Shown piece after piece: positions 1-64,000 of a DNA stretch of 64,000 bases (positions are counted from its first letter, which is position 1; each line of letters opens with the position of its first letter). The DNA comes from Arthrobacter citreus (GTDB taxonomy: Bacteria; Actinomycetota; Actinomycetes; Actinomycetales; Micrococcaceae), in NCBI RefSeq assembly GCF_009192745.1, contig NZ_VTFV01000007.1, forward strand, positions 124,001 through 188,000, given 5' to 3'. Made by a program: the position numbers and the translations under genes. Under the pieces are notes generated by a model. It was not told the origin of the DNA, ran no database searches, and saw only the letters and a list, made by a program, of their open reading frames with translations.

Positions 1-677
1 TCGAGGTGGGGAGCCGGATCGAACCCGGCGTCACCACTGATGAGCTGGACCGCGTGGCCCATGAGTTCCTGCTGGACCACCAGGCCTACCCCTCCACCCT
101 GGGCTACCGGCACTTCCCCAAATCGATCTGCACCTCCATCAATGAGGTCATCTGCCACGGCATCCCGGACACAACCGTCATCCAGGACGGCGACATCGTC
201 AACGTGGACATCACCGCCTACATCAACGGCGTGCACGGCGATACCAACTACACCTTCCTGGCCGGCAACGTTGACGAAGAATCCCGGCTGCTGGTTGAAC
301 GCACCGCCGAATCGCTGCGGCGCGCCATCAAGGCAGTGATGCCCGGACGCGAAATCAACGTTATCGGCCGCGCCATCGAGTCATATGCCAAGCGCTTCGG
401 CTACGGTGTGGTCCGTGACTTCACCGGGCACGGCGTGGGCGAGGCATTCCACACCGGACTGATAATCCCGCATTACGACGCCGCACCGGCGTACAGCCGC
501 CTCATCGAAACCGGAATGGTGTTTACCATTGAGCCTATGCTCACTCTGGGGACCATTGAGTGGGACATGTGGGAAGACAACTGGACCGTGGTCACCAAGG
601 ACCGCAAACGCACCGCCCAGTTTGAACACACCCTGCTCGTCACCGATGACGGCGCCGAAATCCTGACCCTGCCCTAG
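1..677 (+). CDS. map: Type I methionyl aminopeptidase, 5' end outside the window
   Basis: Removes the N-terminal methionine from nascent proteins in the cytosol. The frame is open from the left edge, so the first tens of residues lie outside the window; the GTG at 6 is unlikely to be the true start because family members are about 250-290 residues. The visible 223 residues hold the metal-binding pattern of the pita-bread fold: the Asp pair in [15 protein letters not shown], His in GHGVGEAFH, Glu in FTIEPM and Glu in QFEHTL. It ends 24 bp before ppgK on the same strand, so the two may be co-transcribed. The family assignment is firm. Confidence 0.95.
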
Positions 678-701
678 GGCAACGCCTAGCACTGGAGAAC
701 C

Positions 702-1499
702 ATGGCCAAGAAGCATAAGAACAAGCACGACGCCGTCATTGGAATCGACATCGGCGGCACGGGGATCAAGGGCGGCATCGTCGACCTCGCCAAGGGCAAG
801 CTCATCGGTGACCGCTTCCGCATCCCGACGCCGCAGCCGGCCACCCCGGAGGCAGTCGCCGGCGTCGTCGGGCAGATTGTCGCGGAGCTCTCCTCCCGTC
901 CGGACGGACCCGGCACCGAGGTTCCCGTTGGCGTGACCTTCCCGGCCATCATCCAGCACGGCGTTGCCCGCTCCGCGGCCAACGTGGACAAGAGCTGGGT
1001 GGACACCGACGTCGATGCCCTGCTTACCAAGGCCCTGAACCGCGAAGTGCAGGTCATGAACGACGCCGATGCCGCAGGCCTGGCCGAAGCCCGCTACGGC
1101 GCGGGACGCGGCGTGGACGGCACGGTGCTGGTCATCACCCTGGGCACCGGAATCGGATCGGCGCTGATCTACAACGGTTCACTGGTACCCAACGCTGAAC
1201 TTGGCCACCTGGAGATCGACGGCGTGGACGCTGAAAGCAAGGCTTCGGCCTCAGCCCGCGAACGCGACGACATCAGCTGGGAAGAATACGCCAAGCGCCT
1301 GCAGCGCTACTTCTCCCACGTCGAGTTCCTCTTCTCCCCCGACCTGTTCGTCATTGGCGGCGGCATCTCCAAGCGCAGCGAGGACTTCCTCCCCATGCTG
1401 GACCTGCGCACCCCCATGGTCACGGCCAACTTGAAGAACAACGCGGGAATCGTCGGCGCGGCGCTGCAGGCAGCCCTGCACTTCAACTACATCAAGTAG
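702..1499 (+). CDS. ppgK: Polyphosphate glucokinase (ROK family)
   Basis: Phosphorylates glucose to glucose-6-phosphate using inorganic polyphosphate, and often ATP as well; an actinobacterial enzyme of sugar uptake metabolism. The 265-residue protein has the ROK phosphate-binding motif DIGGTGIKGGIVDL near residue 15, a second glycine-rich stretch LGTGIGSALI, and the HLEIDG segment typical of PPGK. Length fits the family. A purine-rich GGAGA lies just before the ATG at 702. It follows map and is convergent with nrdR, from which it is separated by a 30-bp perfect inverted repeat. It lacks the CxCGxxGCxE zinc motif of classical ROK glucokinases, which is normal for PPGK. Confidence 0.95.
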   Translation: MAKKHKNKHDAVIGIDIGGTGIKGGIVDLAKGKLIGDRFRIPTPQPATPEAVAGVVGQIVAELSSRPDGPGTEVPVGVTFPAIIQHGVARSAANVDKSWVDTDVDALLTKALNREVQVMNDADAAGLAEARYGAGRGVDGTVLVITLGTGIGSALIYNGSLVPNAELGHLEIDGVDAESKASASARERDDISWEEYAKRLQRYFSHVEFLFSPDLFVIGGGISKRSEDFLPMLDLRTPMVTANLKNNAGIVGAALQAALHFNYIK

Positions 1500-1507
1500 C
1501 CTCAACC

Positions 1508-1571
1508 TCATCGAGATCGCAGAAAGTGCCCGTTAGAACGCTCTAACGGGCACTTTCTGCGATCTCGATGA
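1508..1571. terminator. 30-bp perfect inverted repeat, probable bidirectional terminator
   Basis: Arms at 1508-1537 and 1542-1571 are perfect reverse complements with a 4-nt loop (acgc). It sits between the convergent stops of ppgK (1499) and nrdR (1583). It has no U-tract on either strand, and the arm is unusually long and perfect for an intrinsic terminator. It could also be a dispersed palindromic repeat of this genus; that cannot be judged from one window. Confidence 0.7.
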
Positions 1572-1582
1572 AGTGTGGAATC

Positions 1583-2080
1583 CTACTGGGCCGTCAGGGG
1601 ACGCTGGGCTCCGGCCGGGACTCCCCCGGCGCGGGCGGACTCAGCGCGCAGCGCGGCTATCGCCGTTTCAAAGTCCTCCAGCGAATCGAAGGACTGGTAG
1701 ACACTGGCGAAGCGCAGGTACGCCACCTGGTCCAGCTTCTGCAGCGGCTGCAGGATAGCCAGCCCCACCTCGTGGGCCTGGATCTCGGCGACCCCGGAGG
1801 CCCGGATGGTCTCTTCCACCTCCTGCGCAAGCAGCGCCAGGTCGTCCTCGCTGACCGGACGGCCCTGGCACGCTTTCCGCGCGCCGTTGATGACCTTGCT
1901 GCGGCTGAAAGGTTCGGCCACGCCCGAGCGCTTGATAACGCTCAGGCTGGTTGTCTCCACGGTGCTGAAACGGCGTCCGCATTCGGGACACTGGCGACGG
2001 CGGCGAATTGCCGACCCGTCGTCAGCCAGGCGGCTGTCCACGACCCGCGAGTCGGCGTTGCGGCAATACGGACAGTACAT
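1583..2080 (-). CDS. nrdR: Transcriptional repressor NrdR
   Basis: Nucleotide-sensing repressor of ribonucleotide reductase genes; binds NrdR boxes and is controlled by ATP/dATP through an ATP-cone domain. The 165-residue protein starts with a zinc ribbon with Cys3, Cys6, Cys31 and Cys34 (MYCPYCR and QCPECG), followed by the ATP-cone from about residue 45 to 140. Length and start are typical, and the start has a nearby AGGACCGAGGA before ATG. It is the last gene of the long minus-strand run after hisD, with about 90 bp between. No ribonucleotide reductase gene or obvious NrdR box is visible in this window. Confidence 0.95.
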
Positions 2081-2171
2081 TCCTCGGTCCTTTCACACGC
2101 GGGCGGGGGCTTGGCGCCCTCATTCTAGGTCTCTGCTCCGCCGGCATGCAGCCAGGCGGGGCCGGGCGCTG

Positions 2172-3533
2172 CTATTCGGCGAAGCGGATGCTCACGGCAT
2201 CACCGTGGGCCGGCAGGTCTTCGGCACGGGATAGTGCCACGACGTGCCCGCTGACTTCTTCCAGGGCGTTCCTGCCGTAGTCGATCACCTGGATGGCGCG
2301 CATAAAGGTGGTGACGTTCAGTCCGGAGGAAAATGCTGCGGTTCCGGCGGTGGGAAGCACGTGGTTGGACCCGGAGCAGTAGTCGCCCAGGCTCACCGGG
2401 CTGTAGCTGCCCACGAAAACCGCACCGGCGCTGGTGATGCGGTTGGCCACTGCCGCAGCGTCTGCGGTGTGGATTTCAAGGTGCTCGGCGCCGTAGGCGT
2501 TGCAGACCGCGATTCCATCTTCCAGTGAGTCCACAAGGACGACGGCGGACTGCGCACCGGCCAGTGCGGTGTGCACACGCTCGGTGTGCTTGGTGGCGGG
2601 AACCTGCACGTCCAGTTCAGCCCGCACCGCTTCGGCGAGCTCCGGGGAGTCCGTCACCAGCACGGAGGCGGCATTGGGGTCGTGCTCGGCCTGGCTGATC
2701 AGATCGGCGGCAACAAACTTCGGTTCCGCTGTGGCGTCGGCAAGCACGGCGATCTCGGTGGGGCCGGCTTCCGCATCGATGCCGACGACGCCCTTCACCA
2801 GGCGCTTGGCCGTTGCCACGAACACGTTGCCGGGTCCGGTTACGACGTCCACCGGTTCCAGCGCGGGACCGGCTTCACTTTCGGCAACGCCGTAGGCGAA
2901 GGCGGCGATCGCCTGGGCGCCGCCCATGGCGTAGACCTCTTCGATTCCCAGCAGCTGGGCAGCAGCGAGGATCGTTGGGTGGGGCAGGCCGCCGAATTCC
3001 TTCTGCGGAGGAGAGGCCAGGGCCAGGGAAGCTACCCCTGCTGCCTGCGCGGGCACCACGTTCATGACCACGGAGGACGGGTACACGGCCAGCCCGCCCG
3101 GCACGTAAAGTCCCACCCGGTTGACCGGGACCCAGCGGTGGGTAACCTTTGCCCCGTCCGCAATGTCTACCTCGATGTCGGCCGGACGCTGCGCGGCAGC
3201 GAACATCCGGGCCCGCCGGATCGACTCCTCGAGTCCGGCGCGGACGGCCGGATCCAGGTTCTCCAGGGCGTCGACGAGTGCCCGGCGCGGAACCAGCGGA
3301 TGATCCTGCCGGACGCCGTCGAACTTTTCTGCCAGCTCGGACAGCGCCGCGAACCCGCGGGAGCGGACGTCCGCAATGATGGCAGCGACCGCGTCGGAAG
3401 CCACATCGGTAGTGGTCTCCGCCCGGGGCATTACTGCCTTCAGCTGGGCAGGGGTATGGGTCCTGCCGCGGAGGTCAATGGTACGCAGGGAGCCAAAGGG
3501 CTGGCCGGTTTGTTCAGCTGCGGAGAAAGTCAC
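2172..3533 (-). CDS. hisD: Histidinol dehydrogenase
   Basis: Catalyses the last two steps of histidine biosynthesis, L-histidinol to L-histidine with two NAD+, using a bound zinc. The 453-residue protein has the family signature around [28 protein letters not shown] and [14 protein letters not shown], and the catalytic segment GAEHLEIH. The start is GTG at 3533, 13 bp after the dnaE stop. The gene follows dnaE and precedes nrdR on the same strand; no other his gene is present, so the rest of the pathway lies elsewhere or further left. Identity is certain; the start has only a weak Shine-Dalgarno. Confidence 0.96.
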
Positions 3534-3546
3534 AGCCCCATTCTAC

Positions 3547-6500
3547 CTAGGCATCAAGGCACGCAGGTCCCAGCAGTACCTTGAGGTCGCCGAAGAGGGA
3601 CGGCGTGGGGTTCACCCGGAGGTCCACACCGAGTTTCATGACTTCCACGGTACGGTTCCCGTTGAGCCGGATCTGCACTTCAGAGGTTCCCGGGTGGGTC
3701 CGCAGCACGTCACCGAGCTGGGTCACCACGGTTTCGGTGGCCTTGTAGGTGGCCATCGAAATCACCACCGGCCCGGAGTGGCCCTCGCTGAGGTCGGGAA
3801 CAGTAAGTTCCTGTGCGTTCAGCGTCACCGCGCCGTCGTCCCGCCGCTGCAGGCGCCCGCGGACAACGACGATCAGGTCCTCTGCAAGCACTGCGGCAAT
3901 GGGACCGTAGACCTGCCCGAAGAACATGACTTCCATGGAACCGGCAAGGTCCTCGATCTCACAGCGGGCATAGGCGTTGCCGCTGTTCTTCGCAATCCGG
4001 CGCTGCAGCGAGGTGATCATGCCGGCGATGGTTACGATCGCGCCGTCGGGCGGGCCCTCCTCGCTGACAATCGAGGTGATGGAGGAATCAGCGTGCTGAC
4101 TGAGGATGCCTTCCAGGCCTTGAAGCGGGTGGTCGGAGACGTAGAGGCCGAGCATGTCCCGCTCGAAGGAGAGTTTGTCCTTCTTCTCCCACTCGGGCAG
4201 GTCCGGAATGTCGATGGAAATCGAATCTTCCGGTTCGGACTCTCCCATGCCCGCGAACAGGTCGAACTGACCGACTGCCTCGTTGCGCTTGAGCACCACC
4301 ACGGAGTCGATGGCTTCTTCATGGATCATGGCAAGCGGACGCCGGGCATGGCCCATTGAATCGAAGGCGCCGGCCTTGATCAGCGACTCGATGGTGCGTT
4401 TGTTGCACACCACCGCGGGGACCTTCATGAGGAAGTCCTTGAAGTTGGTGTAGGCCCCCTTCTCCTCGCGGGCACTGACCATCGCCTGGACAACGTTGGC
4501 TCCCACGTTGCGGATGGCGCCCATGCCGAAGCGGATGTCCTTGCCCACCGGGGTGAAGTTCACGGAGGATTCGTTGACGTCCGGCGGCAGCACGGTGATG
4601 CCCATCTTGCGGCATTCGTTCAGGTACAGGGCCAGCTTGTCCTTGTCATCACCAACGGAGGTGAGCAGGGCTGCCATATATTCGGTGGGATAGTGCGCCT
4701 TGAGGAACGCGGTCCAGTAGGAGACCAGGCCGTACGCGGCGGAGTGCGCCTTGTTGAAGGCGTAGTCGGAGAACGGCAGCAGGATGTCCCACAGCGCCTT
4801 GATGGCAGCCTCGGAGTATCCGCGCTCCACCATGCCGCCATGGAAGCCCGCGTACTGCTTGTCCAGTTCGGATTTCTTCTTCTTGCCCATGGCACGGCGC
4901 AGGATATCTGCCTGGCCAAGCGAGAAGCCGGCCACCTTCTGGGCGATCGCCATAACCTGTTCCTGGTAGACGATCAGGCCGTAGGTGGTGTCGAGGATCT
5001 CCTTGAGCGGCTCTTCCAGCTCGGGGTGGATCGGGGTGATCTCCTGGACACCGGTCTTGCGCAGGGCGTAGTTGGTGTGCGAATTAGCACCCATGGGGCC
5101 CGGCCGGTAGAGCGCGATGACAGCGGAGATGTCTTCGAAGTTATCCGGGCGCATCAGCTTCAGCAGGGACCGCATGGGGCCGCCGTCGAGCTGGAACACG
5201 CCCAGGGTGTCTCCGCGGGCCAGGAGTTCGTAGGACTCCTTGTCATCGAGTTCCAGCGTCTCAAGGTCGAGGTCTACGTCCTTGTTGAGCTTTATGTTCT
5301 CGATCGCGTCCGAAATGATGGTCAGGTTCCTCAGGCCGAGGAAGTCCATCTTGATCAGGCCGAGGCCTTCGCAGGTCGGGTAGTCGAACTGCGTGATGAT
5401 CTGGCCGTCCTGCTCCCGCTTCATGATCGGAATGATGTCGATCAGCGGGTGCGAGGACATGATGACGCCGGCGGCGTGCACGCCCCACTGGCGCTTCAGC
5501 CCTTCCAGCCCGATCGCGGTCTCGAAGACGCGCTGGGAATCCGGATCCGTGGCCAGCAGTTCGCGCAGCTCTTCGGCCTCGCCGTAGCGCTTGGCGTCCT
5601 TGTTGTGGACGTCCGTCAGGGAAATGCCCTTGCCCATGACGTCCGGCGGCATCGCCTTGGTGAGGCGCTCACCCACGGAGAAGGGGTAGCCCATCACGCG
5701 GGACGAGTCCTTCAGCGCCTGTTTGGCCTTGATGGTGCCGTAGGTGACGATCATTGAAACACGGTCCGCGCCGTACTTCTCGGTGACGTAGTGGATCACC
5801 TCGGAGCGGCGCCGATCATCGAAGTCGACGTCGAAGTCAGGCATGGACACTCGGTCCGGGTTAAGGAACCGTTCAAAGATCAGTCCGTGTGCCAGCGGGT
5901 TCAGGTCGGTGATGCGCATGGCGTAGGCCACCATGGAACCGGCGCCGGATCCGCGGCCGGGGCCAACGCGGATGCCGTTGTTCTTGGCCCAGTTGATGAA
6001 GTCGGCAACCACCAGGAAGTAGCCGGGGAAGCCCATCTGGGTGATGATGCCAATCTCGTACTCGGCCTGCTTGCGGACGTCGTCGGGGATGCCGTTCGGG
6101 AACCGGTACTGCAGGCCGGTCTCCACTTCCTTGACGAACCAGGACTCCTCGTTCTCCCCCGGCGGGCAGGGGAAGCGCGGCATGTAGCTGGCCTTGGTGT
6201 TGAACTCGACATCGCAGCGCTCGGCGATGAGCAGCGTGTTGTCGCAGGCGTCCGGGTAGTCGCGGAACATGGCCCGCATTTCGGCCGGGGACTTGAGGTA
6301 GAACTCGTCGGCGTCGAACTTGAAGCGCTTGGGATCGGCAAGGGTTGAGCCGGACTGCACGCACAGCAGGGCGGCATGCGCCTTGGCGTCCTCGGCGTGG
6401 GTGTAGTGGAGGTCGTTGGTGGCGACCAGCGGCAGGTCCAGTTCGCGTGCCAGCTTGATGAGGTCTGCCTGGACGCTGCGTTCGATGTCCAGCCCGTGGT

Positions 6501-7086
6501 CCATCAGTTCGCAGAAGAAGTTGTCCGCCCCGAAGATGTCCCGGAAGTCCGACGCCGCCTGCTTGGCCTCGTTGTAGAGGCCCAGGCGCAGCTTGGTCTG
6601 GACTTCGCCGGAGGGGCAGCCCGTGGTGGCGATCAGGCCCTTGCCGTAGGTCTGCAGCAGGTCCCGGTCCATGCGCGGCTTGTAGAGGTAGCCTTCCAGC
6701 GAAGCCAGGGAGGACATGCGGAACAGGTTGTGCATACCTTCGGTGTTTTCCGCCCACATGGTCATGTGGGTGTAGGCACCGGCACCGGAGACGTCGTCGC
6801 GCCCGCCGCCGCCCCACTTCACACGGGTTTTGTCCTGCCGGGCGGTGCCCGGGGTCAGGTAGGCCTCCACGCCGATGATTGGCTTGATGCCGGAGTTCCG
6901 CGCCTTGTTCCAAAAATCGAAGGCACCGAAGACGAACCCGTGGTCCGTGGTGGCCAGGGCGTTCATCCCCAGCTCATCGGCGTGGCTGAACAGGTCGGTC
7001 AGGCGTGCTGCCCCGTCCAGCATCGAATATTCAGTGTGATTGTGAAGGTGGACAAACGATTTAGACGTACCAGTTGCTGAAGCCAC
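3547..7086 (-). CDS. dnaE: DNA polymerase III subunit alpha
   Basis: Replicative DNA polymerase (C-family) that extends both strands at the fork. The 1179-residue protein has an N-terminal PHP domain with the metal-binding HLHNHTEYS at residues 13-21, a palm domain with the catalytic acidic motif PDFDVDFDD at 416-424, fingers, a helix-hairpin-helix region, an OB fold around 1000-1080 and a C-terminal tail. This size and architecture match DnaE1 of actinobacteria rather than the error-prone DnaE2. The start is GTG at 7086, chosen because the PHP motif begins ten residues later. It lies 29 bp after the pseudouridine synthase gene and 13 bp before hisD, so all three are probably co-transcribed. 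Confidence 0.97.
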   Translation of the reverse strand: MASATGTSKSFVHLHNHTEYSMLDGAARLTDLFSHADELGMNALATTDHGFVFGAFDFWNKARNSGIKPIIGVEAYLTPGTARQDKTRVKWGGGGRDDVSGAGAYTHMTMWAENTEGMHNLFRMSSLASLEGYLYKPRMDRDLLQTYGKGLIATTGCPSGEVQTKLRLGLYNEAKQAASDFRDIFGADNFFCELMDHGLDIERSVQADLIKLARELDLPLVATNDLHYTHAEDAKAHAALLCVQSGSTLADPKRFKFDADEFYLKSPAEMRAMFRDYPDACDNTLLIAERCDVEFNTKASYMPRFPCPPGENEESWFVKEVETGLQYRFPNGIPDDVRKQAEYEIGIITQMGFPGYFLVVADFINWAKNNGIRVGPGRGSGAGSMVAYAMRITDLNPLAHGLIFERFLNPDRVSMPDFDVDFDDRRRSEVIHYVTEKYGADRVSMIVTYGTIKAKQALKDSSRVMGYPFSVGERLTKAMPPDVMGKGISLTDVHNKDAKRYGEAEELRELLATDPDSQRVFETAIGLEGLKRQWGVHAAGVIMSSHPLIDIIPIMKREQDGQIITQFDYPTCEGLGLIKMDFLGLRNLTIISDAIENIKLNKDVDLDLETLELDDKESYELLARGDTLGVFQLDGGPMRSLLKLMRPDNFEDISAVIALYRPGPMGANSHTNYALRKTGVQEITPIHPELEEPLKEILDTTYGLIVYQEQVMAIAQKVAGFSLGQADILRRAMGKKKKSELDKQYAGFHGGMVERGYSEAAIKALWDILLPFSDYAFNKAHSAAYGLVSYWTAFLKAHYPTEYMAALLTSVGDDKDKLALYLNECRKMGITVLPPDVNESSVNFTPVGKDIRFGMGAIRNVGANVVQAMVSAREEKGAYTNFKDFLMKVPAVVCNKRTIESLIKAGAFDSMGHARRPLAMIHEEAIDSVVVLKRNEAVGQFDLFAGMGESEPEDSISIDIPDLPEWEKKDKLSFERDMLGLYVSDHPLQGLEGILSQHADSSITSIVSEEGPPDGAIVTIAGMITSLQRRIAKNSGNAYARCEIEDLAGSMEVMFFGQVYGPIAAVLAEDLIVVVRGRLQRRDDGAVTLNAQELTVPDLSEGHSGPVVISMATYKATETVVTQLGDVLRTHPGTSEVQIRLNGNRTVEVMKLGVDLRVNPTPSLFGDLKVLLGPACLDA

Positions 7087-7115
7087 CTAACCATTCTAGG
7101 CGCCGCCGGGAGGGC

Positions 7116-8051
7116 TCAGACGTCGCCGCGGCCCAGCGCGTCGAGGGCATACTGCAGGTCCTGCGGATAGCTGGAGGTGAACTCCACCCATTCCCCCGTT
7201 GCGGGATGGGTGAAACCAAGCTTCCGTGCATGCAGCCACTGGCGGGTCAATCCCAGTTCCGCAGCCAGGCGCGGGTCGGCCCCGTAGGTCAGGTCTCCGG
7301 CGCACGGGTGGCGCAGGGCAGAGAAGTGCACGCGGATCTGGTGGGTCCGGCCGGTCTCCAGGTGGACTTCCACCAGCGACGCGCGGCCGAAAGCTTCCAG
7401 GACCTTGTAGTGCGTCACGGAGTCGCGGCCTTCATCGACGACGGCGAAGCGCCAGTCGTGCCCCGGGTGCCGACCGATCGGGGCATCGATGGTGCCCTCC
7501 AGCGGATCCGGCAGGCCCTGGACAAGTGCGTGGTATTCCTTCTCCACGGTACGGTCGCGGAACGCCTGCTTCAGGAGCGTGTAGGCGTGTTCGGTCTTGG
7601 CGACCACCATAACGCCGGAAGTGCCGACGTCGAGGCGGTGGACAATGCCCTGCCGCTCCCCCGCGCCGGACGTCGAGATCCGGTAGCCGGCGGCCGCCAG
7701 GGCGCCTACCACGGTGGGGCCAACCCATCCCGGAGAGGGATGGGCCGCCACGCCAACCGGCTTGTCGATCACAACGAAGTGTTCGTCGTCGCCAAGGATT
7801 TTGAGGTCCTCCACGGGCTCGACGACGACGGCCAGCGGGTCCGGCTGCTCCGGCACGTCAGCGGCAACACTGTCACCGGCATGCAGCCGGTCTGACTTGG
7901 CGAGCGGGCGCCCGCTCCGGGTGAGCCAGCCTTCGCCACACCAGCCGGCGGCGGTGGAACGGGAGACATCAAGCAGTTCGGCCAGCGCGGCGTCGGCCCG
8001 GACTCCCTGGTGCTCCTCGCCGATGGTGAAGCGGGCGTGGATTTCAGGCAT
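7116..8051 (-). CDS. RluA-family 23S rRNA pseudouridine synthase (RluD-like)
   Basis: Converts uridines to pseudouridine, probably in 23S rRNA helix 69 as RluD does. The 311-residue protein starts with an S4 RNA-binding domain (about residues 12-75: [15 protein letters not shown]) followed by the synthase domain with the catalytic motif [19 protein letters not shown], where the Asp of HRLD is the nucleophile, and the conserved RTHQIRVH. Its ATG at 8051 overlaps the lspA stop by 8 nt, which suggests translational coupling. The lspA-rluD-dnaE order is also common in other actinobacteria. Which uridine is modified cannot be read from the sequence. Confidence 0.92.
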
Positions 8052-8613
8052 CGGTGCTGTCCTTGCCTGCCGTTGCGCGGGTGCCGTCCATGTTGATTCC
8101 GCGAAGCGTCAGCAGGCAGACCAGGATCACGCCTGAGACAACACAGGAGTCGGCAATGTTGAAGATGGCGAAATTGGGAAAGGCGATGAAATCCACCACG
8201 TGGCCCTGGCCGAAGGAGGGTTCCCGAAAAAGCCGGTCGGTGAGGTTGCCCACGGCGCCGCCGAGGACGAGGCCCAGTGCCACGGACCAGGCGGCGGAAC
8301 GCAGCCGGAACATCAGGTAGATCAGGAACCCGGAGACCACAACCATGATGATCGTGAAGATCCAGGTGTAGTCGGTGCCGATCGAGAACGCGGCTCCGGG
8401 GTTCCGGATGAAGTGCCAGCGCAGCAGCGGCGGCAGGACGTCCGTCACCTGCCCCTCGGTCATCGTTGCTACGACCCAGATTTTGGTGAGCTGGTCGAAA
8501 ACCCAGGCGGCGAGTGCGACGACAGCCATGACCAGTGCATAGCGGGTCATGGCGGCTTTGGGGCGCGCCGGCGGCTGTGGCGGCGGGGCTGGAGCCGGAG
8601 TTGAGTCAGTCAT
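8044..8613 (-). CDS. lspA: Lipoprotein signal peptidase (signal peptidase II)
   Basis: Membrane aspartyl protease that cleaves signal peptides of prolipoproteins before the lipidated cysteine. The 189-residue protein has a proline-rich cytosolic N-terminus, four membrane segments (about residues 25-45, 80-100, 105-125 and 150-170) and the two catalytic Asp motifs [10 protein letters not shown] and FNIADS. Two putative lipoproteins in this window (at 30.4 and 54.7 kb) would be substrates. The stop overlaps the start of the pseudouridine synthase gene. About 175 bp, holding a GC-rich hairpin, separate it from divIVA upstream. Confidence 0.95.
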
Positions 8614-8683
8614 GGTGCTTTCGGGAGTCGGACAGCGGGAAGTACAGGTGCCGGAGGCAGGTCAGGCACAGGTGGTGCAACAG

Positions 8684-8723
8684 CATGGGCCGGCAGCCGG
8701 GAGATCCCGGCCGCCGGCCCATG
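8684..8723 (-). terminator. GC-rich hairpin between divIVA and lspA
   Basis: Arms 8684-8694 and 8713-8723 pair perfectly over 11 bp, with an inner 5-bp GC stem. No U-tract follows on the minus strand, so it could be a factor-assisted terminator or attenuator after divIVA, or an RNA-processing site. Confidence 0.45.
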
Positions 8724-8789
8724 TCTCTGTCACCAGTCTAATCCTGATTCATATCCGTCCAGGCGGAGAAACGACTAGCTGCACACGCG

Positions 8790-9449
8790 TTACGCGTCTG
8801 CGGTCTCCGAGGCTACCGAGCCGCGGGAGTCGAGGTCGCGCAGCTGGCCTTCGATGTATGCCTTGAGGCGTGAGCGGTAATCGCGCTCGAAGCCGCGCAG
8901 CTGCTCCACCTTCCGCTCCAGCAGCGCCTTCTGCTGCTCGAGGGAGCTGAGGATCTTGCGGCTCTTCTCCTGTGCTTCGGTGACGAGTCCGCTGGCTTCG
9001 ATCTGAGCCTCTGCAATGATCTTGTCGCGCTGCTCAACGCCGGCGCTCACGTAATCGTCGTGCATCTTCTGGGCCATTGCCAGGATGCCTGCTGCGGACT
9101 CGGCCGTGTTGGCGGAGGCAGCGGGCTCAGCAGCGCGGGGCGCTTCAGCCTTGGGCTCTTCCACCTTCGGTGCCGGAGCCGTTTCGGGCTTCTTCTCTTC
9201 CTTGACAGGCTGGGATACCTGCTCGGTCTTTGCAGCCGCAGAAACCGGGGCGGGAACCTGGTTGCCAGCAGGAGCATCAGCCACTGCCTCGGCGAGCTGC
9301 CGGCGCAGGTCCTCGTTCTCGGCATTCAGCCGGCGGAGTTCCACGACGATTTCGTCGAGGAAGTCATCCACCTCGTCCTGGTCGTAGCCTTCACGGAACT
9401 TGGTCGGCTGGAACCGCTTATTGACTACATCTTCTGGCGTCAGGGCCAT
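8790..9449 (-). CDS. divIVA: DivIVA / Wag31 polar growth and division scaffold
   Basis: Coiled-coil protein that gathers at negatively curved membrane, at poles and septa, and directs polar cell-wall synthesis in actinobacteria. The 219-residue protein has the N-terminal lipid-binding DivIVA domain (residues 1-55, MALTPEDVVNKRFQPTKFR), a low-complexity Glu/Ala/Pro-rich linker (about 70-130) and a second coiled coil (about 135-210). This three-part layout matches Wag31. It lies downstream of yggT as in mycobacteria and corynebacteria. The linker is where Wag31 is phosphorylated in mycobacteria, but I see no identical site. The upstream 148 bp are markedly AT-rich, and divIVA may have its own strong promoter. 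Confidence 0.95.
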   Translation of the reverse strand: MALTPEDVVNKRFQPTKFREGYDQDEVDDFLDEIVVELRRLNAENEDLRRQLAEAVADAPAGNQVPAPVSAAAKTEQVSQPVKEEKKPETAPAPKVEEPKAEAPRAAEPAASANTAESAAGILAMAQKMHDDYVSAGVEQRDKIIAEAQIEASGLVTEAQEKSRKILSSLEQQKALLERKVEQLRGFERDYRSRLKAYIEGQLRDLDSRGSVASETADA

Positions 9450-9540
9450 CTGGTCACCTCATACTGGTTATCAGGCCGGCCTGCCCTGGGGCAGTGAGCC
9501 TAGTTACAGAATCTCGAACATAAAATCAGGGATCATTTCA

Positions 9541-9560
9541 ATATAATTTTCACATTATAT
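9541..9560 (-). promoter_or_regulatory. AT-rich palindrome with consensus -10 box, probable divIVA promoter
   Basis: ATATAAT (9541-9547) and ATTATAT (9554-9560) form a 7-bp inverted repeat with a 6-nt spacer; on the minus strand this gives a perfect TATAAT at 9554-9559, about 105 nt before the divIVA ATG. The surrounding 9508-9580 is far richer in A and T than the rest of the window. No convincing -35 hexamer is seen at 17 nt. Confidence 0.5.
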
Positions 9561-9597
9561 CTTTTGCGAACCGATATCGAACCAACCCCGTCTCTGC

Positions 9598-9891
9598 CTA
9601 GCGAACGGCTGCGGCCCACACGATCTGCATGGCGATGCTCACCACGATGAACAGCACCAGGAACGCCAGGTCCAGGGAGATCCCTCCCAGCCGCAGCGGC
9701 GGGATGATCCGCCGCAGCGCCCGGATGGGCGGGTCCGTGGCCCCGTAAACTGCGGTAGCCAGGACCAGGGCAGGACCCTTGGGCCGCCACTGACGGGCAA
9801 ACATCTGCACGGCGTCATAAACGATGCGCAGGATCAGGGCGAGCTGAAAGAGCATCAGCACCAGGTACAGCAGGGCAAAAATAATACTCAC
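9598..9891 (-). CDS. YggT family integral membrane protein
   Basis: Small membrane protein of unknown exact role that accompanies sepF and divIVA in Gram-positive division clusters. From the GTG at 9891 it is 97 residues with two hydrophobic segments (about 2-25 and 70-95) and the conserved DPPIRALRRIIPPLRLGGISLDLAF loop region (shown here in part as family signature). An in-frame GTG at 9939 would add 16 residues of polar sequence (rich in Gly, Ser, Arg and Thr), which family members lack; neither start has a good Shine-Dalgarno. The gene lies just after sepF. Confidence 0.85.
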   Translation of the reverse strand: MSIIFALLYLVLMLFQLALILRIVYDAVQMFARQWRPKGPALVLATAVYGATDPPIRALRRIIPPLRLGGISLDLAFLVLFIVVSIAMQIVWAAAVR

Positions 9892-9951
9892 GCGTGTTGT
9901 CGTTTCCGCCGTAGGAGAACGGCTGCCCGCTCCGCCCACGAGGGGCGGCGG

Positions 9952-10485
9952 CTAGCTCTGGTTGAAGAAAGTGGACTGGGACTCGCTGACCTTCTTGTCG
10001 TCTCCCAGCACCTCGACGTAAGACGGCGAGAGCAGGAAGACCTTGTTGGTCACCCGTTCGATGGTACCGCGCAATCCGAACACAAGTCCCGCGGAGAAGT
10101 CCACGAGGCGCTTGGCGTCCGATTCTCCCATGTCGGTGACGTTCATGATGACCGGAATCCCGTCGCGGAAACTCTCGCCAATGATCTTGGCGTCGTTGTA
10201 GGAACGGGGATGGACGGTGGTGATTTGCCGCAAGCCTGCCACGTCTTCCTTTGCCGATGAGGGGGCACGCTTGATCGGAGTTACCGGAGCACGGTATTCC
10301 TCCACCGCAGTCTTGCGCTCGGGCTGGGAGGTCACGGCCAGCTCGCGGTCGTTCCGCTCGCTTTCCGGTGCCCGTTCCTCATCCCTGGCGGGAGCCTCGC
10401 GGACAGGCTTCTGCTCGTCCTCGTACAGCTCATCGCCATCGGCGAGCCCAAGGTAGATCATCGTCCTGCGCATTGCGCCAGCCAT
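9952..10485 (-). CDS. sepF: Cell division protein SepF
   Basis: Membrane-binding FtsZ partner that anchors the Z ring in actinobacteria, which lack FtsA. The 177-residue protein has an N-terminal amphipathic membrane-binding helix ([14 protein letters not shown]), a charged disordered linker (about 20-85) and the globular SepF domain (about 90-170) with [17 protein letters not shown] and [13 protein letters not shown]. Position three genes after ftsZ is the standard one. The stop is 60 bp before the preferred yggT start. Confidence 0.95.
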
Positions 10486-10568
10486 GGTTGCTCCTTCAGT
10501 CCTTCAGCGTCCCGCGTTATCCAGTGGTACCCAGTGTTTTTGCAGTGTTACCCCTGCCGTCTTTGACG

Positions 10569-11312
10569 CTACCCCACAGCAGGGCGGGGACCGAGAACAT
10601 CCGAGCCAATCCGCAGGTGTGTCGCGCCGTGCGCTACTGCAGCTTCCAGGTCCTGGCTCATGCCTGCCGAGATGCCGGCAGCCCCCGGATAGCGGGAGGT
10701 GAGTTCAGCGGAGAGTTCCTGCAGGCGGGCAAACGCCGCAGCCGGATCCTCACCAAGCGGCGCGACCGCCATGAGCCCGGCAAGAGACAGAGAGGGATCG
10801 GCCGCCACCGCAGCGGCCAGTTCAAGCATGTCCGCTGGGCGGGCCCCGCCGCGTCCGGGATCAAGGTCCTCTCCGCTGCGGAGATCGAGCTGGAGGTAGC
10901 AGTCCAGCGGCGCCCTCGAGGGCTGGCCGGCTTCAGTCCGGCGCCGGTTCTCGGCGGCCATTGCCTTGCCCAGTGCCGCCACCAGGCCGGGCCGGTCCAC
11001 TGAGTGCACAGCGGAGGCATACCGGACCACGGACTTGGCCTTGTTGGTCTGCAGTTGTCCAATGAAGTGCCAGCGCAAGCCGTTCCCGGCCAGTTCGGCT
11101 GCCTTGGCTTCGGCTTCCTGTGCCTTGTTCTCGCCCACGTCCCGGACTCCAAGCGCTGCCAGCGCGGCGACGTCGGAAGCAGGAAAATACTTGGTGACGA
11201 CGATGAGTGCCGGCTCGCTGCGGCCACTGGCTGATGCGGCCGCTGAGATGCGGTGCCGAACCCGGTCCAGGCGGTGCTTTAGGTCTGCTGCACGGTCAGT
11301 GCTGGTGCTCAT
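10569..11312 (-). CDS. yggS: YggS-family pyridoxal phosphate homeostasis protein
   Basis: PLP-binding protein with an alanine-racemase-like N-terminal barrel fold but no known catalysis; involved in vitamin B6 and amino-acid homeostasis. The protein from ATG at 11312 is 247 residues. Visible signatures are the PLP lysine in IVVTKYFPASDV, GENKAQEAEAK, WHFIGQLQTNK and the C-terminal GISAGMSQDLEAAVAHGATHLRIG (quoted in part). The start at 11312 is chosen because GAGGAAGTC precedes it directly; an in-frame ATG at 11339 has no such site. It lies between pgeF and sepF, as in most actinobacterial dcw clusters. Confidence 0.92.
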   Translation of the reverse strand: MSTSTDRAADLKHRLDRVRHRISAAASASGRSEPALIVVTKYFPASDVAALAALGVRDVGENKAQEAEAKAAELAGNGLRWHFIGQLQTNKAKSVVRYASAVHSVDRPGLVAALGKAMAAENRRRTEAGQPSRAPLDCYLQLDLRSGEDLDPGRGGARPADMLELAAAVAADPSLSLAGLMAVAPLGEDPAAAFARLQELSAELTSRYPGAAGISAGMSQDLEAAVAHGATHLRIGSDVLGPRPAVG

Positions 11313-11354
11313 GACTTCCTCGGTGGTGCTGTGTTTCATTCGCGCGGGACCAGG

Positions 11355-12056
11355 TTAGCGGGACTGCCAGATGAGTCCGGCGAACCTGCCGGTAGGGGCG
11401 TCCCGGCGGTGGGAGAAGAGCTGCGGTTCTTCCATGGTGCACCCGGGGACCATTTCCACGGACACGCCAAGTGAAAGCAGCTGGCGGCGGGCTGCCCCGG
11501 GCAGGTCCAGCGCCGGCGTGCCCCAGCTGGTCTTTGAGGTAGCGCCGGGGAGATGGTCCGCCTGCGCGAGCATTTCTTCGGGGACTTCATAGCATTTCCC
11601 GCACACCGCCGGGCCTATCCATGCGTGGATTTCAGCGGCGCCGGCATCGCGGAGGGCCGCTGCCGTGTTGGCCAGGATTCCATCCAGCAGGCCGCGCCGG
11701 CCGGCGTGTGCGGCTGCGGTTACGGCGCCGTCCGCACTCGTCCCGGCAAGGATCACCGGCAGGCAGTCGGCGACCATGACGGCCAGCGGGGCGGAACCGT
11801 CCGCGCTTACCAGGGCATCTGCCACGGGCACTTCCCCTGCCTCCGGCAGGCCGTGAACCAGGGCAACGTCCGCGGAATGGACCTGTTCCATAAACCGCAG
11901 GGAGCCCGCCTGCACGCCCATCCGCTCCTCAAGGACGGACCGTCGCAGGCGGACTTCAGCGGGATCATCCCCAACATGCAGCGCGAGGTTGCCCGCCGAT
12001 GTGTCAGTGAAAGCTACGCGGAGCCCCGCAGGACCCTGCCCTTCCCACCAAAACAT
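11355..12056 (-). CDS. pgeF: PgeF / YfiH family purine nucleoside phosphorylase-like, peptidoglycan editing factor
   Basis: Laccase-domain family protein; E. coli PgeF removes the wrongly added L-Ser from UDP-MurNAc-L-Ser, and other members act on adenosine. From ATG at 12056 it is 233 residues, with the metal-site motifs VADCLPV and AAHAGRRG and the conserved WIGPAVCGKCYEVP. The upstream in-frame extension (to 12182) overlaps ftsZ and is Ser/Thr-rich shadow sequence, so the ATG 31 bp after the ftsZ stop is preferred. Its place in the dcw cluster agrees with a role in cell-wall precursor quality control, but substrate is inferred. Confidence 0.85.
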   Translation of the reverse strand: MFWWEGQGPAGLRVAFTDTSAGNLALHVGDDPAEVRLRRSVLEERMGVQAGSLRFMEQVHSADVALVHGLPEAGEVPVADALVSADGSAPLAVMVADCLPVILAGTSADGAVTAAAHAGRRGLLDGILANTAAALRDAGAAEIHAWIGPAVCGKCYEVPEEMLAQADHLPGATSKTSWGTPALDLPGAARRQLLSLGVSVEMVPGCTMEEPQLFSHRRDAPTGRFAGLIWQSR

Positions 12057-12087
12057 ACGATCGAACAACCCCGCGCCGGTGCTGGTC

Positions 12088-13254
12088 TTACTTGAGGAAA
12101 TCGGGAACGTCGAGGTCGTCCTGGCGTCCCGCGCTGAGGTCAGGCTCAACCACGGCGGGCAGGTCGACGTCGAACCCGGCATCAGCCGGGACGGTCTGCG
12201 GACGCTGGGCCCAGGCCGAATTTCCCGCGCCGGCGGCAGCAGCAGCTGCGGCCGGTGAGGACTGCGGAGCTTCCGCGGGCTTGGCCGAGGCAGGCTGCGA
12301 GGTGACGTCCACCTGGTCGAAGCCGGCCGCGATCACGGTAACGCGGGCTTCATCCCCCAGGGCGTCGTCAATGACGGCACCGAAGATGATGTTGGCCTCC
12401 GGGTGGGCGACTTCCTGCACCAGGCGTGCCGCTTCGTTGATCTCGAACAGGCCGAGGTCCGAGCCGCCCTGGATGGAGAGCAGGACGCCGTGTGCGCCGT
12501 CGATGGAAGCTTCCAGCAGCGGGGAGGCAATGGCGAGTTCGGCTGCCTTCACCGCGCGGTCCTCGCCGCGGGCGGAACCGATGCCCATCAGCGCCGAACC
12601 TGCACCCTGCATTACGGACTTCACGTCAGCGAAGTCGAGGTTGATCAGACCCGGAGTGGTGATCAGGTCGGTGATGCCCTGGACGCCGGAGAGCAGCACC
12701 TGGTCAGCTGAACGGAAGGCGTCCAGCATTGAGACGTTGCGGTCGCTGATGGAGAGCAGGCGGTCGTTCGGGATGACGATCAGGGTGTCGACTTCGTCCC
12801 GCAGCGTATCGATGCCGGACTCGGCCTGGTTGGACCGGCGCCGACCTTCGAACGTGAAGGGACGCGTTACCACGCCGATGGTCAGGGCGCCGAGGGAACG
12901 GGCGATCCGGGCCACGACGGGCGCGCCGCCGGTGCCGGTGCCGCCGCCTTCGCCGGCGGTCACGAAGACCATGTCTGCTCCGCGCAGCACCTCTTCGATT
13001 TCCTCGGCGTGGTCCTCTGCGGCCTTGCGGCCAACCTCGGGATCGGCTCCGGCACCCAGTCCGCGGGTCAGTTCACGTCCGACGTCGAGCTTCACGTCGG
13101 CGTCACTCATCAGCAGCGCCTGGGCATCTGTATTGATCGCAATGAACTCGACTCCGCGGAGTCCGACGTCGATCATTCGGTTTACGGCATTCACGCCGCC
13201 GCCGCCGATGCCGACGACCTTGATGACGGCCAAGTAATTCTGCGGTGCTGCCAC
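12088..13254 (-). CDS. ftsZ: Cell division protein FtsZ
   Basis: Tubulin-like GTPase that forms the division ring. From GTG at 13254 it has 388 residues: an N-terminal GTP-binding domain with the tubulin signature [18 protein letters not shown] and the T7-type NLDFADV, an Ala/Pro/Gln-rich C-terminal linker (about 305-370) and a C-terminal peptide [10 protein letters not shown] that binds SepF and FtsW. The GTG is preferred to an in-frame ATG at 13284 because family members start at [14 protein letters not shown] and an AAGGGACACAGGAC lies just upstream. Its own promoter region lies in the 216 bp between ftsQ and ftsZ. Confidence 0.97.
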
Positions 13255-13337
13255 GTCCTGTGTCCCTTGTTCGAATCTGTGCAACTGATCAATGTGGCCG
13301 GGTCTGCCCCGGCCGAAACCTTCAACCGAACAACCTT

Positions 13338-13369
13338 AACCCTCGACTTGAGGGTTATAGTTATGTCAA
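13338..13369 (-). promoter_or_regulatory. ftsZ promoter region with 7-bp inverted repeat
   Basis: On the minus strand a TTGACA hexamer (13364-13369) is followed by TATAAC (13354-13359) and by the inverted repeat AACCCTC-gactt-GAGGGTT (13338-13356). The TTGACA and TATAAC are too close together to be one -35/-10 pair, so this may hold overlapping promoters or an operator. It lies about 85-115 nt before the ftsZ GTG. Confidence 0.5.
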
Positions 13370-13470
13370 GTAATGCTCTACTCCCGACGCTATGGGGCGC
13401 CGGATGCTTCCGCAATTACCGCTCCGCGCGTGTCGGTGAGAAACTTCGCGGGTCTTTCGCGGCTGGATGC

Positions 13471-14496
13471 TCACCGGGTCACCGGCCGGTTCGGCGTGCT
13501 CACGTCGAAAACCGAAACCGGCGGATCTGCCGGAGGCATCAGAAGCAGGGCCTCAAGTGCCCGCGCTTTCGCCGCGTTCGCTTCCGCGCTCCCCCAGAAT
13601 ACCGTCTGCCCGCCGGTGAGCTGGAGCTCCACTGAGTCCACCGTCTGCGCCGATGCATGGTCAAGCATCCCCAGCACGTTGGGCGGCAGGGCTGCCAGCA
13701 CAGCGGTAACCGTCGGGAAGACCGAGCTGTTGACGGCATCCGTGCCGCCGTCTATCAGCGGCAGCGCCGCCTGGCCTCTCTCCCCCACTGCTTTGAGCTG
13801 GCGGCCCTCCTCGTCAATGAGCAGGAACTCGCTGCCGTTCTGCAGCACTGCCACCGGCACACGCTCGGTGACCGTAACCACCAGGTCCGACGGCGGCACT
13901 GCCGTGACCTCCACCGACTGCACCTCCGGGCGGTCTTCCAGCAGTGCGCCGGCATCCGAGTCCGCAATGAGGGCCAGGGGTGTGCCCAGCAGCGGCGCCA
14001 GTGCGGCTTCGGCTTCCTGTGTAGTCAGAAGGGTGTTGCCTTCGACCCTCAGGTTCTTCAGTGCCAGTGCCGGGGAGAAAAACACGACAAAGAACAAGAC
14101 CGCCAGCAGTACGGCAGCGGCTGCCGCGCCCGCCACGGCATAGCGCCTGCGCCGGCGGACCGGCGGTTCCGGAAAGGCCAGGACACTGGCATCCGGATTT
14201 TCGCTGCCACCGGCGGATTCCGCGCCGGGGTTCTGTCCCGGAACCTCGGGACCGGCCCCCTCGAAGGCATCCCGCGTCGCCGAAATGACGTTGTCCGGAT
14301 GCGCCGAGGCACCCGGGCGGATTTCATGGATCTGGGCTTCCTGGGCTTCCTGGGCTTCCTGGGCACCAAGCACTTCAACCTTGGCTGAGTTGGCTGCGCT
14401 CCGTACAGGCTGCGCCCGTTCCCCGTGCATGCCCGGGCCGGAGAGCCGGGGACCAGTGGCTGCCGCCGGCGGGCGGCGGGGCTTCCTACCCGGCAT
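13471..14496 (-). CDS. ftsQ: Cell division protein FtsQ
   Basis: Bitopic divisome protein that bridges early and late division proteins. From ATG at 14496 it has 341 residues: a long charged cytosolic N-terminus (about 120), one membrane segment (YAVAGAAAAAVLLAVLFF), a POTRA domain starting at LKNLRVEGNTLLTTQEAE and the FtsQ domain. The ATG overlaps the murC stop by 11 nt; a GTG at 14526 is possible but would lie deeper in murC. The cytosolic tail contains a repeated AQE tripeptide encoded by a 9-bp tandem repeat at 14332-14364, a possible length-variable tract. Confidence 0.93.
   Translation of the reverse strand: MPGRKPRRPPAAATGPRLSGPGMHGERAQPVRSAANSAKVEVLGAQEAQEAQEAQIHEIRPGASAHPDNVISATRDAFEGAGPEVPGQNPGAESAGGSENPDASVLAFPEPPVRRRRRYAVAGAAAAAVLLAVLFFVVFFSPALALKNLRVEGNTLLTTQEAEAALAPLLGTPLALIADSDAGALLEDRPEVQSVEVTAVPPSDLVVTVTERVPVAVLQNGSEFLLIDEEGRQLKAVGERGQAALPLIDGGTDAVNSSVFPTVTAVLAALPPNVLGMLDHASAQTVDSVELQLTGGQTVFWGSAEANAAKARALEALLLMPPADPPVSVFDVSTPNRPVTR
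14332..14364. repeat. 9-bp tandem repeat (3.7 copies) inside ftsQ
   Basis: The unit ctgggcttc is repeated perfectly at 14332, 14341 and 14350 with a partial fourth copy; in frame it encodes repeated Ala-Gln-Glu in the cytosolic tail of FtsQ. Copy-number change would keep the frame. Confidence 0.9.
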
Positions 14497-15904
14497 CCGC
14501 ACTGCTCCCGCCCGGCGCAGGACCACCGAGTGCCGCTACCAGTGCGGAACCGTACTGGGTGACATCTCCTGCACCGACAGTCAGCACGATGTCCCCCGAA
14601 GATGCCCGCGCGGCAATCTCCCGGACAGCGGTGCCGGCATCTGCAGCCACGGCCGAGGGTGTCCTCAGGCGAGTGGTAATCAGCTCCGAAGTGACACCGG
14701 GGATAGGGTCCTCACGGGCGGGATAGATGGGAAGTACGGTCACCGAATCCGCCAGGTCCAGGGCCTGGGCGAACTCGGCCGCGAAGTTGCGGGTGCGGCT
14801 GAAAAGATGCGGCTGGAAGAGCACATGGACGGCATGCCTGCCGGCGACGGCACGCGCGGCCTGCATTGCCGCGGCCACCTCGGTGGGATGGTGGGCATAG
14901 TCGTCGAAGACACGCACGCCGCGGGCTTCGCCCTTGGGCTCGAAGCGGCGGGCGGCCCCGGAGAAGGTCCCCAGGCCGAGTGCGGCTGCCTCCGGGTCGA
15001 CTCCCAGTGCAAGGGCGACGGTGAAGGCGGCTGCGGCGTTGAGCACGTTGTGCCGGCCGGGTACCTGCAGTGCCAGGCGCTGCTGACGGTCCCGGTAGTC
15101 GTGCCGGAAGTGCAGCGTGCTGGTGCTCTGGCGCCCGTCGGTTTCAGTCCCGGAGATGCGGACATCCGCATCCTCCGAATACCCGTAGGTGCGAACCAGG
15201 AACCCGCCGGTCCGCGCCAGCAGGTCACGCACGCCGGGATCATCGGCGCAGGCAACCAGGACACCGTTCCCAGGCAGCAGTTCAACAAAACGGTCAAAGG
15301 ACGCGAATACGGCTTCAGCCGTGCCGTAGTGGTCCAGGTGGTCGGCCTCGACGTTCGTGATGACGGAGATCCGGGGCGAGTAGTTCAGGAATGAGCCGTC
15401 CGATTCGTCGGCTTCGGCAACAAACACCTGCCCCGTACCGGCGGCCGCGTTAACGCCCAGCGCGGCGACGTCACCGCCGATGGCGAAGGAGGGATCCCTC
15501 CCGGCTTCGCGGAGCAGGACGGTGATCATCGCCGTCGTTGTGGTCTTGCCGTGGGTCCCGGCAACGGCAACGACTTCCCGGCCTTCCATGGCCGCAGCCA
15601 ACGCCTCGGAACGGTGGATCACGCGCAGGCCGGCTGCCTGGGCCGCGGCGAGCTCGGGGTTGTCGGCACGGATAGCGGTTGAAATGACCACTGTGCGTGC
15701 ACCGCCGATATTGGCTGCGTCGTGACCCACGTACACCTGGGCTCCGAGCGCTTCGAGGGCGCGCAGGCCGGCCGAGTCGCGGGCATCGGATCCGGACACC
15801 TCAATGCCGCGGCCGAGCATGACGCGGGCGACGGCGGACATGCCGGCACCCCCGAGGCCAATGAAGTGGACCCGGCCCAGGTCTTCCAGCAACAGGGCGC
15901 TCAT
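14486..15904 (-). CDS. murC: UDP-N-acetylmuramate--L-alanine ligase
   Basis: Adds L-Ala to UDP-MurNAc, the first amino acid of the peptidoglycan stem, using ATP in the cytosol. The 472-residue protein has the Mur N-terminal Rossmann motif [11 protein letters not shown] (about 16-26), the ATP-binding [12 protein letters not shown], the central ENxE-like EADESDGSF and [11 protein letters not shown], and the C-terminal [12 protein letters not shown]. Its start overlaps the murG stop by 4 nt (ATGA), and its stop overlaps ftsQ. Confidence 0.97.
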
Positions 15905-17010
15905 GCGTCTTTCCGTTCCGCTGCCTCAACGATGAGCTCAGCCATTCGGGCGTCCGCGTCGCGGATGCCGCGTGCGGCGGAGGCTTCCGCCATGGTCTTT
16001 AGGGCCTGTGGATCCTTCAGGAGCGGAATAATGTTCGCGCTGATCCAGTCAGCAGTGAACTGCGAGTCCCGCACCAGCAGGGCGCCGCCGGCGTCGACCA
16101 GACCGGCCGCGTTCAGCGCCTGTTCGCCGTTGCCGTGGGGCAGCGGAACCAGCACTGCGGGAAGCCCGACGGCGGAGATCTCACTGACCGTCCCGGCCCC
16201 CGAACGGGCCAGCAGCAGGTCCGCTGCCGCGTAGGCCAGTTCCATGCCGTCAACATATTCAACCTGCCTGTACAGCGGGGCGGTGAGGGCTTTGCCCTCG
16301 GCATCCGCAGCCGCTTTCCCGCGGCCGGTGACGTGCAGGGTCTGGATGCCTGCAGAGGCCAGTGCGGGCAGGGCGGCCGTGACCGCGGCGTTGATGCTCG
16401 CGGCACCGGAGGAGCCTCCGGTCACCACCAGGGTGGGCAGGTCCTGTTCCAGGCCCAGGGCGGCTCGGGCATCGTACCGGGCGGCCTCTCGGTCCAGCCC
16501 GGAGATTTCCGTGCGCATGGGCATCCCAACCCAGCGTGCGCCGGGCAGCTTGGTCTCCTCGAACGCTACGCCCACCACGGCCGCGCTCTTGGCGCCCACC
16601 CGGTTGGCAAGCCCGGGACGGGCATTGGCCTCGTGCACAACAACGGGGATCCGTCGCTTGCGGGCAGCCAGGTACACGGGGGTGGAGACATAGCCGCCAA
16701 CTCCCACAACGACGTCGGCAGCGGCTGCATCGAGCACGTCCCCCGCCTGCCGCACGGCACGCGCCAGGCGTGCCGGGAGCCGGGCCAGATCGCCGCTGGG
16801 CTTCCGCGGCATCGGTACGCGGTCGATCACGGCAAGCTCGTAGCCTGCCGCCGGCACCAGGCGGGTTTCCATGCCGGCTGAAGTGCCCACTACTTTGATG
16901 CGGGCATCCGGCCGCATCCGCCTTACGGCGTTTGCTATGGCCAGCAGCGGGCTGATGTGCCCAGCTGTGCCGCCGCCGGCGAGTACTACGGAAAGTGGGG
17001 ACTGCGTCAT
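15901..17010 (-). CDS. murG: UDP-GlcNAc:lipid I N-acetylglucosaminyltransferase MurG
   Basis: GT28 transferase that makes lipid II at the inner face of the membrane. The 369-residue protein has the N-terminal glycine-rich loop [14 protein letters not shown], the lipid I-binding [15 protein letters not shown], and the C-terminal UDP-GlcNAc site [10 protein letters not shown] and [10 protein letters not shown]. It overlaps ftsW (stop) and murC (start) by 4 nt on either side, so translation is probably coupled. Confidence 0.97.
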
Positions 17011-18332
17011 GGAGCTGCGGGTTCCCTTTCAGGGATAGTGCGTGCAAAGGACAGTAGGACGCCGACTGCGGCCAGCGTGAACGTCAGCGACGAGCCGCCG
17101 TAGGAAATGAACGGGAGCGGGACGCCGATCACGGGCAGCAGCCCGGTAACCATGGCAATGTTCACCGCGGCCTGGCCAGTGATCCAGACCAGGATGCAGC
17201 CGCAGACAATCCGGATGAACGGCTGGGTGTGGCGCATCGTTACCCGTACCGTGGCCACTGCAAGGATACCGAAGAGAACCAGCACCACCAGCGTGCCCAG
17301 CAGTCCGAACTCCTCACCGATGATGGCGAAGATGAAGTCGTTATGGGCTTCGGGGATCCAATTCCATTTCTGCCGGCTCTGGCCGATGCCCACGCCGAAC
17401 CAGCCGCCCGAGGCCAGCGCGTACATGCCGGCATTGGCCTGGTCGCACAGCCCTGCCGAGCAGTCCAGCTGGAGCCAGGCACTGATCCGGCTGGTCCGGT
17501 TTCCGCTGCCGATGGAGAAGACGGCGGCAGCTGCAGCAGCGGCGAGGCTCATGAGGCCCAGCAGCTTCAGCCTTGCGCCGGCGAAGAACAGCGCTGCGAG
17601 CATGATCAGGCCCATGATGATGACGGTGCCGAGGTCATGGCCCAGGAGCACCAGGCCAATGAGGATCCCGCCGCCGGGGACGACCGGTACAACAGCGTGC
17701 TTCCACTGCGTGATCAGCGGGCCCTTCCGCGAGAGCACGGCGGCGAACCAGACGGCCATGGCAAGCTTTGCCGCCTCCGAGGGCTGGCCGGTCACCGGCC
17801 CGAACGCGAGCCAGTTCTTGTTGCCGTTGACCTCCACGCCGATGAACAGCACCAGGACCAGCAGCACGATTGCAGCCCCAAGGGCCGGCCAAGCGATAAC
17901 CCGGTAGAAGCGCGGACCGAACCGGGAGAGCCCAAGCATGAGCACGACGCCGATGGCAGCAAACATCATCTGCTTGACGAACAGGTCGAAGGTGGTCGCC
18001 GCCCCTGCCGCCGATCCGGCGGCCGCTGCGATCGCCTCAACTGAGGAAGCCGAGAGAACCATCATCAGACCGATAGCCGTCAGCGCCAATGTGGTGCCAA
18101 GGATCATGTAATAGCTGGACCCGGTGGCCTTCGCGTCGCTGCCTTCGAGCAGCACCATGAACGAGGTAAACCGTTCTTTCAGGCGCAGGCCGCCCTTTTT
18201 CGGCGTCGGCGCCGCTGCGGGACCGGGGGAAGCGGTGGTGACGGGCTTTGCTGCTGCCGGGCCCGGCCGCGTGCCTGCCGGGCGCCTGCGCGCCGTCGGC
18301 TTGCGGCCCTTGCCCGTGGACGTGGTCACCAT
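17007..18332 (-). CDS. ftsW: SEDS peptidoglycan glycosyltransferase FtsW
   Basis: Polytopic SEDS protein that polymerises lipid II at the septum together with FtsI. The 441-residue protein has a basic, proline-rich cytosolic N-terminus (about 70) and some ten membrane segments; signature [17 protein letters not shown] and the C-terminal [19 protein letters not shown]. The extracellular loop between 280 and 310 holds two Cys. The ATG at 18332 directly abuts the murD stop (TAGATG), and the stop overlaps murG by 4 nt. It keeps the actinobacterial ftsW-murG-murC-ftsQ-ftsZ order. Confidence 0.96.
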
Positions 18333-19883
18333 CTACGGCTCCTTGGTGGTCTGCTCCTGCCCTTCCACGTATCCGCGGACAGCTTCAATGAAGGCCTCGC
18401 CCCGGTGGGCGTAGGAGCGGAACTGGTCCATGGACGCCGAGGCCGGCGCCATGAGGACTGTGTCCCCTCCCTGTGCCACACCGGCCGCTGCAGCCACGGC
18501 CTGGACCATGACGGCTTCACCGGTGGGCGTTCCTTCCCCTCCAGTGTCCGCCTGCGAGGCTTCAATTACCGGCACATCGGAAGCGTGTCGGGCCAATGCG
18601 GAGCGCAGCTGCGATGAATCGGTGCCGATGAGCACCACGGCACGCAGGCGGTGGGCGTGGGAGGCCACCAGCTCGTCGTAGGTGACACCCTTGGACAGCC
18701 CGCCGGCAATCCAGACGACGCGCCCAAAGGCGGCCAGCGAGGCAGCTGCGGCGTGCGGGTTGGTGGCCTTTGAATCGTTGACCCAGAGGATGTCGTTCAG
18801 CTTCGCCACCGGCTCGATCCGGTGCCCGCCCGGGGCGTAGTTGCGCAGGCCGTCGCGCACGGCAACCGGCTCCACTCCGAATGCCCGAACCAGCGCAGCG
18901 GCGGCAAGGGCGTCAGCGGCCAGGTGGCGGGGAGCGCTGTCCCCCAGGTCATCCAGGGAAGCCAGTTCCGCGGCAGAGTTCCGGCGTTCCTCGATGAACG
19001 CCCGGTCCACCAGGAGCCCTTCCACGATTCCCACCATGCTGACCGCAGGGGTGCCCGTGGTGAAGCCAACCGCGCGGCAGCCTTCCACCACGTCGGCTTC
19101 TACGACCATGTGTTCGGTCTCGGCCTGCTCGGCGTTGTAGATGCAGGCAACCTGGGTGTTTTCGTACACCCTGGCCTTGTCCGCCCGGTAGGCGTCGTAG
19201 CTGCCGTGCCAGTCCACGTGGTCTTCGGCGATGTTCAGGCAGACGCTGGCCAGCGGCGACATCGAATAGGTCCAGTGCAGCTGGAAGCTGGAGAGCTCGA
19301 CGGCGATTGCGTCCCAGCCCTGCGGGTCGCGGATGGCGTCCAGGATCGGCGTGCCGACGTTGCCCGCGGCGATGGCCCGGAGTCCGGCCGCCCGCAGCAT
19401 GGACTCGGTCATGCCCACCGTAGTGGTCTTGCCGTTGGTTCCGGTAATGGCCAGCCAGGGCGCCGTGGGCCGTCCCTCGCGGATGCGCACCCGCCAGGCC
19501 AGCTCAACGTCGCCCCAGATGGGAATGCCGGCATCCGCTGCGGCTGCGAGGACAGGATGCGAGGGCCGGAAGCCCGGTGAGGTGACCACCAGCTCAGCCG
19601 GTTCCCCGTCCACCGTCGAAAGCCCGGACATCGCTTCGGCCCCCAGCCGGACGTCTGCTGCGCCGACGATCTTCAAGGTGTCTGCCTTGCCGCGGTTTTC
19701 CTCGGAGTCAACGCCGTCCACTACGACGACGCGGGCGCCCAGCTCGATCAGGGTATCCGCCGCCGAGAAGCCCGATAGACCGATTCCCGCTACCAGGACC
19801 CGCAGGCCCTTCCAGTCGGAGTCCCACGTCGTCAGGTCGTCCAGGCGGGGATTTGATGCGTTTGATACAGGGGGGATGCTCAC
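18333..19883 (-). CDS. murD: UDP-N-acetylmuramoyl-L-alanine--D-glutamate ligase
   Basis: Adds D-Glu to UDP-MurNAc-L-Ala. From GTG at 19883 it has 516 residues, with the N-terminal Rossmann [16 protein letters not shown] site [25 protein letters not shown] and the C-terminal [12 protein letters not shown] motif. The GTG is chosen because it overlaps the mraY stop as GTGA; an in-frame TTG at 19898 is less likely. Somewhat longer than E. coli MurD (438), as usual in actinobacteria, through an insert around residues 250-310. Confidence 0.95.
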
Positions 19884-20982
19884 TGTCCGGCCACCCAATC
19901 AGCGTAGAAGAGTCCCAGGGCAAGGGCGACGCAAAGCCCGCCGATGATCCAGAAACGGACCACCACCGTGACTTCTGCCCAGCCCTTGAGTTCGAAGTGA
20001 TGCTGCAGCGGCGCCATCTTGAACACGCGTTTGCCGCCGCTGAGCTTGAAGTAGCCCACCTGGATGATTACCGATGCGGAGATGATCACGAACAGTCCGG
20101 CCAGGATAACCAGCAGCAGTTCGGTGCGGGAGAGGATCGCGAAGGCTGCGATGGCACCGCCAATGGCCAGCGACCCGGTGTCTCCCATGAAGATCTTTGC
20201 CGGGGAGGTGTTCCACCAGAGGAACCCAACCAGGGCTCCGGCCATGGCACCGGCAAGCAGTGCCAGGTCCATGGGGTCACGGACTTCGTAGCAGACCCCG
20301 GTTTCCCCCGGGTTGCCCAGGCAGGACTGGTTGGACTGCCAGATGCCGATCAGGAAATACGCACCGAACACCAGGATCGAGGCGCCGGCGGCCAGGCCGT
20401 CAAGCCCGTCGGCCAGGTTCACGCCGTTGGTCGCGGCGGTAATGATCACGCTGGACCAGAGGATGAACAGGATCGCGCCGATGATGGTTCCGGCGAACGC
20501 AAGGTCAATGGCGGTGTCGCGTACAAAGGAGACGTTGGTCGACGCCGGGGTCAGGCCGGCGTTGTTCGGGAACTGCAGGGCAAGGACGGCAAAGACTATG
20601 CCCACGATCGCCTGCAGGGTGATCTTCGCCTTGGCATTCAGGCCCAGGGAGCGCTGCCGGGAGATCTTGGTGTAGTCGTCAATGAAGCCCACAAGACCCA
20701 TGCCGACCATCAGGAACAGCACCAGCAGCCCGGACGCGGAGGGCCCGAAGGTGGTGGGATTGATCGCGTAGGAGATCAGGTGGGTAATGAAGTAGGAGGC
20801 AACCACGGACGCCACGATGACGGCGCCGCCCATGGTGGGCGTTCCGCGCTTGGTGTGGTGCGACGTCGGGCCGTCGTCCCGGACAAACTGTCCGTAGCCC
20901 TTTTTCACCAGGAACCGGATGAACAGCGGCGTGAACGCGAGGGCCAGGACCAGGCCGAGGGAACAGCCGATCAGAAGGGAAA

Positions 20983-20986
<4 letters not shown>
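19880..20986 (-). CDS. mraY: Phospho-N-acetylmuramoyl-pentapeptide-transferase
   Basis: Transfers phospho-MurNAc-pentapeptide to undecaprenyl phosphate, forming lipid I; integral membrane protein. The 368-residue protein has about ten membrane segments and the family motifs [22 protein letters not shown] (DDxxK), [15 protein letters not shown] and the HHFELKGW near the C-terminus. It overlaps murF by 4 nt upstream and murD by 4 nt downstream. A known target of tunicamycin-type nucleoside antibiotics. Confidence 0.97.
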
Positions 20987-22467
<1,481 letters not shown>

Positions 22468-22473
22468 GACGAT

Positions 22474-24099
22474 CTAGGACTCTACCCCGTCGTAAGTAAG
22501 CACTGTGAATCCGGCCTTGGCCAGCGCAGCGCGAAGTTCAACCCGGTCATCGAGGGCATGGTTGACTCCCTTGACCTCCTGCCAGACCTCGTGTCCGCGC
22601 CCGGCCACCAGGACCGTGTCCCCGGGCTCGGCCAGTTCCACTGCGCGGTAGATCGCGGCTGCGCGGGGCGCCACTTCAAGGACCAGCGGACCGTCCGCAC
22701 CCTCGGCTGCGACGCTGCGGGCACCGCGGAGCACGTCAGCCCGGATGGCGGCGTCGTCCTCGTCGTGCGGATCGTCGTCAGTGACAATCACGACGTCGGC
22801 CAGGCGCGCCGCGATCTCCCCCATCAGGGGCCGCTTCGTCGCATCACGCTCCCCCGTGGCGCCGAAGACTACGATTACCCGTCCCTCGGGCCGGCGAACC
22901 GACTCGAGCGTGCGCTGCAGGGCATCCGGGTTGTGGGCAAAGTCCACGATTGCGGCCGGGGCCTCGCAGACCAGCTGCATCCGCCCGGGAACCTCAACGG
23001 TAAACGGGTCGTGGTCATCCAGTGCGTCCTGTACCAGCGCAGGGTCAACACCAGATTCCAGGACCATGGCAAGTGCCAGGGCTGCGTTCGAGACGTTGAA
23101 GGCACCCGGCAGCCCGGTCCGCACCCGAAGGGGCGGGCCCTGCGGCGGGTGGAGTTCGAAGCTGTGGCCGAGCCCTTCCCTGCGGACAGAGCGGACCTGC
23201 CAGTCGGCCTCGGAAGCTTCGCCTGAGGTAGACAGCGTGACACCGCGGGAACCGGCCACTTCAGCCATCCGGTGCCCCCACTCATCATCCACGCTCACAA
23301 CGGCACGCCGGCTGCGGTCCGGGCGGAACAGGTCTGCCTTGGCGGCGAAGTACTCCTGCATGGATCCGTGCAGGTCCAGGTGGTCCTGTGTGAGGTTGGT
23401 GAAGCCGGCGACGTCGAAGACAACCCCGTCCACCCGCCGGTAGGAAATGGCGTGGGAGGAGACCTCCATGGCGGCTGCGTCCAGGGCACGCTCGCGCATC
23501 AGCGCCAGCAGGCCGTGCACCTGGGGGGACTCCGGAGTGGTGAGGACGCTGGGAATCGCTTCCGCTCCGGCGAGGATCTCGATCGTTCCGATCAGTCCCG
23601 TCGTGCGGCCCAGGGCACGCAGCAGCGAGGTGATGAAGTAGGTGGTGGTGGTTTTCCCGTTGGTTCCCGTCACGCCGAAGAGCAGCGGGGCGGTACCGTC
23701 CTGCGGCTGGCTGTTGAACACGGCGGCAGAGAGCGGCCCCACCAGCCGGCGGATGTCCTCGGCCAGGAAGACCGGCAGGCCGGTGGCCGGGAGCTGTGCC
23801 AAACCCGCTGCATCGGTCAGGACGGCTGCTGCTCCGGCGGCCGCGGCGTCGGCCGCAAACCCGGCCCCGTGGTGCCGTGCTCCGGGCAATGCCAGGTAGA
23901 GGTCTCCGGGCAGGACCTGCCCGGAGTTGATGCTGACCCCGGTAACCTCAACAGCCCAGGCGCCTGCACCGGTTCCGGGTGCCGCCGTGATGTCCGGGGA
24001 ACCCTTGGGAAGCGCTGCCGCGGCATCGGCCAGGCTGACCGGCTGCACCCGCTCGGGGCGCATGCTGCTTTGGGCACGCTGATGGTTGCTATGTGGCAC
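22474..24099 (-). CDS. murE: UDP-MurNAc-tripeptide synthetase (probably L-lysine-adding)
   Basis: Adds the third stem-peptide residue. The 541-residue protein has GVSINSGQVLPGDLYLAL, the ATP loop [22 protein letters not shown] and the substrate-specificity segment TDDDPHDED. Diaminopimelate-adding MurE carries DNPR here; the DDP form without Arg suits L-Lys, as expected for the A3-alpha peptidoglycan of Arthrobacter. This is an inference from the motif. Start GTG at 24099, preceded by GGAGCAGTGCA. It follows ftsI by 15 bp. Confidence 0.94.
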   Translation of the reverse strand: MPHSNHQRAQSSMRPERVQPVSLADAAAALPKGSPDITAAPGTGAGAWAVEVTGVSINSGQVLPGDLYLALPGARHHGAGFAADAAAAGAAAVLTDAAGLAQLPATGLPVFLAEDIRRLVGPLSAAVFNSQPQDGTAPLLFGVTGTNGKTTTTYFITSLLRALGRTTGLIGTIEILAGAEAIPSVLTTPESPQVHGLLALMRERALDAAAMEVSSHAISYRRVDGVVFDVAGFTNLTQDHLDLHGSMQEYFAAKADLFRPDRSRRAVVSVDDEWGHRMAEVAGSRGVTLSTSGEASEADWQVRSVRREGLGHSFELHPPQGPPLRVRTGLPGAFNVSNAALALAMVLESGVDPALVQDALDDHDPFTVEVPGRMQLVCEAPAAIVDFAHNPDALQRTLESVRRPEGRVIVVFGATGERDATKRPLMGEIAARLADVVIVTDDDPHDEDDAAIRADVLRGARSVAAEGADGPLVLEVAPRAAAIYRAVELAEPGDTVLVAGRGHEVWQEVKGVNHALDDRVELRAALAKAGFTVLTYDGVES

Positions 24100-24114
24100 T
24101 GCACTGCTCCAGCT

Positions 24115-25908
24115 TTAGTACTCGATGGGGTACGTAACCGGCTCCCCTTCGGAGGGGGCTACGTTGTTGGTGGTCAGGACCTGTTCCATGACCTTCTGGA
24201 AGGTCTTTCCGGGTTCTATGTAGTAGAGGTCTCCCTTGGGCCGCTGCAGGGTCACCACAGCGACGTACTTGGGATCGTCCATGGGCGCAATACCAGCATA
24301 GGAGACGGTGTACCCGTCGTACCCGCCGTTCGGGCTGGGCGCCTCCGCGGTGCCCGTCTTGGATCCAACCCGATATTTTTCGAGTGCTCCCGAGGCGCCG
24401 GATCCCTCAACCGTGGTGGTCTCCAGCATGTGCTGCACCTCCAGGGCAGTCTTCTCGGAAACAACCCGGGTGCCCGGTTTCTGCTCTGTCGCGTGCTCCG
24501 TGCCGTCGGCATCGATCCGGGCGTCCACCAGCCTCGGCGGCAGGCGCACGCCGTCGTTGGCGATTGTCTGGTAAACCATGGCGGTGTGAAGCGCTGTCTG
24601 GGTCAGGCCCTGGCCAAAGAGCACGGTGTACTGCTGGCGGGTATCCCAGCTTTCCGGCGGGGCCAGCAGGCCGGACGTCTCGCCGTTGAGGCCGGTTCCC
24701 AGCTCGGTCCCGATGCCGAATTTCCGCAGCCAGTCGTAGCGCTGCTGCGGGCTCAGCTGCTGGCCCACCATGACGGTTCCCGTGTTCATTGATTTGGCCA
24801 GCACGCCGGACGCCGTCATACGGACCGTGCCGTGGTCGAAGGCGTCCTTGAAGGTCTGTCCGTCAATCGAATAGGTGTTCTCGATCTGGAACTGGGAGGT
24901 GGGAGTGATGATCCCCTCTTCGATGGCCGCCGCCATGGTGATGACCTTGGTCGTGGACCCCGGTTCGAAGGAGTCCGTCACCGAGCGGGCCTTGCGCGAA
25001 TCCGCCTCAGTGGCCCCCGGGTTGTTCGGGTCCACCGTGGTGGATTCCGCCATGGCAAGGACGTTGCCCGTCTCCACCTCGACGACTACGACGTTGCCCC
25101 AGTCCGCGTTGTATTCCTTCACCTGGTCCGCAATGGTCTGCTGGGCAAACCACTGCAGGTCCTGGTCGATGGTCAGCCGGATTGAGTCCCCGTCCTGGAC
25201 GGGAACATCTTCGTTGGTGGCATACGGAATACGGATGCCGTCTCCGCCAATCTCATACGTCTTACTCCCGGCCTCACCGGCCAGGATCGAATCCTGGGTC
25301 AGTTCCAGCCCTTCCTGGGCGCCTTCCGTTCCGAGGAAGCCGACAATTGATCCGGCAACGGGACCGGAGGGGTAGGTGCGGAGCGTGGTGCGGTCCGCAT
25401 AGACGCCGGGAAACTTGACCGCGAGGACCTTGTCCCGGATTTCCGGCGTAACGGTCTTTGCCACGAAGTTGAATCCCTTTTCGCCCAGGACCGACCTCCG
25501 CAGCGTCTGTGTGTCCTGGCCCAGCACCGCGGAAAGCTCCTGCAGCGCGGCGTCGAACGTCACGGTTTCAAGGTCGCCCTCGGCATTGCGCCGCTGGTAT
25601 TCCTCTTCGTCATAGGCCGCCGAAAGCCGCTGGTCAACGACGATGTCGAAGCGTTCCACGCTGCGCGCCAGGTAATTGCCCTCGTTGTCCAGGATGCCGC
25701 CGCGAAGGGCCGGAACATTGACGGTCACCAGCCTGTTTGCCACGGCAGCGTCCGCCATCCCCTCCGGATCAACGGCCTGCACCTGGAACAGCCGGACGCC
25801 CAGGAGGGTGAGGAGCACCAGGACAATAAGCAGCCCGGCCCGTAGCCTGCCGGTCACGAGGGTTACCCTGTGGTTCTCCTGTGCCGGAGCCTGTCCTGCT
25901 TTTGCCAC
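24115..25908 (-). CDS. ftsI: Septal class B penicillin-binding protein (FtsI/PbpB)
   Basis: Transpeptidase that cross-links septal peptidoglycan and partners FtsW. The 597-residue protein has one N-terminal membrane segment (LRAGLLIVLVLLTLLGVRLF), the pedestal/dimerisation region and the transpeptidase domain with SxxK (PGSTTKV), SxN (KSMNTGT) and KTG (GSKTGTAE). No PASTA domains are present. Start GTG at 25908 is preceded by GAGGACACGTT. It lies between ftsL and murE. Confidence 0.96.
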   Translation of the reverse strand: MAKAGQAPAQENHRVTLVTGRLRAGLLIVLVLLTLLGVRLFQVQAVDPEGMADAAVANRLVTVNVPALRGGILDNEGNYLARSVERFDIVVDQRLSAAYDEEEYQRRNAEGDLETVTFDAALQELSAVLGQDTQTLRRSVLGEKGFNFVAKTVTPEIRDKVLAVKFPGVYADRTTLRTYPSGPVAGSIVGFLGTEGAQEGLELTQDSILAGEAGSKTYEIGGDGIRIPYATNEDVPVQDGDSIRLTIDQDLQWFAQQTIADQVKEYNADWGNVVVVEVETGNVLAMAESTTVDPNNPGATEADSRKARSVTDSFEPGSTTKVITMAAAIEEGIITPTSQFQIENTYSIDGQTFKDAFDHGTVRMTASGVLAKSMNTGTVMVGQQLSPQQRYDWLRKFGIGTELGTGLNGETSGLLAPPESWDTRQQYTVLFGQGLTQTALHTAMVYQTIANDGVRLPPRLVDARIDADGTEHATEQKPGTRVVSEKTALEVQHMLETTTVEGSGASGALEKYRVGSKTGTAEAPSPNGGYDGYTVSYAGIAPMDDPKYVAVVTLQRPKGDLYYIEPGKTFQKVMEQVLTTNNVAPSEGEPVTYPIEY

Positions 25909-25936
25909 AACGTGTCCTCGCCGGTGCTGGTTGGTT

Positions 25937-26620
25937 TTACTGGCCGCTTCTCTGGCTGGGAGCCGGAATCGTGCCGCCGTTCAAATCTGCTTCCGCCGGA
26001 ACGGGAGCAGGCACGGGAGCCGGTTCCGGTTCCGCAGCGGCAGAGGCACTGTCCTGCTGTTCCGCGGCCCGTGCGTTTTCGGCCGGTTCCGGGGCAGCAG
26101 GCTGTGCCGGGGTTACCGGCCGTGTCAGGACCTGGGGCAGTTCAATAAGAGTTCCGGGACCTGCACCTTCCTTGGCTGGCTCAGGATTGCCCGTGACGGC
26201 CAGGGTCTGCAGATCGATGGTACCGAAGGTGGGCGAAACAACCATGCCCAGTTCAGCCGCCGCGCCGGCAAGGACCTGGGGAGCCTGGTTGTGCTCCACC
26301 TGCTGGGTGAGTGCCTCGTTCTGCTGGATCAGCGCAGTGCGCTGGTTCTGCAGCTGGACCAGCTGGTACTGGCCGCTGGAAACGGAGATGTTCAGTCCCA
26401 GGACTGCGGTCAGGCCGGCGGCAAGCACGGCGAAGCACAGCGCCGCGGCGGGGACGCGGCGCTTTCTCGCTGCTGCCGGAACCAGGGCAAGCGGTGTGCG
26501 GCGGCGCGGAGCGGGCTGCTCCGGAGCCTCGTGCGGCAGGGCGCGTGCCAGGTTGCCCTGGACGGACTGCGCCGCCCGCACCGGCACCTGCGGCCGGCGC
26601 CGTGGTGATCGTTCAGTCAT
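25937..26620 (-). CDS. ftsL: FtsL-like septum formation protein with long Pro/Ala-rich tail
   Basis: Bitopic divisome protein that stabilises the FtsQ-FtsL-FtsB complex. The 227-residue protein has a basic cytosolic tail (about 55), one membrane segment ([20 protein letters not shown]), a periplasm-side coiled coil ([20 protein letters not shown]) to about residue 120, then an unusual tail to the end rich in Pro, Ala and Glu. Sequence identity in this family is low, so the name rests mainly on topology and on the position between rsmH (ATGA overlap at 26617-26620) and ftsI. It corresponds in place to Rv2164c. Confidence 0.78.
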
Positions 26621-27615
26621 CGACGTGCCCCATCCATGGTTGCGCGAATCCGTTCGACTGCCCGCAGTTTGGCAGATGCCGCACGCGGGTTTTCTGCTAT
26701 TTCCTGCTCGGTGGGAACTTCCGTGCCCTTAGTCAGGCGCTTGAGCTGCGCCTTGTGCTCTTCCAGCTCAACCGGGAAGCCCTTGGGTGCCGAGGACCTG
26801 GAACCGGCAGCGAAGATGTCCTTCACGATCCGGTCCTCCAGGCTGTGGTAGGACATGACGACGATCCGGCCGCCCACGCCAAGCACGGACAGTGCGGACG
26901 GAATGGCCCGCTCAAGCACATCGAGTTCCTCGTTGACCTCGATGCGCAGTGCCTGGAAGGTGCGCTTTGCCGGGTGTCCGCCGGTGCGGGCCGCTGCGGC
27001 CGGCACCACCGCACGGATGGCTTCGACCAGTTCACCGGTAGTGGTGAAGGGCTTGCGTGCGCGGGTGGAGACGATTGAAGATGCGATCCGGCCGGCGAAC
27101 TTCTCTTCGCCCCAGCGGCGGATGATGGAAACCAGCTCGGCCTCGTCGTAGCTGTTGACGATTTCCGCCGCGGTGCGGCCCCGGCTGGTGTCCATGCGCA
27201 TGTCCAGCGGCGCGTCGTAGGAGTAGGCAAAACCGCGGTCCCGCTCATCGAGCTGCATGGAGGACACACCCAGGTCGAACAGCGCACCGTCGATGGAATC
27301 GAAACCGAGGTCTTGAACCACGTCTGCGATTTCGTCGTACACGGCGTGCACCAGGTCGGTGCGGTTCTCGAAGGCTGCGAGCCGCTCCCCCGCCAGTGCG
27401 AGGGCCTGCGTGTCACGGTCGATTCCTATGACGTGCAGCTTCGGAAAACGCTCAAGCATGGCCTCGGTGTGCCCGCCCATGCCAAGCGTGGCGTCTACGA
27501 CGACGGCGGTCCGTCCGGCTGCCTCTGCTGCCTCAATGGCGGGCGCGAGCAGGTTGATGCAGCGGTCCCGCAGTACGGGTACGTGCCGGTCCTCAGTTGG
27601 ACGGTCTTCGTTCAT
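26617..27615 (-). CDS. rsmH: 16S rRNA (cytosine-1402-N4)-methyltransferase
   Basis: SAM-dependent methyltransferase that modifies C1402 in the ribosomal P site. From ATG at 27615 it has 332 residues, with the SAM-binding [16 protein letters not shown], and the family signature [24 protein letters not shown] and [12 protein letters not shown]. The ATG is chosen because GGAGGGAGAG precedes it closely; an in-frame ATG at 27645 lacks this. Second gene of the dcw cluster, about 195 bp after mraZ; it overlaps ftsL by ATGA. Confidence 0.96.
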
Positions 27616-27809
27616 CGGTCTCTCCCTCCGCTGCTTATCCGGCACAGCGGGTTCTTGGACCAGATCCCCATCCGCGCCTCACGGTCCGCCTGGCTCCGGG
27701 GAAGGTGAGCCAGGTGAATTCCGCGGGGCGGCTGGAGATCTCGTTCAAGATCCCGCCGTTGCCGGCTTCGAATTCTCTGGATGCTGCTGTACTGCGTGCT
27801 TTGCAACGG

Positions 27810-28241
27810 CTAGAAGACGCCGGGAATCGTGTCTTCGTCGGTTTCCGAAAACGCGTTTTCCTTTTCTTCCAGGTATTCCTGCCATGCCGTGGCATCCCAG
27901 ATCTCGGCCCGGGTGCCCGCGCCGATAACGGCGAGTTCACGTCCGAGCCCGGCATACGAGCGCAGTGCCGGCGGAATGGTGACGCGGCCCTGCTTATCGG
28001 GGACTTCGTCAGAGGCTCCGGACAGAAACACACGAATGTAGTCACGGGCCTGGCGTGAAGACAGGGGTGCCTGCCTCATCTGCTCGTGGACCTTTTCGAA
28101 TTCCTTCTGGCTGAAGACGTAGATGCAGCGTTCCTGGCCCCGTGTCAGCACCAGCCCGTCGGCCAGTTCGTCACGGAACTTTGCGGGAAGAATGAGCCTG
28201 CCCTTCTCATCAAGGCGCGGTGAGTGCGTTCCGAGGAACAT
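27810..28241 (-). CDS. mraZ: Transcriptional regulator MraZ
   Basis: Double-AbrB-fold DNA-binding protein that represses its own dcw operon by binding short direct repeats at the promoter. The 143 residues comprise two SpoVT/AbrB-like halves ([20 protein letters not shown] and [15 protein letters not shown]) as usual. First gene of the cluster; its start at 28241 lies about 60 nt downstream of a promoter that contains three MraZ-type repeats, so negative autoregulation is likely. Confidence 0.97.
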
Positions 28242-28299
28242 CGCCCACCACCTGTCAGATACGGGAGTTACACCCCTCCTACGCTGCCCTACCCTCTTA

Positions 28300-28335
28300 C
28301 GCCCCCCACTTTACTCCACTTCCCTCCACAGTCAA
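28300..28335 (-). promoter_or_regulatory. mraZ promoter with three 10-bp-spaced MraZ-type operator repeats
   Basis: On the minus strand: -35 TTGACT at 28330-28335, 16-nt spacer, -10 TAAAGT at 28308-28313. Three direct repeats GTGGAG, GTGGAG and GTGGGG begin exactly every 10 bp (28329, 28319 and 28309) and cover the spacer and the -10. This is the layout of MraZ boxes described in other bacteria, and implies autorepression of the dcw cluster. Confidence 0.8.
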
Positions 28336-28451
28336 CGCAATTCGATAACGTTTTTCGGCGCGTCGCACCCCTGCTTCCCAGTAAGGACGCGGCAAGGAGG
28401 CCGGTGGTGTGCAGTGGAGGGAAAACCGGCCCCCCAAGGGGGTGTTTGGCG

Positions 28452-28486
28452 GTTAAAAAGGAGAAGACCCGCCGTAGCGGGTCTTT
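28452..28486 (-). terminator. Intrinsic terminator of the DUF3040 gene
   Basis: Perfect 9-bp stem AAGACCCGC / GCGGGTCTT (28464-28472 and 28477-28485) with a 4-nt loop. On the minus strand it is followed by TCTCCTTTTT. It lies 48 bp after the stop of the DUF3040 gene and shields the mraZ promoter from read-through. Confidence 0.85.
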
Positions 28487-28533
28487 CCGGCCTCCCGCGG
28501 CGGTGCCGGGGAGGGAAGTGGAGGCGGGCGGCG

Positions 28534-28914
28534 CTAGGGCTGGTCCCGCTTGCGCTCGTCCCACTTGCTCTCGAGGTTGGACATAAATCCGCGCGGTGCA
28601 GCTGCACGCTCCTTGCGTCCGGCGGGGATCCGCGCCTCAGCCTGCTTGCCCTTGGTGGTCGCGTAGTACATCCCGGCACCCATGACCATAAAGCCAAGGA
28701 TTCCCACCAGGATGTTCAGCGGACTGTCCAGGGTTATCCCCAAGATGAGGACAGCTATACCGGCAACTGCCACGAGCGCGCCCAGCACGATCCTCCGCGT
28801 GGACATGCCTCGGCCCGCCGACGTCGCCATTGAATTGGCGAACTTCGGATCCTCAGCGTGTAATTGCTGCTCCAGCTGATCAAGCAAGCGCTGCTCGTGT
28901 TCTGAGAGTGCCAT
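28534..28914 (-). CDS. DUF3040 family small membrane protein
   Basis: Function unknown; DUF3040 proteins are found next to the dcw cluster in actinobacteria (Rv2169c in M. tuberculosis). From ATG at 28914 it is 126 residues: an N-terminal helix MALSEHEQRLLDQLEQQL typical of the family, two closely spaced membrane segments (about 43-60 and 65-85), and a basic cytosolic tail. The ATG is preferred because GAGGAGACAGTA precedes it; the in-frame GTG/TTG region to 29031 shows no protein-like pattern. It stands alone between dinB and mraZ with its own terminator. Confidence 0.85.
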   Translation of the reverse strand: MALSEHEQRLLDQLEQQLHAEDPKFANSMATSAGRGMSTRRIVLGALVAVAGIAVLILGITLDSPLNILVGILGFMVMGAGMYYATTKGKQAEARIPAGRKERAAAPRGFMSNLESKWDERKRDQP

Positions 28915-29084
28915 TACTGTCTCCTCGCGGTCCAAATGTGCCCTGTAAATCAAGCAACGAACCCGGCGTGGTGGTTGTTCCCGCGGAGGTGTCGACGCTG
29001 ATCTGCACTTAGTCACAAGGATAGTTTGCAAACGGGTCCGGGGAAAGCCGCCGCCGGACGCTGCATGATCCTCTCAGGTAAACC

Positions 29085-30308
29085 TCAGCCTTGCCCGCTC
29101 TGGGGCTTGTTCCGGTCCCGTCCAAGCAGGCGGGCCGGCATGATGCCCGACTCCCCGAACCTGCGGTTAATCCGGTCCAGCGCGTCCTCCGCCGAGCGCC
29201 AGTTGTCGTCCCTGCCGTCCAGGGTCAGCTGCTGGGCGGCACCGTCAGCTGTTTCCAGCTTCTCGGCCCGCAGCCCGATCAGGCGCACACTCATGGGCCG
29301 CCTTCCCAAGCCGGCCAGCAGGCCGCGCACCGCTTCATACAGCAGCTGTGCGCTGTCAACCGGCTCAGTGAGCGTGCGGGAGCGGGTCAGCGTTGAAAAA
29401 TCGGCGTACCGGAGCTTCAGTGACACGGAACGGCTTTGCAGGCCTGCCGCCCGCAGCCGTGCGGCCGTCCGGTGTGCCAGCCTGAGCAGCTCCGTTTCAA
29501 GGACCTCGTCCTCATCCACGTCCCGCGCGAACGTCTCTTCCGCACCGATGCTTTTCTCGACGCGCACCGGCGTGACAGCGCGCGGATCGCGCCCCCAGGA
29601 GAGATCGTAGACGTGCCTGCCCGTGGCGCCGAGGAGGCGCTGGAGGACGGTGGGGGGCGTATGAGCCACATCGAAGACTGTGTTGATGCCAACCCGGGCA
29701 AGCGCTTCGCGGGTTTTTGCGCCCACGCCCCAGAGAGCGGAAACGTCCAGCGCATGCAGGAAAGGGATGGTTTCGTCCTTTGGGACCAGCAGCAGCCCGT
29801 TGGGCTTGGACCGGGTCGAGGCAATTTTCGCGACGAACTTGGTGGACGCGATGCCCACGCTTGCCGTGATCCCGAGTTCCTGCGACACCCGGCTGCGCAC
29901 CAGTTCCCCGATCTTCCGGGGCGGGCCGAGACGACGCATGGAACCGGCAATGTCCAGGAAGGCTTCGTCTACGCTCAGGGGTTCCACCAGCGGCGTTATC
30001 GACTCGAAGATTGCCATGAGCCGGGCAGAAACCTCCCGGTACACACCCTGGTGCGGTTCCAGGATCTCCGCCTGCGGACAGAGCCTGCGGGCGGCGGCCA
30101 TGGGCATGGCAGAGCGCACCCCGAAACGGCGGGCCTCGTAGGATGCCGAGAGGACAACCGACCTGCCGCCCAGGCCCCCCACGATGACCGGGGCGCCCAC
30201 CAGCTCCGGGCGGCGGAGCAGCTCGACGGCGACGAAGAAGGCATCCATGTCCACGTGCATGATGGTGCAGTCCCGGTTTTCGGCCGGTGCCCGCGTTTCT
30301 GTTCCCAC
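29085..30308 (-). CDS. dinB: DNA polymerase IV (Y-family, DinB)
   Basis: Translesion polymerase. The 407-residue protein has the catalytic HVDMDAFFVAVE (about 18-29), PLSVDEAFLDIAGS with the second acidic pair, the helix-hairpin-helix segment DVSALWGVGAKTREAL, and a little-finger domain after 240. A QLTL stretch near residue 380 resembles a sliding-clamp binding motif. It stands divergent to the lipoprotein gene with about 75 bp between; no clear LexA box was seen by eye. Confidence 0.94.
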   Translation of the reverse strand: MGTETRAPAENRDCTIMHVDMDAFFVAVELLRRPELVGAPVIVGGLGGRSVVLSASYEARRFGVRSAMPMAAARRLCPQAEILEPHQGVYREVSARLMAIFESITPLVEPLSVDEAFLDIAGSMRRLGPPRKIGELVRSRVSQELGITASVGIASTKFVAKIASTRSKPNGLLLVPKDETIPFLHALDVSALWGVGAKTREALARVGINTVFDVAHTPPTVLQRLLGATGRHVYDLSWGRDPRAVTPVRVEKSIGAEETFARDVDEDEVLETELLRLAHRTAARLRAAGLQSRSVSLKLRYADFSTLTRSRTLTEPVDSAQLLYEAVRGLLAGLGRRPMSVRLIGLRAEKLETADGAAQQLTLDGRDDNWRSAEDALDRINRRFGESGIMPARLLGRDRNKPQSGQG

Positions 30309-30381
30309 GTCCTCATACTAAGCAGCCAGCAGACCCTCGCACGCTCGCCTAGACTGGGTTGCAGGCCCTGACCCTTCGTCG

Positions 30382-30909
30382 ATGCGGATCCCCATGAAGA
30401 AAATCCTCGCCATTGCCTGCAGCGCGGCCATCCTGGCCGCAGTTGCCGGCTGCAGTTCCGAAACCAGCTCCCCCGACGCCACCGCTTCCCCCGCCACCTC
30501 TGCGGCATCCGCTTCGCCCTCTGCAACCCAGGCCAGACCGACGCCGTCTCCCTCGCCTTCGTCGGCAATTGCCGCAGGGTTCCCGGAAGCACTCATCCCC
30601 GTCTTCGCGGGATCCGAACCCACCGCCTCCAGCTACGAGTCCGACGGCGGACTGGTTACGGCATCCATGACCGCCTCCTCCCCCGCCACGCCCGAGGAGA
30701 TCCTCGCTTTCTACACGGCCCACTTCGAGGGTCTTGGGTTCATGGCCCTCGAAGGCGACGCAGTGGACTCCACCCCAGCCAAGGACTTCGCCCGCACAAC
30801 GGGCCCGGATACGGAAACGGTGAATGTTTCGGTCGTCACCCGTGACGGAACCTCCATCTACACAGTGGGTGCGAACGTGCTTCCCGCTACCGCCGAGACC
30901 GCAGGATAG
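30382..30909 (+). CDS. Putative secreted lipoprotein of unknown function
   Basis: No family recognised. The 175-residue product begins with a signal peptide with a lipobox (LAAVAGC, Cys24), then a Ser/Thr/Pro/Ala-rich linker (about 25-65) and a small globular domain of about 110 residues with a pattern of alternate hydrophobic residues. It is probably lipid-anchored on the outer face of the membrane. An in-frame ATG at 30394 (MKKILA) is an equally good start. It is 8 bp upstream of the polyprenyl synthase gene and probably in one operon with it. Confidence 0.75.
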   Translation: MRIPMKKILAIACSAAILAAVAGCSSETSSPDATASPATSAASASPSATQARPTPSPSPSSAIAAGFPEALIPVFAGSEPTASSYESDGGLVTASMTASSPATPEEILAFYTAHFEGLGFMALEGDAVDSTPAKDFARTTGPDTETVNVSVVTRDGTSIYTVGANVLPATAETAG

Positions 30910-30917
30910 GACGCTTC

Positions 30918-32054
30918 GTGAGCCAGGCACCCGCCGCATCGGAAGCAAACATGGAACCCGGACAGGCGCCCGGGGACGTGGTGCAGGAACAGGCTGCATA
31001 CCGCCAGTCCCTTTCCGCCGATCTGGAGCATTTCCTCGGCGTCCAGCGCGAGGTCCTGGAAGACGTTTCCGCTGAGTCAGTTCCGCTGCTTGGCGCCGTC
31101 CATTCACTGGCCCGGGGCGGCAAGCGGCTGCGTGCCCTGCTGAACTACTGGGGCTGGCGCGGCGCCGGCGGGGACGTGCTGGGGGCTCCGGCCATCCGGG
31201 CTGGGGTTGCCCTGGAGCTGTTCCAGAGCGCCGCCCTGATCCACGACGACATCATTGACCGTTCCGACACCCGCCGCGGGGCGCCCAGCGTACACCGGCA
31301 TTTCAGCAACCGGCATGCCGAGGCCGAATGGTTCCTGGACGGACAGCACTTCGGTTCCTCCGCCGCAATCCTTGCCGGCGACCTCTGCCTGGCACTGAGT
31401 GAAGAGGCGTTCACCTCGGTGGGCGAACGAGCTGCCTATAACACCCGGGCGCGGGCGCTGTTCAACCGCATGCGCACTGAAGTGATGGCCGGACAGTACC
31501 TGGACATCCTTGAAGAAGTGGTTGGGCCGGGGCACGAACCCGAACACGCGGTTGTCCGGGCACGGAACATCCTGCGCTACAAGTCCGCCAAATACAGCAT
31601 CGAGCATCCGCTGGCCATCGGAGGGGCGCTGGCAGGTGCCGGCGACGAGCTGCTGTCCGCGTACTCCGAGTTCTCACTGCCGCTGGGCGAAGCCTTCCAG
31701 CTCCGGGACGACGTGCTGGGAGTCTTCGGCGATCCGGAGCTAACGGGCAAGCCTGCCGGTGACGACCTGCGCGAGGGGAAGAGGACCGTGCTGATCGCCT
31801 ATGCCCTCAGCACTGGCTCTGAATCAGTCCGGAAGGAAATCACGGCCAAGCTGGGCCGTCCGGACCTGGATGACGACGCCGTCGCCTCCCTGAGGGCTGC
31901 CATCGAGGAGAGCGGCGCACTGGCAACGACTGAGTCGCTTATCGCCGAGCACACCGAGCAGGCCTTCACCACCCTCGCCGCACTGGCAGTGGATGAGCAG
32001 ACCCGCTCGGCGCTTGAGTCACTGGCACATGCGGCCGTGACCCGCACTGCCTAG
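30918..32054 (+). CDS. Polyprenyl (geranylgeranyl-type) diphosphate synthase
   Basis: Condenses isopentenyl diphosphate with allylic diphosphates to make C20 or longer prenyl chains for quinones, carotenoids or lipid carriers. The 378 residues include the first Asp-rich motif DDIIDRSDTRRG (about 110), KxSAKYSIEHPLAIGGAL and the second motif region LRDDVLGVFGDPELTGKPAG. The segment is typical of actinobacterial IdsA-type enzymes. Start GTG at 30918. In M. tuberculosis the equivalent gene (idsA2, Rv2173) also lies near Rv2175c and pknL. Chain length cannot be decided by eye. Confidence 0.9.
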   Translation: MSQAPAASEANMEPGQAPGDVVQEQAAYRQSLSADLEHFLGVQREVLEDVSAESVPLLGAVHSLARGGKRLRALLNYWGWRGAGGDVLGAPAIRAGVALELFQSAALIHDDIIDRSDTRRGAPSVHRHFSNRHAEAEWFLDGQHFGSSAAILAGDLCLALSEEAFTSVGERAAYNTRARALFNRMRTEVMAGQYLDILEEVVGPGHEPEHAVVRARNILRYKSAKYSIEHPLAIGGALAGAGDELLSAYSEFSLPLGEAFQLRDDVLGVFGDPELTGKPAGDDLREGKRTVLIAYALSTGSESVRKEITAKLGRPDLDDDAVASLRAAIEESGALATTESLIAEHTEQAFTTLAALAVDEQTRSALESLAHAAVTRTA

Positions 32055-32062
32055 GGGCAGTC

Positions 32063-32416
32063 TTACCAGGCCAGGGCCTGTGCCCGCCGGCGGATTTCCG
32101 TCTTGCGGCCTTCCTTCAGGGCGTCCACAGGGCGCCCGGGAAGGGTGTCGTCCGCGGTGAAGAGCCAGCGAAGCATCTCTTCGTCGGAGAAGCCCGCGTC
32201 CGTGAGGACCGAAATAGTCCCCTTCAGGCTGTCCAAAACCGCGCCGTCATTAATAAAAGCGGCAGGCACGCTGCGGATTTTGCGTTCTCCGAGCCGCACC
32301 GCCAGCAGTGCCCGTTCTTCCAGCAGGCTGTGCACCTTGCTGATTGTTACGTCTAGTTGTTCGGCCACATCGGGCAGGGTTAGCCAGTCGGAAACCAGTT
32401 CCTCGAGTTCATTCAC
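32063..32416 (-). CDS. Rv2175c-family winged-helix DNA-binding protein
   Basis: Small DNA-binding protein; in M. tuberculosis Rv2175c is a substrate of the neighbouring kinase PknL, and phosphorylation abolishes DNA binding. From GTG at 32416 it has 117 residues: an N-terminal helix-turn-helix (WLTLPDVAEQLDVTISKVHSL) and a C-terminal domain with DEEMLRWLFTADDTLPGRPV and ALKEGRKTEIRRRAQALAW. The upstream frame to 32521 is Cys-rich and not protein-like. It is convergent with the polyprenyl synthase and divergent from the LysM gene; a PASTA kinase lies 1.7 kb away, as in mycobacteria. Confidence 0.85.
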   Translation of the reverse strand: MNELEELVSDWLTLPDVAEQLDVTISKVHSLLEERALLAVRLGERKIRSVPAAFINDGAVLDSLKGTISVLTDAGFSDEEMLRWLFTADDTLPGRPVDALKEGRKTEIRRRAQALAW

Positions 32417-32542
32417 GTTCCCAAGATTGCCATGACAGCGGCAATGCAGGCCAGTCGGGGCACCTTTCACCCTTCCGGCACAGGCCGATAACTTTTCCCG
32501 GCGGGTATCGCAATCCGGCAATTCTCGTGTAAATTCGCATTA

Positions 32543-32576
32543 GTCACAGTAATCACATCAGTAACACCCGTATCAC
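32543..32576 (+). promoter_or_regulatory. GTCAC/GTAAC direct repeats upstream of the LysM gene, possible MtrA site
   Basis: GTCAC (32543), ATCAC (32552), GTAAC (32561) and ATCAC (32572) recur about every 9-11 bp, roughly 70-100 nt before the LysM-transglycosylase start. MtrA, the response regulator of wall-hydrolase genes in actinobacteria, binds GTAAC-like direct repeats. The match is by eye and moderate. Confidence 0.4.
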
Positions 32577-32643
32577 TACTTATTTTTTGTCCCGCGGATT
32601 GCGGTAGAAGCCGTCCCGCCAACAGATGAGGAAACGACCCGTT

Positions 32644-33999
32644 ATGACCGTGCAGCCCAATGCCAGGCCGCGTACCGCTGCCTTGCCCCGCAAACTGAGC
32701 GTTGCTGTAACCACGGCAGCGATTCCGGCTGTCATGATGTCCTCGTTGGCTCTTGCCGAACCCGCCCAGGCCGCGGTTCCGCAGTCCCCGGCCAAGGCAC
32801 TGTTCCCGCAGCTTCCGCTGCAGGCCAAGAAGATCCTTCCGTCCGCCGTCATTCCTGCCGCTCAGCTGGCCGCGCAGGTCCCGGCCACGGTCGCCGCTGA
32901 ATCCTCGGTTCCCGCGACGCACCGGATCGTCCCGGGTGACACGGTAAGTTCCATCGCCGCCCGGTACGGCCTGGACATGAACGAACTGCTGCGGATCAAC
33001 AACCTGCAGCCGTCCTCGATCATTTATGCAGGCAAGGAACTCAAGCTCACCGGCTCCGCTCCGGCGGCGGCTGCTCCCTCGGCCCAGGCCCCTGCTGCCG
33101 GAACGTACACCGTGGCCGCCGGGGATACCCTGAGCGCCATTGCTGCCAAGCACGGCGTGAGCCTGGCCTCCATCCTCCAGGCGAACAACCTGAGCATGAC
33201 CAGCGTGATCTACCCCGGGGACAAGATCACCATTGGCGCAGGCGCTCCCACCTCCGTTACGACAGCCTCCAGCACTCCTGCCCCGGCGGCACCCGCGCCC
33301 GCTGCACCGGCTGCCGGCACCTACACCGTGGTCCCGGGCGACACCCTGGGCGCCATCGCAGCGCGCCACGGAGTCAGCCTGAAGTCCGTGCTGGATGCCA
33401 ATAACCTCAGCATGAACTCCGTGATCCGCCCGGGCCAGACGATTTCCCTCTCCGGCGCTTCAACCGTCACCACGGCTTCCTCCGCCCCGGCCGCTCCCGC
33501 AGCCGCGCCCACGGACCTGGTGCCGAGCACCTTCCTGCATTACACCTACCCGCAGCACGTTGTTGCCAACGCCAACCTGAACAAGCAGGCCCTGAACTCC
33601 GTGGCTGTGCCTTCGCGCGCACAGATGCAGCAGATGGTCGCTGACACCGCCGTCTCCATGGGTGTTGATCCGGCGCTGGCACAGGCCTTCGCCCTGCAGG
33701 AGTCAGGCTTTGACCAGCGTGCCGTTTCCCCGGCAAACGCCATCGGCACCATGCAGGTTATTCCCTCTTCCGGTGAATGGGCCTCAGATCTGGTGGGCCG
33801 CCAGCTGAACCTGCTTGACCCGCAGGACAACGTCACCGCGGGCGTGGCAATCATCCGTTCGCTCATCCGCACCAGCCCCAGCCTGGAAGTCGCCATCGCG
33901 TCCTACTACCAGGGCCAGTACTCGGTGACCACGCAGGGCATGTACCCGGACACCCAGGCATACGTGGCCTCGGTCCTGGCGCACCGGTCCGGCTTCTAG
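32644..33999 (+). CDS. Secreted LysM (x3) lytic transglycosylase-like protein
   Basis: Exported peptidoglycan-binding and probably peptidoglycan-cleaving protein. From ATG at 32644 it has 451 residues: a signal peptide ending near AEPAQA (about 40), three LysM domains (about 90-135, 150-200 and 220-270; each with the GDT-x2-5-IAAxxG and NNL patterns) joined by Ala/Pro-rich linkers, and a C-terminal lysozyme-like SLT domain (about 325-440) with ALQESGFDQRAVSPANAIGT containing the catalytic Glu. ATG 32644 is chosen over 32626 because GAGGAAA lies between them. It is followed by a strong terminator. Its role in cell-wall remodelling is inferred from the domains. Confidence 0.9.
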   Translation: MTVQPNARPRTAALPRKLSVAVTTAAIPAVMMSSLALAEPAQAAVPQSPAKALFPQLPLQAKKILPSAVIPAAQLAAQVPATVAAESSVPATHRIVPGDTVSSIAARYGLDMNELLRINNLQPSSIIYAGKELKLTGSAPAAAAPSAQAPAAGTYTVAAGDTLSAIAAKHGVSLASILQANNLSMTSVIYPGDKITIGAGAPTSVTTASSTPAPAAPAPAAPAAGTYTVVPGDTLGAIAARHGVSLKSVLDANNLSMNSVIRPGQTISLSGASTVTTASSAPAAPAAAPTDLVPSTFLHYTYPQHVVANANLNKQALNSVAVPSRAQMQQMVADTAVSMGVDPALAQAFALQESGFDQRAVSPANAIGTMQVIPSSGEWASDLVGRQLNLLDPQDNVTAGVAIIRSLIRTSPSLEVAIASYYQGQYSVTTQGMYPDTQAYVASVLAHRSGF

Positions 34000-34018
34000 C
34001 ACGCACGCAGGGAACTGA

Positions 34019-34062
34019 AGCCGGGAGGCGGATCGGGTGTCGATCCGCCTCCCGGCTCTTTC
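34019..34062 (+). terminator. Intrinsic terminator after the LysM gene
   Basis: Perfect 17-bp stem (34019-34035 with 34041-34057), loop ggtgt, followed by cttt. It lies 20 bp after the stop at 33999 and just before the kinase start at 34081. Confidence 0.85.
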
Positions 34063-34080
34063 CGCTTATAGGATCAAAGG

Positions 34081-36153
34081 GTGCATGAGCCCGTGAGTGA
34101 CCCACTTCTGGAAACCCTGGTAGACAACCGCTACCTGGTGCGTTCGCGCATCGCGCGCGGCGGAATGTCCACCGTCTACCTGGCCACCGACACCCGGCTG
34201 GACCGCGACGTCGCACTGAAAGTGCTTTACCCCCATCTGGCTGCCGACCGCGGATTCCTCGACCGTTTCGAACGTGAAGCGAAGTCCGCAGCCCGGCTGT
34301 CCCATCCGCACGTCGTCGGCGTCCTTGACCAGGGCGTAACCGAATCGCTGTCCTACCTGGTCATGGAATATGTTCCCGGCCGCACGCTGCGCGACGTCCT
34401 CAACGAGCGGCACAGGCTCTCTCCCCGCCTGGCATTGGCCATGATGGACGCCGTGGTGGATGGACTCGCCGCCGCACACGAAGCCGGGCTGGTGCACCGC
34501 GACGTAAAACCGGAGAACGTCCTGCTGGCCAGCAGCGGCGCCATCAAGATTGCCGACTTTGGCCTGGCACGTGCCGTAACCACCAGCACCAACACAGGCA
34601 CGCTCGTCGGAACCGTTGCCTACCTTGCCCCCGAACTGGTCACCGGCGCCGGCGCAGACGCACGCAGCGACATCTATTCAGCCGGCATCATGCTCTACGA
34701 AATGCTCACCGGCTCCCAGCCCTTTACCGGCGAAGTGCCGATCCAGGTGGCATTCGCCCATGTGCATTCCTCGGTCCCCGCGCCTTCCGCTGCCTGCCCG
34801 GGCCTGGCTGAGGACCTGGATGAGCTGGTTCTGTGGTGCACTTCGCAGGACCCCGAAGACCGGCCCGTGGACGGCCGGGCCCTGCTGGGGGAACTGCGCC
34901 ACATCCGCACGTCGCTGACCGACGAACAGCTGGACTTCCACGCGCCCGGCAGTCCGCCGGCACAGCGTCCCGCCGACCGGACCACTGTGATCACGCAGCC
35001 GCCTTCCGGCGCCACGGAAGTAATCAGCCGGGCGCAGCCGGGCGCCACCGAAGTCCTCCAGCGCGCAGACAACCCCACAACCGTCCTGGGCCACTCCGTA
35101 ACCGACGAGGGCATCCAGGATGACCTGCCGGGAGAATCCGACGACGACTACCCGGAGCTGTCCGCACGCGCAGGACGGCGACAGGCACGGAAGGACTTCA
35201 AGGCCAGCCAGAAGGAGGCCAGCAGGGCCGCACAGCGCCCTGAAGTGTCCCTGCGCTCTGGCCGTCCGCGCAGGCGGGGCGTAGTGGTGGCGCTCCTGCT
35301 CACCCTGCTCGTAGCTGCGGCGGCCTTCGCCGGCTGGTTCTTCGGCGCCGGCCCCGGAGCACTGGTTTCCATCCCGGAGGTCGCGAACACCTCGGTTGAG
35401 GCAGCCGAAAGCAGGCTTGGCGAGGAAGGGCTCCGCTACACCACCAGCGAGGTGTACGACGAAGTGATCGCTGCTGGAATGGCCGTGGGAACCGACCCGG
35501 CTGCGGCACAGCAGGTCCGGCGGTTCCAGCCGGTGACGCTGCTGGTTTCCCGGGGGCCGGAACTGTTCAGCGTTCCCAACGTCATCCAGCGTTCCCTGGC
35601 GGATGCCGAGGAGAAAATCTCCGAGGCAGGACTGGCCACCGGTACCGTCACCGAAGAGTTCAGCGAAGATGTTCCGGCGGGGCAGGTCCTTGCCCAGGTA
35701 CCGGCAGCCGACGCTGACCTGCGCCGCGGCACCCCCGTGGACCTTACTGTTTCCAAGGGTCCGGCACCGGTCGAGGTACCTGTGGTGGCCGGTAAGACCG
35801 AACAGGAAGCCGTACGGCTGATCCAGGAAGCAGGATTGGCGGCCTCCGTTTCGCCCGAACGCATCAACAGCACCGATGTTCCCAAGGGATCAGTGGCAGT
35901 GCAGAACCCCTCGTCCGGGCTCCTTGAGCGGGGCGGAACCGTCACCCTGACCATCTCCGACGGACCCCGCATGGTCCAGGTGCCCAGCTATGTGGGCAAG
36001 CAGGCAGACACCGCCCGCCAGGAACTTGAGCGGCTGGGGTTCCGCGTCGAGGTGAACGAAATCCTCGGCGGCTTCTTCGGAACAGTCCGGGCCCAGGATC
36101 CCGCCGGAGGCACCGCGGCGGAAGGTTCGGTCATCACCCTGACCGTGGTTTAG
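34081..36153 (+). CDS. pknL: PASTA-domain Ser/Thr protein kinase (PknL type by position)
   Basis: Transmembrane kinase that links extracellular muropeptide or lipid II sensing to phosphorylation of cytosolic targets. The 690 residues contain the kinase domain (about 18-280; glycine loop RGGMSTVYLA, Lys47, HRDVKPEN at 139-146, DFG 159-161), a juxtamembrane region with repeated GATEV, one membrane helix (400-421) and four PASTA repeats (about 430-690). It is named PknL because the order polyprenyl synthase, Rv2175c, kinase, class II DAHP synthase is that of the mycobacterial pknL locus; by architecture it resembles PknB. Start GTG 34081 or GTG 34093 are both possible. A terminator follows at 36165. 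Confidence 0.9.
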   Translation: MHEPVSDPLLETLVDNRYLVRSRIARGGMSTVYLATDTRLDRDVALKVLYPHLAADRGFLDRFEREAKSAARLSHPHVVGVLDQGVTESLSYLVMEYVPGRTLRDVLNERHRLSPRLALAMMDAVVDGLAAAHEAGLVHRDVKPENVLLASSGAIKIADFGLARAVTTSTNTGTLVGTVAYLAPELVTGAGADARSDIYSAGIMLYEMLTGSQPFTGEVPIQVAFAHVHSSVPAPSAACPGLAEDLDELVLWCTSQDPEDRPVDGRALLGELRHIRTSLTDEQLDFHAPGSPPAQRPADRTTVITQPPSGATEVISRAQPGATEVLQRADNPTTVLGHSVTDEGIQDDLPGESDDDYPELSARAGRRQARKDFKASQKEASRAAQRPEVSLRSGRPRRRGVVVALLLTLLVAAAAFAGWFFGAGPGALVSIPEVANTSVEAAESRLGEEGLRYTTSEVYDEVIAAGMAVGTDPAAAQQVRRFQPVTLLVSRGPELFSVPNVIQRSLADAEEKISEAGLATGTVTEEFSEDVPAGQVLAQVPAADADLRRGTPVDLTVSKGPAPVEVPVVAGKTEQEAVRLIQEAGLAASVSPERINSTDVPKGSVAVQNPSSGLLERGGTVTLTISDGPRMVQVPSYVGKQADTARQELERLGFRVEVNEILGGFFGTVRAQDPAGGTAAEGSVITLTVV

Positions 36154-36164
36154 GGCCCCGAAGA

Positions 36165-36204
36165 TACTGCGGCGGGGACTGCGTGTGCAGCCCCCGCCGC
36201 AGTA
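36165..36204. terminator. Bidirectional terminator between pknL and aroG
   Basis: Arms 36165-36177 and 36192-36204 pair over 13 bp; an inner CTGC-GTGT-GCAG adds 4 bp after one mismatch. It lies between the convergent stops of the kinase gene (36153) and the DAHP synthase gene (36208). No U-tract. Confidence 0.75.
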
Positions 36205-36207
36205 CGA

Positions 36208-37596
36208 TCAGCTCTTTTCCGCCAGGGCACCTGCCACCAGGAAAGCCATCTCCAGGGACTGCATGTGGTTCAGGCGGGGGTCGCAGACCGATTCGTAGCC
36301 TTCCACGAAGGCCTCCTGGTCCACCGGGTCAGCACCGCCCAGGCACTCCGAAACGTCGTCGCCGGTCATTTCCACGTGGAGTCCGCCGGGGAAGGTTCCC
36401 AGTTCGTTGTGGACTTCGAAGAAGCCCCGGACCTCGTCCATGACGTCGTCAAAGTTCCGGGTCTTGTATCCGTTCGGGGAGGTAACCGTGTTCCCGTGCA
36501 TTGGATCCGTCACCCAGAGCACCTGCGCACCTGTTGCAGTGACCTTCTCCACGAGGGCAGGGAGCTTCTCGCGGATGTTCTTGGCACCCATGCGCGTGAT
36601 GAAGGTCAGGCGGCCCGGTTCGCGTTCCGGGTCCAGCCTGTCGATCAGCGCCAGCGCGTCCTCGGCCGTGCTGTTGGGGCCAAGCTTCACGCCGATGGGG
36701 TTACGGACACGGGAGAGGAAGTCCACGTGGGCCGAATCCAGGTCACGGGTACGCTCACCGATCCACAGGAAATGGGCGGAGGTGTCATAAGGCTGGCCGG
36801 TCCGTGAATCGATCCGGGTCAGTGCCCTCTCATAGTCCAGCAGCAGGGCCTCGTGGCTGGCGAAGAACTCCACGCGTTTCAGTGCCTCGAAGTCGGCGCC
36901 GCAGACGTCCATGAAGCGCACGGCACGGTCGATGTCGCGGGCGAGGGACTCGTAGCGGGAGTGTGCCGGGTTGGCCGTGAAGCCGCGGTTCCAGTGATGG
37001 ACCAGCCGGAGGTCGGCAAAGCCGCCCTGCGTGAAGGCACGGATCAGGTTCAGCGTGGAAGCCGAGGTGTGGTAAGCCCGCACCATGCGGGCCGGGTCAT
37101 GGCGGCGGGATTCGGGGGTGAATTCAAAGCCGTTGACCATGTCTCCACGGTAGGCCGGCAGGGTCACGCCGCCCCGCGTCTCGTCGTTCGAGGAACGCGG
37201 CTTGGCGAACTGGCCGGCCATGCGCCCCATCTTGATGACGGGCAGGGAGGCTCCGTAGGTCAGCACCACCGACATCTGCAGGATGGTGCGGACGCGGGCA
37301 CTGATCTTGTCTGCCGTCGCCGCCTCGAACGTCTCCGCGCAGTCGCCTCCCTGCAGGAGGAAGGCCTTTCCCTGTGCAGCCTGGGCAAGGCGTTCACGCA
37401 GAATGTCCACTTCACCGGCGAAGACCAGCGGCGGAACCATGGAGAGTTCCGCTACCGCGGCGTCATACCCGGGGTCTTCGTGCCAGGTGGGCTGCTGGGA
37501 GATAGGCAGCGACCGCCAATCATCGAGTCCGGGATACACGGCGGCACCGGAGGACGGCGGGAAACTGGGATCAAGTTCAGCAGGTTTATGGGTCAC
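36208..37596 (-). CDS. aroG: Class II 3-deoxy-7-phosphoheptulonate (DAHP) synthase
   Basis: First enzyme of the shikimate pathway: phosphoenolpyruvate plus erythrose-4-phosphate to DAHP. The 462-residue protein matches the plant-like class II family, with LLQGGDCAETF (metal-binding Cys), GQFAKPRSSNDETRGG, RDPxRMVRAY-like and WVTDPMHGNT. Length is as in M. tuberculosis AroG (Rv2178c), which sits near pknL too. Start ATG at 37596. It is convergent with the kinase and transcribed away from plsC with no gene between. Confidence 0.95.
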   Translation of the reverse strand: MTHKPAELDPSFPPSSGAAVYPGLDDWRSLPISQQPTWHEDPGYDAAVAELSMVPPLVFAGEVDILRERLAQAAQGKAFLLQGGDCAETFEAATADKISARVRTILQMSVVLTYGASLPVIKMGRMAGQFAKPRSSNDETRGGVTLPAYRGDMVNGFEFTPESRRHDPARMVRAYHTSASTLNLIRAFTQGGFADLRLVHHWNRGFTANPAHSRYESLARDIDRAVRFMDVCGADFEALKRVEFFASHEALLLDYERALTRIDSRTGQPYDTSAHFLWIGERTRDLDSAHVDFLSRVRNPIGVKLGPNSTAEDALALIDRLDPEREPGRLTFITRMGAKNIREKLPALVEKVTATGAQVLWVTDPMHGNTVTSPNGYKTRNFDDVMDEVRGFFEVHNELGTFPGGLHVEMTGDDVSECLGGADPVDQEAFVEGYESVCDPRLNHMQSLEMAFLVAGALAEKS

Positions 37597-37676
37597 CCCT
37601 TAAGCCTACGTCGCGGCGTCCGCCCTCAGCGATCCAATGTGTCCTGTTACGCAGTACGGGGCGGCGGGCGGGTTCC

Positions 37677-38615
37677 CTAGGCGCCGCGAGGGGTCTCCTG
37701 CGCCCCTCCGGGGCCCTTGTCCCCGGTTTCGCGGGGCTCCTGCACGGACGCTTCCGGCTGCACGGACGCTTGCGGCTGCACCGACGCGTCCGCCGCACCG
37801 ATGACGGTAACCTCGCCGGGTTCCTTGTGGCCGTTCCGGCGCCCGGTCCCGGGGCCCACCCCGGGCTCCGGGGTTTCGGCATGCGGCAGGCGGACGGCGG
37901 CGCTGCGGGACTCGGCTGTCTTGGACGCCTTGCGTGCCGCCGCCATCTTGTCCTTGACGGTGCTGGCGTACACATCCACGTACTCCTGGCCGGAAAGGCG
38001 CATGAGTTCGTACATAATCTCGTCAGTGACGGAACGCTGGACGAAGCGGTCGTTTTCCATTCCGGCATAGCGGGAGAAATCCAGCGGCTCGCCAACAACA
38101 ATGCCGATCCTGCGGATATTCGGGATGCGGCGTCCGATCGGCTGGACCTTGTCGGTTCCGATCATGGCCACGGGGATCACGGGCACGCCGGTCTGCAGTG
38201 CCATCTTCGCCACACCCGTCTTGCCGCGGTAGAGGCGGCCGTCGGGGCTGCGGGTTCCTTCCGGATAGATGCCCAGGAGGTTACCCCCCTCAAGCACCTT
38301 CACTCCGGCACGCAGCGCGGCCTCGGAGGCAGCACCGCCGGAACGGTCGATGGGCAGCTGGTTGGTAAGGCGGAAGAACGCCGCCGTGAGCTTGCCCTTG
38401 ATGCCCCGCCCCGTGAAGTACTCCGACTTGGCCAGGAAACTGACCGGACGCGGCACGGCCAGCGGCAGGAAGATGGAGTCCGAGAAGGAGAGATGGTTGC
38501 TGACGAGGATCGCCGGCCCTGTGGCGGGAACATTGTCCATGCCCTTGACCCAAGGCCTGAACAGGAGATTCACCACCGGTCCGATGAAAATCGTCTTCAT
38601 CACCCAATAGAACAC
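37677..38615 (-). CDS. 1-acyl-sn-glycerol-3-phosphate acyltransferase-like (PlsC family)
   Basis: Membrane-associated acyltransferase of phospholipid synthesis. From GTG at 38615 it has 312 residues: an N-terminal hydrophobic segment, catalytic NHLSFSD (Nx4D variant of HX4D with His), the acceptor-binding IYPEGTRSPDG, and a conserved PVIPVAMIGTDKV. The C-terminal 90 residues are low-complexity and contain three copies of a six-residue unit ending in ASVQ, encoded by an 18-bp tandem repeat. The GTG is chosen for its GGGAGAG site 8 nt upstream. It corresponds by position to Rv2182c. Confidence 0.9.
   Translation of the reverse strand: MFYWVMKTIFIGPVVNLLFRPWVKGMDNVPATGPAILVSNHLSFSDSIFLPLAVPRPVSFLAKSEYFTGRGIKGKLTAAFFRLTNQLPIDRSGGAASEAALRAGVKVLEGGNLLGIYPEGTRSPDGRLYRGKTGVAKMALQTGVPVIPVAMIGTDKVQPIGRRIPNIRRIGIVVGEPLDFSRYAGMENDRFVQRSVTDEIMYELMRLSGQEYVDVYASTVKDKMAAARKASKTAESRSAAVRLPHAETPEPGVGPGTGRRNGHKEPGEVTVIGAADASVQPQASVQPEASVQEPRETGDKGPGGAQETPRGA
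37741..37794. repeat. 18-bp tandem repeat (3 copies) in the 3' part of the acyltransferase gene
   Basis: Units at 37741, 37759 and 37777 share TGCAC-GACGC with few substitutions and encode xxASVQ repeats in the disordered C-terminal tail. Copy-number change would keep the frame. Confidence 0.85.
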
Positions 38616-38641
38616 GCGGCCAGCTCTCCCGTCCGGACAAC

Positions 38642-38667
38642 ACAATTAAGGAACACAATCAAGGAAC
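38642..38667. repeat. 13-bp direct repeat upstream of the acyltransferase gene
   Basis: ACAATTAAGGAAC (38642-38654) is followed at once by ACAATCAAGGAAC (38655-38667), one mismatch. It begins 27 nt upstream of the GTG at 38615, in the divergent promoter region shared with the hydrolase gene at 38795; possible operator. Confidence 0.55.
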
Positions 38668-38794
38668 CCGATTGGCTCCCCTTAGTACTACTGTAAGCGC
38701 CGCGGCGGCAGCGTAGAATTTCTGCCTCTTCTGACACGGTCGACTTTGTTTCCCGCGGGGTGGAAAATCGCCCGCCTAATGCAACCATAGAGAC

Positions 38795-39559
38795 ATGACT
38801 TCCCCTGTGGGCCCGGCACCGTTTTCAAGTGCCGGCGAGGGCCCGAACGCATCCACCGGCGTGCTGCTCAGCCACGGGTTCACCGGTTCCACCGTGAGCA
38901 TGCTGGGCTGGGCCCGTTACCTCGCGGACGCAGGGTACGCCGTCAGCCTCCCCCTGCTGCCCGGGCATGGAACCACGTGGCAGGAACTGGCACGCACACC
39001 GTGGCAGCACTGGTACCAGGCCTACGAGGATGCGTACACGGAATTGGCTGGAAGGACCGACCGGGTGTTCGCCGCCGGCCTGTCGATGGGCGGAGCCCTG
39101 GCGCTGCGACTGGCCGCGCGGCAGCCGGTAGCCGGGGTCGCCGTCGTCAATCCCGGCCTTACCGTCGCGGATGCCCGCGCGCGCTACGCCCACCTGCTCA
39201 AGTACGTGATGCCCTCCGTTCCCGCGATCGGTAACAGTATCCGCATGCCGGGGCAGGACGAGGGAGCCTATCCGCGCACTCCGGTAGGAGCCGTGGCCCA
39301 GCTGCTTCGGCTCTTCAAGGACACCGCCGGGCACCTGCCCGACGTCAAGGTGCCCGTGATCGCGTTCCGGTCAACGGTGGACCCTGTGGTGCCGGAATCC
39401 AGCATGGACCTCATACGCAGGCTGCTCGGCAGCGCCGAGCTGGAGGTAGTCCCTCTCACGAACAGCTACCATGTGGCCACCATGGACCATGACGCACAGC
39501 TGATCTTTGACCGTTCCCACGAGTTCATCCAACGGGTGAGTGCAGGTGCCGCAGCATGA
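38795..39559 (+). CDS. Alpha/beta hydrolase, carboxylesterase Est30 / monoacylglycerol lipase type
   Basis: Serine hydrolase acting on short esters or monoacylglycerols. The 254 residues show LLSHGFTGST (oxyanion region), the nucleophile elbow GLSMGG (about 107-112), Asp in FRSTVDPVVP and His in TNSYHVATMDHD. The Est30-like lid and length fit. It overlaps the next gene by ATGA and is likely to form an operon with it. The physiological substrate cannot be told; its neighbours PlsC and acyl-CoA ligase suggest lipid turnover. Confidence 0.88.
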   Translation: MTSPVGPAPFSSAGEGPNASTGVLLSHGFTGSTVSMLGWARYLADAGYAVSLPLLPGHGTTWQELARTPWQHWYQAYEDAYTELAGRTDRVFAAGLSMGGALALRLAARQPVAGVAVVNPGLTVADARARYAHLLKYVMPSVPAIGNSIRMPGQDEGAYPRTPVGAVAQLLRLFKDTAGHLPDVKVPVIAFRSTVDPVVPESSMDLIRRLLGSAELEVVPLTNSYHVATMDHDAQLIFDRSHEFIQRVSAGAAA

Positions 39560-40080
39560 ACGAACGCGAACCGGACCGTAACGAGTCCACGGACGAGGCC
39601 ACCTGGCTGGACCTGGTTGCCCGCCTGCAGGAAACACCGGAGACGGACCCCCGGCAGCAGGCCCCGGAGCGGCAGACGCCGGAGGAATCATCCCCGGCCC
39701 CCGGTCCCGGCGTGCCGCCGGCTGCAGGGCCGCGTTCCGCAGCGGACCGCACCCGCGCCATTTTCGAGAACCAGCCGCTGCACCGCTCACCGCAGCCTCC
39801 CGGCGGCCCCCGGGATTACAGCCCGGAAGAAGATGAATCAGACGGCTCGTTCGTCCCGGAGGAACCGCCGCCGCTGGGCAGCGGCGAGCCGCTGGTGATC
39901 CTGGCCTGGCTGGGTGCTGCGGGAGGGCCGCTGCTGCTGCTGCTGTTCGCCATGTTCTGGCGCGGTGCGCCGATGGCCGTAGTCCTGGGCATCGTCGCCA
40001 TTTTCGTCACCTGTGCCGGCTACCTGCTGTTCCGCCTCCCCCAGTCCCGGGATGAGGGCGACGACGGCGCGGCGGTCTAG
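39556..40080 (+). CDS. Hypothetical two-helix membrane protein
   Basis: Not recognised as a named family. The 174 residues begin with a charged, Pro/Glu-rich disordered stretch (about 110), then two closely spaced membrane segments (LVILAWLGAAGGPLLLLLFA and MAVVLGIVAIFVTCAGYLLF) and a short acidic tail. The ATG overlaps the hydrolase stop by 4 nt, so expression is coupled to that gene. It stops 13 bp before the convergent glucokinase gene. Confidence 0.8.
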   Translation: MNEREPDRNESTDEATWLDLVARLQETPETDPRQQAPERQTPEESSPAPGPGVPPAAGPRSAADRTRAIFENQPLHRSPQPPGGPRDYSPEEDESDGSFVPEEPPPLGSGEPLVILAWLGAAGGPLLLLLFAMFWRGAPMAVVLGIVAIFVTCAGYLLFRLPQSRDEGDDGAAV

Positions 40081-40093
40081 CCGCAGCGTCCCT

Positions 40094-41164
40094 TCACCGC
40101 CGGGCAGCGACCCGGGAAAGGTCCGCTGCACCGATCAGCCCTGCTTCAGGGCCGAGCGCCGCCTTTTCAATGCGGGCTTCCGGGCGGAAACCGCGCCCGG
40201 TGAGGTTCCGGGCATAGGCCCTCCGGGCCGGTTCCAGCAGCAGCTCCCCGGCGTCACTCAGTCCGCCGCCAATCACGAACATGCCCGGATCCAGCGCCGC
40301 AGCGAGGTTCGACAGGCCCAGCCCGAGCCACTCGCCAACCTCGCCAACCAGCTCGATCGCGGTGCGGTCCCCCTCGAGCGCCAGCTTGGTGACAACCGCC
40401 CCGGTGATGTCCGGGATCCGGCCCTCGACACTGCGCAGTATTTCCTGGGCGACCGGGGAATTGGCGGCAGCGAGCTCACGGGCTTCGCGTCCCAGTGCAT
40501 TGCCCGACGCATACTGTTCCCAGCAGCCGCGGTTGCCGCACTCACAGCGCTGGCCCTGCGGCATGATGATCTGGTGGCCGAATTCCCCGGCAACCCCAAA
40601 GCGTCCGCGTTCCAGGCGTCCATCCATGATCATTGCACCGCCGATTCCGGTGCCGAGGGTGATGCAGACAAGCCTGCTCTCTCCCCTGCCTGCACCGAAG
40701 CGCCACTCTGCCCAGGCGGCACCGTCGGCGTCGTTGGCGAGGTAGACCCGGCGGCGCAGCAGCCGCTCCAGGTTCTCCTGCAGGGGCTCATTGCGCCAGG
40801 CCAGGTGCGGGCTGAAAAGAACTGTGCTGCCGGCCAGGTCCATCCATCCGGCAGCGCCGATTCCAACCGACCACACGTGCTTGTGCGCGGAGAGTTCGCG
40901 GACCAGCTCCACGATGACGTTTTCGACTTCGCGCGGGTCCTGCCCCGGCGTGGACCGGCGGAGGACCTCCAGCACCCTGCCGCTGGCATCCACCAGTCCG
41001 GCGGCCACCTTGGTTCCGCCAATGTCGATCCCAATGGCCAGGCCGCGCCGGCGCATGGGGGACGAAAGCCTCGTGCTCCGCCGCGGACGCAGGGGGTCTG
41101 AGGGTCGGCGGGACCACCGCGCGGCAGGAGTAAGGGGAACCGGAGCTGGGTTTGAGGAATGCAT
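40094..41164 (-). CDS. ROK family glucokinase
   Basis: ATP-dependent sugar kinase, probably glucose to glucose-6-phosphate. From ATG at 41164 it has 356 residues. Motifs: GIDIGGTKVAAGLVD, ASGKVL-like, GLVCITLGTGIGGAM and the zinc site CECGNRGCWEQYASG, which with HQIIMP marks a catalytic ROK kinase rather than a ROK repressor (no N-terminal helix-turn-helix). The first 35 residues are basic and Pro-rich; a start at the ATG 41056 would remove them. A second glucose kinase, ppgK, lies at 0.7 kb. Confidence 0.85.
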   Translation of the reverse strand: MHSSNPAPVPLTPAARWSRRPSDPLRPRRSTRLSSPMRRRGLAIGIDIGGTKVAAGLVDASGRVLEVLRRSTPGQDPREVENVIVELVRELSAHKHVWSVGIGAAGWMDLAGSTVLFSPHLAWRNEPLQENLERLLRRRVYLANDADGAAWAEWRFGAGRGESRLVCITLGTGIGGAMIMDGRLERGRFGVAGEFGHQIIMPQGQRCECGNRGCWEQYASGNALGREARELAAANSPVAQEILRSVEGRIPDITGAVVTKLALEGDRTAIELVGEVGEWLGLGLSNLAAALDPGMFVIGGGLSDAGELLLEPARRAYARNLTGRGFRPEARIEKAALGPEAGLIGAADLSRVAARR

Positions 41165-41304
41165 CAAAGACCCATTGTAGGCAAACGGCAACCCCCGGAC
41201 ACGCAAGCGTTATGCATTCGAAAGTTACCCGCGAGTATAAAATGTGATCTAGGTTATAGGCTAAGGGGCAACCCGCCGTCCAAACAGATATCAAAGGAGC
41301 TATC

Positions 41305-43113
41305 GTGCGCGAATACAGCGTTCCAGTCCTGGTGGAATCCGCACCGGAGACGAACACTACGGACCTGCTTCTGGAACAGGCAGCCAAGCCTTCCAATCCG
41401 GCCCTCTTCGCCGTGCGTTCAACCGGTGATGACTGGCAGAACATCACCGCCACAGAGTTCCTGGCTGATGTCTCCCGTATTGCCAAGGGGCTCATTGCCA
41501 GCGGCATTGGCCAGGGCGACCGCGTGGGCATCATGGCACGCACCCGGTACGAATGGACGCTGGTCGACTTTGCGATCTGGTTTGCCGGCGCAGTTTCAGT
41601 TCCGGTCTATGAGACGTCCTCCCCCGCCCAGGTCGCATGGATCCTCGGCGACTCGGAAGCGGTTGGCGTGGTGGTCGAGGCGGCCCGCCACGAGAACGTT
41701 GTCCGTCAGGCCGGTGCGGATGCGGATCTCTCCGCAGTGAAGAACGTCTGGCAGATCGACGGCGGCGGACTGGACGCGCTCCGTGAGGCCGGAGCGGACG
41801 TCACCGACGAGGAACTTGAATCCCGCCGGTCCGCGGCCAGCCTGGCAGACACCGCAACGATCATTTACACCTCGGGCACCACCGGAAAGCCCAAGGGCTG
41901 CGAGCTGACCCACGGCAACTTCGTAAACCTCTCCCGCAACTCAACGGCGGCGCTGCCCGAAGTTGCCAAGGAGGGCGCCCAGACCATCATGTTCCTGCCC
42001 CTGGCACACGTTTTCGCACGGTTCATTTCCGTCCTCGCAGTCGCGGCCGGTTCCACCGTGGCCCACACCCCGGATGTGAAGAACCTGCTTCCGGACCTGC
42101 AGAGCTACAAGCCAACCTTCCTGCTGGTGGTCCCCCGCGTCTTTGAGAAGGTCTACAACTCCTCAATGCTAAAGGCCGAGGACGGGGGCAAGGGCAAGAT
42201 CTTCCACGCCGGCGCCAAGACCGCCATCGAATGGTCCAAGGCCAATGAGGCGGGCAAGGTGCCCCTGGGCCTGAAGCTCCGCCACGCGCTGTTCGACAAG
42301 CTCCTGTACTCCAAGATCCGTACCGCCATGGGCGGGCGGGTGCAGTACGCCATCTCCGGCGGCGCGCCGCTGGGAGACCGGCTCGGCCACTTCTTCCACG
42401 GCATCGGCGTCATGGTCCTGGAGGGCTACGGCCTCACCGAGACTACTGCCCCGATCAGCGTGAACACGCCCCAGCTGATCAAGATCGGCACGGTTGGCGC
42501 TCCCCTGCCGGGCAACGCAGTCAAGATTGCCGACGACGGCGAGATCCTCACCAAGGGCATCAGCGTTATGAAGGGCTACTTCAAGCGCCCGGACCTCACC
42601 GAGGAAAACTTCGCGGACGGCTGGTTCCGCACCGGGGATATCGGCCAGCTCGATTCCGACGGCTTCCTGAAGATCACCGGCCGCAAGAAGGAAATCATCG
42701 TCACCGCCAGCGGCAAGAACGTCATCCCCGCCATGCTGGAAGACTCGATCCGCGCGGATGCGATCGTCTCCCAGTGCGTCGTTGTCGGCGATCAGCGGCC
42801 GTTCATCTCCGCGCTGATCACCGTCGATGAAGAGGCACTGCCGGGCTGGCTGGAACGCCACGGCATGCCGGCATCCACCACCGTGTCCGAAGCAGCGCAG
42901 TCCAAGCAGCTCCAGGATGAGCTGCAGGCCCTGGTGGACCGCGCCAACAAGGCTGTTTCCCAGGCTGAGGCCATCAAGGTGTTCCGCGTAGTCACCACTG
43001 ACTTCACCGAATCCAGCGGCCACCTCACGCCGTCCCTGAAGATCAAGCGCGCCCAGGTGCTCAAGGACTTCTCCGACGTGGTCGAGGAAATCTATTCCGG
43101 CCAGAAGGTCTAG
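41305..43113 (+). CDS. Long-chain fatty-acid--CoA ligase (FadD15-like)
   Basis: AMP-forming ligase that activates long-chain fatty acids to acyl-CoA. The 602-residue protein has the P-loop-like YTSGTTGKPKG, the A5 EGYGLTETTAP, the A7 WFRTGDIG and A8 LKITGRKKEIIVTASGKNV, all intact. Start GTG at 41305 follows AAAGGAGCTATC, a strong Shine-Dalgarno. The size and motif details suit the FadD15 type, whose gene is also close to pknL-aroG-plsC in mycobacteria. Divergent from the glucokinase gene across a 140-bp region with AT-rich TATAAAAT at 41236. Confidence 0.92.
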   Translation: MREYSVPVLVESAPETNTTDLLLEQAAKPSNPALFAVRSTGDDWQNITATEFLADVSRIAKGLIASGIGQGDRVGIMARTRYEWTLVDFAIWFAGAVSVPVYETSSPAQVAWILGDSEAVGVVVEAARHENVVRQAGADADLSAVKNVWQIDGGGLDALREAGADVTDEELESRRSAASLADTATIIYTSGTTGKPKGCELTHGNFVNLSRNSTAALPEVAKEGAQTIMFLPLAHVFARFISVLAVAAGSTVAHTPDVKNLLPDLQSYKPTFLLVVPRVFEKVYNSSMLKAEDGGKGKIFHAGAKTAIEWSKANEAGKVPLGLKLRHALFDKLLYSKIRTAMGGRVQYAISGGAPLGDRLGHFFHGIGVMVLEGYGLTETTAPISVNTPQLIKIGTVGAPLPGNAVKIADDGEILTKGISVMKGYFKRPDLTEENFADGWFRTGDIGQLDSDGFLKITGRKKEIIVTASGKNVIPAMLEDSIRADAIVSQCVVVGDQRPFISALITVDEEALPGWLERHGMPASTTVSEAAQSKQLQDELQALVDRANKAVSQAEAIKVFRVVTTDFTESSGHLTPSLKIKRAQVLKDFSDVVEEIYSGQKV

Positions 43114-43143
43114 CCGGCCCCGCAGGCAACCGGCGCACCAGAA

Positions 43144-43188
43144 GAGGCAGGAGCCGGCGGACTATCCGCCGGCTCCTGCCTCATTTTC
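43144..43188. terminator. Strong terminator between the acyl-CoA ligase and mycothione reductase genes
   Basis: Perfect 17-bp stem (43144-43160 with 43166-43182), loop actat, then ATTTTC on the plus strand. It lies 31 bp after the ligase stop and serves the convergent pair. Confidence 0.9.
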
Positions 43189-43198
43189 AGCTCAGGGC

Positions 43199-44626
43199 TC
43201 AGGGCCGAAGCTCGGTGTCCTGGGGGCTGGTGCCCAGGGAGAGCAGTGCGTTCTCCACTACCTCGGTGAGTGCCGGATGGATCCAGTACTGGCCGCGTGC
43301 CATGGTGGCCGCGTCGAGCCCGAAAGCCATGGCCTGGATGAGCGGCTGGATCAGCATGGACGCCTCATGGCCCATGATGTGCGCACCCAGCAGCTGGCCG
43401 GTGGTCCGGTCCGCGAGCAGCTTCACGAAGCCGGTGGTGTCCTCCATGGCCCAGCCGTACGCCGTCGAACCGTATTCCTGCACCGCCATCACCAGGTCCA
43501 TGCCGTTGGCCAGCGCGTAGTCCCGTGCCTCTGCTTCGGTCAGCCCTACGGATGCGATCTGGGGGTGGCTGAACACTGCGGCGGGAACAAAGCGGTGCGA
43601 GGATGCCTGCAGGTCGCCGGGGTGGACCAGGTTGTGGGCCACCGTGCGTGCTTCAAGATTCGCGACGTGCTTGAGCTGGTCCGCGCCGCTCACGTCGCCC
43701 AGTGCCCAGAGCCCGGGAACCGGCTTGCCGCCGCTGAGCACCCGCTGGTACTCGTCCACCGCCAGGCGGCCGTCGGCTTCCACGTCCAGGCCGGCGGCCG
43801 CGGGATCCAGCCGGTCCGTGTTCGGGACCCGGCCGGTGGCCACCAGGACAAGATCGACGTCGAGCTCCGCGGTCCCGGACGGACCGTCCAGGACGGCGCG
43901 CACCGACCCGTCCGTGTTTTCTGCCAGGGATGCAAGCTGCGTGTTCAGCCGGACGTCCCACTGTTCTGAAGCTGCCGCGGTAAAGCGCTCGGAAACAGTC
44001 TCGTCCTGTGCGCGGAGCAGGGCACCCGACCGCACGGCCATGGTCACCTCGGATCCGAAGGCGGAGAAGACAAAGCCAAACTCGGCGGCAATGTAACCGC
44101 CTCCCACGATCAGTACGCGGCCCGGCAGGTCATCGACGCGCATCACGGTGTCCGAGGTGTGCACCTGGGGCAGCCCGATGCCTGGAATGTCCGGCAGGAT
44201 GGGGCGGGAACCGGCTGCCACAACGATCTGGTCTGCGGTGATTTCCTGCCCGGAAGCGGTCTCCAGCCGGTGCGGGGCGGTGAAGCGTACGTACTCGTTG
44301 TAGAGCGTGACGTTTTCCAGCTCTTCCGCCCGGTAGCGGCGGCCGCCCTCGGAGATGGCATCGATCCGGCCAAAGATGCGGTCCCGGATTTCCCGCCAGC
44401 GGACTTTTTCCACCCGCTGGTCCACTCCAAGCCTGGCGGCTTCTGCTGCCGAAGCGGCGAGCTGCGCGGGGTAGACGAACATTTTCGTGGGAATGCAGCC
44501 AACGTTCAGGCAGGTCCCCCCGAAGGTGCCGCCGTCAATAACGGCTACCTTGCGGTTGTCCCAGTCGGGGGTGATGAGGGAATTGCCGGAGCCGGAGCCG
44601 ATGATGGCGAGATCGTAATGGGTCAC
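43199..44626 (-). CDS. mtr: Mycothione reductase
   Basis: FAD/NADPH flavoprotein that reduces mycothiol disulfide, keeping the actinobacterial thiol pool reduced. The 475 residues include the N-terminal FAD motif (with GSGSGNS, distinct from glutathione reductase), the redox-active pair Cys39/Cys44 in GGTCLNVGCIPTKMF, the NADPH motif VGGGYIAAEF and the C-terminal dimerisation His-Glu in HPALTEVVENAL. Start ATG at 44626. The GSGSGN and NVGC segments fit Mtr rather than lipoamide dehydrogenase. It lies 52 bp downstream of pyc on the same strand. Confidence 0.93.
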   Translation of the reverse strand: MTHYDLAIIGSGSGNSLITPDWDNRKVAVIDGGTFGGTCLNVGCIPTKMFVYPAQLAASAAEAARLGVDQRVEKVRWREIRDRIFGRIDAISEGGRRYRAEELENVTLYNEYVRFTAPHRLETASGQEITADQIVVAAGSRPILPDIPGIGLPQVHTSDTVMRVDDLPGRVLIVGGGYIAAEFGFVFSAFGSEVTMAVRSGALLRAQDETVSERFTAAASEQWDVRLNTQLASLAENTDGSVRAVLDGPSGTAELDVDLVLVATGRVPNTDRLDPAAAGLDVEADGRLAVDEYQRVLSGGKPVPGLWALGDVSGADQLKHVANLEARTVAHNLVHPGDLQASSHRFVPAAVFSHPQIASVGLTEAEARDYALANGMDLVMAVQEYGSTAYGWAMEDTTGFVKLLADRTTGQLLGAHIMGHEASMLIQPLIQAMAFGLDAATMARGQYWIHPALTEVVENALLSLGTSPQDTELRP

Positions 44627-44678
44627 CTTTCCAGTCTATCGGCGCCGGCTCCGGCTTCCCGGCGTGTTCTCTGCTGCC

Positions 44679-47600
44679 TTAACCCTGCTCTATGACCACC
44701 AGCAGGTCGCCGCCGTCCACCTGCTGCACACCACTGACGGCGAGGCGCTTGACTGTACCGGCCACGGGCGCCGTGATGGATGCCTCCATCTTCATGGCCT
44801 CGATCGTTGCAACCGTCTCGCCGGCACCAACCTGTGCGCCCTCCTCCACTGTCACGGTCACTGCCCCGGCAAACGGTGCGGCTACGTGGCCTGGCTGGGC
44901 GGGGTCGGCCCGCTCGGCTGCCTTCGCGTCCGTGGTGACGCTGCGGTCGCGGACCATTACCGGGCGCATCTGGCCGTTCAGGGTGGTCATGACGGTGCGC
45001 ATGCCCTTTTCGTCGGGTTCGGACACCGCTTCCAGGGTGGCGATGAGGCGCACGCCTTTCTCAAGCTCCACCACGTGCTCAACTCCGGGACGCAGCCCGA
45101 ACAGGTAGTCGCGGGTGTCCAGGACGGAGACGTCGCCGTAGGTTTCCCGGACGGTGGCGAACTCGCGTGCCGGACCGGCAAAGAGCAGCCGGTTAAGCGT
45201 CTCGCGCCGAGTGGCGGAGTTCCCGTTCAGTCCCTGCTGGTCCACCTCGGTCAGGTCCACGTGCCGGGGCTTGGGCTTACGGCCCTGCAGTGCCTTGGTG
45301 CGGAAGGGCTCCGGCCAGCCTCCGGGCGGATCTCCAAGCTCACCGCTGAGGAAGCCGATCACGGAATCCGGGATGTCGTAATTCTGCGGGTTCTCTTCGA
45401 AGTCCTCCGGGGAGACGTTGCTTCCCACCAGCTGCAGGGCGAGGTCACCGACCACCTTGGAGGACGGAGTGACCTTGACCAGCCGCCCCAGGATACGGTC
45501 AGCCGCCGTGTACATGTCCTCGATTGCCTCGAAGCGCTCCCCCAGGCCCAGGGCAATGGCCTGCTGGCGGAGGTTGGAGAGCTGCCCTCCCGGAATCTCG
45601 TGGCGGTAGACGCGCCCGGTGGGACCGGCCAGGCCGGATTCGAACGGCGCATAGACCCGGCGCACGGCTTCCCAGTAGGGTTCCAGCGAGCTCACGGCGG
45701 CCAGGTCCAGGCCCGTATCCCGCTCGGTGTGCGCCAGGGCAGCCACCAGCGAGGATGCTGAGGGCTGACTGGTGGTGCCGGCCAGTGACGCACTGGCAAC
45801 GTCCACGGCGTCGACTCCGGCTTCGGCTGCGGCCAGCAGTGTGGCGAGCTGGCCGCCGGCTGTGTCATGGGTGTGCAGGTGCACCGGCAGGTCGAACCGT
45901 TCCCGCAGGGCCGCGACCAGCTTCGCGGCAGCCGCGGGACGCAGCAGGCCTGCCATGTCCTTGATAGCCAGGATGTGGGCACCGGCGTCGACCATCTGCT
46001 GGGCCAGATCCAGGTAGTAGTCCAGGGTGTAGAGCTTTTCCTGGGGATCAAGCATGTCCGCGGTGTAGCAGAGCGCCACCTCGGCGACGGCAGTTCCGGT
46101 CCGGCGGACGGCTTCGATGGCCGGCGCCATCTGGGAGACGTCGTTCAGGGCGTCGAAGATTCGGAAGATGTCGACGCCGGCGGCTGCGGCCTCTTCCACG
46201 AAGGCATCGGTGACCTCGGTGGGGTACGGCGTGTATCCAACAGTGTTCCGGCCGCGCAGCAGCATCTGAATGCAGATGTTGGGCAGGGCCTGGCGGAGCG
46301 TGTCCAGGCGCTCCCACGGGTCCTCGCCCAGGAAGCGGAGGGAGACGTCGTAGGTGGCACCGCCCCAGGCCTCGACGGACAGCAGCTCGGGTGTCAGTGC
46401 TGCCACCGCGGGGGCAGCACCTGCCAGGTCGCGGGTGCGGACCCGTGTGGCAAGCAGGGACTGGTGTGCGTCGCGGAAGGTGGTGTCGGTGACAGCCAGC
46501 GCCTGCTGGGCGCGCAGCGCCGCGGCAAACTTCTCCGGGCCAAGTTCCAGCAGCCGCTGGCGGGATCCCGGTTTGGGTTCGGGAAGGTCCGTGGGCAGTT
46601 TTTCGCGCGGATCGATCTGTGCGGGCAGTTCGCCGTTGGGTTTGTGGACGGTGACGTCGGCGAGCCAGCTCAGCAGCTTGGTGCCACGGTCAGCGGGACC
46701 GCGCGCATTGAGCAGTTCCGGCCGTTCTTCGATGAAGGAGGTGGCAACATCGCCGGCCACGAAATCCGGATCCTCCAGCACCGCCTGCAGGAATGAGATG
46801 TTGCTGGAGACACCGCGGATACGGAATTCTGCCAGCGCGCGCCGGGCCCGGTTGACGGCCGCAGGGTAGTTGCGTCCGCGGCAGGTGAGCTTCACCAGCA
46901 TTGAGTCGAAGTGCGGACTGATGTCCGCGCCGGCATACACCGTGCCGCCGTCCAGCCGAACGCCTGCTCCGCCGGCGGACCGGTAGGCACTGATCTTGCC
47001 TACGTCCGGGCGGAAGCCGTTGGCCGGGTCCTCGGTGGTGATTCGGCATTGCAGTGCCGCTCCGCGGATCTGCAGGTCCTCCTGCACCAGTCCCAGGTCA
47101 GCGAGGTTCTCGCCGGCAGCAATGCGCATCTGGGACTGCACCAGGTCAACGTCGGTGATTTCTTCGGTCACCGTGTGCTCCACCTGGATGCGCGGGTTCA
47201 TCTCGATGAAGACGTGCTGTCCTGCCCGCTCGCCAATGGTGTCCACCAGGAATTCAACGGTTCCGGCGTTGACGTACTTCAGGGATTTCGCGAAGGCGAC
47301 GGCGTCCCGGTACAGCGCCTGGCGGATCTCTTCGTCCAGGTTCGGCGCGGGTGCAATCTCGATGACCTTCTGGTGACGGCGCTGGAGGGAACAGTCACGC
47401 TCGAAGAGGTGGATCACGTTGCCGTCGTTGTCCGCCAGGATCTGTACTTCGATGTGGCGGGGACGCAGCACGGCCTGCTCCAGGAAGACCGTGGGGTCTC
47501 CGAATGCCGTGTCAGCTTCCCGCATGGCGGCTTTCAGCGCTTCGGGCAGGTCATGGGCGGTGTCCACCCGCCGCATGCCGCGCCCGCCGCCGCCGGCAAC

Positions 47601-48077
47601 GGCCTTGACGAAGATGGGGAACCCGATCTCTTCCGCCTCTGCCAGGAGCTCTTCGGCGTCAGCGCTGGGAGCGGTTGAGCGCAGCACCGGAATTCCGGCC
47701 TCGCGGGCAGCGTTGATGGCGTGGACTTTGTGTCCGGCCAGTTCCAGGACGTCCGCATCCGGGCCGATGAAGGTGATGCCGGCGGCCTTGGCGGCACGAG
47801 CCAGCTGCGGGTTTTCGGACAGGAAGCCGTAGCCCGGGTAAATCGCGTCGCAGCCCGATTCCCTGGCGACCCTGATGATCTCGTCCACGTCGAGGTAGGC
47901 CCGGACGGGATGCCCCTCGCTGCCGATCAGATAGGCCTCGTCAGCCTTCTGGCGGTGGATTGAATTGCGGTCCTCATGCGGAAAAACGGCGACGGTCTTG
48001 GCCCCAAGTTCATAGGCCGCACGGAACGCACGGATGGCAATTTCGCCGCGGTTGGCTACCAGGATCTTCGAGAACAT
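44679..48077 (-). CDS. pyc: Pyruvate carboxylase
   Basis: Biotin enzyme that carboxylates pyruvate to oxaloacetate, the main anaplerotic reaction. The 1132-residue single chain holds the biotin carboxylase domain (about 1-450; GGGGRGMR, FIEMNPRIQVEHTVTE), the carboxyltransferase domain (about 530-830; DTTFRDAHQSLLATR, HxHDTAGG) and a C-terminal biotinyl domain with EAMKM (Lys1096). All domains are intact. Start ATG at 48077. It is divergent from parA and may be co-transcribed with mtr. Confidence 0.97.
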   Translation of the reverse strand: MFSKILVANRGEIAIRAFRAAYELGAKTVAVFPHEDRNSIHRQKADEAYLIGSEGHPVRAYLDVDEIIRVARESGCDAIYPGYGFLSENPQLARAAKAAGITFIGPDADVLELAGHKVHAINAAREAGIPVLRSTAPSADAEELLAEAEEIGFPIFVKAVAGGGGRGMRRVDTAHDLPEALKAAMREADTAFGDPTVFLEQAVLRPRHIEVQILADNDGNVIHLFERDCSLQRRHQKVIEIAPAPNLDEEIRQALYRDAVAFAKSLKYVNAGTVEFLVDTIGERAGQHVFIEMNPRIQVEHTVTEEITDVDLVQSQMRIAAGENLADLGLVQEDLQIRGAALQCRITTEDPANGFRPDVGKISAYRSAGGAGVRLDGGTVYAGADISPHFDSMLVKLTCRGRNYPAAVNRARRALAEFRIRGVSSNISFLQAVLEDPDFVAGDVATSFIEERPELLNARGPADRGTKLLSWLADVTVHKPNGELPAQIDPREKLPTDLPEPKPGSRQRLLELGPEKFAAALRAQQALAVTDTTFRDAHQSLLATRVRTRDLAGAAPAVAALTPELLSVEAWGGATYDVSLRFLGEDPWERLDTLRQALPNICIQMLLRGRNTVGYTPYPTEVTDAFVEEAAAAGVDIFRIFDALNDVSQMAPAIEAVRRTGTAVAEVALCYTADMLDPQEKLYTLDYYLDLAQQMVDAGAHILAIKDMAGLLRPAAAAKLVAALRERFDLPVHLHTHDTAGGQLATLLAAAEAGVDAVDVASASLAGTTSQPSASSLVAALAHTERDTGLDLAAVSSLEPYWEAVRRVYAPFESGLAGPTGRVYRHEIPGGQLSNLRQQAIALGLGERFEAIEDMYTAADRILGRLVKVTPSSKVVGDLALQLVGSNVSPEDFEENPQNYDIPDSVIGFLSGELGDPPGGWPEPFRTKALQGRKPKPRHVDLTEVDQQGLNGNSATRRETLNRLLFAGPAREFATVRETYGDVSVLDTRDYLFGLRPGVEHVVELEKGVRLIATLEAVSEPDEKGMRTVMTTLNGQMRPVMVRDRSVTTDAKAAERADPAQPGHVAAPFAGAVTVTVEEGAQVGAGETVATIEAMKMEASITAPVAGTVKRLAVSGVQQVDGGDLLVVIEQG

Positions 48078-48320
48078 TGCACTCCTGCGTCGTTGCGTCG
48101 GGTGGAACGGACCGTTTGGCTACGTCTTCAGTCTCTGCACGGCCCGAACATACGGCAAGCGGGTAATTCACATCACACCGAACATAGTTCAGTGCACGGC
48201 TCAGATGTGCAAACCCGCGCCTGCCCGGCCTGTCGGGTTGCGTCACATAGAATGATTACGGTTCCCTGGCACGGACCCGGCGCCCGTGATCCCTCGACAC
48301 GTTAGGTTTTGGTTCAACAA

Positions 48321-49163
48321 GTGCAAGTAGTGAGCATCAGCAGCCTGAAGGGCGGCGTCGGCAAGACTTCCGTAACGCTGGGTTTGGCCTCAGCAGCCCT
48401 GGCCGCCGGCATCCCTACCCTCGTAGTGGACCTTGACCCGCATGCCGACGCCACCACGGGTCTGGCGGTATCCCCCGGGGACAACCTGGGCATCGGGGAC
48501 ATGCTCCGAAGCGCCCGCCGCGCGGACCTCGCCGCCAACGTGGTGCCCAGCGGCTGGGTGGAGACCGCACGCAAACAGCCCGGCAGCGATCCCAAACGCC
48601 GCCCCGTGCTCGACGTGGCCATGGGCTCGGCCTACTCCGGTATCTACGACCGGCCGGATCTCGGCAAACGGGACCTGCGCCGGCTCTCTACCCTCCTGGG
48701 CAAGGTCAGCGGCTACGGCTTGGTGTTGATCGACTGCCCGCCGTCCCTGAACGGCCTGACCCGCATGGCGTGGAGCGCCAGCAACCGCGTCCTGCTGGTC
48801 GCCGAGCCCGGACTCTTCTCCGTCGCCGGCACCGAGCGGACCATGCGTGCCCTGGACCTGTTCCGCCAGGAATTCGCGCCGAACCTCGCCCCCGCGGGGA
48901 TCGTGGCCAACCGCGTGCGCCCCACGTCCAACGAACACACGTTCCGGCTCGCGGAGATGAAGCAGATGTTCGGTGACCTGCTGATGGAACCGAACATCGC
49001 CGAGCACGCCAACTGGCAGCAGATCCAGGGCGCCGCCCACTCGGTCCACCACTGGCCCGGCGATTCCGCCAAGCAGGCTGCAGCTTCCTTCGACGCGCTG
49101 CTCAAGAACCTGGTGCAGACCGGGAGCATGCGCAACCGCGTAATGCGCCGCCCTGCAGGCTAG
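48321..49163 (+). CDS. Orphan ParA-family ATPase
   Basis: P-loop ATPase of the MinD/ParA class, which positions DNA or protein complexes by ATP-driven dimerisation on DNA or membrane. From GTG at 48321 it has 280 residues: deviant Walker A SLKGGVGKTSV near the N-terminus, DLDPHADATTG (switch), VLIDCPPSLNG (Walker B). No ParB gene and no parS-like repeat are near, so the partner is unknown; it lies next to the MerR (McdR-like), bifunctional nuclease, MerR and garA genes. Starts at TTG 48309 or GTG 48330 are also possible. It is probably not the chromosomal ParA of the oriC region. Confidence 0.88.
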   Translation: MQVVSISSLKGGVGKTSVTLGLASAALAAGIPTLVVDLDPHADATTGLAVSPGDNLGIGDMLRSARRADLAANVVPSGWVETARKQPGSDPKRRPVLDVAMGSAYSGIYDRPDLGKRDLRRLSTLLGKVSGYGLVLIDCPPSLNGLTRMAWSASNRVLLVAEPGLFSVAGTERTMRALDLFRQEFAPNLAPAGIVANRVRPTSNEHTFRLAEMKQMFGDLLMEPNIAEHANWQQIQGAAHSVHHWPGDSAKQAAASFDALLKNLVQTGSMRNRVMRRPAG

Positions 49164-49188
49164 TCCCTTCCCGGACAGCGCAGGACAG

Positions 49189-49228
49189 CGCGAAAGGCCG
49201 CTCCCCCTCTGGGTAGCGGCCTTTCGCG
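49189..49228. terminator. Bidirectional terminator between parA and merR
   Basis: Perfect 14-bp stem CGCGAAAGGCCGCT (49189-49202) with its complement (49215-49228) and a 12-nt loop, between the convergent stops at 49163 and 49242. Confidence 0.85.
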
Positions 49229-49241
49229 TAAAGACTGGTAA

Positions 49242-49832
49242 CTAGCTGATTTTGCGTGCTGCCCGGCGGCGGCTGAGTTCGTCTTCCGGGTAGGAATGAT
49301 CGTCGGCATGTTCACTGGGAAGCTGCGCCAGGCTGCCTTCGACTTCGCGCCAAACCCGCCCGACTGCGATGCCGAAGACGCCCTGTCCGCCCTGAACCAG
49401 GTCAATGACCTCGTCGGCGGAAGTGCACTCATAGACGCTGGCGCCGTCACTCATCAACGTGATCTGGGCGAGATCCTCAACGCCGCGTTCGCGCAGATGT
49501 TCGACGGCGGTACGGATCTGCTGCAGGGACACCCCGGTGTCGAGCAGCCGCTTGACGACCTTCAGGACGAGGATGTCGCGGAAGCTGTAGAGGCGCTGTG
49601 TCCCGGATCCGGAGGCTCCGCGCACTGCGGGCTCCACCAGTCCGGTGCGTGCCCAGTAGTCGAGCTGGCGGTAGGTGATTCCCGCTGCCTTGCAGGCGGT
49701 GGGACCGCGGTAGCCGGCGTCTTCATCGAGAACCGGCAGGTCTTCGGTGAACAGCAGTCCCTGGGCACTTGCCGGCAGAACCTTTCCGGGTGCTACGGCG
49801 CGGTGTTCGCCGGCATCGCCTTTCGGACTCAC
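49242..49832 (-). CDS. MerR-family regulator, Rv1830/McdR type
   Basis: Winged-helix MerR protein. In mycobacteria the orthologue by position (Rv1830) affects cell division. From GTG at 49832 it has 196 residues: a MerR DNA-binding domain (about 35-105) with GITYRQLDYWARTGLVEP and QRLYSFRDILVLKVVKRLL, then a coiled coil (GVSLQQIRTAVEHL) and a short C-terminal domain without obvious ligand Cys. The GTG is chosen for its near-perfect AGGAGGAACA site. It is the last gene of garA-merR-nuclease-merR, with about 230 bp before it, so it may also have its own promoter. Confidence 0.88.
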   Translation of the reverse strand: MSPKGDAGEHRAVAPGKVLPASAQGLLFTEDLPVLDEDAGYRGPTACKAAGITYRQLDYWARTGLVEPAVRGASGSGTQRLYSFRDILVLKVVKRLLDTGVSLQQIRTAVEHLRERGVEDLAQITLMSDGASVYECTSADEVIDLVQGGQGVFGIAVGRVWREVEGSLAQLPSEHADDHSYPEDELSRRRAARKIS

Positions 49833-50064
49833 TGTTCCTCCTAGTAATGGTCCCCGCAAAGTCTGTAGCCGCTCGGTTACTGAAGCGGAGACGGTCCGTG
49901 AGTGTCCTGCTGGACCTGGTTCCTGCCGGCACTGATGCCGACGGTCTCACTAGTGTGTCTCCGGTAACCCATTGGCGCAATGGGAACTCTATGCTTCGAC
50001 GTTAGATCCGTGCGCGGGCAAGGTCAAAGATGCGGCGGGTATTTTTTGGAGCGTGTCGAATCCG

Positions 50065-50562
50065 TCAGCGCTCAAAGTCCTCGGGTTCGACGTCGGCGAG
50101 GAACTCGCGGAACTGCCGCAGCTCCTGCTCGGCGTTCTCTGCTTCATCCTCGTCGTCCTCTGCATCGGACTCGGTAATGCGCACGCCCGCCTCTTCAAGG
50201 ACGGTTTCGGCACACATGATGGGGCACGGAACGCGCAGTGCGACGGCGATCGCGTCGGAGGCGCGGGACCCCACCCGGGTGCCGTCATCGAACACCAGCT
50301 CAGCGTGGAACACCGTGTCCTCCACGGAGACCAGGCGGACTTCGGTGACACGGCGGCCCAGCGCCTTGATCACGGCAGCCAGCAGGTCATGGGTCATGGG
50401 ACGCGGAGGAACAATCCCCTGCTGCACGAAGGCGATGGCGCTGGCCTCGGGGGCACCGATCCAAATGGGCAGGTGCCGCTCCCCCTCCGTTTCCTTGAGC
50501 AGGACCAGGGGCTGGTTGGACGGGAGTTCGATCCGAACGCCCACCACTTCGACTTCCTGCAT
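50065..50562 (-). CDS. Bifunctional nuclease family protein (DUF151, Rv1829 type)
   Basis: DUF151/BFN-domain protein; plant homologues cleave both RNA and DNA, but the bacterial role is unclear. The 165 residues contain the conserved MQEVEVVGVRIELPSNQPLV, LPIWIGAPEASAIA and the VEDTVFHAELVFDDG segments, and an acidic C-terminal tail (EDDEDEAE). ATG at 50562 lies 5 nt after the MerR stop, so it is in one operon with the upstream MerR and garA genes. Confidence 0.9.
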   Translation of the reverse strand: MQEVEVVGVRIELPSNQPLVLLKETEGERHLPIWIGAPEASAIAFVQQGIVPPRPMTHDLLAAVIKALGRRVTEVRLVSVEDTVFHAELVFDDGTRVGSRASDAIAVALRVPCPIMCAETVLEEAGVRITESDAEDDEDEAENAEQELRQFREFLADVEPEDFER

Positions 50563-50567
50563 CAGCT

Positions 50568-51323
50568 TCAGCTCTCCATCCGGGCTATTTGTCCGTGGAC
50601 CAGGGCACTGTGCAGGCTCAGGCAGAGGTCGCTGATTTCCCGGGCCGTCTCGGCGGCCCGCGCCTGCGAGGCAACATCCCGCCGTGAGGCAACGGGTGCA
50701 ATGGCCCGTTCCACCAATCCGACTTCGCGGTCCGCTGCCGCCCGGAACGGCCGCAGGTGCCGTGGTTCAATGCCGTGGGCTTCGAGCTGGCGGCACGCCT
50801 TGGCGACCTTCAGGGCGTGTTCATCATACTGCTGGGCTTCTCCGCTGATAAGACCGAAGCTGATGAGGCTGCGGACCAGTTCGGCGGAGGCGCCGGACTC
50901 CGCTACCAGTTCGTTGAAGGAGAGCAGCCGCGCCCGGGTGCGGGCTGCCAGCTCGCCGGCCAGCTGGTCCGAGACGGCACGCGGAGCCAGGGTGATGCCC
51001 CCGGGAAGGGATTCGGGGCGTTCGCCCCTGTCCACGGCGTCAAGGTAGTCCTTGATGACCTTCAGCGGCAGGTACTGGTCCCGCTGCAAAGCGAGGACAA
51101 AGCGGAGCCGCTCTACGTCCTGGGAGCTGTACTTCCGGTAGCCGGCCGCTGTGCGCTGCGGTGCGACCAGCCCTTTTTCTTCCAGGAACCGGATTTTCGA
51201 GGCGCTGATGCCGGGGAACTCGGCGCTCAGGTCCGCGAGGACCTGGCCGATGTTGAGTACACGCGGGCGCGCGCGCTCCGCGGCAGAGCCGATAGCCCGC
51301 CGCGCCGCCTCCGGTCCTGGCAT
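50568..51323 (-). CDS. MerR-family regulator, Rv1828 type
   Basis: DNA-binding regulator. The 251-residue protein has an N-terminal MerR helix-turn-helix with LNIGQVLADLSAEFPGISAS, KIRFLEEKGLVAP, GYRKYSSQDVERLRFVLALQ (about 20-90), and a long C-terminal helical domain. It lies 12 bp downstream of garA and 5 bp upstream of the nuclease gene. In mycobacteria Rv1828 sits in the same order after garA (Rv1827). Regulatory targets cannot be inferred. Confidence 0.9.
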   Translation of the reverse strand: MPGPEAARRAIGSAAERARPRVLNIGQVLADLSAEFPGISASKIRFLEEKGLVAPQRTAAGYRKYSSQDVERLRFVLALQRDQYLPLKVIKDYLDAVDRGERPESLPGGITLAPRAVSDQLAGELAARTRARLLSFNELVAESGASAELVRSLISFGLISGEAQQYDEHALKVAKACRQLEAHGIEPRHLRPFRAAADREVGLVERAIAPVASRRDVASQARAAETAREISDLCLSLHSALVHGQIARMES

Positions 51324-51335
51324 CCGCGTCCGCCT

Positions 51336-51806
51336 TTAGGCCGTGCCGGCAGCCGGGCGGGCAGCGTAGAAGGTGAGCCGGAACTTGCCAATCTGCACTT
51401 CATTTCCGGTGCGCAGCAGCAGGTTGTCAACGCGGTCGTTGTTGACGTACGTGCCGTTCAGGCTCATCGAGTCCACTACCCGGAAGCCCTCCGGGGTCCG
51501 GCGGAACTCAACATGCTTGCGGGAAACCGTCACGTCGTCCAGGAACACGTCCGCGTTGGGGTGGCGCCCTGCCGTCGTGACGTCCTGGTCCAGCAGGAAC
51601 CGTGCACCGGCATTGGGTCCTGAGTGTGCAATGAGCAGTGCGGAGCCGGCCGGCAGCGCCGCTACCGCAGCGCGCTCGTCCGCGCTGAGCTTCGGTTCGA
51701 TCGACGCGGCGTCGGAGATAGGCGGAAGGCTGATCGACGTCGTGTCCTCCGCACTGAAGCCACGCTGATCATCCGCTCGTGCGGCGTTGTATTCCTCGCC
51801 CGCCAT
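51336..51806 (-). CDS. garA: GarA/OdhI-type FHA-domain regulator
   Basis: Phospho-switch protein that inhibits 2-oxoglutarate dehydrogenase and regulates glutamate metabolism; when phosphorylated on an N-terminal Thr, its FHA domain closes on itself. From ATG at 51806 it has 156 residues: a TTS motif at residues 22-24 (AEDTTSIS), equivalent to the ETTS of GarA, and an FHA domain (about 75-140) with AGRHPNAD, VSRKHVEF and LNGTYVNN. The ATG is chosen because GGGGAGGAAACACC precedes it. Candidate kinases are the PASTA kinase at 34 kb and others outside this window. Confidence 0.93.
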   Translation of the reverse strand: MAGEEYNAARADDQRGFSAEDTTSISLPPISDAASIEPKLSADERAAVAALPAGSALLIAHSGPNAGARFLLDQDVTTAGRHPNADVFLDDVTVSRKHVEFRRTPEGFRVVDSMSLNGTYVNNDRVDNLLLRTGNEVQIGKFRLTFYAARPAAGTA

Positions 51807-52064
51807 GGTGTTTCCTCCCCAAAAAGAACCGGCCAACCCGCCAATGCGGCGACTGGCCATATTTACACTCACTTACCGTTCGTGCCTTACCGGCTGTCTT
51901 AGCCTACCTGTTATGGCGCATCTGCGGCACAGGGCATTCTCCCGAAGCGGTACTGAGCGTCTGCGGGGCCGATATTACTGCACTGACATGGGCAGACTTT
52001 CGATTCCCCGCAGCGGGCACTCCCTGCGAGGCTTGAACGTGGGAAGCCCAGTGCGTCCGGCCAT

Positions 52065-53627
<1,563 letters not shown>

Positions 53628-53632
53628 TCAGT

Positions 53633-54712
53633 TCAGGGCAGCAGCTGCAGGCGCAGGATGCGGTCGTCATACGCTCCCGGGGTACCCCTCCCGTCCGTAT
53701 TGCTTGTCAGGACCCAGAGGCTGCCGTCCGGGGCCGCGAACGCGTCCCGGAGCCGGCCCTGGCCTGCTGAGTGTTCGACGGCGCTGCCCGGCTCGTCCAG
53801 CGGAACCTCCCGCACGCGTTCCCCGCGCAGGTTGGCGATGAACAGGGAGTTGCCCAGCACCGCAATACCGCTGGGGCTTGCCTCACCCGGTTCCCACTGC
53901 TGCACGGGATCGATGAAGCCCTCCCGGCCGGCGGTGCCTTCGGCGTCGGGCCACCCGTAGTTGCCGCCCGGTTCGATCACGTTGAGCTCGTCCCAGGTGT
54001 CCTGGCCGAATTCGGTGGCATACAGCGTTCCCGCTCCGTTCCACGCAATGCCCTGCGGGTTGCGGTGGCCGTAGCTGTACACCGCGGACCCGGGAAACGG
54101 ATTGTCCGGGGGAACACCGCCGTCGGGCATCAGCCGCAGGATCTTGCCGGCGAGCGATCCGGTGTCCTGGGCGCTGTCCCGGTTACCGGCGTCGCCGGCT
54201 GTGGCGTACAGCATCCCGTCTGGTCCGAAAGCGAGGCGGCCGCCGTTGTGCACCGGGCCGGCCGGAATGCCGGAGAGCACCGGCTGCGCCTCACCCATGG
54301 CAAGGTCCCCGGGCAATCCGCGCAGTTCGCGGCGTTCGATCCGGTTCTCGTCCCCCGCGGTGGAGTAGCTGTAGAGATAGCCGTCCTGCACGGCTATCCC
54401 CAGCAGTCCGCCTTCGCCGCGTCCCTGCGCGTTGACCACGCCCACCACCCGCTGGTTCCCGGCACGGTCCAATTCCAGGATCCGGCCCGAGTCCCGCTCA
54501 CTGACCAGCGGGGTGCTGCCCAGGAACGCGATGGACCAAGGGGCCTGGAGGCCGGTGCTGATGGTCTCCGGTTCGGAGAGCTGGGCTGTGGACACACCCG
54601 GGCCGGGCACCTGCGGTTCCTGGACGTTTCCGGTACTGCAGGCGGTGAGGGCCAGCGCCGCCGCGGCGGCCGAAAGAGCTCTGCTTCGGAACGTGTGCTG
54701 CGCTGTGCCCAT
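53633..54712 (-). CDS. PQQ-dependent-type sugar dehydrogenase (glucose/sorbosone dehydrogenase), lipoprotein
   Basis: Beta-propeller dehydrogenase, exported and probably lipid-anchored, that oxidises aldose sugars on the outer face. The 359-residue protein has a signal peptide with lipobox LTAC (Cys25), then the GSDH propeller with APWSIAFLG, GEGGLLGIAV, NGGRLAFGPDGMLYATAGDAG and the signature YGHRNPQGIAWN. GAGGAGCG lies before the ATG. Such proteins often bind PQQ, but the window has no PQQ biosynthesis genes and the true substrate is open. It is located between rox and the membrane flavoprotein gene, on the same strand. Confidence 0.88.
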   Translation of the reverse strand: MGTAQHTFRSRALSAAAAALALTACSTGNVQEPQVPGPGVSTAQLSEPETISTGLQAPWSIAFLGSTPLVSERDSGRILELDRAGNQRVVGVVNAQGRGEGGLLGIAVQDGYLYSYSTAGDENRIERRELRGLPGDLAMGEAQPVLSGIPAGPVHNGGRLAFGPDGMLYATAGDAGNRDSAQDTGSLAGKILRLMPDGGVPPDNPFPGSAVYSYGHRNPQGIAWNGAGTLYATEFGQDTWDELNVIEPGGNYGWPDAEGTAGREGFIDPVQQWEPGEASPSGIAVLGNSLFIANLRGERVREVPLDEPGSAVEHSAGQGRLRDAFAAPDGSLWVLTSNTDGRGTPGAYDDRILRLQLLP

Positions 54713-54783
54713 GATTCTGCGCTCCTCGGATTGTGTGAGCCGAAACTACCAGCTCGTTCCGGGGGCCTCCACGCCTGTTTGGG

Positions 54784-56118
54784 TCAGGAATCCCAGATGG
54801 GTCCAAAGGCAGGAATGCCGCGGCGTTCGAATTCGCTGACCACCCGCCCCGTGACGGCTTTGTTTGAAACGATGATGACGGCGTCGGCCCCTGAGGCTAC
54901 GAAGGTTTCGTAGGAGAGTTCAAAGACGTCCGGCTTGCCCTGTTCGCTGGTGTTCCAGATGACTGCTTCCGGCTGTGCTGTCTCGACCTCGCTGACCAGG
55001 CTGTCACCGTACGTGGCACGCGGAGTCTTGGTGACCCAGACCAGCCGGGCGCCCTGGGTATCGGTAAGCAGGTGGCCAAGGGCCGGACCAATGCCGCTTC
55101 CGGTGGCGATGTAAAGCACCCGGTTGAAGAGCCGTTTGGCGTTTGCGACGCCGACTGTCGGTATGCCGCGGACCCAGACGTGGGCCGGCGGATTCTCAAT
55201 GAACTCGCTGGTCCAGCCGCCGGCCCGTGAAATGACCATCCGGTATCCGCCTTCCCCCGGCGCGGCAGGGATGCAGGCGAAGGGATGCCAGCCCAGCAGG
55301 GGATGGCGGCTGATCGCCCGGGTGGTGCCTACGGGCGGAACATACCCGTGGTTCAGCCGGACGATGATGGTGTGGTTCGACGGGCGTTCCGTGGTGATCG
55401 GGACCTTTCGCAGCAGCAGCCAGGGCCAGACCGCCAGTCCCGTGGAAACCACCAGCATCCAGAAAATCGGGGACACGAGCAGCGCCTCCCCAAAGCTGCG
55501 TTCGGGGGTCTGCAGCTGGGCCAGGATCAGCGTGTTTGCCCAGCCCAGGATCAAAACCGTCCAAGTACCGAACCGGTGGGACGCTTCAAAAACATCGTGG
55601 TGGCGGGTGCGGAACCCGGGCGCGGCGAGCGCACAGATGGTGAGGAGAACCAGGGCGACCGTTATCGCGATGGCCAGGGAAGCGTCGTCGTACCCTGCTT
55701 CCCCGTCCGCCCAGGCGGGCGCCAGCTCGGCGGCGTAGACCACATACCAGAGCGTTCCCGCAATCGCACCGCCCACGTGCAGGCCACCCACGTGGTAGTA
55801 CTGGGCCAGCCGCCAGCGCAGCCGGAGCGGCCAGGAGGTGGGCGCCCTAGTGGCCAGGAAGGACAGCAGGTTCACCATCCAGTGCTGGCGCGGCAGGATG
55901 GAGAACAGGATGTTGATCTGCGAGATAGCGGCGATGACCTGCAGGCTGGAGGCGTGTGGATGCCACCACCCCTCCGCGAGTCCCCAGCCGAAGAGCGCCG
56001 CATTGGCAATGAGCACGCCGGCGAAAAGCGCCACGTAGGTTCGGACGCGCGCACGGCGCCGGGGAGCGGGTTCCACGGCATCCGTGCCGCCCGCGGAAAT
56101 CAGGTTTGTATTCGTCAC
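54784..56118 (-). CDS. Membrane flavoprotein with ferric-reductase-like and FNR-like domains
   Basis: Function unknown. From GTG at 56118 it has 444 residues: a polytopic N-terminal half with about six hydrophobic segments (about 25-250), including RHHDVFEASHRFGTW, whose His residues could ligate haem, and a soluble C-terminal half with an FNR-like nucleotide-binding motif YIATGSGIGPALGHL, NPPAHVWVRG and the closing GIPAFGPIWDS. The family appears related to the membrane-reductase domains attached to some fungal NRPS-like proteins. The in-frame stretch upstream to 56622 runs antisense through the neighbouring SDR frame and is rejected. The start is uncertain by some tens of bases. Confidence 0.7.
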   Translation of the reverse strand: MTNTNLISAGGTDAVEPAPRRRARVRTYVALFAGVLIANAALFGWGLAEGWWHPHASSLQVIAAISQINILFSILPRQHWMVNLLSFLATRAPTSWPLRLRWRLAQYYHVGGLHVGGAIAGTLWYVVYAAELAPAWADGEAGYDDASLAIAITVALVLLTICALAAPGFRTRHHDVFEASHRFGTWTVLILGWANTLILAQLQTPERSFGEALLVSPIFWMLVVSTGLAVWPWLLLRKVPITTERPSNHTIIVRLNHGYVPPVGTTRAISRHPLLGWHPFACIPAAPGEGGYRMVISRAGGWTSEFIENPPAHVWVRGIPTVGVANAKRLFNRVLYIATGSGIGPALGHLLTDTQGARLVWVTKTPRATYGDSLVSEVETAQPEAVIWNTSEQGKPDVFELSYETFVASGADAVIIVSNKAVTGRVVSEFERRGIPAFGPIWDS

Positions 56119-56120
56119 CT

Positions 56121-56159
56121 CTCCACAATGCTGGATACCGTCCACATTGGAGAATTGTG
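56121..56159. promoter_or_regulatory. Imperfect dyad upstream of the membrane flavoprotein gene
   Basis: CTCCACAATGCTGG (56121-56134) and CCACATTGGAG (56142-56152) are near reverse complements, and CACAAT (56124-56129) also pairs with ATTGTG (56154-56159). The dyad overlaps the likely start region of the minus-strand gene, as an operator would. Confidence 0.35.
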
Positions 56160-56198
56160 ACGCCGGTCTCGGCACAGCCGGCAGTTCTGGTGGTGCCG

Positions 56199-56963
56199 TT
56201 AGTCCGGACTCATGCCACCGGTAAGGTTCAGCACCGTCCCGTTCATGCTGGCAGCCCCGCCGGTAGCCGCGAAGACAGCTGCCCGGGCAACTTCTCCGAG
56301 TGTGGGCAGGGTGCCGCTGGTAGTCAGGGATTCCAGGAAACGGGTGAACTCCCCCAGCTCCATCGGCAGGTCCGGGGTGATGCCGATTGTCTCCCGGATC
56401 CGGTGCGGGCGCAGGCATACCGTCCGGACGCCTGCTGCTCCGGTCTCCGCAGCGAAGGTGCGGGTCAGTGCTTCGACTGCGGCGCAGGCTGCGGCAAAAC
56501 CGCCGACGCCGGCAAGGGCCAGCCGGGCCGGCGAGGCCGAGAGCATCAGGATGGTCCCGCTGCCCTGCGGCACCATATAGCCGGCGGCAGCCCGCGCGGT
56601 GAGGAACTGGGTGCGCAGCCACGCGGCGGCGGGGGCAACGACGTCGTCCGCGTCCATCTCCAGCAGTGGAACGCCCTGCACCCGGGGAACCTCCACCGCG
56701 TTGAACATAACGTCGATCCGTCCCGAGAGGTCTGCCACCGCGTTGGTGTGGGCGTCCACTTCGGCCCGGCTGTACGCGTCCACCCGGCTGGAATGCGCTC
56801 CGCCGCCCAGTGCCCGGACCTTCTCCGCCGTGGCGTTTACGGAGGCCTCACCATGGCCGGCGAGGAACAGCCGCGCTCCGAGGCGGGCGAACTCCTCTGC
56901 CACGGCACCGCCGATCGCTCCCCCGGCCCCGTGGATAATGACGTTCAGCTGGTCTGCCGGCAT
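56199..56963 (-). CDS. Divergent short-chain dehydrogenase/reductase without the YxxxK pair
   Basis: SDR fold protein. The 254 residues have the N-terminal cofactor motif GAGGAIGGAVAEEF, an NAVEVPR strand (NAG variant), and the SASPARLAL region; but where classical SDRs have YxxxK, the sequence reads FAAAC (GGFAAACAAVEALTR), so the catalytic Tyr and Lys are both lost. It ends with the typical LNLTGGMS. It may bind a nucleotide without catalysing the usual reaction, or use another mechanism. It lies 80 bp upstream of the membrane flavoprotein gene on the same strand; the ATG at 56963 is preceded by an inverted repeat at 56993. Confidence 0.85.
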   Translation of the reverse strand: MPADQLNVIIHGAGGAIGGAVAEEFARLGARLFLAGHGEASVNATAEKVRALGGGAHSSRVDAYSRAEVDAHTNAVADLSGRIDVMFNAVEVPRVQGVPLLEMDADDVVAPAAAWLRTQFLTARAAAGYMVPQGSGTILMLSASPARLALAGVGGFAAACAAVEALTRTFAAETGAAGVRTVCLRPHRIRETIGITPDLPMELGEFTRFLESLTTSGTLPTLGEVARAAVFAATGGAASMNGTVLNLTGGMSPD

Positions 56964-56992
56964 TCCGGACTCCTGTCCGTGCAGGGCGAATC

Positions 56993-57008
56993 GCCGGAGT
57001 TCTCCGGC
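56993..57008. promoter_or_regulatory. 7-bp inverted repeat upstream of the SDR gene
   Basis: GCCGGAG-TT-CTCCGGC at 56993-57008, about 30 nt upstream of the SDR ATG on the minus strand. Position and symmetry suit an operator. Confidence 0.4.
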
Positions 57009-57166
57009 CGGTTACTGAACGCTAGCAGCGCCGGTTCCTCCCGTCAGCAGGAGCCGCACGGGTTCGACGGCACGCAGCCAAACACGGGCACTTTGGCTGG
57101 CACCTGTTGGCGGGCCGGCGGCTGCGGGACAGTGGAAGGAGACCAACAGGAAGCAGGTGGAATGCC

Positions 57167-57688
57167 GTGGAGGTTCTGTTTCTGCACGGAGCGGGCGGAT
57201 GGACCGATGATCAGCCGATCGCCGGGGAACTGCGTTCCCGGCTGAGGGTACCGGTGGCGATGCCCCGCTTTTCGAACGATGAGATGACTGCGGCGGCCTG
57301 GCTTGGCGGCATTGATACTGCCCTGGAGCCGCTGGGGACGGAGACTGTCATCGTGGGGCACTCCTTCGGAGCTTCCATGGCCCTGCTGCGCCTCGCAGCC
57401 TCTCCCCCGGAACCGCTGCCCCGGGGGATGGTGCTGCTGGCCACGCCGTTCTGGGGCTCGGAGGGCTGGCAGGGCGAGTATGCCCTGCCGCCGGGCTTCG
57501 CCCTCCCTCCGGACCTGCCGGTTTTCCTGCACCACTGCCGCGACGACGGCACGGTGCCCTTTGAACACCTTGACCGCTTCGAGGCGCTGCTTCCCGGCGC
57601 GGTGATCCGCCGCCATGACACCGGCGGACACCAGTTCGCGGACCGAATGGACGCAGTGGCCGGGGATGTGGCCGCCCTGGGCTCCTAG
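57167..57688 (+). CDS. RBBP9/YdeN-like small alpha/beta hydrolase
   Basis: Small serine hydrolase of unknown substrate. From GTG at 57167 it has 173 residues: VLFLHGAGGW, nucleophile elbow GHSFGAS, acid in HCRDDGTVPF and His in TGGHQF. The compact size (no lid) suits the RBBP9/YdeN family. The GTG is chosen for the AGGTGG site 6 nt upstream. Divergent from the SDR gene and convergent, with a 4-nt overlap, with the exporter gene. Confidence 0.82.
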   Translation: MEVLFLHGAGGWTDDQPIAGELRSRLRVPVAMPRFSNDEMTAAAWLGGIDTALEPLGTETVIVGHSFGASMALLRLAASPPEPLPRGMVLLATPFWGSEGWQGEYALPPGFALPPDLPVFLHHCRDDGTVPFEHLDRFEALLPGAVIRRHDTGGHQFADRMDAVAGDVAALGS

Positions 57689-58245
57689 ACCCCAACGACG
57701 AACGTGAGGGCGCTCCAGATGAGAACCGTCGAGATTGTGGTCCAGATAATGATCGCCACGCCCTGCCACAGGAGCACCCACCGGCGGGAGGTACCGCCAG
57801 CCACGAGGATCGACGCCGTGAACTGGGTGGGGATGGCCAGCGGGCCGAGGATGCTTGCCCCCGGAACACCGAAGCGGAGCAGCCAGCGCTTGAAGCGGAG
57901 GCGCCCCTTTGACTCCGGCTTGGCAGCACGGGCAGCGACCAGCATCGCGGTGCCGCCCGCTGCGGCCGCTGCGGCCTCCGCCCGGGCATCCACCCGGGTG
58001 GTGACGGCGGTCCGGGCACGGGAGGTAATGAGAACTACCAGTGCCACGCTGGCGAAGTTGCCGAGGGCGGCCGCAACAGCCGCAAGGACAGGGTTTAATC
58101 CGCCGACGACGCCGATCAGTGCACCGGCTTCGCCTTCCAGAAAAGGAACAGCGGCGGCGAGCATCAGGATGAACGGCTGGAGGAACTCAGGCACCTGGCC
58201 TAGAAGTTCCTGAAAGTTGTGGACGAGTTCCTGGGTGGGGTTCAT
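57685..58245 (-). CDS. Small multidrug-export family (PF06695-type) membrane protein
   Basis: The 186-residue protein from ATG at 58245 has four or five hydrophobic segments (about 18-45, 50-80, 120-140, 160-185) and the family features FLEGEAGALIG and PGASILGPLAIPTQFTA. Despite the family name, transport has hardly been demonstrated for these proteins. The 5' region carries a TTGACC-palindrome element (58305-58333) about 60 nt upstream, identical to one in front of the gene at 59571. The upstream in-frame extension to 58434 would run through that element, so the ATG is preferred. Confidence 0.78.
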   Translation of the reverse strand: MNPTQELVHNFQELLGQVPEFLQPFILMLAAAVPFLEGEAGALIGVVGGLNPVLAAVAAALGNFASVALVVLITSRARTAVTTRVDARAEAAAAAAGGTAMLVAARAAKPESKGRLRFKRWLLRFGVPGASILGPLAIPTQFTASILVAGGTSRRWVLLWQGVAIIIWTTISTVLIWSALTFVVGV

Positions 58246-58304
58246 CGAACTGATTCCTAGTCTCCTCAACGAGGGCCTGTCCCTCGGTAGTGGAAGCAGT
58301 AGAA

Positions 58305-58333
58305 ACTGTGTTCCCGGAACAGGGTCAACCCCC
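58305..58333 (-). promoter_or_regulatory. Operator-promoter element, copy 1 (for the export gene)
   Basis: On the minus strand: TTGACC followed by CTGTTCCGGGAACACAGT, with the perfect 13-bp palindrome TGTTCC-G-GGAACA. The 29 bp are identical, in inverted orientation, to 59482-59510; weaker similarity continues upstream (ggccga and cag). A palindrome directly downstream of the -35 in the spacer is the layout of MerR-family controlled promoters. Confidence 0.65.
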
Positions 58334-58496
58334 CCCTGAAATCGGCCTGCGGCCGGCCGTCCGCCCACAGCGGCGCCAGCTGATCCCTGGATGCGGCTTA
58401 CCGTTTGGCCGTGGGCCCTGCCGCGGACCGGCATACCAGGCCTAACCTGAAGACCGCGGGGCAGCTCAGGACTGACCAGGAACAGGGAGCTTCAGC

Positions 58497-59444
58497 ATGT
58501 GCACAGGCATCAGGTACACGGACGGCAGCGGCAACGTATATCTCGCGCGAAACCTGGATTGGACATTTGGCTACGGCGAACGGGTGGTGGTCACCCCCAC
58601 CGGGTACACGCCAAAGTCACCGTTTGGCGCAGTGCAGGAAATCAAGCACGCCGTTATCGGCATGGGGATTGTGGAGGAGGACACCCCGCTCTACTTCGAC
58701 TGCGGCAACGACGCCGGCCTGGCAGTTGCCGGACTGAACTTCCCCGGATACGCGAACTATGCTCCGGACCAGGTGACCGGTGCGGTCAATGTGGCCGCGT
58801 TTGAGTTCCCGCTCTGGGTGGCGGCCCAGTTCGCCACTGTGGACGAGGTCGAGGCAGCACTGGGCAACGTCGCCATCGTGGACCGGCCCATCAATGACAA
58901 GTACCCAAGTTCGCTGCTGCACTGGATCATCGGAGACGCCAGCCGGTCCATCGTCGTCGAGTACACAAGTGACGGTATGCAGGTCTTCCACGACGACGTA
59001 GATGTCCTGGCCAACCAGCCCGGATTCACCTGGCACCATGAGAACCTGCGCAACTACCTCAACCTGTCTTCCGACTTCCCTCAGGAAGTAGTGCTGAACC
59101 AGGCACATCTGACGCCGTTCGGCTCAGGCTCACTGATGCGAGGGATTCCCGGGGACTACTACTCGCCGTCGCGTTTTGTGCGGGCAGCCTACGTGCATGC
59201 CCACTATCCGCAGAAGACGAACGAAGCGGACAACGTCAGCCGCGCATTCCACACGCTGCAGCAGGTGGCCATGGTGGAGGGCAGCGCGGCCATGGGCGAC
59301 GGAGACTTTGAAAAGACCATCTACACCGGGCTGTTCTCTTCCAAGACCATGACCTACTACTGGAACACCTACGAGGATCCGGCAGTCCAGAGTGCGGCGC
59401 TCGCCGACCACAAACCCTCGGGACAGGACCTGGTAGTCGTCTAG
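58497..59444 (+). CDS. Choloylglycine hydrolase / penicillin V acylase family Ntn-hydrolase
   Basis: N-terminal nucleophile amidase acting on linear amide bonds: bile-salt conjugates, penicillin V or N-acyl-homoserine lactones, depending on the member. The 315 residues have the full catalytic set: Cys2 (exposed by Met removal), Arg18 and Asp21 (YLARNLDW), Asn81 (GLNFPGY), Asn173 (ANQPGF) and Arg226 (SPSRFVRA). No signal peptide, so the protein is cytosolic. It is flanked on both sides by identical inverted 29-bp promoter elements that face away from it. GGGAGCTTCAGC precedes the ATG. Substrate unknown; a soil organism suggests amides other than bile salts. Confidence 0.9.
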   Translation: MCTGIRYTDGSGNVYLARNLDWTFGYGERVVVTPTGYTPKSPFGAVQEIKHAVIGMGIVEEDTPLYFDCGNDAGLAVAGLNFPGYANYAPDQVTGAVNVAAFEFPLWVAAQFATVDEVEAALGNVAIVDRPINDKYPSSLLHWIIGDASRSIVVEYTSDGMQVFHDDVDVLANQPGFTWHHENLRNYLNLSSDFPQEVVLNQAHLTPFGSGSLMRGIPGDYYSPSRFVRAAYVHAHYPQKTNEADNVSRAFHTLQQVAMVEGSAAMGDGDFEKTIYTGLFSSKTMTYYWNTYEDPAVQSAALADHKPSGQDLVVV

Positions 59445-59481
59445 CATCCGGCGCGAACGCAGCCGCAGCGCAGGCCGAACA

Positions 59482-59510
59482 GGGGGTTGACCCTGTTCCG
59501 GGAACACAGT
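59482..59510 (+). promoter_or_regulatory. Operator-promoter element, copy 2 (for the unknown membrane protein gene)
   Basis: TTGACC at 59487-59492, then CTGTTCCGGGAACACAGT containing TGTTCC-G-GGAACA. Identical over 29 bp to the reverse complement of 58305-58333. It lies about 60 nt upstream of the ATG at 59571, the same distance as copy 1 from its gene. Confidence 0.65.
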
Positions 59511-59570
59511 GTTCCATGATTCGAACCAGGGCCGCCCATCCGGGGCGGACACGGTTTGAAAGGGCCGGAC

Positions 59571-60200
59571 ATGGAACTGAAACCAGCCAGCACCCCCGCA
59601 CTGCAGCCGTTCCGGTGGTGGCAGGCGTTTTCCCGCTCCCTCCTCCATCTGCGCCTTCACGGCCCGGACGGCGTACCCCAGACATGGTCAGTGGACGTCC
59701 GGCACGGCGGCGACGCCGACGGAGAGGTGTATGCGCATCTCTACCGTGACGGCCAGCACCTGGCACGGCTGAAGCCTCCCGCCGCATTTCCCCTTTCGGA
59801 AGGGACCATCCGTATTGCAGTGAGCACCTACGGGCTGCGGCAGGCTGACTATGTGACCCACGACGGCGCCGTGCAGCAGCTGGTGCCCGACGCTTCCTCC
59901 GCCGAAGGACTGCGTGCACATCTGGACCGGACCCGGCCGGGGCTTAGCCGGCTCATCGGCGTGGCCTCCGCACTGGTCCTCCTTGGAAGCCTTGCACTCG
60001 GTATGCCGCAGCTTCTGCAGTCGCTCACGGAAATCCCGCCGGTCGCCGAGAATTTCGGCACCTTCGTCAGCCCGTTCATCCTCCCCGCGTGGGCGAACAC
60101 ATCGCTTTTGCTGGCGGGTGCGGCCGCCAGCACGGAGCGGGCGCTGCGGCTGCGCTATAACTGGCTGCTCGACGGCGGCCTGTTCAGCGGCGGAGACTGA
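59571..60200 (+). CDS. Hypothetical membrane protein preceded by the shared operator
   Basis: No family recognised. The 209-residue protein from ATG at 59571 has a soluble N-terminal half of about 120 residues with beta-like alternation (HLRLHGPDGVPQTWSVDVRH) and two hydrophobic segments (LIGVASALVLLGSLALGMPQ, and about 170-192 ANTSLLLAGAAAS). GAAAGGG precedes the ATG. It shares its promoter element with the exporter gene and lies convergent with the MerR gene; this suggests they belong to one response. Confidence 0.75.
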   Translation: MELKPASTPALQPFRWWQAFSRSLLHLRLHGPDGVPQTWSVDVRHGGDADGEVYAHLYRDGQHLARLKPPAAFPLSEGTIRIAVSTYGLRQADYVTHDGAVQQLVPDASSAEGLRAHLDRTRPGLSRLIGVASALVLLGSLALGMPQLLQSLTEIPPVAENFGTFVSPFILPAWANTSLLLAGAAASTERALRLRYNWLLDGGLFSGGD

Positions 60201-60229
60201 CAGCGTCCGGGGCCCCAGGCGCCGGGAGT

Positions 60230-60997
60230 TCAATCAGGGCTGCGGGTGATCCGTTCCTTGCCCTCCAGCGCCATGGCGCTCATCGTCTCCTCCGCGATCG
60301 TGTTGGCCCGGAACAGCACGTCCAGCTGTGCGTCGTTGTACAGCTCCGTGAGTGCATTCCCGAAAGTCTCAACGCCGATCTGGCTTCCCCTGGGCATGTG
60401 CTCGGCAGGATTCCTTAGCCAGGGGTAGTTGACGAGGTGCTTCACGATAATTTCGGCAACCCTCTCGGCCAGTGCCTGCCGGGTCTGATCATCGGCGTCG
60501 GCAGGCAGGTTCTCGATGTCCGGCCCCGTGTCGTCGCTCTCATCCGCAGACATCTCCCGGATGTCTTCCAGAGCTTCATCATCGTAGAACCGGGTCATGA
60601 TGTGGACGATTGAACGGTCGCTCTCCGACAGACGGGAGGCAACCGATTCAAAGCCCGCAGGCACATCCGCCGGCGCCTGGTGTTCGATGATCGCTGCGAT
60701 GTGGGCCCGGGCCTGATTCAGGGCCTCAATACGCTGCTGGAGCTCCGCGTCTACCTCCCGCAGCACCTCGGGAGTTCCCCGAGCCGTGTCCGTGGCGCTG
60801 CGCAGCTGGGACAGCGGAATGCCAAGGACTGCGAGCCTGCGGATGCGCAACAGGCTCACCAGGTGCCGCACCTCGTACTGCTTGTAGCCGTTGTAGCGGC
60901 GGTCCGGCTCCTCGAGAATACCCAGCCGGTGATAGTGGCGGACGGTGTTCACCGTTGTGCCCGCCAGGTCGGCCAGTTCACGTGTACTCCAGGACAT
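60230..60997 (-). CDS. MerR-family regulator (TipA-like helix-turn-helix)
   Basis: Transcription factor with an N-terminal MerR winged helix (about 1-70: MSWSTRELADLAGTTVNTVR, YNGYKQYEVRHLVSLLRI), a dimerisation coiled coil (about 75-115: LREVDAELQQRIEALNQARA) and a C-terminal helical domain of about 140 residues which has no metal-binding Cys and so probably senses an organic ligand. ATG at 60997 follows GGAAGGATTAGGCAC. A TTCCCG-CC-CGGGAA sequence and a stretch similar to the 58305/59482 elements lie 12 nt upstream, so it may regulate itself, the exporter, the membrane protein and the divergent FMO gene. This link is inferred. Confidence 0.87.
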   Translation of the reverse strand: MSWSTRELADLAGTTVNTVRHYHRLGILEEPDRRYNGYKQYEVRHLVSLLRIRRLAVLGIPLSQLRSATDTARGTPEVLREVDAELQQRIEALNQARAHIAAIIEHQAPADVPAGFESVASRLSESDRSIVHIMTRFYDDEALEDIREMSADESDDTGPDIENLPADADDQTRQALAERVAEIIVKHLVNYPWLRNPAEHMPRGSQIGVETFGNALTELYNDAQLDVLFRANTIAEETMSAMALEGKERITRSPD

Positions 60998-61008
60998 GTG
61001 CCTAATCC

Positions 61009-61032
61009 TTCCCGCCCGGGAACGCGGTGTAC
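61009..61032. promoter_or_regulatory. Partial third copy of the operator at the MerR/FMO divergent promoter
   Basis: CCGGGAAC-GCGGTGTAC here matches CCGGGAAC-ACAGTGTTC at 59499-59515 with three changes, next to the palindrome TTCCCG-CC-CGGGAA. There is no TTGACC here. It lies 12 nt from the MerR ATG (minus strand) and about 85 nt before the FMO ATG (plus strand). Confidence 0.4.
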
Positions 61033-61115
61033 AGCACTCCCTCCGCCCTGCAGGGGAATGTTTGCCTGCCGTCAGGCATTTACCCAGTGAGCCCAGCACC
61101 CAAGGAGTACCCCGT

Positions 61116-62264
61116 ATGCCCACCGTTCCCTTCCCTGCGCGGGGACAGTCCGAAGCCGGACCCGGCCGCATCCGCCGGGCCGGCGTCGTCGTCATCGGTG
61201 CCGGCCAGGCCGGGCTTTCCGCCGGATACCACCTGAGCAGGCGCGGTTTCACAAGCGCCCTGGCCGGAGGGTACACCGAGCGGAGCTTCGTGGTGCTCGA
61301 CGCCGGGACGGCGCCCGGAGGCTCCTGGCTGCACCGCTGGGAATCGCTGACCATGGCGACCGTCAACGGCATCTTCGACCTCCCGGGTTTCCGCCAGAAC
61401 CCTCCTGCGCCCGGGACTCCTGCCCGGATAGCAGTGCCTGAATACTTCGCGGCATTCGAGGACCGCATGCAGCTTCCGATCCTCCGCCCGGTCAAGGTCA
61501 CCTCGGTGCATCCCGCGGACGGCGACCCCGACGGCGAACTCGTTGTCGAAACCGACGCCGGAACCTGGGCCGCGCGTGCGCTCATCAACGCCACCGGAAC
61601 CTGGGACAACCCGACTCTGCCGGCCTATCCGGGACGGGAGGGCTTCGCCGGGCGCCAGCTCCACACCCGGGACTACGCGTCGCTGGACGAGTTCGCCGGC
61701 CAGCGGGTAGCGGTGGTGGGCGGCGGAATTTCCGCCATCCAGCAGCTTGAAGAGATCTCCCGGGTCGCGGAGGTGTTCTGGTACACGCGGCGGGAACCGG
61801 TTTTCCGCAACGGGCCGTTCAGTGCAGAGGCCGGGAAGGATGTAGTGTCCCGGGTGGCTGCCGACGTGGAGGCCGGAAATCCCACCGGAAGCGTGGTCTC
61901 GTATACGGACCTGCTGTGGACGCCCTATGCGCTGGCGGCGAAGGAACGCGGTGCGCTGCAGCGGCGTCCGATGTTCACCGGCATCGAGCCCGATGGGGTG
62001 CGGGAGGCTGACGGGTCGCTGACCCGTGTGGATGCCATCCTGTGGGCCACCGGGTTCAGGGCTTCGCTGGGCCATCTTGACGCCCTCCGGCTGCGCAACG
62101 AGCGCGGCGGGATCGAGGTGCACGGCACCGTGGCCGCTGCGGATCCGCGGGTGCACCTGATCGGATTCGGACCCTCCCAGTCGACAGTCGGCGCAAACCG
62201 TGCCGGGCGGGATGCTGTCCGGACCCTGCTGGAGCAGTTTGACGCTGCGCCAGCCCGGGCCTGA
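61116..62264 (+). CDS. Flavin-containing monooxygenase / Baeyer-Villiger-type flavoprotein
   Basis: Class B type FAD/NADPH monooxygenase. From ATG at 61116 it has 382 residues: FAD motif GAGQAGLSAGYHL (about 28-40), the fingerprint FAGRQLHTRDY (FxGxxxHxxxY, about 175-185), NADPH motif VVGGGISA and a C-terminal ATGFRASLGHL. All main motifs are intact. The start is chosen for AAGGAG 8 nt before the ATG. It is divergent from MerR and ends 8 bp from the convergent SDR gene. The substrate (amine, sulfide, ketone or a drug) cannot be read from the sequence. Confidence 0.88.
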   Translation: MPTVPFPARGQSEAGPGRIRRAGVVVIGAGQAGLSAGYHLSRRGFTSALAGGYTERSFVVLDAGTAPGGSWLHRWESLTMATVNGIFDLPGFRQNPPAPGTPARIAVPEYFAAFEDRMQLPILRPVKVTSVHPADGDPDGELVVETDAGTWAARALINATGTWDNPTLPAYPGREGFAGRQLHTRDYASLDEFAGQRVAVVGGGISAIQQLEEISRVAEVFWYTRREPVFRNGPFSAEAGKDVVSRVAADVEAGNPTGSVVSYTDLLWTPYALAAKERGALQRRPMFTGIEPDGVREADGSLTRVDAILWATGFRASLGHLDALRLRNERGGIEVHGTVAAADPRVHLIGFGPSQSTVGANRAGRDAVRTLLEQFDAAPARA

Positions 62265-62272
62265 GGTGGCTG

Positions 62273-63022
62273 CTAGGCGAGTCCGCCGTTGGGATAAATG
62301 ACCTGTCCGTTGATCCAGCGCGAAGGTCCGGCCAGGAAGGCAGCCACCTCGGCAATGTCTTCGGGGGTGCCCAGGCGTTCCATCGGGGCAAGCTGCGCCA
62401 TGCGGTCGATGGCCTCCTGGTCCTTGCCGTCCAGGAACAGCGGGGTGGCCGTGGGACCGGGCGCAATCGCATTGACCGTGATGTCCCTTCCCCGCAGTTC
62501 CCGCGCCAGGACCGGAGTCAGGGCCTCCACGGCAGCCTTGCTGGCAGCATACGGCGCGTAGGTCGGATCCTGCAGGCGGGTCTGGCTGGACGAGACGTTC
62601 ACCAGCGCTCCGCCTCTCCGAAGCCGCTGCGCAGCGAGCTGGGAGACCACAAAGCTGCCCCGGATGTTTGTCCGGTGCATCCGGTCCAGCTCATCGAGGT
62701 CCAGGTCCACCACCGTGGAAAGGACCATGACTCCGGCGGTGTTGATCACGACGTCGATTCCGCCGAACGCGGCCTCAACCTCATCAAAGAGCCGGGTCAT
62801 GGCAACCTCGTCGGCCACATCCCCGCCCACGGCCATGGCCCGGCCGCCCGCGGCGTTCAGTTCCTTGACGACCTCCGTGGCCTTGTTGATGTTCCCCGCA
62901 TAATGCACTGCCAGGGCGAAACCGTCATTTGAGAGACGCTTTGCGATCGCCCGCCCCATTCCTCCTGATCCGCCGGTGACAACGGCAACGCGGGGTACAC
63001 GGGAGGTGCTGGACTCAGACAT
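62273..63022 (-). CDS. Classical short-chain dehydrogenase/reductase (3-oxoacyl-ACP-reductase-like)
   Basis: NAD(P)-dependent oxidoreductase. From ATG at 63022 it has 249 residues with an intact set: TGGSGGMGRAIA (cofactor), NTAGV, Ser in NVSSSQT, Tyr and Lys in PYAASKAAVEAL, and IAPGPTATPLF. GGAGCACACA precedes this ATG; an ATG at 63049 is in frame but less likely. In contrast with the SDR at 56.2 kb, catalytic residues are present. Convergent with the FMO gene. Confidence 0.9.
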   Translation of the reverse strand: MSESSTSRVPRVAVVTGGSGGMGRAIAKRLSNDGFALAVHYAGNINKATEVVKELNAAGGRAMAVGGDVADEVAMTRLFDEVEAAFGGIDVVINTAGVMVLSTVVDLDLDELDRMHRTNIRGSFVVSQLAAQRLRRGGALVNVSSSQTRLQDPTYAPYAASKAAVEALTPVLARELRGRDITVNAIAPGPTATPLFLDGKDQEAIDRMAQLAPMERLGTPEDIAEVAAFLAGPSRWINGQVIYPNGGLA

Positions 63023-63262
63023 TGTGTGCTCCGATCGAGGAGGGGCCATAGCTACATACAGCCACTAAATGGACGCCGGGGCCACCGATTTCCTGAAGAT
63101 CTGCGCGGTGAACGGCGTTCTGGCCTCAGGGCCTGCCACGCCGGGGGTATATTCCGGGCGGGCTGGACCGCGTTTCCCAGGCCTTGTGATTCCCGTCATC
63201 TTGCGTGGCCACACGTGCCACACCGGCGACGGTCCGCGGGCAGGCCAGCCGTCCTGGAGCAC

Positions 63263-63298
63263 AAAAAAGCCCCGGCCGGACATACTGTCCGCCGAGGC
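63263..63298 (-). terminator. Terminator of tRNA-Pro
   Basis: On the minus strand a GC-rich hairpin (63269-63298, including GGACA-gta-TGTCC) is followed by six T residues. It lies 16 bp after the 3' end of the tRNA gene. Confidence 0.85.
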
Positions 63299-63313
63299 GT
63301 TTTCCGTTTTCTG

Positions 63314-63387
<74 letters not shown>

Positions 63388-63513
63388 TTCCGCTGGTCCG
63401 TATCTTCCGGTTTATTTCCGGCCGAACCAACTCAAATACTCTACATCATGGTTTGCGATTTCCCCGCATCGGCGCGGCCCCGGAGGTCATCTTGGCTCCG
63501 GGGCCGGGCCATG

Positions 63514-64000
63514 CTAGCGCTTGCTGGTCTTGCCGCGCTTCTCGCGCACGCGCATCGAAACCTCGATCGGGGTACCTTCGAAACCGAAGGTCTCCCGCAG
63601 ACGGCGGGTGATAAAGCGGCGGTAACCGGGATCCAGGAACCCGGTGGTGAACAGCACGAACTTCGGGGGCCGCGAGGAGGCCTGCGTGCCGAAGAGGATG
63701 CGGGGCTGCTTGCCGCCGCGCACCGGGTGCGGGTGCGCCGCGACGAGTTCGCCCAGGAACGCGTTCAGCTTGCCCGTGGGGATGCGCTTGTCCCAGTTCT
63801 CCAGGGCCAGATCCAGGGCGGGGACAAGCTTGTCCTTGTGCCAGCCGGTCTTGGCGGAGATGTTGACGCTGGGTGCCCACTCGACGTGGGCCAGGTCGCG
63901 CTCGATCTCGATCTGCAGGTAGCGGCGGCGTTCGTCGTCGAGCAGGTCCCACTTGTTGAACGCCAGGACCAGCGCGCGGCCGGAATCGATGGCGAGCTGG
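63514..64000 (-). CDS. der: Ribosome biogenesis GTPase Der (EngA), 5' part outside the window
   Basis: Double-GTPase needed for 50S subunit maturation. Only the C-terminal 162 residues are present: the G4 motif NKWD of the second GTPase domain, [12 protein letters not shown] (G5) and the KH-like domain with [20 protein letters not shown] and [20 protein letters not shown]. Upstream codons continue beyond 64000. It lies about 125 bp upstream of tRNA-Pro, on the same strand. Confidence 0.95.

Follow-up and report, generated by a model that had tools for sequence, protein, structure and literature searches.

A candidate MerR-family regulon with inverted operator-promoters on both sides of a bile salt hydrolase gene in Arthrobacter citreus

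The two copies of a 29-bp element that flank a bile salt hydrolase gene in Arthrobacter citreus are, as judged from sequence comparison, very probably operator-promoters under the control of the MerR-family protein whose gene lies at 60230-60997, driving the genes of a small membrane protein, here called the exporter, and of a partner membrane protein. All positions refer to the window, the whole stretch of 64,000 nucleotides that was analysed. Regulator, element and exporter also occur together in many further actinobacteria, a pattern that would point to a circuit for stress response. Comparison supports the regulon well; its mechanism appears to be ordinary for the MerR family, and the novelty would lie in the regulator subfamily, the operator and the target set; no published description of the regulon was found among the literature matches listed. 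In this way an odd repeat pair leads to a testable regulon, for which an operator consensus, a regulator and targets in several actinobacterial families can be listed. It also offers a candidate domain for ligand sensing that belongs to no named family, and connects regulation with proteins of the DedA superfamily. The features concerned are as follows.

57685..58245, minus strand: small membrane protein (exporter), 186 amino acids, putatively of the DedA/VTT superfamily by way of its relatives
58270..58286, minus strand: exporter leader stem-loop in the predicted transcript, 6-bp stem and 5-nt loop
58298..58328, minus strand: exporter promoter, with -35 TTGACC at 58323-58328, a 19-bp spacer and -10 TCTACT at 58298-58303; kept in relatives
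58305-58325, minus strand: exporter operator, a 21-bp pseudo-palindrome
58497..59444, plus strand: choloylglycine (bile salt) hydrolase, between both promoters, with Cys2, Arg18, Asp21, Asn81 and Asn173
59487..59517, plus strand: partner-protein promoter, with -35 TTGACC at 59487-59492, a 19-bp spacer and -10 TTCCAT at 59512-59517
59490-59510, plus strand: partner operator, found at the same place before the orthologue in two related genomes, G017 and G023
59532..59548, plus strand: partner leader stem-loop in the predicted transcript, 6-bp stem and 5-nt loop
59571..60200, plus strand: partner membrane protein, 209 amino acids, without a Pfam family, with a beta domain predicted at the N-terminus and a membrane-helix region at the C-terminus
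60230-60997, minus strand: MerR-family regulator, 255 amino acids, no cysteine, all-helical C-terminal domain without a named Pfam family

The arms of the inverted repeat, at 58305-58333 (minus) and 59482-59510 (plus), are 29 nt long, 100% complementary in a repeat search and 1148 nt apart, in agreement with the preliminary description, which had read the same 29 bp at these two places. About 7e-9 exact inverted 29-mer pairs are expected in 64 kb at equal base frequencies, and the pair is far beyond chance. In the whole 3.55-Mb genome, mismatch-free copies of TGTTCCGGGAACA occur only at these two places of the window, and the looser TTGACNNTGTNNNNNNNACA has three matches, two of which are the window pair. 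Each copy was correctly placed about 60 nt upstream of a start codon (58245, minus, and 59571, plus), and the make-up of the element from TTGACC and TGTTCC-G-GGAACA was likewise read correctly, except that one base and not two separates these blocks.

The operator has the form ACC-N-TGTTCC-G-GGAACA-N-RGT and occupies 21 bp inside the 19-bp spacer. A spacer of 19-20 bp with the operator between -35 and -10 is the arrangement of a MerR regulon, and the earlier proposal of a MerR-type promoter layout is borne out by the TTGACC box, the 21-bp pseudo-palindrome and a -10 at a spacing of 19 bp. Spacers of 19 bp are remodelled by MerR regulators (PMC8113463, in the sections covered). Eighteen training sites, which comprise 14 distinct 31-mers, the window's two among them, were found with a pattern that specified no more than their first 20 nt; in all 18 the hexamer at spacer 19 has T as its first and last base. 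Across 44 distinct PWM sites the hexamer at spacer 19 agrees with TATAAT at 3.55 of 6 positions on average, versus 2.27 at the best other spacing, a peak to be read with the PWM itself including the -10 columns; none of these 44 sites has A at position 2 of the -10, and the -10 of the partner promoter (TTCCAT) is poor. A related sequence had also been claimed at the start of the merR gene, which was not supported: a PWM scan of the 64 kb at the low threshold of 8 returned the two known sites only, with none before the window merR, and in the four nearest fetched relatives (L069-L072) no site was present before merR at threshold 11. Elsewhere merR does carry its own copy of the element, in loci L157, L246, L188, L180, L235 and L240. 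A third copy, with a score of 41.3, lies in G023 (L071 5317-5347), where it is flanked by the 3' ends of an SDR and a flavin monooxygenase gene and no gene is obvious downstream.

The linked MerR is the likely regulator because of its co-occurrence with the element, the linkage of the two and a joint change of operator and recognition helix. With at most one mismatch, TTGACNCTGTTCNNNGAACA was found at 42 places in 38 of 395 family genomes, the reversed control pattern giving four matches, and the 20-nt core occurs with zero mismatches at 18 sites in 15 of the 395. A search with the C-terminal part of the MerR protein identified relatives in 33 of the 395 genomes, and all 15 zero-mismatch genomes fall within these 33. 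Within the same genus the core set and the MerR set are identical (11 of 29 genomes), and 11 further genomes of the genus have an exporter relative but neither the core nor a MerR relative; the 186-aa protein itself is matched in 44 of 99 relatives, its own genome counted, and in 22 of the 29 of the same genus. As to linkage, all 18 zero-mismatch sites have merR within 3 kb. Sixteen of the 38 pattern-positive genomes (two in the genus, 14 outside) have one-mismatch matches only and no MerR relative, and in the ten of these 16 whose loci were inspected, with about 1.5 kb on each side of the match, exporter, partner and merR genes were absent throughout. The match lies on a contig other than that of merR in G050 and G291 and 8.6 kb from it in G258, those of G258 and G291 preceding ABC ATPases. 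Eleven of the 22 MerR-bearing genomes outside the genus are without a match to the family pattern; diverged PWM sites were found near merR in most of the fetched non-genus loci, including that of G050 (L079), and were absent near merR in L142, L146, L166 and L167. Two motif-less exporter copies, L076 and L081, have no merR in 20 kb of surrounding sequence.

The association was also seen in named genomes, where we scanned the best 80 of 150 exporter relatives, from Arthrobacter, Microbacterium, Cellulomonas, Promicromonospora, Agrococcus, Cryobacterium, Actinoplanes and other genera. With a PWM score of at least 20 within 200 bp upstream of the exporter as the criterion, and with some loci ending at contig ends, the element is present in 33 of 40 loci with a merR relative versus 5 of 40 without one (Fisher p 2.6e-10, uncorrected), so that seven of the 40 merR-bearing loci among these best 80 of 150 lack a score-20 site before the exporter; six of the 33 positive loci are from Arthrobacter and overlap the family-genome set. 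A tree-aware test on an exporter tree, which held 79 of the 80 loci and the window (L243, with its exporter reading frame cut, was omitted), gave 2 and 4 starred independent pairs and was not significant and underpowered; with so few independent pairs, association and shared descent cannot be told apart on this tree.

The third line of evidence comes from the DNA-binding part of the regulator. With a loose pattern, a site was found within 2.5 kb for 58 of 68 distinct MerR proteins, and none for the other 10. Proteins with Asn17 go with T at operator index 9 in 50 of 50 cases, and those with Lys17 go with a CC..GG core in all eight and with C at index 9 in seven of the eight. On a MerR tree built without the first 75 alignment columns, which hold the DNA-binding part, residue 17 agrees with the operator core in 56 of 56 pairs, but the switch arose once, and the joint change is one concordant event, not a statistic. 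The Lys at residue 17 aligns with the Lys of CueR, and a C-Lys correlation is listed for CueR and actinobacterial sites in the covered sections of PMC5045206.

It is improbable that another of the genome's MerR proteins, and not the linked one, controls this MerR-type promoter. Such a regulator could be drawn from the 10 MerR-type HTH genes that the genome encodes, with a separate TipAS-type gene present, and would account for the five of 40 exporter loci in which the element occurs without a merR relative in the locus, some of these loci ending at contig ends. However, at the genome level the element occurs together with the C-terminal part of the linked MerR, the distance between element and merR is at most 3 kb in all 15 zero-mismatch genomes, and operator core and recognition helix change jointly.

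The gene between the promoters encodes a bile salt hydrolase, with 380.8 bits against the NF038245 cut-off of 350 and with all five catalytic residues; its best PDB match, over the full length, is 8vrx (E 1.4e-181), which we take to be the A. citreus bile salt hydrolase. The bile salt hydrolase may hint at an animal-associated life of this Arthrobacter lineage; the A. citreus strain with the described enzyme was isolated from bison faeces (PMC11736000, in the sections covered). No element points at the hydrolase gene, and it is not part of the core module. The small regulon that the preliminary description had proposed, an exporter and a partner membrane protein with the hydrolase between them, is supported for the exporter and its partner, with the linked MerR as the likely regulator on the three grounds given above. 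No gene separates the two promoters in G023 and G017, where they stand back to back with -35 boxes 17 and 39 bp apart, respectively; the exporter copy of the element is degenerate in G017. In G025 and G005 the hydrolase has the same orientation and the 209-aa gene is missing from the locus, and among the five genomes compared only the window has exporter, hydrolase, 209-aa gene and both promoters together. An alignment of the intergenic regions between exporter and hydrolase from three species has a nearly invariant operator, diverged flanks and a conserved stretch directly before the hydrolase start. The older layout was probably that of two divergent back-to-back promoters, as in G023 and G017, and the hydrolase gene would have been inserted between them later in the window lineage, an insertion that would account for the appearance of the pair as an inverted repeat around a gene.

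Two further accounts of the pair, both raised at the outset, fare less well. It is very improbable that the second copy arose from the first by recent duplication or gene conversion and has no regulatory role; the 29-bp identity does extend into the less conserved flank (GGGGG before TTGACC; compare L069), but G017 and G023, with exporters of 93% and 83% identity to that of the window, also have both types of promoter, each followed by a downstream sequence of its own. Gene conversion of a functional pair is possible and would leave the main reading, that of two operator-promoters of the linked MerR, unchanged. That the pair serves the site-specific inversion of the segment with the hydrolase is hardly credible: the perfect 29-bp inverted arms around a gene speak for it, but against it stand the single partnerless copies in many genomes, the -35 boxes of G023 only 17 bp apart with no gene between, and the same orientation of the hydrolase relative to the exporter in all three genomes seen with the hydrolase, window included. 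No recombinase was seen among the eight window genes scanned.

The regulator has a MerR winged-helix N-terminal domain (PF13411 and PF00376 above cut-off, matched by 25 of 25 aligned relatives), and its model, with a pLDDT of 89.4, consists of this usual domain, a long helix and an all-helical C-terminal domain. Foldseek alignments, in the best 50 of 285 matches, have the length of the MerR domain (99-130 columns). The label TipA-like, which the gene had been given, did not survive at the sequence level: there is no Pfam match to the TipAS domain (PF07739) in the window MerR or its relatives, and hhalign against 14 TipAS-type sequences reported one alignment, confined to columns 1-117. Membership of the TipA/TipAS class was rejected on this evidence, and the sensor domain, as far as its sequence goes, is helical but not TipAS, which leaves room for a likeness in fold. 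Membership of the metal-sensing CueR, CadR or MerR types was rejected as well, since the protein has no Cys and scores 31-39 bits against NCBIfam cut-offs near 150. The gene is convergent with the 209-aa gene and lies 29 nt from its end; on its other side, a flavin monooxygenase gene (61116-62264, plus strand) is divergent from it, ArsO-like with 290 bits, below the cut-off of 425, and this order of neighbours is also found in G025 and G005. In G022 the merR relative (L074 2621-3352, on the same contig as L204) is split over reading frames, and operator and exporter look intact.

In the proposed model, a MerR dimer would sit on the 21-bp pseudo-palindrome within a spacer which, at 19 bp, is too long for the promoter to work well. 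Binding of a compound by the C-terminal domain would untwist the spacer, and RNA polymerase would then transcribe the exporter gene leftward and the partner gene rightward. The kind of genes controlled leads us to guess at a compound active on membrane or envelope as the signal. DedA-type proteins function in lipid-carrier transport, and to our knowledge little has been established on the inducers of DedA-superfamily proteins. The model of the partner protein, based on 12 sequences and with a pLDDT of 77.9, has a beta domain followed by membrane-length helices, and a structure search gave no PDB match at E <= 0.001. In L164 and L213, too, an element precedes its gene and a merR relative is its neighbour. 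In other genomes it lies downstream of the exporter on the same strand, for example in L172, L176 and L186, whose loci contain neither element nor merR, and therefore the partner is not tied to the switch everywhere. We describe the core module as, putatively, merR and a small membrane protein of the DedA/VTT superfamily, often with a second membrane protein.

Both predicted transcripts begin with a leader stem-loop, which hints at further control of a MerR regulon at the post-transcriptional level. Defining a stem as at least 5 perfect pairs with a loop of 3-7 nt between -10 and start codon, and using leaders from L069-L081 and L168-L247, we found a perfect stem in 36 of 57 leaders; 300 shuffles gave 7.4 on average and at most 18, and control stretches inside the genes and upstream of the promoter gave 7 and 14 of 57, respectively. 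The stem begins 8-11 nt past the -10 in 26 of the 36 stem-bearing leaders; its sequence varies by lineage and its place is conserved, and in the nearest five species CGAGGG/CCCTC(G) is replaced by CGGGGG/CCCCCG, possibly in one event. By label, stems were present before 29 of 46 exporter, 3 of 4 partner, 3 of 10 merR and 9 of 51 other genes, these labels being imperfect, as at least 5 of the 9 stem-bearing and several of the 42 stemless 'other' genes are really exporters. Folding energies are weakly below those of shuffles (mean z -0.87 for 42 exporter leaders, 8 of them under -1.5, and -0.31 for 4 partner leaders), so that it is the number of stems at this place, and not their energy, that is conspicuous. 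Two of 10 leaders in the genus group g32 (L147-L156) have the stem, and stems of at least 6 were found before 8 of 35 motif-less exporters in a wider search range, a count without a control set. The stem-loop may protect the 5' end of the mRNA.

Elements also precede other types of genes, namely those of TAP-like alpha/beta hydrolases (L144, L157, L181 and L240 by Pfam, L143 and L165 by eye), ABC ATPases (L161 and L240 by Pfam, L155 by eye), GPP34 proteins (L145, L192 and L203) and, in L199, a SpoIIM-like protein below its cut-off. These further targets may point to an envelope or toxic-compound response. A more far-reaching and rather doubtful idea is that of a widespread actinobacterial envelope-stress system, in which a MerR subfamily with a helical sensor would control a DedA/VTT-type protein, perhaps a flippase for lipids or carriers, with its partner and also, depending on the lineage, genes of the GPP34-like, TAP-like hydrolase and ABC kinds; a 5' stem-loop conserved in shape and place but not in sequence would in addition protect or tune the transcripts, and in animal-associated Arthrobacter the hydrolase would tie the signal to bile acids.

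Comparison with known systems places the parts of this module as follows. The window hydrolase has the same five residues that are named for the A. citreus bile salt hydrolase (PMC11736000), a paper whose covered sections mention neither gene neighbours nor regulation. The families nearest to the window exporter would be PF06695 small multidrug export and PF09335 VTT-DedA, which are related to each other (PMC7818093, in the sections covered) and are matched by 11 and 3 of 23 of its relatives, respectively; the window protein is itself below detection for both, and its exporter label, which rests on the relatives' matches, denotes a putative transport role. The TipAS domain is helical, as is the C-terminal domain of the window MerR, the N-terminal halves align and the TipA N-domain 2vz4 is among its best PDB matches, whereas PF07739 is missing and the profile alignment stops at column 117. 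With CueR and CadR, whose sites have a 21-bp operator and 7 bp from -35 to centre (PMC5045206, in the sections covered), the window shares exactly this geometry by our own count, and CueR 1q06 is the top Foldseek match; in contrast to them, the window MerR is without cysteine and far below the NCBIfam cut-offs. BmrR and EcmrR differ in their GyrI-like sensor (PMC8113463, in the sections covered) from the all-helical, Pfam-less domain of the window MerR, but share with it the MerR-type N-terminal DNA-binding domain, the long dimerisation helix, the operator in a 19-bp spacer and membrane-protein targets.
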